From Candidatus Polarisedimenticolia bacterium (GTDB taxonomy: Bacteria; Acidobacteriota; Polarisedimenticolia; Gp22-AA2; AA152), in contig DASYRE010000047.1 in the NCBI GenBank assembly GCA_036004685.1, positions 1-36,983 on the forward strand: a stretch of DNA of 36,983 nucleotides. The letters are read 5' to 3'. The stretch's first letter is position 1. Every line of letters begins with the position of its first letter. Below the pieces are notes generated by a model, which made no database searches, was not told where the DNA came from, and saw only the letters and a program-made list of their open reading frames with translations. A program made the position numbers and the translations under genes. Shown piece after piece: positions 1-36,983 of this stretch.

Positions 1-111
1 AGAGGCCCTCACTCGCGCTCCTGTCTCATTCTGGACAACAGGTTGAAGCGAAATGCGCCATCGTCCGGGCATTCGTCATGAACCTTTTGATCAACAAGAT
101 ACGAAAACGCT

Positions 112-128
112 CGGAGCAGAATGCTCCG
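112..128. promoter_or_regulatory. Perfect dyad CGGAGCAGAATGCTCCG, candidate enhancer (UAS) for sigma-54 activator
   Basis: The arms CGGAGCA and TGCTCCG flank a GAA centre. The core GCAGAATGC is the exact reverse complement of GCATTCTGC, which occurs twice (plus a third near copy) upstream of the second IPTL-CTERM gene. It lies about 120 bp upstream of the predicted start site of the sigma-54 promoter at 215-230, a normal enhancer distance. The likely binder is the Fis-type helix-turn-helix of the regulator at 2513-3886; that is inference. Confidence 0.55.
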
Positions 129-214
129 TTGTGACTCTTGATCCTCACACGAGCCCATGGGCTTCCCCTTGTCCAACTCCTTGAAAGGCTGATCCAGAAA
201 GCGCCGCGTAGGAT

Positions 215-230
215 AGGCACGCTGGTTGCT
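215..230 (+). promoter_or_regulatory. Sigma-54 (-24/-12) promoter of IPTL-CTERM gene 1
   Basis: The sequence AGGCACGCTGGTTGCT matches the consensus TGGCACG-N4-TTGCW at every conserved position except the first T. The GG (216-217) and GC (228-229) doublets have the required spacing. Transcription would start near 241, about 80 nt before the ATG at 324. A sigma-54 activator is encoded at 2513-3886. Confidence 0.72.
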
Positions 231-323
231 CAAGAACCGATCAGAGAGTGCCAATCCTCGTGATGATGCGGGATGAACAACGACGTACGCCGTAACGTGC
301 ATGAACGTCCTCAGGAGAAAAAC

Positions 324-1262
324 ATGGCAAGGAAGGCGAGGAGACTGCATTGGGTGATCGGTGTTTTGACATTTCTCATGGGAGGTTCCGAGATCGTCCG
401 GGCGGCGAGTTCACAGTCGGAGCACTTTCCCGTCCCAGCGCCCACCAGCGCGCCGATCGGTATTAACTTGAAGGCCATTGGCTTCCGACCTGTTGGATGC
501 CAAGTGAACACCCTGGTTGCGGCTGACGCGCCAGCGGTCATCGCCAGGAAGGCCGCCTCGGCCCTTTGCCAATGCATCCTGGAAGCAGGCATTAGTTGTC
601 CCGGGGCAGTCTGCAATCCTGTCCCTATCTCCCCACTCGCGGTCACGTGCATCGGAGGCCTTCAAGGTGAGAGCTTCAATCTAACGCAAACTGCGGGCTC
701 GGATGGTCTGGAGGTCGGTACCGGCTTCGGGAACATAGCCAATCTGAATTGCACCAACAACAATAACTATCCGGATATACGCGCCGATCTCGCCGCCCGG
801 GTTCTCCTCCAGGTTCGCTCCAATGCCATAGCGGGACAGGTCAACGTCAGGATATTCCACAACCAAGGCGGTCAGAATCCCAGAATTGCTTCCTTCAACG
901 TCGGCGCGGCCGACAGTTCGCAGACGATTGCCAACGGCATTCGAGACGCAATCAATGCGCTGGCATTCAGCCCGGATGTGATCGCAGTCACGCACCCTCC
1001 TTCTGATGCCAGCGTTCCGCTCACGCATTTCCCGGCGACCTACTTCGGTCAGTACTTCGTCGAGATCACCAATGCACAAGCCGCAGGCGTGACGGACGTC
1101 GAGGTCGTTGTGCAGTCGGGACAGGGCTTCACTCTCGAGCCCACTGAGAACGTCAATGATATTCCGACACTAAGCGAGTGGGCGATGATCATCCTGACCA
1201 TCTTCCTACTCGGATCGGGATACTGGCTGCTGCGCAGACAGCGTCGATCGGCGCTAGCGTAG
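324..1262 (+). CDS. Secreted protein with C-terminal IPTL-CTERM sorting signal (substrate 1)
   Basis: This 312-residue protein has an N-terminal signal peptide (basic MARKARR, hydrophobic stretch, cleavage probably after VRA). Its C-terminal tail is a textbook IPTL-CTERM signal: IPTLSEWAM, then a transmembrane helix, then a basic RRQRR cluster. Exosortase H is expected to cleave or transfer the protein at this tail during export. Cysteines cluster near residues 75-105 (several CxC or spaced Cys), so disulfides are likely. The middle is not a family I recognise; it is rich in N, A and V and probably beta-structured. An in-frame start exists at 273, but ATG 324 follows AGGAG at good spacing. 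It is preceded by a sigma-54 promoter. Confidence 0.88.
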   Translation: MARKARRLHWVIGVLTFLMGGSEIVRAASSQSEHFPVPAPTSAPIGINLKAIGFRPVGCQVNTLVAADAPAVIARKAASALCQCILEAGISCPGAVCNPVPISPLAVTCIGGLQGESFNLTQTAGSDGLEVGTGFGNIANLNCTNNNNYPDIRADLAARVLLQVRSNAIAGQVNVRIFHNQGGQNPRIASFNVGAADSSQTIANGIRDAINALAFSPDVIAVTHPPSDASVPLTHFPATYFGQYFVEITNAQAAGVTDVEVVVQSGQGFTLEPTENVNDIPTLSEWAMIILTIFLLGSGYWLLRRQRRSALA

Positions 1263-1292
1263 AGCATCGCTAGAATGGAATCGGGGCAAAGG

Positions 1293-1328
1293 GCCAGAGA
1301 AGACCATGCGTGGTTCACCTCATCTGGC
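1293..1328. terminator. Nested inverted repeat between convergent genes, possible bidirectional terminator
   Basis: GCCAGA (1293-1298) pairs with TCTGGC (1323-1328), and inside it ACCA (1303-1306) could pair with TGGT (1311-1314). It fills most of the 67-bp gap between the convergent genes ending at 1262 and 1330. There is no T-tract on either side, so termination by this hairpin alone is uncertain. Confidence 0.3.
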
Positions 1329-1329
1329 T

Positions 1330-2343
1330 CTATGCCTTTCTCTCTCGCAATCCCGTCCGCCATATCCCGGTTCGGAGGAGCCATTCCTGGGGATGCGGAT
1401 ACAGATAAATCTGCTCAGAGATACACGGGATGCGCTGTTGGCGAGCATGACGCCTCAATAGCGTGAGAGGTGCGATCAGAGGCACCAGGCCGCGCCGGTA
1501 GTCTTCCAGCAGCTCCCCTATCTCCGTCATTTTGGTCCGGTCGAGATGATTCGCGAAGAAGCCCCCGACGTGCTGCAGAACGTTGAAGTGTCCCTTGACC
1601 GAGGCCGGCTTTCCAAGTGCTTTCATGAATGTCTCGCCGTACAATCGACACAGATCGGCCCGAGAGTGCGCCGGGGCCTGCGCCACCATTCGCCCCAGCC
1701 CCTGATAAAGCCTCGGATTGTGTGCAAGGAGCAGGAATTTGTGGGCATTGTGGAACGTGACGAGGTCGCGCCTCCGGCATCCCCCTGTTTCGAGTTCCTT
1801 CCAGCGCCGGTAGGCGAAGACTCGCACGATGAAGCTCTCCCACCGGCCCGGATCCTGAAGTCTTCCCTCTTCCTCCACCGGCAAGAGAGGAAAACGCTCC
1901 ATGAGCTGGCGCGCGAAGAGGCCTGTCCCCTGCCGCAGCGGAGGGCCCTTCCCCGCGTGGATCTTGACGCGCTCCATCCCGCACGAGGGAGAATCGCTCT
2001 TAAGAAGATAACCGCAGAGATCCATCTCCTCCAGCCGTCGGATCCGGTTGCGGGAGTATTCCGTCATCTTGGAGGTCCAATCCTCGCCGGACTTCGCGCC
2101 GACCATCTTCGGCGCTTCAACACGTCCCGTCAGCCGGACCGGCTCTCGGGGGATTCCCATCCCGACCTCCAGCTCCGGACAGACAGGAACCCATTCAAAA
2201 CACTTTCCCAGCGTCTCAGCGATAAAACGATTCCGCTTGTGGCCACCGTCCCAGCGGACCTCCTCTCCGAGCAGGCAGCTGCTGATTCCGATGCGGATCC
2301 GCAAGCCATCGGTCAACGCCATTCCGCGGACCAGCCTTTTCAA
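1330..2343 (-). CDS. DUF523 (TudS-like)-DUF1722 fusion, probable tRNA 4-thiouridine desulfidase (RudS-like)
   Basis: This 337-residue protein has an N-terminal DUF523/TudS domain (about 15-170) and a C-terminal DUF1722 (YbgA-like) domain (about 185-325). TudS enzymes hold a [4Fe-4S] cluster with three cysteines and remove sulfur from thiouracil. Candidates here are C23 (SSCLLG), C55 (PVCPE) and C121 (SPSCG), all in family motifs. From memory, the same TudS-DUF1722 fusion was recently named RudS, which converts 4-thiouridine in tRNA back to uridine. The TTG start at 2343 has GGAG eight bases upstream; ATG 2322 is the alternative. No partner gene is visible. About 170 bp separate it from the regulator gene upstream. 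Confidence 0.8.
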   Translation of the reverse strand: MKRLVRGMALTDGLRIRIGISSCLLGEEVRWDGGHKRNRFIAETLGKCFEWVPVCPELEVGMGIPREPVRLTGRVEAPKMVGAKSGEDWTSKMTEYSRNRIRRLEEMDLCGYLLKSDSPSCGMERVKIHAGKGPPLRQGTGLFARQLMERFPLLPVEEEGRLQDPGRWESFIVRVFAYRRWKELETGGCRRRDLVTFHNAHKFLLLAHNPRLYQGLGRMVAQAPAHSRADLCRLYGETFMKALGKPASVKGHFNVLQHVGGFFANHLDRTKMTEIGELLEDYRRGLVPLIAPLTLLRRHARQQRIPCISEQIYLYPHPQEWLLRTGIWRTGLRERKA

Positions 2344-2512
2344 GTCTTATTCTCCGGTCTCGAATGGAACAGTCCTTTCCTCAACCGGTCTTCACCCAAG
2401 CGTAGCAACGAGGTGCCTCGAATGTCGGACGCGTGGAACTGCCTCAAGGGGGGCTGCTTCCGGCAAGGAAACTTCACGGAACGAAAAGTCGAACAACCGA
2501 TCGGCAGAACCA

Positions 2513-3886
2513 TCACGAAGGAGGCTCGATCCCGAGGTCCCGCATCTTCCGGCGCAGAGTCGATCGGTGAATCCCGAGGCTACGAGCCGCTCGGCCTTTG
2601 TGGCCGCGGGCCGCACGCAAGGCTTCCACAAGCGCGCGAGCCTCGATCGAGCGGAGACTCGACTCGGCTTCTCCCGGGGGCGGCTCCATGATCGGCCGGC
2701 CGCGGCCGATGCCCGTGGACATCGTGGACGGCGATCGATGACGGGCAGCACCGCTTAAGACGCCCTCGAGGGGAAGGACGTGGCGAGGCTCCAGGACTCC
2801 TCCCTGGACCTGCATCCTGATCCCTTCGAGGATATTCCGCAATTGGCGTACATTTCCCGGCCATGGATAGGATTGCAGAAGCTCTACCGCGCCGGGATCG
2901 AGAGTGATCCCCGAAGCGCTCAGGAAATGGGCCGCCAGTTGGAGAATGTCGCGACGGCGTTCCCGCAGTGGCGGAATGGCAATCTCCATCCCGCGCAGTC
3001 GATAATAGAGATCTTCCCGGAGATTCCCTTCCATCATCAAGCGTTCAGGATTCTGGTTCGTCGCCGCGAGGAAACGGACCGAAACGGTTCGCGACTCCTC
3101 CGATCCTACCGGCTGGACTCGGCCGTCGTCGATGACACGCAGCAATTTCGCCTGATGCTGTGGATTCAGGCACTCGAGCTCGTCCAGGAATAGTATCCCA
3201 CCACCCGCCTCTTCCAACAGGCCCCGATGATCCCGGTCGGCTCCCGTGAACGCCCCTCGGCGATGCCCGAAAAACTGACTTTCGAACAGGTCCTGCGGGG
3301 AGACCGCGCAATTGTGGGCCACGAAGGGACCTGGCGAGAGATTCGAGAGACGATGGATCGCACGTGCCGCCAGCTCCTTTCCCGTTCCCGTTTCACCGCT
3401 GATCAGGACGTTCACGTCGCTCTTCGCGGCTACCGATATCAGGTGTCTGACTCGTATCATGCAGGGACTGGAGCCAATGATTTCAGCAATCGACCGGTCG
3501 GCGACCTGAAAAGGGTTGTGCTTCCCGGCCAAGGCCCGCAGCGCCGTCGAGCAGAGGAGTGAGGGAGAGACGGGCTTGGTGAGGTAGTTGGTGGCGCCGC
3601 TCTTGAGGGCCTCGACCACGCGAGCCACGTCCTGCTCCACAGTGACCAAAATGACGGGAACTTCGGGCCACCGCTCTTTGACGAGCCTCAGGAGCTCCAG
3701 ACCGTCCAAATCGGGCATCCTGAGATCCGAGACGACCAGATCCGGAAGAGAAGCCTCGAGGCATAGCAAAGCCTCGATTCCTCCCGCGGCGCTCCGGACC
3801 TCGGAGAACTCCTCCGCGAGCGCCAGACTCATGAAACCCAGGGAGGCTGGATCGTCGTCCACGACGAGGGCCGTAGTCTTTCTCAT
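2513..3886 (-). CDS. NtrC-family sigma-54-dependent response regulator
   Basis: This 457-residue protein has three domains. The receiver (1-120) has acidic residues D10-D12, phospho-acceptor D54 (VSDLRMP) and K104 (LTKP). The AAA+ sigma-54 activator domain (about 135-365) has Walker A GETGTGKE (164-171), the sigma-54 contact loop GAFTGA (211-216) and Walker B ILFLDE (231-236). A Fis-type helix-turn-helix occupies the last 45 residues (RAARSLGIHRSTLRRKM). All key residues are intact. It starts 3 nt after the kinase gene at 3890-5128, so the two form one operon. Both IPTL-CTERM genes nearby have sigma-54 promoters and are the obvious targets, by position and promoter type. Confidence 0.93.
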   Translation of the reverse strand: MRKTTALVVDDDPASLGFMSLALAEEFSEVRSAAGGIEALLCLEASLPDLVVSDLRMPDLDGLELLRLVKERWPEVPVILVTVEQDVARVVEALKSGATNYLTKPVSPSLLCSTALRALAGKHNPFQVADRSIAEIIGSSPCMIRVRHLISVAAKSDVNVLISGETGTGKELAARAIHRLSNLSPGPFVAHNCAVSPQDLFESQFFGHRRGAFTGADRDHRGLLEEAGGGILFLDELECLNPQHQAKLLRVIDDGRVQPVGSEESRTVSVRFLAATNQNPERLMMEGNLREDLYYRLRGMEIAIPPLRERRRDILQLAAHFLSASGITLDPGAVELLQSYPWPGNVRQLRNILEGIRMQVQGGVLEPRHVLPLEGVLSGAARHRSPSTMSTGIGRGRPIMEPPPGEAESSLRSIEARALVEALRAARGHKGRAARSLGIHRSTLRRKMRDLGIEPPS

Positions 3887-3889
3887 GAT

Positions 3890-5128
3890 TCAATGACCTC
3901 GGACGGGAATTCCAATAAAGATCTCCGTGCCTCCGCGCCGTCGAGGAGCCACCTTGAGGAAACCGCCCTGGGACTCCACGGCCCGGCGCGCGAGGAAAAG
4001 ACCTAATCCTGCACCGTCCGGCTTGGTCGTGTAGCCCGGCCTGAATATGGCCTCGAGTTCAGATTCGTCGATCCCTTCACCCTCATCCCGCACCGCGATC
4101 TGCAGCGTCCCGTTTAGGGAAAGGCTCTCGAGCGAAACCTCTCCCCTTCCGTGCATCGACTCGGCGGCGTTTCGAACCAAATTGAGAAGGACTTCGTGCA
4201 ACACCGCCCCGGTCGTGTTAATGGCCGGGAGCGGCTCCTGGACCTGCCGGCTCCACCGGATTTCCGGGTAGCATATCGAGACTTCGCGGATGACGTCATC
4301 GATGACTCGCAGCGTCTGTGCTCCCTCCGTCGCTCCCGGACGGTCGGCCTCGTCACGTCGCGGACCGAAAGTGAACCGGATGACCTCCTCCAACTGCCCG
4401 ATACAGGCCTGAAGCCCTCGGAGCGCCGGGTTCCCCGTGTCTCCCGCTCCCAGCCTCCTTTGGATCAGATCGACGAATCCACGCATCGCATAAATGGCGT
4501 TTTTCGTAGAATGGGCGAGACGAGCGGCGTCTGGCCCCGCATTCCCAACGTGGTGGAGTCTCTCCAATTCCTGTTCGAGAGAGCTCAACCGAGCGCACAG
4601 TTCCGACTTCTCGAGCGAGAATTCGTTTCGCGCCCGTTGCCAGCGCGATGAGAGCAGAAAAGCGACCAGGCCCATCAAAACGAGGAACCCGGTTTCGAGC
4701 CCAAGAGGTCGGAGCGCCCCCGCGAATCCCAGGAGCGACTGCTGCATCCAGAGGCAGCCGATTGAAATGGACGAGATGAGCAGAGTGCCCCACCCGACGA
4801 AGGTGAAGGCCGACAGCAAGGTTTCCAGCGCGAAGCCGGCGATGAAAGGAGAGCCGGCGCCGCCGCTTTGAAACGAAAGAAGTGCCCAGCTCGTGATTCC
4901 GAAGAGCGGTGAGACGTATCGGGCGAGACGGCTCGTTTCGGGTCGATCCCAAAGAATCGCCAACGCCAGATTGGACAGCGCGGTGATTCCGATGAGCCAG
5001 AGGAAAGCGTTGCCCGCGCGAAGGGTAACCGGCCAGAGAAGCGACGCCGCGGCAGCCAGACAGATTGCCAAGTGCCGAATGACGAGGGCTGTATCCATCC
5101 TGCGAAGGGCCGAGAGGATTCCACTCAT
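3890..5128 (-). CDS. Membrane sensor histidine kinase paired with the sigma-54 regulator
   Basis: This 412-residue protein has an N-terminal half (about 15-162) with five to six hydrophobic segments and little periplasmic loop, so it may sense a membrane signal. A short coiled coil (about 165-195) leads to the phospho-acceptor box with H206 (ARLAHSTKNAIYAM). The ATPase domain has the N box (N320 in LLNLVRNAAESM), G1 DEGEGI (348-353) and G2 GAGLGL (372-377). The layout resembles NtrB/AtoS-type kinases and the PrsK kinases of PEP-CTERM systems; I cannot say which is closer. It is the first gene of the kinase-regulator operon, behind a sigma-70-type promoter at 5221-5249. Confidence 0.92.
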   Translation of the reverse strand: MSGILSALRRMDTALVIRHLAICLAAAASLLWPVTLRAGNAFLWLIGITALSNLALAILWDRPETSRLARYVSPLFGITSWALLSFQSGGAGSPFIAGFALETLLSAFTFVGWGTLLISSISIGCLWMQQSLLGFAGALRPLGLETGFLVLMGLVAFLLSSRWQRARNEFSLEKSELCARLSSLEQELERLHHVGNAGPDAARLAHSTKNAIYAMRGFVDLIQRRLGAGDTGNPALRGLQACIGQLEEVIRFTFGPRRDEADRPGATEGAQTLRVIDDVIREVSICYPEIRWSRQVQEPLPAINTTGAVLHEVLLNLVRNAAESMHGRGEVSLESLSLNGTLQIAVRDEGEGIDESELEAIFRPGYTTKPDGAGLGLFLARRAVESQGGFLKVAPRRRGGTEIFIGIPVRGH

Positions 5129-5464
5129 AGGCCAGCCACACTCCGGCCGGGTTGGGGAAGCACCCCCTCGCGCGCTAACCCAAACCTGTTGCGGTTTTAT
5201 CCCCGAGAGAACTGTTCAAACTCTTACGCAACTCTGGCGGGCGAGTCAAGGGGAATTTCTCGACATTTGGCTCGACATCGCCGCCGATGCTGTCCATGAA
5301 TATAGCGATGCTGCTGCAGCAATGCTCGGGGAGACGTGTCAAGCCGTCGAGGCCCCTTCTATTCCCGCTCAAACGTGGAGAGAAGCCTCGAGGAGAACTC
5401 CCAGTTACCGCCATGCACCTCATTGAGGATGCACATCGAGACGGTCGCCAGACGCACCAGACCC
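5129..5464. other. 336-bp gene-free stretch between XrtH-associated gene and kinase gene
   Basis: No open frame here looks like a protein. It carries a good minus-strand sigma-70 promoter (5221-5249) that would give the kinase operon a leader of roughly 85 nt. I found no sigma-54 element of correct spacing on the minus strand, so the regulator pair does not obviously autoregulate through sigma-54. The rest shows nothing I can name. Confidence 0.5.
5221..5249 (-). promoter_or_regulatory. Sigma-70 promoter of the kinase-regulator operon
   Basis: On the minus strand, -35 TTGACT (5244-5249) and -10 TAAGAG (5221-5226) are separated by 17 bp. It lies about 93 bp upstream of the kinase ATG at 5128. 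Confidence 0.5.
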
Positions 5465-6451
5465 TCAATTCGCAGGAGGCGGGATGGCGATGATCTCCGG
5501 AACCGCGGGCTTCTCCTTCCCCCTCTGCAATTCCGTCAGACTGCGCTCCACTTGCCGGATCCATCGGGGATCCTGGAAGATCAACCGGCCTCGGCGAAGA
5601 AGACGGGCCGCTTCTCGGTTCTTCCCCTCCATTCGAAGGAGCTCTGAGAGCCTGAACCAAGCCTCGGGGTCCAACGAGCCTTCGGAGACGGCTGAGCCGT
5701 ATTCCTTCCTCGCCTTCTCCAGCGCGCCGCGATCGTAGAAATAGCCTCCGAGTTTCACGTGAGTCTTCTGGTGGAGTGGATTCGCGTTCCGGGAATGAAC
5801 CCACCTCGATGCGCCGAAAGCTGCGGCGGCCACGGCAAGAACGCAGGCGCCGAGCACCAAAGGCCGAAGCTTTGGAGACGTGGAAGGGGCGGGAGCCAGT
5901 GCTCCGGGGGTTTCGCCGACGCTTCCTTTCGGGGACGCCGCTCCATTCCAGAAGGCCGTCACCAGCAGGAGGATAAAGGGACCTGCTTGCAGGGGAACGA
6001 CATAGAGAACGTACCAGAGGCACTCGACGACGTTGAACTCCCATGGGAGTAGCAGGAGCATCCCCTGCTCCTCGAAGAGAGTCTTGGCCGTGCGGAGCTG
6101 GATCGCCAGAACCGCAGAAATGAAATCCAAGAGAAGGACCGACACCAGGATCGAGCCAAACCCGAGGATGCGACGCCGAAGCCCAATTCGCATGGAGAGC
6201 AGGAAAAGGACCAGCACCAGAACGAGGTGGGAATGCTGATTCTGGATTTGCCATTCCTCGGTGCCAGGAAGCTCGGAGAAATGACTCATCCATCCGAGGA
6301 CACGATCGCCCTGGGCTCCCAGAAAGTCCAGATAGTGCCGCTGAATACGGGAGCCGCTCCAGAGAGGATAGACAGCCAAGTAGATACAGAAAGCAATAAG
6401 CGCACGGCACAGCTCCCGTCCGAAGGGAAAGGAAGCGAAGCTATGCACCAT
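5465..6451 (-). CDS. Exosortase H-associated membrane protein with C-terminal TPR-like extension
   Basis: This 328-residue protein starts at ATG 6451, inside the last codons of exosortase H (11-bp overlap), implying translational coupling. The first 190 or so residues contain about five hydrophobic segments and an exposed loop around residues 40-75 (ELPGTEEWQIQNQHSH). This fits the membrane protein that accompanies exosortase H in other genomes. A further membrane segment near residue 205-225 is followed by a soluble tail (about 235-320) that looks like two TPR-type helix pairs (YYDRGALEKARKEYGSAV style, then WFRLSELLRMEGKNREAARLL). The tail may recruit partners on one side of the membrane. 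Family membership is judged by position and topology, not alignment. Confidence 0.72.
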   Translation of the reverse strand: MVHSFASFPFGRELCRALIAFCIYLAVYPLWSGSRIQRHYLDFLGAQGDRVLGWMSHFSELPGTEEWQIQNQHSHLVLVLVLFLLSMRIGLRRRILGFGSILVSVLLLDFISAVLAIQLRTAKTLFEEQGMLLLLPWEFNVVECLWYVLYVVPLQAGPFILLLVTAFWNGAASPKGSVGETPGALAPAPSTSPKLRPLVLGACVLAVAAAAFGASRWVHSRNANPLHQKTHVKLGGYFYDRGALEKARKEYGSAVSEGSLDPEAWFRLSELLRMEGKNREAARLLRRGRLIFQDPRWIRQVERSLTELQRGKEKPAVPEIIAIPPPAN

Positions 6452-6944
6452 CTCCGGTCGGAGTTTCGGATGCACTGCTGGCAAGGAACCTCCCCCAGCC
6501 GAGGAAGATGCCGAAGGAAAGGAGCGCAATGAGCGTCTGCCAGACGTAGACGTGGAAGAATTCCAAGGATTCCGGGTGGTATCGAGCGACGTAAAACAGG
6601 TTGACGAGCCGGACGAGATTCAAGCCGAACACCCCGACCGCAGCCATCACCAGTCCGATGAGCCGGCGAGTCCAGGGCGCGGGGAAAGCGAGAATGGCCG
6701 AGGCGCAGAGCACCAGCGCGTGAACCCCGTTGCACCCCGGCTTCACCGAGACGCTCCCGGACTCCGTCTTGACCACGGTTCCGGCCGCTTGCAAGCTTGC
6801 CCCTCCCCAGCGCGAGAGCTCCACGGCCCATCGAGCGTTCAGGGCGGTCCAGGGCTCGACGAACCACTCCTTGACAGGCGGCAGGAGAAGGAGCAGATTG
6901 CCGGCCAACAGATACAGGGCGAAGAGGAAAACAAATCGTCGCAC
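6441..6944 (-). CDS. xrtH: Exosortase H, IPTL-CTERM-specific transpeptidase/protease
   Basis: This 167-residue multi-pass membrane protein is predicted to cleave IPTL-CTERM tails and attach or release the exported protein. The exosortase catalytic triad is visible: C71 in PGCNGVHA, R112 in LNLVRLVNLFY and H131 in FFHVYVWQ. The surrounding residues (PPVKEWFVEPWT near the start, LAFPAPWTRRL, the closing WQTLIAL helix) match my memory of the exosortase H class. The frame stays open to 7172, but residues upstream of GTG 6944 lack membrane character and lie opposite the divergent gene, so GTG 6944 is preferred. Two IPTL-CTERM substrates are encoded within 7 kb. Confidence 0.88.
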   Translation of the reverse strand: MRRFVFLFALYLLAGNLLLLLPPVKEWFVEPWTALNARWAVELSRWGGASLQAAGTVVKTESGSVSVKPGCNGVHALVLCASAILAFPAPWTRRLIGLVMAAVGVFGLNLVRLVNLFYVARYHPESLEFFHVYVWQTLIALLSFGIFLGWGRFLASSASETPTGDGA

Positions 6945-6984
6945 GAGGGCCCCGCGCTCGCCAGCTCGTGATGGTTGAGATGAA

Positions 6985-7809
6985 TTGAGGTCAGAGCTGA
7001 ACTCTTTGTACCGCACCCTCCTTCGAGTTGCAAGCGGATCTTTCAAGACGGCCGGACGAATCATCTTCCGGGTAGTGGTGGAACCCTGGAAGATCGCGGC
7101 TGGCGAGTTTCTCGATGCCCTCGATGCGGCGCTTTTCTCAGGGAGACGGCTGGCGGGACTTCTCTTCTTCACGGCGGGTTGCTGGGTGCTCTACGTTCCG
7201 CTCCATGAGCTGCTTCATGCCTTGGGCGCGATCGCGAGCGGCGGGAGCGTCCAGGAACTGCAGATCCAGTCTCTGTACGGTGGCCGAATTCTGGAAAGGA
7301 TCTTCCCTTTCGTTCGCTCGGGCGGCAAGTATGCCGGCCGGCTGACACGCTTCGACACGAACGGATCGGATCTCGTCTATCTTGCCATCGATCTCGCTCC
7401 TTTCGTTCCGACAGCCCTCGCAGCCTCGACCCTCCTCAGAATCGCCAGGGCGCGAAAAAGCATCGTTCTTCTCGCTCCAGGCACGATGCTCGTTGTTGCG
7501 CCGCTTCTCTCGCTGACGGGGGACCTGTACGAGGCGGGATCCGTTCTCCTCACCGCGCTCGCCCTGCCTCCGGCAGGTTTCCTAGTGGATCGAGACCGCT
7601 GGATGGCCCTGCGCTCCGACGATCTCGTCGCTCTCCTGGGCGAATTTACGGCCCGGTTCCCGACGCACCGGGTGTTGTTCGGGACCGCGGTCACGATCTC
7701 CGCCCTGCTTGGGATGGCCGTCGGGGGACTGATCCTGCACCTGAGCGCGTTGCTCGCCGATCGGTGGACGCGAGGGACCACCCAGATCGCCCGCGACGCT
7801 GCAAGTTGA
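6985..7809 (+). CDS. Multi-pass membrane protein with HELLH motif, possible M50-like metalloprotease
   Basis: This protein of about 274 residues has a hydrophobic segment (about 55-72) ending in LHELLHALGA, an HExxH zinc motif (H74, E75, H78) inside the membrane as in site-2-protease-like families. Three to four more membrane segments follow; GDLYEAG (about 179-185) could supply a third ligand (D180 or E183). The classical NPDG motif of M50 proteases is not clear. It is divergent from exosortase H by about 40 bp and runs toward IPTL substrate 2, so a role in substrate maturation or signalling is possible but unproven. The TTG start at 6985 is weak; GTG codons near 7072 are alternatives. Confidence 0.7.
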   Translation: MRSELNSLYRTLLRVASGSFKTAGRIIFRVVVEPWKIAAGEFLDALDAALFSGRRLAGLLFFTAGCWVLYVPLHELLHALGAIASGGSVQELQIQSLYGGRILERIFPFVRSGGKYAGRLTRFDTNGSDLVYLAIDLAPFVPTALAASTLLRIARARKSIVLLAPGTMLVVAPLLSLTGDLYEAGSVLLTALALPPAGFLVDRDRWMALRSDDLVALLGEFTARFPTHRVLFGTAVTISALLGMAVGGLILHLSALLADRWTRGTTQIARDAAS

Positions 7810-7874
7810 GCGGGGGGGCGCAAAACGCTCCACCGTTCCAACGACCCGGAAAGCACTAAAAACACTTGCATCGA

Positions 7875-7964
7875 CATTCTGCGCCTCAAAGGTATGGCGC
7901 ATTCTGCACCCATGTCCATTTGATACTAACGAGTATTTCCCGCCTGAGTAAGCTTGCATTCTGC
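7875..7964. promoter_or_regulatory. Three CATTCTGC repeats, candidate enhancer sites upstream of IPTL-CTERM gene 2
   Basis: CATTCTGC occurs at 7875-7882, as GCATTCTGC at 7899-7907 and again as GCATTCTGC at 7956-7964. The same 9-mer in reverse complement forms the core of the perfect dyad at 112-128 upstream of the other IPTL gene. The copies lie about 75 to 155 bp upstream of the start site predicted from the sigma-54 promoter at 8008-8022. ATGGCGCATT (about 7894-7903) is also shared, inverted, with 51-60. Confidence 0.5.
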
Positions 7965-8007
7965 GGGTTCTGAAATACTTGTCGAAATCTCTTCGAGAAA
8001 AAGCATC

Positions 8008-8022
8008 TGGCATCCGGATTGC
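8008..8022 (+). promoter_or_regulatory. Sigma-54 (-24/-12) promoter of IPTL-CTERM gene 2
   Basis: TGGCATCCGGATTGC matches TGGCAC-N5-TTGC with one change (C to T at position 6). The GG (8009-8010) and GC (8021-8022) doublets have exact spacing. Start of transcription would be near 8034, about 59 nt before the ATG at 8093. An imperfect 10-bp dyad (8023-8043) overlaps the predicted start site. Confidence 0.68.
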
Positions 8023-8092
8023 GAGAGGGCGAATCGCTCTCTCTCACAATCAGATCCATTCGGCACGGCTTGTCCACGAGGAGGAACAAGAA

Positions 8093-9331
8093 ATGCGTGA
8101 CTTGTCCAAGCTGCTCCTGCTGTCGGTCCTATCGTTGCTGATTTCCACGAACCTGCGCGCCGCTTCCAACGAGTTACCGGACAGCGCACTCGGCTGCGGG
8201 CCGGTCACAAATCTCTCGAATTTCCCCACTCCTCCTGCTTTCAGGCAACTGTTCTCGGCGGTGCGTTTTACCAAGGCCGGAAAAGATTTCTACTTCACCC
8301 CCGTTACGTCGTTGGCAGCCGGCTTCGGTGGTGAGGTCAAAGAGGCTCCCTGTGATACGGGCGAGGCACTTGCCACACAGGCCGTCAACAACTACTGCCG
8401 CAAGGCCTTCCTCCTAGACTGCCCCAATGCCAATGGTTCTGGACCATGCGCCGATAACGAACTGACGACCAACCCTCTCGACCCTCAGTTCCTGTTCTCG
8501 AAACACAAGTTTAGAGTGAGCACGGGTCCGGGGAGAAGCACGGTCGGTGCGGTTCCCGCCCAATGCAAACTGTCGGGGGAGCCAGGTGCGGCACCGGATT
8601 GCTGCGCCATCGGCCTCGGGGTCCCCGCTGTGATTTACATTGAATCGACGGAGACCAGCCCGAATTGCGGCTTCAAGATCACCAAGACCGGGCTTGGAAC
8701 TTTCGAGATCGACGACGACGTTCCTTGTCAACTCAATTCCCTGTTTACGTTCACCACCGGTGGAAATGTCGTCGGGGTGGACCTTCAGCCGCAATATCTC
8801 GTCCAGATCAGCCGGACATGCACCGCGGGAACCAACAGCGGCAACGCCTGTGTCTCGAACGTCGACTGCCCAGGCGGCGGCACGTGCCCCAATGGAATCG
8901 TGACGTTCACGCTCGACCCCATTACCGGCTCGAATCAGGTTTTCACGGTCGACACGACGGGGAAGAATGACGATACGATCGCCGACGAGGTCACCACCAA
9001 GATGTTGGCGACCGGTTTGGGGCTCGACGCGCAGACCGATCGCAATGCGCGCTTCTCTCAAAACGATGAGATTTCAAGGATAGATCCCATCGCGAAGGCC
9101 GATAAGAAGGCCCGTTTCGCCCCGGGCTCCCGCTCGCGCGTCGCCAACGCGAAGAGCAAGCTCGTCTCGGTCAGGGTGTCGGGGCCGCTGAACATGGGGA
9201 TTGTGGCGGAGACGAGCGATTTTGATCTCGGTATTCCGACCCTGAACCAGTGGGGAATGGCGCTGGTGGTCATTCTGCTCCTGGCGTCGAGCTATTGGCT
9301 GCTTCGCCGCAGGCGGCTGTCCCGGGAGTAG
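8093..9331 (+). CDS. Secreted protein with C-terminal IPTL-CTERM sorting signal (substrate 2)
   Basis: This 412-residue protein has a clear signal peptide (MRDLSKLLLLSVLSLLIS, cleavage near LRAAS) and ends in IPTLNQWGMALVVILLLAS, then YWLLRRRRLSRE: motif, membrane helix and basic tail of IPTL-CTERM. The mature part has many cysteines, including a spaced Cys-rich segment around residues 240-268 (CTAGTNSGNACVSNVDCPGG). No enzymatic domain is recognised; it shares the general character of substrate 1 (secreted, Cys-containing, N/T/G-rich) but no obvious alignment. ATG 8093 is chosen over earlier in-frame starts because of the upstream GAGGAGG-like site (about 8078-8084) and the promoter at 8008-8022. 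Confidence 0.9.
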   Translation: MRDLSKLLLLSVLSLLISTNLRAASNELPDSALGCGPVTNLSNFPTPPAFRQLFSAVRFTKAGKDFYFTPVTSLAAGFGGEVKEAPCDTGEALATQAVNNYCRKAFLLDCPNANGSGPCADNELTTNPLDPQFLFSKHKFRVSTGPGRSTVGAVPAQCKLSGEPGAAPDCCAIGLGVPAVIYIESTETSPNCGFKITKTGLGTFEIDDDVPCQLNSLFTFTTGGNVVGVDLQPQYLVQISRTCTAGTNSGNACVSNVDCPGGGTCPNGIVTFTLDPITGSNQVFTVDTTGKNDDTIADEVTTKMLATGLGLDAQTDRNARFSQNDEISRIDPIAKADKKARFAPGSRSRVANAKSKLVSVRVSGPLNMGIVAETSDFDLGIPTLNQWGMALVVILLLASSYWLLRRRRLSRE

Positions 9332-9354
9332 GACCGCAAGAAGCGAATCGGCAC

Positions 9355-9382
9355 CGAGCCGAGAGATGCATCCCTCGGCTCG
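9355..9382. terminator. 9-bp perfect hairpin after IPTL gene 2, possible terminator
   Basis: CGAGCCGAG (9355-9363) pairs perfectly with CTCGGCTCG (9374-9382) over a 10-nt loop. It sits between the convergent stops at 9331 and 9482. No run of T follows, so it may act as an RNA-stabilising or rho-assisted end rather than an intrinsic terminator. Confidence 0.4.
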
Positions 9383-9481
9383 TGTCCGATCCGATGAGCC
9401 GCTTCGAAAGGAGACCGGCAACCGGTTCCGCCGCGCGGAAGAATCCGTACGCTGACAAGCGGATGAGGTTCGGAAAGCGCC

Positions 9482-11035
9482 CTATTCCCACTCGATCGTG
9501 GAAGGGGGTTTGGAGGAGACGTCGTAGACGACGCGGTTGATGCCGCGCACCTCGTTCACGATGCGGGTCGAAACCGCCGCGAGAAAATCGTGCGGCAGGC
9601 GGGCCCAGTCGGCGGTCATGAAGTCATCGGTCGTGACCGCCCGCAGGGCGCAGACGTTCTCGTAGGTCCGGTAGTCTCCCATCACGCCGACGCTCTTCAC
9701 GGGGAGCAGGACGGCGAACGCCTGGGCCACCTGATCGTAGAGGCCGGCGCCGCGCAGCTCCGCGATGAAAATCGCGTCGGCCTGCCGGAGGATTTCCAGC
9801 CTCTCCCGCGTCACGGCCCCGAGGAGCCGCACCGCCAGCCCCGGCCCCGGAAAGGGATGGCGGCCGAGAAGCTCGGCCGGAATCCCGAGGGTCGCGCCCA
9901 GGCGGCGGACCTCGTCCTTGAACAGCTCCCGCAGCGGCTCCACCAGCTTCAGCCGCATCTTCTCCGGCAGTCCCCCCACGTTGTGATGCGTCTTGATGAC
10001 CGCCGAAGGTCCCGCGAACGAGGTCGATTCGATGACGTCGGGGTAGAGTGTCCCCTGAGCCAGAAAGTCCACTTTCCCCAGCTTGGCGGCCTCCCGCTCG
10101 AAGACCGCCACGAAGACCCGGCCGATCACCCGTCGCTTCTCCTCCGGGTCTTCGATCCCGGAGAGGCCCGCCAGGAACTCCGAGGAAGCGTCCACCCGGG
10201 CGAGCGGAATCGCCAGCTGGTCGCGCAGGGCCCGCTCGACGTCATCCCCCTCTCCCTGGCGCAGGAGTCCGGTGTCGACGAAGATCGGATGGAGCCGGTC
10301 GCCGATGGCGCGATGGAGCAGCGCCGCCGCGACGGTGGAATCGACGCCTCCCGAGATCCCCAGGACCACGCGGCCCGCTCCCACCCGCCGCCGGATCCCT
10401 TCCACGATCTCCTCCGACACCGAGGCGATGTTCCAGTCGCCCCGGCAGCCGCAGATCCCGTAGAGAAAGTTGCGCAGGATCTCCCGCCCCTGAAGCGTGT
10501 GGGCCACCTCGGGATGGAACTGAATGGCGTAAAGGGCGCGGCGCGAGTCGGCCATGGCGGCGCAGGGAGTGGCGTCGGTCCGCGCGGTGATGACGAACCC
10601 CGGCGGCGGCTCTTCGATCGAGTCGCCGTGGCTCATCCAGACCTGCTGCTCGGAGGCGAGTCCCGCGAACAGCGGAACGTCTTGCGTCACCTGGAGGCGC
10701 GCGCGGCCGAACTCCCTTCCCGCGGAGGGCTTCACTCGTCCCCCGAGGGTCTTTCCCATGAGCTGCATGCCGTAGCAGATCCCGAGGATCGGCACTTCGA
10801 GCGAGACGAGACGGGAATCGAGATCGGGTGCGCCCTCGCGATAGACGGAGTCGGGCCCCCCCGAGAGGATCAGCCCGCGGGGGGGGGGCGTGGCGATCGC
10901 CTCGAACGGCGCGGTGCACGGCAGGAGCTCGCAATAGACCGAGAGGTCGCGGACCCTCCGGGCGATCAGCTGGGAGGTTTGCGAGCCGTAATCCAGGACG
11001 ACGACTCTCTCGTGCCGGACGCCGTCGTCGCTCAT
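9482..11035 (-). CDS. guaA: GMP synthase (glutamine-hydrolysing)
   Basis: This 517-residue enzyme converts XMP, ATP and glutamine to GMP. The N-terminal class I glutamine amidotransferase (about 10-200) has nucleophile C87 in [10 protein letters not shown] and the FHPEV histidine-glutamate pair. The ATP-pyrophosphatase domain has the P-loop GISGGVDST, then [17 protein letters not shown] and a dimerisation domain ending in KPPSTIEWE, the family C-terminus. Start ATG 11035 overlaps the holA stop by 4 bp (ATGA). The frame stays open further upstream, but that part is the shadow of holA. guaB is not in the window. Being the tail gene of leuS-lptE-holA is not the usual guaA position. Confidence 0.97.
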
Positions 11036-12099
11036 GCCCTCGCCCCCGCGCGCGGGGCGCGTCGGTTCACCAGAGAAGAGAGGTCGATCACCAGTCTTTC
11101 CAGGATCACCGGTCCCTTCCCTCCGCCACCCTTCAGCGCCCGGTCCGCCTCCAAGATCCTTCTCAACGAGGGGGCTCCCGCCTCCTCGGGGAACCGATCG
11201 ATCAGCCGCTGCGTCTTCTCCAGGAGCGCGGGGTACGGCGGAATCCCGAGCGCCGCCGCCAGATCGCGGCCGCGGCGTCCCTGTTTGACGAGCGATTTTC
11301 CGGTCACCAGGATGCGGATCTGCCGGGCGATGAGAAACAGCAGCCGGACCGGCTCCTCCCCTTCCGCCAGGATCCCTCGGAGCAGACGAATCGCCTCGAT
11401 CCCCTCCCCCGCTCCGACGCGCTCCGCCATCTCGAAGATCGATCCCGCCACCGCCGTCCCGAGGGTCTCGCCGAGCGCTTCCGCCGTGATCCGGCGCGCC
11501 GGCGCCAGGAAGTCCAGGACCTTCGACAGCTCCTGATCCATCCCGAAGAGATCCGATCCGCGATGGACTTCGAGCAGCGCCACCGCCTCGGGGTCGATCT
11601 CGGCCGCGCGCGCCCGGACCCGATCCCGGATCCACTTGGCGATCGAGGGACCCTTGAGCGCCGGGAACTCCACGACGCAAGCGCGCTCCTGCAAGGCGCG
11701 GAACACGGCCTTCCGGAAATCGGGCTTCCCCGATCCGGTCGCGAAGACGAGACAGGTGGTCGGCGCGGGATCTTTCAAGTATTCCTTGAGGACATCGGCC
11801 TCCGATTCCCGCATGCTCTCGGCGCTCTTGACCAGGACCAGCCGGCGCTCCGACAGCATCGGGAGCGTCCGCGCCGCATCGAGAATCTCCGCGAGCGTCG
11901 CCGCGCCCCCTTCCAGGACGGTCAGGCTCCAGAGCGTGCCTTCGGTTTCCGCCTCGCCCAGGACCGACCTCCGGATGGCCGCCGCGGCCTCCTCCTTCAG
12001 AAAGGCCTCCTCTCCGACCAGGAAGTACACGGGAGAGATCTTGCCCGCGGAGAGATCCCGCCGCAGGCTCGACCCATCGCGCGCCGCTTGGCGGGCCAT
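11032..12099 (-). CDS. holA: DNA polymerase III delta subunit (clamp-loader)
   Basis: This 355-residue protein is the delta subunit, which opens the sliding clamp in the DnaX complex. The N-terminal AAA-like fold starts with the typical [21 protein letters not shown] segment; the middle has [13 protein letters not shown] and the C-terminal collar includes [12 protein letters not shown] and a final region of long helices. Length is normal. It starts at ATG 12099, immediately after the lptE stop, and ends inside the guaA start. The leuS-lptE-holA order is also seen in Gammaproteobacteria such as E. coli, which supports the call. Confidence 0.92.
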
Positions 12100-12614
12100 T
12101 CAAAAACCTTCCAGAATCGAGGTCACGACCGATTCCGCGAAATCGATGCTGACTTGATCCAAGGCGACGGTCTCCTCGGTGATGGCGCCTTCCGCCTGCG
12201 CCGAGACGTCGTACTGCCGGCGGAAGACGAAGTGATCGTCCTGCCACAGCGTCTGGTCGTCGGCCGTGCCGACGAGGACCGCCTTGGCGTTGATGATGAT
12301 CTCGTAGCGCGTGGCGCGGCCTTGGGCGTTGATGGCCACCGGCGTCTGCACGAACGTCGTGATCTCGCCCCGTAGGACGGCGTCGACCCCTTCCTCGCTG
12401 GCGACGATCTGATACCGGCCGCGCGTCAGGAACTGGCTGATCACGTGCCCGGTGATGCGCTGCTCCAGCTCGGGACGATCGGTCTTGTTGATGAAAGTCG
12501 GGACGCCGATTCGCGTGATTCCCGGAGGCAGGTTGCTCGAGTGTCCGGTGAGGTGGTACCCGCAGCCGATCCAGGCCCCCGCCGCCAGAACGAGCAGGAG
12601 CTGTCCCGGCCTCC

Positions 12615-12618
<4 letters not shown>
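12100..12618 (-). CDS. lptE: LPS-assembly lipoprotein LptE
   Basis: This 172-residue protein is a lipoprotein plug for the LptD channel that places LPS in the outer membrane. A short signal peptide with lipobox (WIGC, C19) is followed by GYHLTG, the conserved LptE/RlpB beginning, then [20 protein letters not shown] and a C-terminal part with [19 protein letters not shown]. The GTG start at 12618 overlaps the leuS TGA (GTGA). The frame is open far upstream but only as a shadow of leuS. Its presence implies a Gram-negative, LPS-bearing cell. Confidence 0.87.
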
Positions 12619-15098
<2,480 letters not shown>

Positions 15099-15142
15099 GA
15101 CGCCCCTCGCCGGATCGGCGCAAGTCCTTGAAATAGCAGCGA

Positions 15143-15172
15143 AACTTAGCATTCCCATCGAGCGACTGTCAA
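15143..15172 (-). promoter_or_regulatory. Sigma-70 promoter of the leuS operon
   Basis: On the minus strand, -35 TTGACA (15167-15172) is separated by 18 bp from -10 TAAGTT (15143-15148). Transcription would start near 15136 with a leader of about 38 nt to TTG 15098, too short for a T-box. Confidence 0.5.
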
Positions 15173-15191
15173 GAATTGGAGCGGGCGGGAG

Positions 15192-16046
15192 TCAGGAAGG
15201 GCGGCGGCCTTCAGCCCAGCAGACGGCGAACCAGATCGACGCGTCGGGGCGCTTCGACCAGGCGCGCAGCGCCTGCAGCGCCGACTCGACCGCCTCGGCG
15301 GCGAGCAGGTCGTGCGCCAGGATCGCCTCGCTCGACCCGGCGATCACCCGCAGCAAGTTTTCGGCGAATCCCGCGAAGCTCCGGTTTCCGGCGCAGCTGC
15401 CGAAGAAGATCCAGGTGTTCCGGGCGGGAAGCGCGCCCGCCCCGTGCAGCAGGGAGACGAGCCGGCGGCCGACGTAGGGATCGTTTCCAACGCGGTCGAA
15501 GCTGCGCTGGTAGGCGGCCCAAAGCGCGCTGAATCCCGGAACGGGCGGCCAGAGCCGCAGGACATCGTGATCGTCGTCTTCCAGGACGATCCGGCCCCCC
15601 GGCCGCACCGCCCTCACGAGCGCGCGCACGGCTCGCGGCGGGTCGCGCAGGTGCTCGAGCAGGAAGCGGGCGTGGGCGACGTCGAAGGTGCCCCATTCCT
15701 GGTCGCGCAAAGGGGGCGCCAGGGCGTCGCCGAGGCGGAACTCGACGCGCTGCGGATCGCCTTCCCGCTTGGCGAGGCGCAGGGCCTGCGCGAGCTGGTC
15801 GCGGCTGCGCTCGATGCCGATCACCCTCCCCCGGCGGCCCGCCCGGGACGCCATGGCCCGGGCGAATTGTCCCAGCCCGCTTCCCATCTCCAGAATCTTC
15901 TCCCCTCCTCGAAGAGCGAGCTCCCGCAGCGAGCCCTCGTTGAGCAAGTCGTTGAGCAGGGCGAGCCGCCGCTGCTCGGCGGCGGAGGTGCCGTGCAGAT
16001 AATGGGATCGCGGGATCGGAGCCTTCGGCCGGCGCCCCTCCTTCAA
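15192..16046 (-). CDS. Class I SAM-dependent methyltransferase
   Basis: This 284-residue protein has a Rossmann methyltransferase core: motif I ILEMGSGLGQFARAMA (about 51-66), the acidic end of strand 2 (IGIERS), FRLGDAL and the motif around FDVAHARFLLEHLRDPP, then VRPGGRIVLEDDDH. It resembles UbiE/Methyltransf_11-type enzymes acting on small molecules or lipids; the substrate is unknown. The C-terminal 110 residues are alpha-helical and not diagnostic. Start TTG 16046 has GGGAGG at good spacing. The other long minus frame at 15211-16059 is its out-of-phase shadow. It follows the receiver gene at 16121 in the same direction. Confidence 0.82.
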   Translation of the reverse strand: MKEGRRPKAPIPRSHYLHGTSAAEQRRLALLNDLLNEGSLRELALRGGEKILEMGSGLGQFARAMASRAGRRGRVIGIERSRDQLAQALRLAKREGDPQRVEFRLGDALAPPLRDQEWGTFDVAHARFLLEHLRDPPRAVRALVRAVRPGGRIVLEDDDHDVLRLWPPVPGFSALWAAYQRSFDRVGNDPYVGRRLVSLLHGAGALPARNTWIFFGSCAGNRSFAGFAENLLRVIAGSSEAILAHDLLAAEAVESALQALRAWSKRPDASIWFAVCWAEGRRPS

Positions 16047-16120
16047 AGCTTCCTCCCAATGCGGATGCGCGTGCCCCGCCCGGCGGGCTGGGCCATGATA
16101 GCGATCTAGGGCGGTGGAGG

Positions 16121-17026
16121 CTATTCGCCGGAGGCGCGGCGCCGGGGCGCGCCGCGGTGGGCGGCCAGCGTGTCTCTCAGGCCGGCGGCGAGAAGCTGGA
16201 TGCGGTTGGGAAGGTGGCCAAAGCGTGCGTCGATGATCCGCTTGCCGCGTCCCAGCTCCTCGGAGAAAGCTTCGAAGAACGTCCCTTCCCGCAAGGCCCG
16301 GCTGAATTTCTCGGGATGGTAGATCTGGATGTCGGAGATCATGATGCGCGCCAGGCGACGGATTTCCGCTTCTTCGCCCACGGCGGGCGGTTCCGCCGGA
16401 GCGGCCGCCGGCGCGGCGCCGGGCTCCGGCGGCCCGGGAGGCACCTTCGCCGGCGCCGGCAGGCCCTCGCCCGCGGCGGCGCGGCGGATGCGCTCCGTGA
16501 GATCGGCGCGATCGATGCTCGTGGGGATGAAACCGTCGGCGCCGTAGAGATGCCTGGGGCCGGCTTCCCCGGCTTCACGCATGAGGAGGGCGCCCGTCAG
16601 GAGAATCGGGACGCTGCGCCGCATCGGATCCGACTTGAGCCTCTCGCAGACGTGGATGCCGAGAAGCCTCCGCAGGTAGGCGTTCAGGACGATCAGATCG
16701 AAACGATGGCTCGCCGCGAGGAGAAGCGCCTCGTCGCCGCTTTCGGCGACGCTCACCTCGTAGCCTGCCGCGCGGAGCTCCGTTTCGAGGAGATCCCGGA
16801 ACTCGCGAGGCTCGTCCGCCAGCAAGGCGGTGCGGGGCCTTGGCGCGGCCTGCGGGACCGGCACGGCGGCGCCCTGCGGGACCGGCACGGCGGCGCCCTG
16901 CGGCGCCGGTCGCGTGACCGGGATGCGCTCGCCGCATTTCCGGCAGCGCAGCAGCGCCGTGGGAGAGGTCAGCTTCGATTCGTCGAGGCGGTACCGGGCG
17001 CCGCACCGGGAGCAGGACACGATCAC
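16121..17026 (-). CDS. Zinc-ribbon plus receiver-domain protein
   Basis: This 301-residue protein begins with an MJ0042-type zinc ribbon (CSRC at 4-7 and CRKC at 28-31). A Pro/Ala/Val linker made of repeated PQGAAVPV units leads to a response-regulator receiver (about 66-195) with RTALLADEPREFRDLL and LIVLNAYLR. The receiver's usual phospho-acceptor Asp appears as N (LIVLNAYL), so it may be a non-phosphorylated pseudo-receiver. A second Ala/Pro linker and a C-terminal helical domain (about 228-300, HPEKFSRALREGTFFEAFSEE) follow. Such proteins are common in Myxococcota and Acidobacteriota. It begins 2 nt after the DUF4388 gene, so the two are co-transcribed. Start is GTG. Confidence 0.8.
   Translation of the reverse strand: MIVSCSRCGARYRLDESKLTSPTALLRCRKCGERIPVTRPAPQGAAVPVPQGAAVPVPQAAPRPRTALLADEPREFRDLLETELRAAGYEVSVAESGDEALLLAASHRFDLIVLNAYLRRLLGIHVCERLKSDPMRRSVPILLTGALLMREAGEAGPRHLYGADGFIPTSIDRADLTERIRRAAAGEGLPAPAKVPPGPPEPGAAPAAAPAEPPAVGEEAEIRRLARIMISDIQIYHPEKFSRALREGTFFEAFSEELGRGKRIIDARFGHLPNRIQLLAAGLRDTLAAHRGAPRRRASGE
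16850..16909 (-). repeat. 24-bp tandem repeat encoding PQGAAVPV linker units
   Basis: Two identical 24-bp units (16850-16873 and 16874-16897) are followed by a partial third. They encode an eight-residue unit, GAAVPVPQ in register, in the flexible linker between the zinc ribbon and the receiver domain. Repeat number could vary between strains by slippage without breaking frame. Confidence 0.8.
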
Positions 17027-17028
17027 GG

Positions 17029-18666
17029 CTAACTCCCGGGAATGGAAGCGGCGCTCCGGCCCTGGAGCGTCTTCTCCAGGGCAAATCCGACTTCACCCAG
17101 GAAAATCTCGAGGCCCCGCGTGTCGCCCACGGGAGCCGCACTCTTCCCGTTGTCGCCGTAAAGGACCGCAACGACCTGGTCGTTGCTCATCAAAGGAAGG
17201 AGCACGGCATCCGAGGTGGGGCCCCCTCCGAGCTGCTCCAGCAGTCGCAGCTCGTCCGGGTGCTCCAACGGCCCGCGGACCGAGGTCTTGTCGGCGAGAA
17301 CCTGGTTCAGGCGGCTGCCGGGAGCGATCGGCACGGAGATGCCGTGACATTTCCGGCTGAGGAACTCCCCCGTCCCGTTTCCGGCGAAGCCTCCCAGGCC
17401 TTTGACCTCCTGCTCGCCCACCGCCAGAAGGACGCCGCGCTCGAAGTACTCCGAAGCCAGCCGGAGGACGAGGAGCGGGATTTCGACGTCGCTTCCCGGG
17501 CGGCGCAGCTCTCCAAGGAGGGCGCCCAGCAGGGAGAGCTGATCCACCACCCGGATCGTTTCGGTCCGATCGTCGTCCTGCCCCGGGGGAGGCGCCAGCT
17601 CCGCCGTCTCGTCGCGGAGCAGCCGGGTCCCCTGGCGGGCGAGCGATTCCACCGCCTCCCGCAGTCCTTCCGCGTCGGCCGGAAGCGTGACGGGCTTCTG
17701 GAGGATGGCGCGGGCGCCCAGGGAGCGCGCGGCCTCCTCCACCGTCGGATCTACCCCCTCCGACATCAGGATCACTTGCGCCCCGGGGAACTCCTGGCGG
17801 GCTCGAATCAGAAGCTCCAACCCGCCCGCATAGCCGGCGCCGCCGGTTTCGGGGACCACCAGATCGGAAACGAGCGAGGCCGGGGCCCCCGACTCCGCCA
17901 GCAACGCGAAGCGCTGGTACCCCGCTTCAGGCGAGGACGAGGCATCGACCCTGAAACCCTCCTTGCGCCAAGCCGCCGCGAGAAGATCGCGATAGACCGA
18001 GCGCTCGTCGACCAGGACGACGCTGAGGACGCCCTCGCCCGCGTCGGTCTCGGCTCCGGCGCGCCGCGTCGCCACCTCGCCCGCCGGCTGAGGAGGAAGC
18101 GTCGGGAGGAAGAAATGGTGCACCGACTCGGCGCCGAGGAGCTGCATCTCCTCCAGGAGAATCTCCCGGGGATCGAGCCCCTCGGGGATCCGCAGAAGCG
18201 TTCCCTCGTTCGACGCCGTCCCCTCCCGCCGCTGGGTTTCGTCGGCCCGCTCCTTGGCGGCCGACTCGGCGGGATCGCTCAGCTCGAAACGGAATTCGCC
18301 GTCGATCCATTTCAGGAGGCGCCGGAAGATCTCGCGGACTTCGGACACCACCACCCGGCGAACATGATCCGGATCGAGGTAGGTCTTCGCCGCCAGGTTC
18401 TGCAGCAGCGAATCGGTGGCGCGCCGGCACTCGCGGATCGCCTGCTCCAGCACTTCCGGGGGCACCAGCTTCTCGCGCCGGATTCCCCGAATCAGCGGGC
18501 TTTCCTCCCCGGGCAGATCCAGTCCGCACAGCAGTCCGTTGCGGAAGCGCAGGATGACCAGAGGATCGCCGTTCTTCAGGTAGAGGATTCCGGAGCGCCG
18601 GCTCAAGCAGAGGATTTGAAGGATGTCGGAGAAGGGGAGGTCTTTCAGGCTTCCCACGAGGCTCAA
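17029..18666 (-). CDS. DUF4388 (PATAN-like) plus receiver plus GAF-like regulator
   Basis: This 545-residue protein opens with a DUF4388 domain (about 1-130; MSLVGSLKDLPFSDILQILCLSRRSGILYL), a module common in Acidobacteriota and Deltaproteobacteria signalling proteins. A receiver-like domain (about 213-345) has VVLVDERSVYRDLL, ASLVSDLVVPETGG with a likely phospho-acceptor Asp, and ILQKPV. The C-terminal 150 residues (LPLMSNDQVVAVLYGDNG, then a final helix) look like a GAF domain. No output DNA-binding domain is seen, so it probably works through protein contacts. TTG 18666 has AGGAG six bases upstream, and a clear sigma-70 promoter lies at 18715-18743. Confidence 0.82.
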   Translation of the reverse strand: MSLVGSLKDLPFSDILQILCLSRRSGILYLKNGDPLVILRFRNGLLCGLDLPGEESPLIRGIRREKLVPPEVLEQAIRECRRATDSLLQNLAAKTYLDPDHVRRVVVSEVREIFRRLLKWIDGEFRFELSDPAESAAKERADETQRREGTASNEGTLLRIPEGLDPREILLEEMQLLGAESVHHFFLPTLPPQPAGEVATRRAGAETDAGEGVLSVVLVDERSVYRDLLAAAWRKEGFRVDASSSPEAGYQRFALLAESGAPASLVSDLVVPETGGAGYAGGLELLIRARQEFPGAQVILMSEGVDPTVEEAARSLGARAILQKPVTLPADAEGLREAVESLARQGTRLLRDETAELAPPPGQDDDRTETIRVVDQLSLLGALLGELRRPGSDVEIPLLVLRLASEYFERGVLLAVGEQEVKGLGGFAGNGTGEFLSRKCHGISVPIAPGSRLNQVLADKTSVRGPLEHPDELRLLEQLGGGPTSDAVLLPLMSNDQVVAVLYGDNGKSAAPVGDTRGLEIFLGEVGFALEKTLQGRSAASIPGS

Positions 18667-18714
18667 GCAAGACTCCTGCAGTCGGCAGCCCCCGTTCGGG
18701 AGGCGGACACTGGA

Positions 18715-18743
18715 AATATAGGAATGAAAAACTGCTTTGCCAA
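18715..18743 (-). promoter_or_regulatory. Sigma-70 promoter of the DUF4388/receiver operon
   Basis: On the minus strand, -35 TTGGCA (18738-18743) and -10 TATATT (18715-18720) have 17 bp between them. The leader to TTG 18666 would be about 40 nt. Confidence 0.58.
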
Positions 18744-18924
18744 TCCATAGTGGGAAAAGGAGATAGTTTCTCGAAAGGAGCGCCGCCCGCGTCGGCCTTC
18801 AGCACCGGGGAGTCAAGTCTAAGCATCTCAATGCAATGAGGTTATGCGAAACGTGGTGGTTTCGAGCGCCGCTCGCCCCGAGGCGGGGAATTTGACGAAG
18901 CAGCGCCGGAACAAGGAGGAATAG

Positions 18925-19374
18925 TCAGGTTTTCGACGATCCGGCGTTGCTTTCGGCGGCGGGGCCGGGCGCCGCGAGCCGTTTTCGGATCCCGTCGAGC
19001 ACGCCGTTCACGAACAGACCCGATTCTTCCCCACCGAAGCGCTTGGCCAGCTCGATCGCCTCATCGATGACGACGATCGGCGGCGTCTCCTTCTCGTAGA
19101 GGAGCTCGTAGACGGCCAGGCGCAGAACGCTTCGATCGACGGCGGCGATCCGGGGAAGCCTCCAGTGGACGAGACCTTCGCGAAGCCGCGCGTCGATCTC
19201 GGTGAGATGGTCCGTCGTCCCTTGGACGAGACTCTCCGCGAAACGGCGCGAATCGGCGGGAACCCTCTTTCCCTCCCAGAACGTGGAAGTCGCCTCTTCG
19301 ATCTCCGACCCGCCCATATCGATCTGAAAGAGAATCTGGAGCGCGAATTCCCGGCCGCGCCTTCTTTCCCCCAT
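18925..19374 (-). CDS. nusB: Transcription antitermination factor NusB
   Basis: This 149-residue protein is the all-helical RNA-binding partner of S10 in rRNA antitermination. The start RRRGREFALQILFQID carries the Arg-rich RNA-contact helix; RIAAVDRSVLRLAVYELLY and VVIDEAIELAKRFGGEESGLFVNGVLDGI are family signatures. Length is typical. Start ATG 19374 lies 3 nt after the ribH stop; ribH-nusB is a widely conserved pair, so both calls support each other. The last 15 residues are low-complexity. Confidence 0.95.
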   Translation of the reverse strand: MGERRRGREFALQILFQIDMGGSEIEEATSTFWEGKRVPADSRRFAESLVQGTTDHLTEIDARLREGLVHWRLPRIAAVDRSVLRLAVYELLYEKETPPIVVIDEAIELAKRFGGEESGLFVNGVLDGIRKRLAAPGPAAESNAGSSKT

Positions 19375-19377
19375 GCG

Positions 19378-19917
19378 CTATCTCCGCGCGGCGGAACGGC
19401 CGGGAGCCGGCGCGGGCCGGCCCCCGATCCCCGCTTCAAGATTTCGATAAAGAGTGGCCATGCGGAGCGCCGCCCGGGCGGCTTCCCATCCCTTGTTCAT
19501 TCGCCCCTTTGCCGATCGATCCCGCGCCTGCGCCTCGTTTTCCACCGTGAGCACGCCGAAGGCCACGGGAACGCCGGTCCGCCGTGAAATCTCGGAGAGG
19601 CCGGCGCAGACTTCGCGCGCGAGGAGCTCGAAGTGCAGCGTGTCGCCCCGCAGGATCATCCCCAGGCAGATCAAGGCGTCGAGCGCTCGATCGGGGCGCT
19701 CCAGCAGCTTCGCGGCCGCCTGCGAGATCTCGAAGGCCCCGGGGACGCGAAAGATCGAGATCGCCTCGCGGCTCACGCCGTGGACCGCCAGACACTCCAG
19801 GGCCCCTTCCAGAAGCCTCTCCGCCGTCTCGGAGTGATAATCGCTCACCACGACGCCGAACCGGAATCGCGAGGCGCCGGGAATCCTGCCGCTCGACTCG
19901 GACCTGGATCGCGACAC
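19378..19917 (-). CDS. ribH: 6,7-dimethyl-8-ribityllumazine synthase
   Basis: This 179-residue enzyme makes the riboflavin precursor lumazine from the ribitylamino-uracil and the four-carbon phosphate. Conserved pieces are FGVVVSDYHSE, FRVPGAFEI (substrate loop), ICLGMILRGDTLHFELLAREV, VPVAFGVLTVENEAQARDR and the closing NKGWEAARAAL. In most lumazine synthases the catalytic His lies in a GDTxHFE motif; here GDTLHFE is intact. Start is GTG 19917 next to a GGAGGAGG tract; about 15 N-terminal residues precede the fold. First gene of ribH-nusB. Confidence 0.95.
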   Translation of the reverse strand: MSRSRSESSGRIPGASRFRFGVVVSDYHSETAERLLEGALECLAVHGVSREAISIFRVPGAFEISQAAAKLLERPDRALDALICLGMILRGDTLHFELLAREVCAGLSEISRRTGVPVAFGVLTVENEAQARDRSAKGRMNKGWEAARAALRMATLYRNLEAGIGGRPAPAPGRSAARR

Positions 19918-19968
19918 CCTCCTCCTCCTGGGGCGCGGCGTCTGGTGCTTCTTCGAGCCGCGCGGGCG

Positions 19969-19998
19969 ATCTTATGCCGAAGCTTCGTATGAGGTCAA
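19969..19998 (-). promoter_or_regulatory. Sigma-70 promoter of ribH-nusB
   Basis: On the minus strand, -35 TTGACC (19993-19998) and -10 TAAGAT (19969-19974) are 18 bp apart. The -35 overlaps the stop of the preceding membrane-protein gene. The leader of about 45 nt is too short for an FMN riboswitch. Confidence 0.55.
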
Positions 19999-20714
19999 AG
20001 ACCGCGGGAAACCGGGAAGAGCGCCGATCGCAGCAGCGCGCTCCAGGTCGGGGCGAGCATCGCCTTCAACGCCAGATCCAGGATCAGTCCCGCGCCCGCG
20101 GCGGCGATCCAGAGGCGCCGGTCCTCCCAGCGAAAAGGAATTCCGAGCCACCGCTTCAGGGCGGGGCCCGCCAGGACCACCCCCAGGATGACGAAGGACA
20201 CGACGCGCAGCATCGCCCAGGGAGGCCAGCCGAAGAGCGCCACCTTCGAGGGCGTCTCGGCGAGGCTCATGAGGCTCCCCACGTAGAAGCTCATGTAGTT
20301 CATGAGCACCGCCCCGAGAATCAGCGAAGCCAGGCTGGCGGTGGCCAGCGACAAGGCAATGAAGACGGCAGCGTGCAGCAGGTGTTGCGGGATGAACCGC
20401 GACGGCGCGCTCTCGGTCCCCGACCCGGTGCGCACCCAACGGAGCATCTCGTCCCGATAGGCCCGGCCGTGCAGCACGGAGGCGGCGCCCGACTCGGGAG
20501 CGTAGAGCGCCAGAACCTCCACGCTCACGGCGATCAGCAGCGCCCAGAGCAGCATCCGGAGGATCGCCCGGGAGATTCTCCGCTCCCGCAGATCCCGGAC
20601 CATGAGCGGATAGGCGGGAATCACCTGCAGGATCGGCAGGAGCCAGGGCAATCCCGAGACGTACCCGAGAAAGGTGAGGATGGGGGTGGCCGCCAGCAGG
20701 AGCAGCCAGGGCAC
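19995..20714 (-). CDS. Integral membrane protein of unknown function downstream of PfkB-family kinase
   Basis: This 239-residue protein has about six hydrophobic segments (near residues 1-35, 50-70, 110-145, 165-190, 195-215). Between segments are charged loops such as RDLRERRISRAILR. I do not recognise the family. The GTG start at 20714 shares one base with the kinase stop (TAGTG), so it is translationally coupled to the mtnP-kinase pair and may serve the same salvage pathway, for example as a carrier; that is inference. The open frame continues upstream only as a shadow of the kinase gene. Confidence 0.7.
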   Translation of the reverse strand: MPWLLLLAATPILTFLGYVSGLPWLLPILQVIPAYPLMVRDLRERRISRAILRMLLWALLIAVSVEVLALYAPESGAASVLHGRAYRDEMLRWVRTGSGTESAPSRFIPQHLLHAAVFIALSLATASLASLILGAVLMNYMSFYVGSLMSLAETPSKVALFGWPPWAMLRVVSFVILGVVLAGPALKRWLGIPFRWEDRRLWIAAAGAGLILDLALKAMLAPTWSALLRSALFPVSRGL

Positions 20715-21625
20715 TACACGAGCTCCTCGAACTCGGTCATCCGGCTGAATTCCTTCTGCCTCGTCCGGATCTCCTCCGGGCGCAGCGTCCGGAAGCGTCT
20801 CAGGCTGAAGTCCTCGACGCAGAACGAGGCCATGACGCTTCCGGCGATCAGGGCCTGCCGGACGCCGGCCTCGTTCAGGGTCCCGATCCGGGCGAGGTGG
20901 CCGACGAAGCCCCCGGCGAAGGAGTCGCCCGCTCCGGTGGGGTCGACCGGATCCAGGAGCGGATAGGCCGGGACGGCAAAGTGGGAGTGGTTGCCGTACA
21001 TCGCCGCGCCGTACTCTCCCCGCTTCACGATGAGGGAGGAGGGACCCATTCCCAGGATCTTCCGGGCGGCGCGGACGATATTGGGATCGCCCGCGATCTG
21101 TCGCGCCTCCTCGTCGTTGACCAGGAGGATGTCGATCTCCTTGAGCATCTCCCGCAGCTCCCGCGGCTTTCCCGAAATCCAGAAGTTCATCGTGTCGCAC
21201 GCCACCAGGCGCGGCCGCTTCATCTGCCGGAGCACCGAGGTCTGGAGCTCGGGGTCGATGTTCGCGAGGAACAGGAATTCGACCTTTCGGAGACGCTCCG
21301 GGAGCGCCGGGCGGAAGTGCTCGAAGACGTTCAGATCGGTGGAAAGGGTGGTCCGCTGGTTCAGGTCCTCGCCGTAGACGCCGCTCCAGCGGAACGTCTT
21401 CCCCGGCACGCGCGACAGCGCGGTCGTGTCGACGCCGCGCGCCCGGAAGATCTCGGCGTGCTCCGGATTGAAGTCCTCCCCCACGACGGCGAGAAGGTGC
21501 ACGGGCGCGAAGAAGGAGGCCGCCACCGAGAAGTAGCTGGCCGATCCCCCCAGCACGCCGTCGGCGCGGCCCGCCGGGGTCTGGACCGTGTCGAACGCCA
21601 CCGAGCCGACCACCAGGATCGCCAC
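20714..21625 (-). CDS. PfkB-family sugar/nucleoside kinase
   Basis: This 303-residue protein has a ribokinase fold. The N-terminus ILVVGSVAFDTVQTP and GGSASYFSVAASFF form the substrate side. Near the C-terminus, DPTGAGDSFAGGFVGHLA holds the anion hole and catalytic Asp (GAGD). LLVNDEEARQIAG is the second family signature. The substrate cannot be read from sequence; being one base downstream of mtnP points to a nucleoside or ribose-type compound from methylthioadenosine salvage. Start is GTG 21625. Adjacent pfkB and mtnP genes suggest a shared pathway. Confidence 0.88.
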   Translation of the reverse strand: MAILVVGSVAFDTVQTPAGRADGVLGGSASYFSVAASFFAPVHLLAVVGEDFNPEHAEIFRARGVDTTALSRVPGKTFRWSGVYGEDLNQRTTLSTDLNVFEHFRPALPERLRKVEFLFLANIDPELQTSVLRQMKRPRLVACDTMNFWISGKPRELREMLKEIDILLVNDEEARQIAGDPNIVRAARKILGMGPSSLIVKRGEYGAAMYGNHSHFAVPAYPLLDPVDPTGAGDSFAGGFVGHLARIGTLNEAGVRQALIAGSVMASFCVEDFSLRRFRTLRPEEIRTRQKEFSRMTEFEELV

Positions 21626-21626
21626 G

Positions 21627-22502
21627 TCAGGACTTCCCCCCGCCGAGGTAGCGCCCCACCAGGAGATCGAGCCGGCGCCGGGTCTCCGGCGGAATCGCCC
21701 CCGGCGCGGTGAGCAGGGCGTTCTTCAAGGCCGTGGCGCAGGGACAGGCGCGCTCGCCCGGAAGCTTCGGCAGCACCGCGGTGATGATGCGCGCCGCCGT
21801 GTCGGCGTTTTGCTGCAGGCGGGCGACGACCTCGGCCACCGTCACCGCCTCCTCCTCGACGCGCCAGCAGTCGTAATCGGTCGCCATGGCGAGCGTCGCG
21901 TAACAGATCTCCGCCTCGCGCGCCAGCTTTGCCTCCTGGAGATTCGTCATGCCGATGACCGCGGCGCCCCAGGAGCGGTAGAGACGCGACTCGGCCCGGG
22001 TCGAGAAGGCCGGCCCCTCCATGCAGAGATAGGTTCCCTCCGGATGCACGCGCGCTCCCGTGCCCTCTGCGGTCTCCCGGAGGAGGCGCGAGAGGACGCC
22101 GCAGACGGGGTCGGCGAAAGCCACATGGGCGACCAGCCCTTCCCCGAAGAAGGTGGAGATCCGGCCGCGCGTCCGGTCGATGAACTGATCGGGAATCACG
22201 ATGTCGAGGGGGACGATTTCCTCCTTGAGGCTGCCGACGGCGGAGACCGAGATGATCCTCTCGACGCCCAGGGCCTTGAATCCGTAAAGGTTGGCGCGGA
22301 AGTTGATCTCGGAGGGGAGGATTCGATGCCCCTGGCCGTGGCGCGCCAGGAACGCCACGCGCACGCCGGCGAGGCGGCCTACCCGGTAGGCATCGGAGGG
22401 CGGCCCGAAAGGTGTCTCGATCGGGACGCTCTCCGTCCCGGTGAATTCCGGCATCTGATAAAGGCCGCTGCCGCCGATGACGCCCACCTGGGCCTGGGAC
22501 AT
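21627..22502 (-). CDS. mtnP: S-methyl-5'-thioadenosine phosphorylase
   Basis: This 291-residue enzyme splits methylthioadenosine with phosphate into adenine and methylthioribose-1-phosphate. Family marks are VGVIGGSGLYQMP, FLARHGQGHRILPSEINFRAN (phosphate and substrate sites), VAHVAFADPVC, CMEGPAFSTRAES and MATDYDCW. The DYDCW aspartates are the adenine-binding pair that distinguish MTA phosphorylase from purine nucleoside phosphorylase acting on 6-oxopurines. A CPC motif (ACPCATAL) near residue 255 is also typical. Start ATG 22502 has GGAG upstream. First gene of the mtnP-kinase-membrane protein unit. Confidence 0.94.
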   Translation of the reverse strand: MSQAQVGVIGGSGLYQMPEFTGTESVPIETPFGPPSDAYRVGRLAGVRVAFLARHGQGHRILPSEINFRANLYGFKALGVERIISVSAVGSLKEEIVPLDIVIPDQFIDRTRGRISTFFGEGLVAHVAFADPVCGVLSRLLRETAEGTGARVHPEGTYLCMEGPAFSTRAESRLYRSWGAAVIGMTNLQEAKLAREAEICYATLAMATDYDCWRVEEEAVTVAEVVARLQQNADTAARIITAVLPKLPGERACPCATALKNALLTAPGAIPPETRRRLDLLVGRYLGGGKS

Positions 22503-22535
22503 GCAAGTTCTCCGAGGGTGGTCCTGCGGGAAAGG

Positions 22536-22565
22536 AAGTTAGGGGCGCAGCGCTTCGAGACGCAA
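22536..22565 (-). promoter_or_regulatory. Possible sigma-70 promoter of mtnP
   Basis: On the minus strand, -35 TTGCGT (22560-22565) and -10 TAACTT (22536-22541) have an 18-bp spacer in the short gap after the patatin gene. Confidence 0.38.
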
Positions 22566-22567
22566 CA

Positions 22568-23413
22568 CTAGCATCCAGAGCCTGAAAGGGTCAACCGGGA
22601 GAGGATGGCGTCGGTGACGCTCTCCTCTCCGGCCCGCACCAGATCGGCCGCCTGTCCCTGCCGGAAGAAGATCGTTCCGGCGCCCGACACGTCCGGAGTC
22701 AACCGCACCAAGGACTCCCCGTGCCGTCCGTGCAGCGCCGCCCAGCGGTTCCTTCCCCGCTCCCGGAAGCCGCGGATCACCTGGAGGTCCACGGCCAGCA
22801 CGGTGCGCGCGCGGAAGGGGCTCTCGAAGGCCCTTTCGACCGGAACGGCGTGGCTGAAGCCGCCGTCGGAGAGGCGGTAGATCCTCCCCTCCGCCTCAAC
22901 TTTCACCAGAGGAAAGAGCATCGGGATGCTGATTCCGCCGAGCACGACGCGGTCTGCCCTGACGGGGCCCGGCATGCCCGTGGCGGTGAAGACCTCGACG
23001 CCTCGGGGGAGGTCCATCGCCAGCAGGCCGAGACGCCGCACGCCGAAATGAAGCCGTCCCAGATCCATCGTCTCGAGACGGGCGAGCTCCTCCAGCAGCG
23101 TCTCGACCCGGCGGCGCGCCTGCAGCGACAGCGCCCCCCAGCGGCGCAACGCGACCCCGAGGCTGAAAAGAGCAGGGGTCGTCAGCCGCGACATCTTGTC
23201 GGCGATCTCGTCCAAATCGAGGCCGAGCCCGGCGTGGAAGGCGGCGACCAGCCCTCCGATGCTGGAGCCGATGATCGAATCGATCGGCAGAGAGGCTTTC
23301 CGGAGCGCCTTGAGGACCCCGACGTGCGCCAGGCCGCGGAAGGCGCCGGCGCCCAGGACCACGCAGAGGCCCCGTTCGGGCGCAGCCTCCTCCCGGGGCT
23401 CGGGAGGAGTCAA
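22568..23413 (-). CDS. Patatin-like phospholipase / serine hydrolase
   Basis: This protein of about 281 residues has the patatin lipid-hydrolase fold, close to the RssA/NTE type. The oxyanion motif appears as LGAGAFRGLAHVGVLKAL, the nucleophile elbow as IIGSSIGGLVAAFHAG (GSSIG, the GxSxG serine) and the catalytic Asp as LSDGGFSHAVP (DGG). The substrate is probably a phospholipid or lysophospholipid at the inner membrane; no signal peptide is seen. TTG 23413 overlaps the preceding stop (TTGA), so it depends on translation of the 125-residue gene. The longer frame to 23857 is non-homologous shadow. Confidence 0.85.
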   Translation of the reverse strand: MTPPEPREEAAPERGLCVVLGAGAFRGLAHVGVLKALRKASLPIDSIIGSSIGGLVAAFHAGLGLDLDEIADKMSRLTTPALFSLGVALRRWGALSLQARRRVETLLEELARLETMDLGRLHFGVRRLGLLAMDLPRGVEVFTATGMPGPVRADRVVLGGISIPMLFPLVKVEAEGRIYRLSDGGFSHAVPVERAFESPFRARTVLAVDLQVIRGFRERGRNRWAALHGRHGESLVRLTPDVSGAGTIFFRQGQAADLVRAGEESVTDAILSRLTLSGSGC

Positions 23414-23787
23414 TCCCGATCCGGGCGCGTCGCGGTGAAGGTGAGAAGGCCGCCCGCCTTCCCGGGACGGTACTCCGCCCGGACGCCCGGCGGGGCCCCG
23501 CGCGCCAGGGGGGAGAGGGTGGGCTTCGGGGGGCCAGCGCGAATGACGCGAAGGGCCACTCGCACCTCGCCGCCGCGGCTGCGCAGGAGGAGCCAGGCGC
23601 GCACCGGCTGGCGGGCGCGGACCAGGCGGGCGACCGCCCCCTGGATCCGCCTGGCGATGAAACGGGAGGCGGAAGCGGGGAGATGGCACATCGTCAGGTA
23701 GGAGCGTGCCGCTTCGGTGACCAGAGGCCCCAGACTCGAATCGAGCGGCAGGGCGAGCCGGACGGAGCCGTCGGCGAGCTTGATCAT
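23410..23787 (-). CDS. Small protein of unknown function, co-transcribed with patatin-like hydrolase
   Basis: This 125-residue protein starts at ATG 23787 (MIKLADGSVRLALPLDSS), about 45 nt downstream of a near-consensus promoter. A helix around residues 35-55 (ASRFIARRIQGAVARLVRARQ) followed by strand-like repeats (RAWLLLRSRGGEVRVALRVI) faintly recalls the RsbW-type histidine-kinase-like ATPase fold, but the N, G1 and G2 motifs are not visible. The tail is Pro/Gly rich. I do not assign a function. Its 4-bp overlap with the patatin gene suggests a regulatory or partner role. Confidence 0.62.
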   Translation of the reverse strand: MIKLADGSVRLALPLDSSLGPLVTEAARSYLTMCHLPASASRFIARRIQGAVARLVRARQPVRAWLLLRSRGGEVRVALRVIRAGPPKPTLSPLARGAPPGVRAEYRPGKAGGLLTFTATRPDRD

Positions 23788-23840
23788 GGAAGAGGCCGAC
23801 TCCTCGGAGGATCGATTTCGAGTTGCAGGCGGCGTGGCGC

Positions 23841-23870
23841 ATCTTATCCAAGCCCAATTCCCGCTGTCAA
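23841..23870 (-). promoter_or_regulatory. Strong sigma-70 promoter of the small-protein/patatin operon
   Basis: On the minus strand, -35 TTGACA (23865-23870, perfect) and -10 TAAGAT (23841-23846) are separated by 18 bp. It is back-to-back with the diguanylate cyclase promoter at 23999-24027. Confidence 0.62.
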
Positions 23871-23998
23871 CGCCGCTTTCCGGCCTCCTGGGGGCCCTGT
23901 GCACACTGGCGGCGTCGATCCGGCCCTGGAGAAGTTTGAGCGCGGAGGATCCCGAGTGCAAATTCTGGACACGGGCGCCCGCTTCGGCCCGGCCGCTC

Positions 23999-24027
23999 TT
24001 GCCGCCGTCCGCCAGGGTCCCTATATT
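23999..24027 (+). promoter_or_regulatory. Sigma-70 promoter of the diguanylate cyclase gene
   Basis: -35 TTGCCG (23999-24004) and -10 TATATT (24022-24027) have a 17-bp spacer, with the ATG about 32 bp further on. Confidence 0.52.
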
Positions 24028-24058
24028 TCATCCCGCAGCGCAGTCAGGAGATTGCCGA

Positions 24059-25861
24059 ATGACGGAGAAACGGAAGTCCGAAAGAGGCGCGTTCGTCGCC
24101 TATGCCGTCATTCTGGGGCTCGGCGGCCTGCTCCTTGCGGTGATCGAAATCGCCGCCGATCCTTCGGCGATCCGAGCCAATTTGCTTCCGGTGGGGCTCT
24201 TCGCGCTGCTCATCGGCCTGGCCTGGCGGTTCCCGTTCACGATCCTGCCGCGGGCGCGCATGTCGATGGACTACGTCTTTCTCATCGCCTCGATCGCCGT
24301 CTTGCCGCGCCCGCTTCCCTTCGTGGCCGCCGGCGGGGCGGTGCTCCTCGGGATCGTCGTGCGCCGCGGCGAGGCGCCCGGCACCCGGCCGGGCTTCGCG
24401 CTGACGAGCTTCAACGCCGGCATGCTGTTCATCACGCTCGCGGCGGGCCACATCACCTGCTCCCACCTCGGGAGCCTCTGGGACTTCTCGGCGCTCACGT
24501 GGAAGAACACGCTGGCCGTGGTGCTGGTCTTCCTGGTCCTCAACGGCGTCAACCTCATCCTCCTGGCCGCGGCGATGCGCGAGCGCGGGGGCGACGCTCT
24601 CGAATTCACGCGCCACCACCTTCTGTACATCTCGCCCCTCGAGATCTTCACGATTCCGCTGGTCCTGGCGCTGATTTCGCTTTACGTGAAGTCGGGGCTC
24701 TCCGCGTTCCTGTGCCTGGCCGCGTCGCTGCTGCTCGTGAGTTGGCTCTTCCATCGCCTGAACCGCGTCGAGGGGGGACTGCGAGAATCCAACGAGAGCC
24801 TCGAGGAGCGCACCGCCGAGCTGGCGGCGCTCAACAACATCGGACGCGAAGTCACGGCCAGCCTCGACCCGGTGATGGTCTGCACGGTGGTGAGCCGGTA
24901 CTGCCGGCAGGTCTTTCCGGGCGGCGTCTTCTTCATCGCCATGGCCGACCCCGAGAAGCGCGAGGTCAGCGCCCGCTACATCCACCGGGGCGAGGAGCTG
25001 CGCTCCGAGGAGCGGCTTCCCGTCGGGCCCGGCTTCGTGGACTGGACCCTGAAGACCTGCCGGCCCCTGCTGATCCGTGACATCAACGAAGAAGGGCGCA
25101 CGCTTCCCTTCCCGCCGGTGGTCCACGATCAGGCGATCCGCTCCATCCTCCTGGTCCCGCTCGTCGTCGAGCAGAAGGGCACCGGCATCATGGGCGTCGT
25201 CGACTCGGAGCCCGGCCGGTACGACATCAGCCGGCTCTCGGTCTTCACCACGATCGCGCAGCAGGCGGCGGTGGCGATCGAGAACGCGCGGCACTACCAG
25301 CTCGCCACCGTGGATCAGCTGACCGGGCTCTACCTGCGGCATCACTTCCTGCAGCGCCTCGCGGACGAGCGGGCCCGCGCGCAGCGCTACCGCAGCCCCT
25401 TCGCGGTCCTGATGCTGGATCTCGACACCTTCAAGGAAGTGAACGACCGGCACGGGCACACCATCGGCGACCGCTTCCTGAAGATGTCGGCGGACGCCAT
25501 CCGGCAGAGCCTGCGCGCCTCGGACATCGCCTGCCGGTGGGGAGGGGACGAGTTCTGCGTGCTGCTCCCCCAGACGCACGTCGAGGCCGCCCAGGCCACG
25601 GCCGAGAGGATCCGCGCCGGAATCGCCGGCCTCTCCTCCGCCATCTCGGGCGCCCGGGCCACGGCGAGCATCGGAATCAGCACTTATCCGACCGATTTCG
25701 ACGGGGGTCTCGAGGATCTCGTGAGGCGGGCGGATCAGGCCCTGTACCGCGCCAAGCGGGAAGGCCGCGATCGGGTGGCCGTCTTCTCGCTCCAGGGCGG
25801 GGCCCCCGGCGGCGCGACGGGCGGCGCGGCGCCGGTGCCGGTCACTCTGCGATCTGAATGA
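24059..25861 (+). CDS. Membrane-anchored diguanylate cyclase with GAF sensor
   Basis: This 600-residue protein makes cyclic di-GMP. Residues about 12-245 form six to eight membrane segments. A short coiled coil (NESLEERTAELAALN, about 250-270) leads to a GAF domain (about 275-415; FPGGVFFIAMADPEKREV to AAVAIENARHYQ). The GGDEF domain (about 420-575) has the active-site motif RWGGDEFCVLL intact. The inhibitory I-site RxxD is present as RASD five residues upstream, so product inhibition is likely. The C-terminus is a Gly/Ala/Pro tail. ATG 24059 follows AGGAG eight bases away; upstream in-frame starts precede the promoter. Its 3' end overlaps the convergent FHA gene by 20 bp. Confidence 0.93.
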   Translation: MTEKRKSERGAFVAYAVILGLGGLLLAVIEIAADPSAIRANLLPVGLFALLIGLAWRFPFTILPRARMSMDYVFLIASIAVLPRPLPFVAAGGAVLLGIVVRRGEAPGTRPGFALTSFNAGMLFITLAAGHITCSHLGSLWDFSALTWKNTLAVVLVFLVLNGVNLILLAAAMRERGGDALEFTRHHLLYISPLEIFTIPLVLALISLYVKSGLSAFLCLAASLLLVSWLFHRLNRVEGGLRESNESLEERTAELAALNNIGREVTASLDPVMVCTVVSRYCRQVFPGGVFFIAMADPEKREVSARYIHRGEELRSEERLPVGPGFVDWTLKTCRPLLIRDINEEGRTLPFPPVVHDQAIRSILLVPLVVEQKGTGIMGVVDSEPGRYDISRLSVFTTIAQQAAVAIENARHYQLATVDQLTGLYLRHHFLQRLADERARAQRYRSPFAVLMLDLDTFKEVNDRHGHTIGDRFLKMSADAIRQSLRASDIACRWGGDEFCVLLPQTHVEAAQATAERIRAGIAGLSSAISGARATASIGISTYPTDFDGGLEDLVRRADQALYRAKREGRDRVAVFSLQGGAPGGATGGAAPVPVTLRSE

Positions 25862-26393
25862 CCGCCTCCAGCACGCTGGAGCCGATCTTGATCTTGTCGC
25901 CGTTGTTGAGCTTCGAGTAGGCGATGAGGCGGCCGTTCAGATAGGTCCCGTTCGTGCTGGCGAGATCCTTCACGACGATGTGATGGGAGCCGAAGACTTC
26001 GAACGCCGCGTGCTTCCGCGAGACGAGCGGGTCGCCGAGCAGGATGTCTCCCTCCTCCCTTCCGACGGTCACGCGGCTCCGGTTCACCGCGAACACCTTG
26101 CCCGCCTCGACGCCTTCCAGAACCCGCAGGGAGAACTGCAGCTCCTCCGGAACCTGCCATTCCGCCCCCGGGACTCCGCCCACCGTGAACCCCGGGATGG
26201 TCGGCGGAGAGGAGGGCTTCTCGACCGCCATCGCCGGCGCCGGCTTCGCGCCCGGCGTCTCGACGTCGCCGCCCGGCGCCGGGATGACGTACTCCCCCTC
26301 GCAAAGCGGGCAGCGGTAGTGCCGCCGACCTTCTCCTCTCGGATTGGTCAACGCATCCATCTTGGTCTTGCAGGCGGGACAAATGATGTCCAT
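25842..26393 (-). CDS. Zinc-ribbon FHA-domain protein
   Basis: This 183-residue protein starts with two Cys pairs (CPAC at 5-8, CPLC near 28-31), a zinc ribbon. A Pro/Ala linker with no secondary structure (about 38-80) leads to an FHA phospho-threonine-binding domain (about 85-180): VTVGREEGDILLGDPLVSRKHAAFEV (GR and SRKH motifs) and DLASTNGTYLNGRLI. FHA proteins read Ser/Thr-kinase signals; no kinase gene is in the window. It is the last gene of the acyl-CoA operon, following the 110-residue gene by about 9 bp. Confidence 0.9.
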   Translation of the reverse strand: MDIICPACKTKMDALTNPRGEGRRHYRCPLCEGEYVIPAPGGDVETPGAKPAPAMAVEKPSSPPTIPGFTVGGVPGAEWQVPEELQFSLRVLEGVEAGKVFAVNRSRVTVGREEGDILLGDPLVSRKHAAFEVFGSHHIVVKDLASTNGTYLNGRLIAYSKLNNGDKIKIGSSVLEAVIQIAE

Positions 26394-26402
26394 GTTCCGT
26401 CC

Positions 26403-26735
26403 TCAGGAGGGATCGCCCAGCCCCAGATAATCCAGAAGCTCCCGGCCGGTCCTCGCCTCGAAGCGCTCCACCAGGGAGGGAATCTCGCCCGAGGGCATGT
26501 CGAGCAGTATCTTCTCCACGCGCAGCAGAGGGAAGAAGACGAGCGTCGGCGTGATCGCCGGTGCCGAGGAATCGGCCGCCTGCCGCAGCCAGTCGTCGAA
26601 CGCCTGCAGGTCGAGTCCGAGGACCGAGACGCCGGTTCCGTCCAAGGAGCGCAACACGCCCCAGAAGCGCTCCTTCGGCTCCTTCAGATACAGGATGACC
26701 GGAGCGCCCGGACGAAATCGATCGACCCTGAGCAT
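26403..26735 (-). CDS. Unknown 110-residue protein in the acyl-CoA operon
   Basis: The family is not recognised. The first half is strand-rich (FRPGAPVILYLKEPKERFWGVLRSLDGTGVSVLGLDLQAF), like a small beta-barrel or PilZ/Sm-type fold; the second half ends in an acidic helix (IPSLVERFEARTGRELLDYLGLG). No membrane segment, signal or cysteines. It sits between scoB (10 nt) and the FHA gene (about 9 nt), all on the minus strand, so it is probably real and co-translated. A role beside the FHA protein is possible. Confidence 0.72.
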   Translation of the reverse strand: MLRVDRFRPGAPVILYLKEPKERFWGVLRSLDGTGVSVLGLDLQAFDDWLRQAADSSAPAITPTLVFFPLLRVEKILLDMPSGEIPSLVERFEARTGRELLDYLGLGDPS

Positions 26736-26745
26736 CGGCTCCCCT

Positions 26746-27411
26746 TCAGAAAGGCATGCGCTCCAGCGCCGCCTCGTCCACGTCCAGCGCCGCTTCGGTC
26801 GCGCCGCGCACCTGCTCGACGCTCAGCTCCGGCGCGATTTCGACCAGCTTCAGCCCGCGGGGCGTGACGTCCACCACCGCCATGTCGGTGATGATCCGGT
26901 GGACCACCCGGACCCCGGTCAGGGGAAGCCGGCAGCGCTCGAGGATCTTGGGCTCCCCGTCCTTCGTCGTGTGGGTCATCATCACGACGACGCGGCGCGC
27001 CCCGGCCACCAGATCCATGGCCCCTCCCATCCCCTTCACCATCTTGCCCGGGACCATCCAGTTCGCCAGACTTCCCTCGCGATCCACTTCCATTCCCCCG
27101 AGGACGGTGAGATCGACGTGGCCGCCGCGAATCATCGCGAAGGAATCGGCCGAGGAGAAATAGGCCGATCCGGGGGTCTCCGTGATGGTCTGCTTCCCGG
27201 CGTTGATCAGATCCGGGTCCTCGTGCCCCTCCTCGGGAAAGGGTCCGATGCCGAGCAAGCCGTTCTCGGATTGCAGGATCACCTGGACTCCGTCGGGAAG
27301 ATAGTTCGCCACCTGGGTCGGCATCCCGATGCCCAGGTTCACGTAGTAGCCGTCCCTAAGCTCGATCGCCGCCCTTCGGACGATACGTTCTCTGCTCGAT
27401 ACGCTTTTCAT
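26746..27411 (-). CDS. scoB: 3-oxoacid CoA-transferase subunit B
   Basis: This 221-residue beta subunit of succinyl-CoA:3-ketoacid CoA-transferase moves CoA between succinate and acetoacetate. It shows [18 protein letters not shown], the catalytic Glu in [33 protein letters not shown] and [19 protein letters not shown]. The only start that keeps the conserved N-terminus ([15 protein letters not shown]) is ATG 27411, so the gene overlaps the end of scoA by 56 bp in another frame while both proteins keep family-like sequence. It ends 10 bp before the next gene. Confidence 0.95.
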
Positions 27412-28066
27412 AGCTCTTCCCCTCGAAGATGGCGTCGACGTAGATCCCGGGCGTCACGATCGCCTCCGGATCCAGCTCTCCCGGCGCCACCAGATGCTCT
27501 ACCTCCGCGATCGTCCGATCTGACGCGGCGGCCATCATCGGATTGAAGTTCCGGGCGGTCTTACGATAGACGAGATTCCCGAGCGTGTCTCCCTTCCAGG
27601 CTTTCACGAACGCGAAGTCGCCGCGCAGGGCGTGCTCCAGCAGGTAGGTCCGGCCTCCGAATTCCCGCACCTCCTTCCCCTCGGCGACGGGCGTCCCGAC
27701 CCCCGTCGGTGTGTAGAAGGCGGGGATCCCGGCCCCTCCCGCCCTCAGGCGCTCCGCGAACGTCCCCTGGGGGACGAGATCGACCTCCAGCTCTCCCGAG
27801 ATGAACTGCCGCTCGAAGGTGTCGTTCTCGCCCACGTAGGTCGAGATCATCTTCCGGACCTGGCCGCTCTGGAGCAGGATGCCGATTCCAAAGTCGTCCA
27901 CTCCGGCGTTGTTGCTAACGACGGTGAGATCCCGCGTGCCTTGCTCCCTCAAGGCGGCGATCAGGTTTTCCGGGATGCCGCAGAGCCCGAACCCCCCCAT
28001 GAGGATCACGGCGCCGTCCGGAATCTCCCGGATCGCCTCGCGCGCCCCCGCGATGACCTTGTTCAC
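27356..28066 (-). CDS. scoA: 3-oxoacid CoA-transferase subunit A
   Basis: This 236-residue alpha subunit binds with ScoB as a heterodimer. Motifs are [85 protein letters not shown] and a C-terminus [11 protein letters not shown] typical of the family. GTG 28066 overlaps the mce stop (GTGA); the longer frame to 28552 is shadow of mce and meaB. Together with ScoB it would feed ketone bodies or acetoacetate into acetoacetyl-CoA. Confidence 0.95.
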
Positions 28067-28494
28067 GGCTCCGCTCCGTCGCCCCGCGCCGGCTCCCGCC
28101 GCGCTTCGCGCAGCTCGATGAGGACGCCGCCCGCGTCCTTCGGATGCAGGAAGGCGATCTTCGAGCCCTCCGAGCCCTCGCGAATCCCGCCCACGAGACG
28201 GACTCCCTCCGCGCGGAGCCGATCGCAGGCCTGCTCCACCGAGTCGACCACGAAGCAGAGATGGTGGATCCCCTCGCCGCGCTCGCGGAGGAACTTCTCG
28301 ACCGGCGAGCCCGCGCCGCTCGCCTCCAGCAGCTCGACGCGTCCCGCTCCGGAGCCCAGGATGGCCACTCGGACCTTCTCCTCCCGCACTTCCTCGACCG
28401 CGGACAGCGGCATCCCGAGGAGATCCCGGTAGAACGGAATCCGCTCCTCCAGCCGGCGCACGGCGATGGCGACGTGATCCAGACGCTGGATCAC
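28063..28494 (-). CDS. mce: Methylmalonyl-CoA epimerase
   Basis: This 143-residue glyoxalase-fold metalloenzyme interconverts (R)- and (S)-methylmalonyl-CoA in propionyl-CoA breakdown. It shows [30 protein letters not shown], and [26 protein letters not shown]; metal ligands are the conserved His in LDHVA, the His in IHHLCF and a Glu near VLIELRE. Start is GTG 28494, overlapping the meaB stop (GTGA). Methylmalonyl-CoA mutase itself is not in the window. Confidence 0.94.
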
Positions 28495-29495
28495 CGCCGC
28501 CTCGAGCCGAGCATCGCGGCCCGCCGCGGCGCCGGGAAGCGAATCTTCTCAAGGACCGCTTCCGCCGCCGTGTAGGGATCGCGGCGCCGATGCGCCAGGT
28601 CTTCCACCAGATCCTCCATCATCCCGTTGTCCAGGCAGGTTCTTCTCACCCGGCTCAGAAGCTCGTCGCGAAGTAGGTTCAGGAAGCGCTCGCGGCTCCT
28701 CCGCCGCTCCCGCCGCCGCCTCGCCTCGGAGTCCACCGCCCCCGAGCGCCGGCCCTCCACCTCTTCCATCAGCTCGGGCACTCCCTCGCCCGTGAGAGCG
28801 ACGGTCTTCAGGATCGGCGGGGCCTCCGCGGGATCGCCGGCGGCGAGCGCGAGCATCGCCCGCAGCTCGGACTCCAGCCGGTCGGCGCCGTCGCGATCCG
28901 CCTTGTTGATGACGAACACGTCGGCGATCTCGAGGATCCCCGCCTTGATCGCCTGGATGTCGTCTCCCAGCCCCGGGGGAAGGACCACGAGGACCAGATC
29001 GGCGATCTCGACGATTTCCACCTCGTCCTGGCCGACGCCCACCGTCTCGATCAGCACGACGCCGTAGCCCGCGGCGTCCATGAGGTCGACGACGTCCCGC
29101 GAGCTTCGGGAGACTCCGCCGAAATGGCCGCGCGTCGCCATGCTGCGGATGAAGACGCCCGGGTCGATCGCGTGCTCCTGCATCCGGATTCGATCGCCCA
29201 GGATGGCGCCCCCGGAGAAGGCGGAGGAAGGATCGACCGCGATGATCCCCACTTTTTCCCCCCGGCCGCGCCAGCCGGCCACCAGCCGGCTCACCAAGCT
29301 GCTCTTGCCGGCCCCGGGCGGCCCCGTGATCCCGAGGACGAGCGCCCGCCCGGTCCTCGGATAGACCGCTTTCAGGACCTCCCGTCCCTCCGGCCGTTCC
29401 GCCTCGACCCAGGAGATGCTCCGGGCCAGCGCCCGCGCGTCGCCCGCCAGGATCCGGCTCGCCAGGGACGCTCCCGCTCCGCTCCGGGCGCTCAC
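28491..29495 (-). CDS. meaB: Methylmalonyl-CoA mutase-associated GTPase MeaB
   Basis: This 334-residue G3E GTPase chaperones coenzyme B12 loading and protects methylmalonyl-CoA mutase. Walker A is [17 protein letters not shown] (P-loop about 56-66), switch regions appear in [21 protein letters not shown] and [15 protein letters not shown], and [12 protein letters not shown] is the guanine-specificity NKAD motif. Length fits ArgK/MeaB. GTG 29495 overlaps the acyl-CoA dehydrogenase stop. The mutase subunits must lie elsewhere. Confidence 0.95.
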
Positions 29496-30637
29496 GGCTC
29501 CAGGAGCCGCCGGGCGATGACGAGGCGCTGGATCTCCGAAGTGCCCTCGCCGATGGTGGTGAGCTTCGCGTCCCGGTGGAACTTCTCCACCGGATAGTCC
29601 TTGATGTATCCGTAGCCGCCGTGGATCTGGATCGCCTTGTCCGTCACCCGCACCGCCATCTCGGACGCGTAGAGCTTCGCCATCGAGGCCGCCTTATTGA
29701 TCTCTCCCCCCCGGTCCTTCAGATCGGCCGCGCGCAGCGTCAGCCAGCGGGCCGCCTGGATTTCGGTGGCACAGTCCGACAGCATGAACTGGATGGCCTG
29801 GAACTCGCTGATTTTCCGGCCGAACTGCTCCCGCTGCCGCGCGTAGCGCAAGGCCGCCTCGAAGGCGCCCTGGGCGGTCCCCACCGCCATGGCGGCGATC
29901 CCGATCCGGCCGCCGTCGAGGACGCGCAGCGCGTCCCGGAACCCCTGGCCTTCGGCGCCCAGCATCTGCGTGCGGTGGACCCGGCAGTTCTCCATCACCA
30001 GCTCCGCCGTGTCGGAGGCCCGGCAGCCCATCTTGTTCTCCCGCTTGCCGGGCCGCAGTCCCGGCATCCCTTTCTCGAGGATGAAGGCCGAGATGCCGCC
30101 GTGCTTTCCCGCCTGAGGATCGGTCACGGCGAAGATCACCGCCGTGTCGGCAATCGAGCCGTGCGTGGCGAACGTCTTGGCGCCGTTCAGCACGAAGTGC
30201 TCGCCGTCGCGATCGGCGCGGGTCTTCGTCCCGCCCGCGTCGCTCCCGGCGGTCGGCTCCGTCAGGCTCCACGTCCCGATTTTCTCCCCCCGCGCGAGCG
30301 GAACCAGGTATTTCTTCTTCTGCTCCTCGGTCCCGGCGATGTAGAGGTGGTTGCAGGCGAGGGAATTGTGGGCCGCGATCGAGAGCGCGACCCCGGGGTC
30401 GACCCGCGCGATCTCCTCGATGATCAGGGCGGCGTCGACGCTCGACAGTCCCGAGCCGCCGTATTCCGGCGGGAAGATCATACCCGCGAGCCCCAGCTCG
30501 GCGGCCTTTTTGAAGAGATCGAAGGGGAATTCTTGGCTCTCGTCGAGCCGGAGGCTGTGCGGCGCAATCTCCTGCTCCGCGAACTCGCGGACCGTCTTGC
30601 GGGTGAGGAGCTGCTCCTCGGTGAGCGCGAAGTCCAC
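29492..30637 (-). CDS. Acyl-CoA dehydrogenase
   Basis: This 381-residue FAD enzyme introduces the alpha-beta double bond in acyl-CoA and passes electrons to ETF. Signatures are [36 protein letters not shown] (FAD/substrate), [23 protein letters not shown] and [34 protein letters not shown], with the catalytic Glu in GEGTSE. It resembles short/medium-chain butyryl-CoA-type dehydrogenases, but exact chain specificity cannot be read. GTG 30637 has GGAGG five bases upstream; an earlier start at 30667 lacks this. First gene of the acd-meaB-mce-scoAB-hyp-FHA operon. Confidence 0.95.
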
Positions 30638-30669
30638 GTCGCCTCCGGGGCTTGAGCCGAGTCTCACGA

Positions 30670-30699
30670 ATCCTATCGCAGCGTCTCGAAAGCCGTCAA
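30670..30699 (-). promoter_or_regulatory. Sigma-70 promoter of the acyl-CoA operon
   Basis: On the minus strand, -35 TTGACG (30694-30699) and -10 TAGGAT (30670-30675) are separated by 18 bp, giving a leader of about 25 nt to GTG 30637. Confidence 0.5.
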
Positions 30700-30758
30700 G
30701 AAATCCCGGCTCACGGCGCGATGCTCACCACCCGGTCCCGGCCCGCGGAAAACCGTCT

Positions 30759-31778
30759 TCAGCCGGCGATCCGGCGGGCCTCGCCGGCCGCTTTCAGGAC
30801 CTCCTGGCGCGACACGTCAGCATGGGTGACCATGCGCACCAGCTGGGCGGAAAACGGCAGGCACAGGACGCCCGCCTTTCTCAGGTCCTCCACGAAAGCC
30901 GGGGCCGGCTGCTTCACGGTGCGGAACATGACGATGTTGGTCTCGACGCGCGCGGGATCGATCTCGAGGCCCGGAACGGCCGCGAGCCGCTCGGCCAGAA
31001 GACGCGCGTTGGCGTGATCGTCGGCGAGCCGGGAGACCATCGTCTCCAAGGCCACGATCCCGGCCGCTGCCAGCACTCCGGCCTGGCGCATCCCCCCTCC
31101 CATCCTCTTGCGCATGGAAACCGCCTCTTCAATGAAGGGACTGCTTCCCGCCAGGATCGATCCGACCGGGGCAGCCAGCCCCTTGGAGAGACAGAACATG
31201 ACCGAATCGGCGCCTTCCGTGAGCTTCGCGATCTCCACGCCGGAAGCCACCGCCGCATTGAAGAGACGCGCCCCGTCGAGATGGAGCCTCAGGCCCAGGG
31301 TGCGGGCCAGATCGGCGACTTCCCGGAAGCGTTCTCGAGGGTAGATCCCGCCGCCCTGCAGGTTGTGGGTATTCTCCAGGCAGACGAGGCGCGCGCGGGA
31401 ATAGTAGTAAATCGAGGGCCGAATCGCCTCCTCGATCTGCCCCGCGGTGGGGAAACCCCGATCTCCCTGGACGGGCCGCGGCATCGCTCCGGAGAAGGCG
31501 GCCATCATCCCGAGCTCGTGATTCATGATGTGGGAGTCGGCGTCGAGGATCACCTCCTCGCCCGGGCGGGTGTGCACCGCCACCGCGATCTCGTTGCCCA
31601 TCGAGCCGGTGGGGACGAAAAGGGCCGCCTCCTTGCCGAGGATCTCCGCCGCCTTCTCCTCCAGCCGGCGCACGGTCGGATCTTCGCGGTAGACGTCGTC
31701 CCCCACTTCCGCCTCCGCCATGGCGCGCCGCATGGCCGGCGTGGGACGGGTCACCGTGTCGCTTCGTAGGTCGATCAT
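30759..31778 (-). CDS. ltaE: Low-specificity L-threonine aldolase
   Basis: This 339-residue PLP enzyme splits threonine or allo-threonine to glycine and acetaldehyde. The N-terminus [35 protein letters not shown] is diagnostic. [17 protein letters not shown] and [11 protein letters not shown] (PLP-binding Asp) follow, with the Schiff-base Lys in [12 protein letters not shown] and the family [13 protein letters not shown] loop. Length is normal. Start ATG 31778. It stands alone: a TATAAT lies just upstream and the acyl-CoA operon has its own promoter. Confidence 0.95.
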
Positions 31779-31801
31779 GAGGCGCTCCCGCGAGGGCGGC
31801 G

Positions 31802-31807
31802 ATTATA
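31802..31807 (-). promoter_or_regulatory. Consensus -10 of ltaE
   Basis: TATAAT on the minus strand, about 25 bp upstream of ATG 31778. No good -35 (only a TTCTCT-like match), so it may need an activator. Confidence 0.4.
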
Positions 31808-31854
31808 GCAGCCGGGCCCGCGGAGAGAGAACCGCGCCGGCCGCCTCCTTTATT

Positions 31855-31860
31855 TATAAT
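31855..31860 (+). promoter_or_regulatory. Consensus -10 of the sulfatase-like gene
   Basis: TATAAT on the plus strand upstream of the sulfatase-like gene, with no clear -35. Together with the minus-strand TATAAT at 31802-31807 it marks a compact divergent promoter region. Confidence 0.35.
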
Positions 31861-31881
31861 GACGGTGGAAGCTTCCGCTCG

Positions 31882-33312
31882 TTGCCGGGGTCCCGCTTGC
31901 CTCTTCGTGGTCTGGGCGCGCCGACGCGCCGACTTCTCCTCGCCGCCGCGGCTCTTCTCGGAGCGCTGGCTTGCGCCAAGCCTCCGCCTCCCGCCAGTCT
32001 CCTGCTCGTCACGATCGACACGCTGCGCGCCGATCATCTCGAGATCTACGGCTATTCCCGGCCCACCTCCCCCCGGATCGACTCGCTGGCTCGCGCGGGG
32101 ACGACTTTCCGCAACGCCTACACGCCTGTTCCGAGGACGACGCAATCGGTCGCGACAATCCTGACCGGGCTGTACCCGAAGCATCACCGGGCGCGCGGGC
32201 TCTTCTCGATCCTTCCCGCGGCCAACACGACCCTGGCGGAGATTCTCGGGAAGCGGGGCTACGCGACGGCCGCCGTCGTCTCCAACATCTTCCTGCAGCC
32301 CGGCAAGGGGTTCGAACAGGGGTTCGGCTCCTACTCCAATCCGCGCCGCCGTTTCGAGGGAGACAGCAGCCGGGAGATCACCGACGAGGCGCTCGCCAAG
32401 CTCAGGTCCTTCCCGGCCGGAAAGGAGTTCTTCCTCTGGGTCCACTACCTCGAGCCGCACTGGCCTTACGAGCCGGAGACCCGGTTCGCCGCGATGTTCG
32501 GGCCTCCTCGGCCTCCTTCCAAGACGCTTCAAGCCCTCCAGGAGGGGAAGCTCCCCAAGGGAGACGTCATCTTCAAGACCCCTTTTTCCGCCGAGGACCG
32601 AAGATTCCTCGTGGCGCTCTACGACGGGGAGATCGCCCAGGTGGACGAGCAGGTGGGCCGGTTGGTGGAAGGGATCCCCGCCGAGATTCGCAAGAACCTC
32701 CTGATCGTCCTCACGTCGGATCACGGAGAGAGCCTGGGGGAGCACGGCTATTGCTTCGCGCACGGGGAGTATCTCTATGACGGGACCCTGCGCGTTCCCC
32801 TGATCTTCGTCTTCCCGGACCGGGTTCCGGCCGGCGTCCAGGACCGCGCCGCGTCGCTTCTCGACGTGACTCCGACGATTCTGCGCCTGCTGGGGCTGCC
32901 CGACCGGCCCGGGATGGACGGCCTGCCGCTGTTCGCCGCGGGGAATCCGGCGTTCACGCCCGCGGGCGGCCACGATCTCCTGTTCGCCGAGACCGATTAC
33001 CAGCTGATTCACTCGGCGAACCCTCGCTTCTACATTCCGGGCGTGCGCGGGAGGTGGAGCAGCGCGCGGCGGGGAGCCCGGAAGCTGATCCGGATTCCGC
33101 GCCCGGAGGGGGATCTCCACGAGCTCTACGATCTTTCGCGGGATCCCGGGGAGCAGGCGTCGGCCGATGCGGCCGCCGACCCGGCCGGCGCGGAGTTGAT
33201 GCGCGATCTCGATCGCTGGGTCGATTACGACGAGGGGGCCGGGAAGAGCCTGGAGGAAAGCCTGACCCCCGAACAGCGCGAGCGGCTCCGCTCGCTCGGC
33301 TACCTTCAATAG
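31882..33312 (+). CDS. Sulfatase-like hydrolase, lipoprotein, alkaline-phosphatase superfamily
   Basis: This protein of about 476 residues has a hydrophobic leader (LLLAAAALLGALAC) with a probable lipobox Cys (about residue 31), so it is exported and membrane-anchored. The sulfatase/alkaline-phosphatase fold shows metal ligands in LLVTIDTLRADHLEIYGY and LTSDHGESLGEHG. The nucleophile segment PRTTQSVATILTGLYP has Thr (about T86) where arylsulfatases carry Cys/Ser in CxPxR, so it is probably not formylglycine-dependent; a phosphodiesterase or phosphotransferase role is possible. Start is uncertain: TTG 31882 or 31897, or ATG 31720 opposite ltaE. A terminator follows at 33358-33396. Confidence 0.85.
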   Translation: MPGSRLPLRGLGAPTRRLLLAAAALLGALACAKPPPPASLLLVTIDTLRADHLEIYGYSRPTSPRIDSLARAGTTFRNAYTPVPRTTQSVATILTGLYPKHHRARGLFSILPAANTTLAEILGKRGYATAAVVSNIFLQPGKGFEQGFGSYSNPRRRFEGDSSREITDEALAKLRSFPAGKEFFLWVHYLEPHWPYEPETRFAAMFGPPRPPSKTLQALQEGKLPKGDVIFKTPFSAEDRRFLVALYDGEIAQVDEQVGRLVEGIPAEIRKNLLIVLTSDHGESLGEHGYCFAHGEYLYDGTLRVPLIFVFPDRVPAGVQDRAASLLDVTPTILRLLGLPDRPGMDGLPLFAAGNPAFTPAGGHDLLFAETDYQLIHSANPRFYIPGVRGRWSSARRGARKLIRIPRPEGDLHELYDLSRDPGEQASADAAADPAGAELMRDLDRWVDYDEGAGKSLEESLTPEQRERLRSLGYLQ

Positions 33313-33357
33313 CGTTCCAGCTCCTCGCGGCGCCAATCGACCGGCGCGAACCTGGCG

Positions 33358-33396
33358 ATCGGCGCTCGAGCTTGCTTCGCCGAGCGCCGATTTTAT
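33358..33396 (+). terminator. Rho-independent terminator after the sulfatase-like gene
   Basis: ATCGGCGCTCG (33358-33368) and CGAGCGCCGAT (33381-33391) form a perfect 11-bp GC-rich stem over a 12-nt loop, followed by TTTTAT. This is the clearest intrinsic terminator in the window. It sits 46 bp after the stop at 33312 and isolates the following ABC genes. Confidence 0.85.
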
Positions 33397-33526
33397 GCCC
33401 TTTCGACGGGATGCCCCGACCCTCGGATCGTTCCGGCGGTCGTGATATCCTGATTTCTCCGGAACTTCAAAAGGGCCCCCGCCGTATCTCTTTTCGGACG
33501 GAGTATTCCGCTCCAAAGAGGCGTCT

Positions 33527-34465
33527 GTGACCGAAACCGCCATCGCCGTCGAGAGCCTGGCCAAGACCTACCGAGTGGGATGGGGCCGCGAGCCGGTCCG
33601 GGCCCTGAACGGCGTCAGCCTTTCCGTGCGACGGGGGGAGGTCTTCGGACTGCTCGGCCCCAACGGGGCGGGGAAGACGACTCTGGTCAAGGTCCTTCTC
33701 GGGATCACCCATTCCGACGGCGGCCGGGCGGCGGTCCTGGGGAAAGAAGCAGGCGACGTGAAGACGCGCGCCCGGGTCGGCTACCTGCCCGAGGGACATC
33801 GCTATCCGCTGCACCTTACCGGGGAAGGAGTGGTCCGGTGGTTCGCGCGTCTCTCCGGCGTGCCCCAACGGGAGATCGAAGGCAGGACCCGCCGCCTCCT
33901 CGCCCGCGTGGGGCTGGAGCGCTGGGCCGGCGTCCGGCTCAAGAAATACAGCAAGGGGATGGTGCAGCGGCTCGGGATGGCGGTGGCGCTGGTGCACGAG
34001 CCCGAAGTCCTCTTCCTGGACGAGCCCACCGACGGCGTCGATCCGGTGGGACGGGCGGAGATCCGCCAGATCCTGGTTGAGGAGAAGAAGAAAGGGACGA
34101 GCATCTTCATCAACTCCCATCTGCTCTCCGAGATCGAGCGCGTCTGCGATCGCGTGGCGGTCGTGTCGCGCGGCCGGATCCTGAGGGAGGGGAGCGTCGC
34201 CGACCTCACCGATCGGGGACTGTCCTACCGGGTCGACGCGGGCGCCGTCCCGGAGCCCGTTTTGGCGGCGCTCCGGCAGCGATCCACCGGAGTCGAGGCG
34301 ACCAACGGCCTGGTGCACCTGCGCGTCGGCAGCCTGGAGGAGCTAAACGAGTGTCTCGACTCCCTGCGCGCGGCCGGCTGCCTCCTGCGGGAAGTCTGGC
34401 CGGAGAAGAGCACCCTGGAGGAGAGCTTCATCCAGATCCTGGATGGCGAGGAGGCGAGGCCGTGA
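33527..34465 (+). CDS. ABC transporter ATP-binding protein
   Basis: This 312-residue ATPase has Walker A GLLGPNGAGKTTLVKVLLG (about residue 40), signature YSKGMVQRLGMAVAL in place of LSGGQ, Walker B VLFLDEPTDGVDP and a switch His in NSHLLSEIE. It is of the CcmA/DrrA/NatA type that pairs with ABC-2 permeases. The C-terminal 80 residues are a small extra domain common in these. Start GTG 33527; it ends in a GTGA overlap with the permease. No substrate-binding protein is present, so it is likely an exporter. Confidence 0.94.
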   Translation: MTETAIAVESLAKTYRVGWGREPVRALNGVSLSVRRGEVFGLLGPNGAGKTTLVKVLLGITHSDGGRAAVLGKEAGDVKTRARVGYLPEGHRYPLHLTGEGVVRWFARLSGVPQREIEGRTRRLLARVGLERWAGVRLKKYSKGMVQRLGMAVALVHEPEVLFLDEPTDGVDPVGRAEIRQILVEEKKKGTSIFINSHLLSEIERVCDRVAVVSRGRILREGSVADLTDRGLSYRVDAGAVPEPVLAALRQRSTGVEATNGLVHLRVGSLEELNECLDSLRAAGCLLREVWPEKSTLEESFIQILDGEEARP

Positions 34466-35295
34466 GCCGGCTCCTGGCCGTCGTGGACGGGACGATCCGC
34501 GAATCGCTGGCGAAGTTCACCTTTCTGGCCTTCCTGATCATGTCGACGCTGATGCTGCTTCTCATCACCTTCGCCGTGAATCTGGACGTCGTGGACGGGG
34601 CGCTGGCCGCGGCGAAGCTGTTCGGCCACGAAGTCCAGCTCGGCGGGGAACGCATCTCGATCGACAGCCTGGTCACAGGCATTCAGACGGGCCTCGCGGG
34701 ATTCCTCTTCGGCGTCGGGTTGTTTCTTTCCATCTTCGCCACGGCGAACCTCGTCCCCGTCATGCTGGAGAAGGGTTACGTGGATCTCCTCCTCTCCAAG
34801 CCGCTGTCCCGAACTGCGCTTTTCTTGGGACGCTACCTGGGCGCGCTTGCGGTCGTCTTCATCAACCTTCTCTACCTCATCGGGGGAGTCTGGCTCCTTG
34901 TGGGCTGGAAGACGGGGACTTGGAAGATGGGACTCCCGGCCGCCGGCCTGATCATCCTCCTGACCTATGCCGTTCTGCTTGGATTCATGATGCTGGTGGG
35001 AGTCGTGACACGTTCCTCCTCGATCACGATCATGCTCGCCTACTTCCTTTTTCCGCTGACGGGATTTCTCTCGATCCGGGGGAATCTCACGGTGATGCTC
35101 ACCAGCAAGACTGCCATTGCCCTTATCAACGGCCTGTATCACGTCCTGCCGAAGATCGCCGGGCTGGGAAAGGTCATGGGTGAGCTGGCCATGGAGAAGC
35201 CCGTCGCTTCCTTCGCCCCCATGGGATCGTCGATCATTTTCGGCGCCACGTGCCTGGCGCTGGGCACCGTTTATTTTTCTCGCAAGGACTACTGA
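34462..35295 (+). CDS. ABC-2 type permease
   Basis: This 277-residue protein has six membrane segments. The first (FLAFLIMSTLMLLLITFAV) is followed by a periplasmic loop of about 50 residues; a pair around 75-100 (GFLFGVGLFLSIFATANLVPVMLEKGYVDLLLSKPLSRTALFLGRYLG) carries the typical ABC-2 KPLSR-type coupling segment. GTG 34462 overlaps the ATPase stop. The cargo is unknown; it may be a lipid, a polysaccharide precursor or a peptide. Confidence 0.88.
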   Translation: MSRLLAVVDGTIRESLAKFTFLAFLIMSTLMLLLITFAVNLDVVDGALAAAKLFGHEVQLGGERISIDSLVTGIQTGLAGFLFGVGLFLSIFATANLVPVMLEKGYVDLLLSKPLSRTALFLGRYLGALAVVFINLLYLIGGVWLLVGWKTGTWKMGLPAAGLIILLTYAVLLGFMMLVGVVTRSSSITIMLAYFLFPLTGFLSIRGNLTVMLTSKTAIALINGLYHVLPKIAGLGKVMGELAMEKPVASFAPMGSSIIFGATCLALGTVYFSRKDY

Positions 35296-35314
35296 CATGA
35301 AGAAAGGAGGCTCC

Positions 35315-36295
35315 ATGACAAGACTCTTTCCCCGAACCCTGGCGCTCCTGGCCGCCTTCCTGGCGTGCGGCTCTTTCTCTCCCGTCTTCTCCCTCGAAGC
35401 GGAGCCCACCGAAATGGCGCTCCTCCCCTCCTCCTCCGACCTTGTGATCTCGCTCGACTACGCCACGCTCCGGAAGAGCGAGCTGGTCTCGGACATGGAA
35501 TCGCGCCTCGACGCGGTCCCCGAGGCGGCGGAGAACTACCGGCGGTTCGTCAAGGAAACCGGCCTCGATCCGAGGCAGGATACCGATCAGATCCTCGTCT
35601 CGATCAAGAACGCGGAGGGGTCGGACGACGGCTTCCTGCTGGTGGCACGCGGCCGGTTCGCGGGCAACCGGCTCGTCGACTCCGCGGCGGCCAAAGGGGG
35701 AACGCTGAGCACCCTCAAAGGAGGAGTCCGGATGTGGACCTCTCCCCAGGAAGGGTCCGGCTCCGCCGGAAGGACTCCGATGGCGATGGCGCAACCCACC
35801 GAGAGCATGCTGCTCTTCGGCTCGGAGCCGGAAGTCCAGCGCGCCGTGGGCGTGGTGACGCGGACGAAGTCCCCCGCGGCGCGGGAGATGCGGTTCCGGA
35901 ACCTTCTCGCGGGCGTCGATCGCAAGGCGCCGGCCTGGGCGGTCCTCAGCTCCAAGAGCCTGGCGGAACGGTTCTCTTCGGAGATCGCCAAAGGAGGCGA
36001 CGGACCGAAGGCCTTCGCCGCCGTCGACTCGGTGCGCGTCATGGCCTGGCTGGGGAAGGAAGTGGATCTGAAGATCCAGGTCGACGCGCGGGACAAGGAA
36101 TCGGCGGGCCTGCTGGGCGATCTCTTCCGCGGGATGGCGGCCGCCGGGAAGCTGGCGGCCAAGGACAGCGATCCGGAGGCGCTGAAGGCGCTTCAGGAGA
36201 TGAGCATCGTCGACACGGGCGCCGGCGTCGAGATCAAGATGAGGATTCCAGGCGCCCGGCTGCGGGCCCCCCAGGCGGGCGGACGGACGGAATGA
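35315..36295 (+). CDS. Secreted protein of unknown function downstream of the ABC exporter
   Basis: This 326-residue protein has an N-terminal signal (TLALLAAFLACGSFSPVFS); LAC could be a lipobox, otherwise signal peptidase I cleaves near VFSLEA. The rest is alpha/beta without recognised motifs: LLPSSSDLVISLDYATLRKSELVSDMESRL resembles repeats found in bacterial secreted DUF3352-like proteins, but I do not assign it. Ala/Gly/Ser-rich, no transmembrane segment after the signal, no cysteine beyond the leader. ATG 35315 follows AGGAGG four bases away; ATG 35297 is the alternative. About 20 bp after the permease gene, so it may be the exporter's partner. Confidence 0.75.
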   Translation: MTRLFPRTLALLAAFLACGSFSPVFSLEAEPTEMALLPSSSDLVISLDYATLRKSELVSDMESRLDAVPEAAENYRRFVKETGLDPRQDTDQILVSIKNAEGSDDGFLLVARGRFAGNRLVDSAAAKGGTLSTLKGGVRMWTSPQEGSGSAGRTPMAMAQPTESMLLFGSEPEVQRAVGVVTRTKSPAAREMRFRNLLAGVDRKAPAWAVLSSKSLAERFSSEIAKGGDGPKAFAAVDSVRVMAWLGKEVDLKIQVDARDKESAGLLGDLFRGMAAAGKLAAKDSDPEALKALQEMSIVDTGAGVEIKMRIPGARLRAPQAGGRTE

Positions 36296-36308
36296 ATCCC
36301 GCCGGGCG

Positions 36309-36881
36309 TCACTTCCCGGCGCGCCTCACGAACTCTCCGGTCATGGTGTCGACGAGGACGCGCTCCCCGGCCTCGAGGTAGGAAGGGACGCGGATCTCGG
36401 TCCCGTTGGCGAGCTTCGCCGTCTTGGTGACTTTCCCGCTCGCCATGTCGGAGCGCCCCCCCGGTCCCGTCTCGATCACTTCCATCTCCACGAACTGGGG
36501 CAGCTCGACCCCGACCACTTTCCCGCCGAAGACCACCGACCGGAGGGTGATCCCCTCGATCAGCCACCTCGTCGCGTCCCCGAGCGTCTCGGATTCGAGC
36601 TGGAACTGCTCGTACGATTCCTCGTCCATGAAGTGGTAGGTCTCCCCTTCCGAATAGAGGTAGTTGATCTTCCGCCGCTCCAGGTCGGGCTCCTCGAACT
36701 TCTCCCCCGACTTGAAGGTCATGTCCAGGACTTGTCCCGTGATCACGTTGCGCGCCCTGACGCGTACCAGCGTCGCCGCGCCCCGCGCCGAAGGGGTCTG
36801 GACGGTGTAGTCCATGATGACGAACGGCTTGCCTTCGACGAGAAGGGAGAGCCCTTTCTTGAAATCACCGGTGGATATCAT
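36309..36881 (-). CDS. efp: Elongation factor P family protein with EfpL/YeiP-type loop (Arg33)
   Basis: This 190-residue three-domain protein relieves ribosome stalling at proline-rich stretches. KINYLYSEGETYHFMDEESYEQF and MEVIETGPGGRSD are EF-P landmarks. The tip loop of domain I is SARGAATLV (residues 31-39) with Arg at position 33, closely matching E. coli YeiP/EfpL (TARGAAT, R33) and not the PGKGQAF loop with modified K34. It therefore probably works without EpmAB-type lysylation. Domains II and III look like ordinary EF-P. ATG 36881. The convergent neighbour ends 13 bp away. EarP-type rhamnosylation cannot be excluded from sequence alone. Confidence 0.9.
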   Translation of the reverse strand: MISTGDFKKGLSLLVEGKPFVIMDYTVQTPSARGAATLVRVRARNVITGQVLDMTFKSGEKFEEPDLERRKINYLYSEGETYHFMDEESYEQFQLESETLGDATRWLIEGITLRSVVFGGKVVGVELPQFVEMEVIETGPGGRSDMASGKVTKTAKLANGTEIRVPSYLEAGERVLVDTMTGEFVRRAGK

Positions 36882-36924
36882 CGCAAGTCTCCGGCGGTAC
36901 GTTGTTTCCCTGGGCGTGAAGGAG

Positions 36925-36954
36925 AGCCTATCCGAGACGGACTCCTTCGATCAA
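36925..36954 (-). promoter_or_regulatory. Possible sigma-70 promoter of efp
   Basis: On the minus strand, -35 TTGATC (36949-36954) and -10 TAGGCT (36925-36930) have 18 bp between them. It lies about 45 bp upstream of ATG 36881. Confidence 0.36.
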
Positions 36955-36983
36955 TCTTGACATGCGGGCGGCGAGACTTTCTC

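Follow-up and report, generated by a model that had tools for sequence, protein, structure and literature searches.

The closest described counterpart of the locus analysed here is the PEP-CTERM/EpsH (XrtA) system of Proteobacteria, which features PrsK, PrsR and PrsT together with an upstream region containing motif 1 and motif 2 (Haft 2006, PMC1569441). In front of PEP-CTERM genes, the sigma-54 motif precedes the start by 71 nt on average, and the activator motif lies on average another 63 nt upstream (PMC1569441). For pepA of Aquincola tertiaricarbonis, use of the -24/-12 promoter was demonstrated by primer extension and with an rpoN1 mutant (PMC9850573). We found no description of the regulation of XrtH/IPTL systems in the literature searched.

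We analysed a stretch of 36,983 nucleotides from Candidatus Polarisedimenticolia bacterium (hereafter the window), in which the genes relevant to sorting are the following:

324-1262, forward strand: IPTL-CTERM gene 1 (ATG at 324 with AGGAG; reading frame open from 273)
2513-3886, reverse strand: NtrC-type sigma-54 activator (receiver, AAA+ with GAFTGA, Fis-type HTH)
3890-5128, reverse strand: membrane-bound histidine kinase paired with the activator
5465-6529, reverse strand: membrane protein whose gene overlaps xrtH, with TPR at the C terminus
6441-6944, reverse strand: exosortase H (XrtH; TIGR04177, 108.3 bits, cut-off 86)
6985-7809, forward strand: membrane protein with weak similarity to M50B peptidases, next to IPTL gene 2 on its upstream side
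8093-9331, forward strand: IPTL-CTERM gene 2 (encodes a signal peptide, a secreted region and, at the C terminus, the IPTL sorting signal)

Based on this arrangement and the comparisons below, we consider it likely that positions 8008-8022 represent the sigma-54 promoter of an exosortase H substrate gene, and one half of a two-gene regulon under the linked kinase and activator. The kinase/activator pair beside XrtH appears to switch on the only two clear targets of this enzyme through matching activator-binding sites. Common to the locus and PEP-CTERM/EpsH (PMC1569441) are exosortase substrates that form single-gene units preceded by long upstream regions. In both, a sigma-54 motif lies about 71 nt ahead of the start, with a predicted activator site, sometimes repeated, beyond it, and an NtrC-type regulator and a membrane kinase are arranged in tandem, sometimes near the exosortase. 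With A. tertiaricarbonis pepA (PMC9850573) it shares an exosortase-type substrate gene under predicted sigma-54 control and a predicted enhancer upstream. Whereas pepA belongs to PEP-CTERM/PrsKR and has been studied by experiment, the locus in the window is known from sequence alone, through promoter matches, site repeats, gene content and conservation in relatives.

The two IPTL-CTERM proteins scored 30.1 (gene 1) and 22 bits (gene 2) against TIGR04174, above its cut-off of 20.5; these are the only IPTL genes above the family cut-off in the genome, which also encodes exosortase H. Structure prediction for IPTL protein 2 gave a model too poor to use (mean pLDDT 37). Genes 1 and 2 are separated by those for the activator, the kinase, the TPR membrane protein, exosortase H and the M50B-like membrane protein. 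The activator shows the composition of a bacterial enhancer-binding protein, with a Sigma54_activat domain, intact GAFTGA, Walker motifs, receiver aspartates and HTH_8. The start of XrtH was placed by comparison with a second XrtH copy in the host genome (C13:18911-19414, L043), which lies at a contig end and is 70% identical to the window XrtH; we identified no IPTL gene and no kinase/activator pair around this copy on its 19.5 kb contig. A homologue of the M50B-like protein (39% identical; L057 913-1629) is located beside XrtH in a genome from another family of the phylum (G047). A YbgA-like gene (PRK10167 match; 1332-2343, reverse strand) lies near the activator and has a 47% homologue at the locus of the relative G004 (L059 5656-6270); it has no evident connection with sorting.

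Upstream of the two IPTL genes we identified the following candidate regulatory sites, where core positions are given relative to the -24 element:

113-127, reverse strand: candidate activator site GGAGCATTCTGCTCC of IPTL gene 1, core at -99, one of the two exact genome matches (the second is at 7896-7910)
215-229, forward strand: predicted sigma-54 promoter of IPTL gene 1, AGGCACGCTGGTTGC (motif match and weight-matrix rank)
7871-7885, forward strand: third, weaker candidate activator site of IPTL gene 2, core ACATTCTGC at -134
7896-7910, forward strand: candidate activator site GGCGCATTCTGCACC of IPTL gene 2, core at -109
7953-7967, forward strand: second candidate activator site of IPTL gene 2, core GCATTCTGC at -52
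8008-8022, forward strand: predicted sigma-54 (-24/-12) promoter of IPTL gene 2, TGGCATCCGGATTGC (motif match and weight-matrix rank)

In TGGCATCCGGATTGC the GG occupies positions 8009-8010 and the GC positions 8021-8022. This gives the GG-N10-GC spacing between the -24 and -12 elements by which such promoters are recognised, and the site differs from TGGCACN5TTGC by a single change, C to T. The ATG of IPTL gene 2 (8093) is located 70 nt past the -12 element with the Shine-Dalgarno sequence GAGGAGG in front, and the predicted +1 falls at 8034. A preliminary description of this site had reported exact spacing, one change from consensus, a distance of about 70 bp to the ATG and a start near 8034, with all of which our analysis agrees. 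The host genome encodes sigma-54 in a single rpoN copy (456.6 bits).

The candidate activator sites follow the palindrome GGnGCA-TTC-TGCnCC, which is located about 90-110 bp upstream in the IPTL regions. At 113-127 the arms GGAGCA/TGCTCC are perfectly complementary, and a perfect palindrome CGGAGCATTCTGCTCCG encloses the core GCATTCTGC; the region upstream of IPTL gene 2, on which this core was defined, contains three copies of CATTCTGC. The 9-mer core GCATTCTGC is found 15 times in the genome. Three of these copies lie within the two IPTL upstream regions and are the only ones genome-wide outside long open frames; the other 12 of the 15 are within such frames, with no good sigma-54 site close by. 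The site at 7896-7910 is one of only two exact occurrences of GGNGCATTCTGCNCC in the genome, and the extended 15-bp form GGnGCATTCTGCnCC, whose refinement drew on some of the sites later scored with it, has exactly two perfect genome matches, both in the IPTL upstream regions of the window. A blind de novo search for 9-mers common to six upstream regions ranked shifts of this palindrome first, with a score equalled by none of 200 random sets.

Of the 41 genomes in the class, four have an orthologue of the kinase: the host (G000) and three relatives (G001, G004 and G007). All four carry XrtH, and in each of them the activator, kinase and XrtH adjoin one another. Other XrtH loci examined in the phylum gave no strong activator match, and a search of the kinase alignment against genome contigs returned only generic kinases (25-43% over the conserved domain). 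In G007 a sigma-54 site precedes all three IPTL genes (L182 1477, L182 18581 and L062 3172). The one gene of the G004 IPTL locus has the sigma-54 site TGGCACGTCGCATGC; it is orthologous to G007 gene 3 and was counted as IPTL by homology because the contig stops before its IPTL end. Alignment of these G004 and G007 upstream regions revealed conserved blocks that include the promoter and GCAGCCTAAnCTGCT. The IPTL gene of G001 (L063 6292-7488) shows no good -24/-12 site and no GCATTCTGC site, despite the adjoining kinase, activator and XrtH. None of 26 IPTL genes taken from other genomes in the phylum has a sigma-54 site of at least 12 bits within 250 bp. Sites are thus present at four of five IPTL genes in genomes with the kinase and activator versus 0 of 26 elsewhere (Fisher p = 1.6e-4, with the window's own genes left out and related genes not fully independent).

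Allowing one mismatch, the core recurs in the relatives, again relative to the -24 element, at -98 (G007 gene 1), -88 (G007 gene 2) and -189 (G004); the background rate is about 0.05 per 250 bp. Together with -99 and -109 in the window, the first two of these give four upstream regions with a core at a similar distance. No such 9-mer was found upstream of G007 gene 3. The activator site is therefore less clear for G007 gene 3, where the 9-mer is absent, and for G004, where the copy lies at -189. A conserved imperfect palindrome, GCAGCCTAA[G/T]CTGC (L062 ~3124; L181 ~1260), lies about 48 bp ahead of the promoter in the orthologous G007 and G004 genes and may be a diverged activator site. Exact matches to the 15-bp motif in G001, G004 and G007 look like chance occurrences, with neither an IPTL gene nor a good sigma-54 site where one would be expected. 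A GCAGC-N4-GCTG palindrome in G001 was rejected as an activator site; it is a terminator stem followed by a T-rich run.

Because the NtrC-family activator and kinase are linked to the IPTL genes, sigma-54 sites accompany this pair in relatives and candidate palindromes are shared upstream, 8008-8022 is very probably a real sigma-54 promoter, as first described. Such a promoter could be driven by another activator of the genome. More activators of the NtrC type are probably present there, and linkage and co-occurrence are indirect evidence. We nevertheless regard this as unlikely, given that the kinase/activator pair sits between both IPTL genes and beside XrtH, that within the class it is limited to XrtH carriers, and that no further target with the same candidate activator site was found elsewhere in the genome.

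That 8008-8022 is instead a chance -24/-12 look-alike, with IPTL gene 2 transcribed from another promoter, is quite unlikely, even though the motif itself is common. Sites with at most one mismatch to TGGCACN5TTGC number 136 in the whole genome (3.84 Mb), about one per 28 kb, and are not enriched over a reversed-pattern control (189). Another one-mismatch match, TGGCGCCCCCTTTGC at 15707-15721 on the reverse strand, is the third-best sigma-54-like match in the window; it lies within open frames and is probably due to chance. The preliminary description had called such promoters rare and proposed a genome-wide count of equal-scoring matches; as worded, this argument fails because one-mismatch matches are about as common as chance would have it. 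The stricter pattern TGGCAN6TTGC occurs 31 times versus 13 for the control, and therefore some excess of true sigma-54 sites does exist in the genome. In an approximate weight matrix, whose weights come from general knowledge of the sigma-54 consensus and not from a published table, 215-229 and 8008-8022 rank first and second among the ~74,000 positions on both strands of the window, and each lies directly upstream of one IPTL gene. Shuffled windows are expected to contain 0.3-0.4 sites at their score. The evidence for the promoter is its location rather than the quality of the match, and this position is not chance-like; the association with IPTL genes is seen again in G007 and G004, and the promoter sites come with shared palindromes.

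Compared with PEP-CTERM/EpsH, the window contains exosortase H and IPTL-CTERM instead of EpsH and PEP-CTERM, and the host genome has only two targets. The activator scored 252.8 against the PrsR model (TIGR02915, cut-off 502.6) and the kinase 55.1 against the PrsK model (TIGR02916, cut-off 300). Motif 1 ends in TTTACA, which is absent from both IPTL upstream regions; in its place, the window has the palindrome GGnGCATTCTGCnCC. The gap between this palindrome and the -24 element is mostly larger, about 80-100 bp versus a mean spacer of 63. The system thus resembles the Prs plan but is not a member of it, since the activator and kinase are far below the cut-offs and neither upstream region has motif 1. 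A PrsK/PrsR/PrsT PEP-CTERM system simply transferred to IPTL genes would follow the same logic, with the promoter equally far from the start codon (70 nt in the window against a mean of 71 in PMC1569441), but these scores, the missing motif and the lack of any PrsT match make it very improbable. With NtrC-family enhancer-binding proteins the activator shares its receiver, AAA+ domain with GAFTGA, Fis-type HTH and linkage to a kinase that is broadly of the same type, but it falls below every equivalog cut-off listed, including that of NtrC itself (365 versus 558.6).

In the circuit that we infer, the membrane kinase (3890-5128) would sense a cue and phosphorylate the NtrC-type activator (2513-3886). 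The latter would bind the GGnGCA-TTC-TGCnCC palindromes that lie about 90-110 bp ahead of the -24 element and, through a DNA loop, reach the RNA polymerase-sigma54 poised at 215-229 and 8008-8022. ATP hydrolysis by the activator is expected to open the promoter. These four steps are modelled on the architecture of the locus and its co-conservation. The two secreted IPTL-CTERM proteins would then be produced and both processed by the adjacent XrtH, as the families involved suggest.

The balance tips slightly towards a sigma-54 two-component circuit distinct from PrsK/PrsR, with its own palindromic site, that is dedicated to XrtH/IPTL in one order and acts on the substrates only. If so, sigma-54 control of exosortase substrates arose or was re-wired more than once. 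Tight sigma-54 control of substrates by a kinase and activator would then extend from PEP-CTERM/XrtA to another exosortase class, and the control of XrtH/IPTL would use regulators different from PrsK/PrsR, with a defined binding site and regulon.
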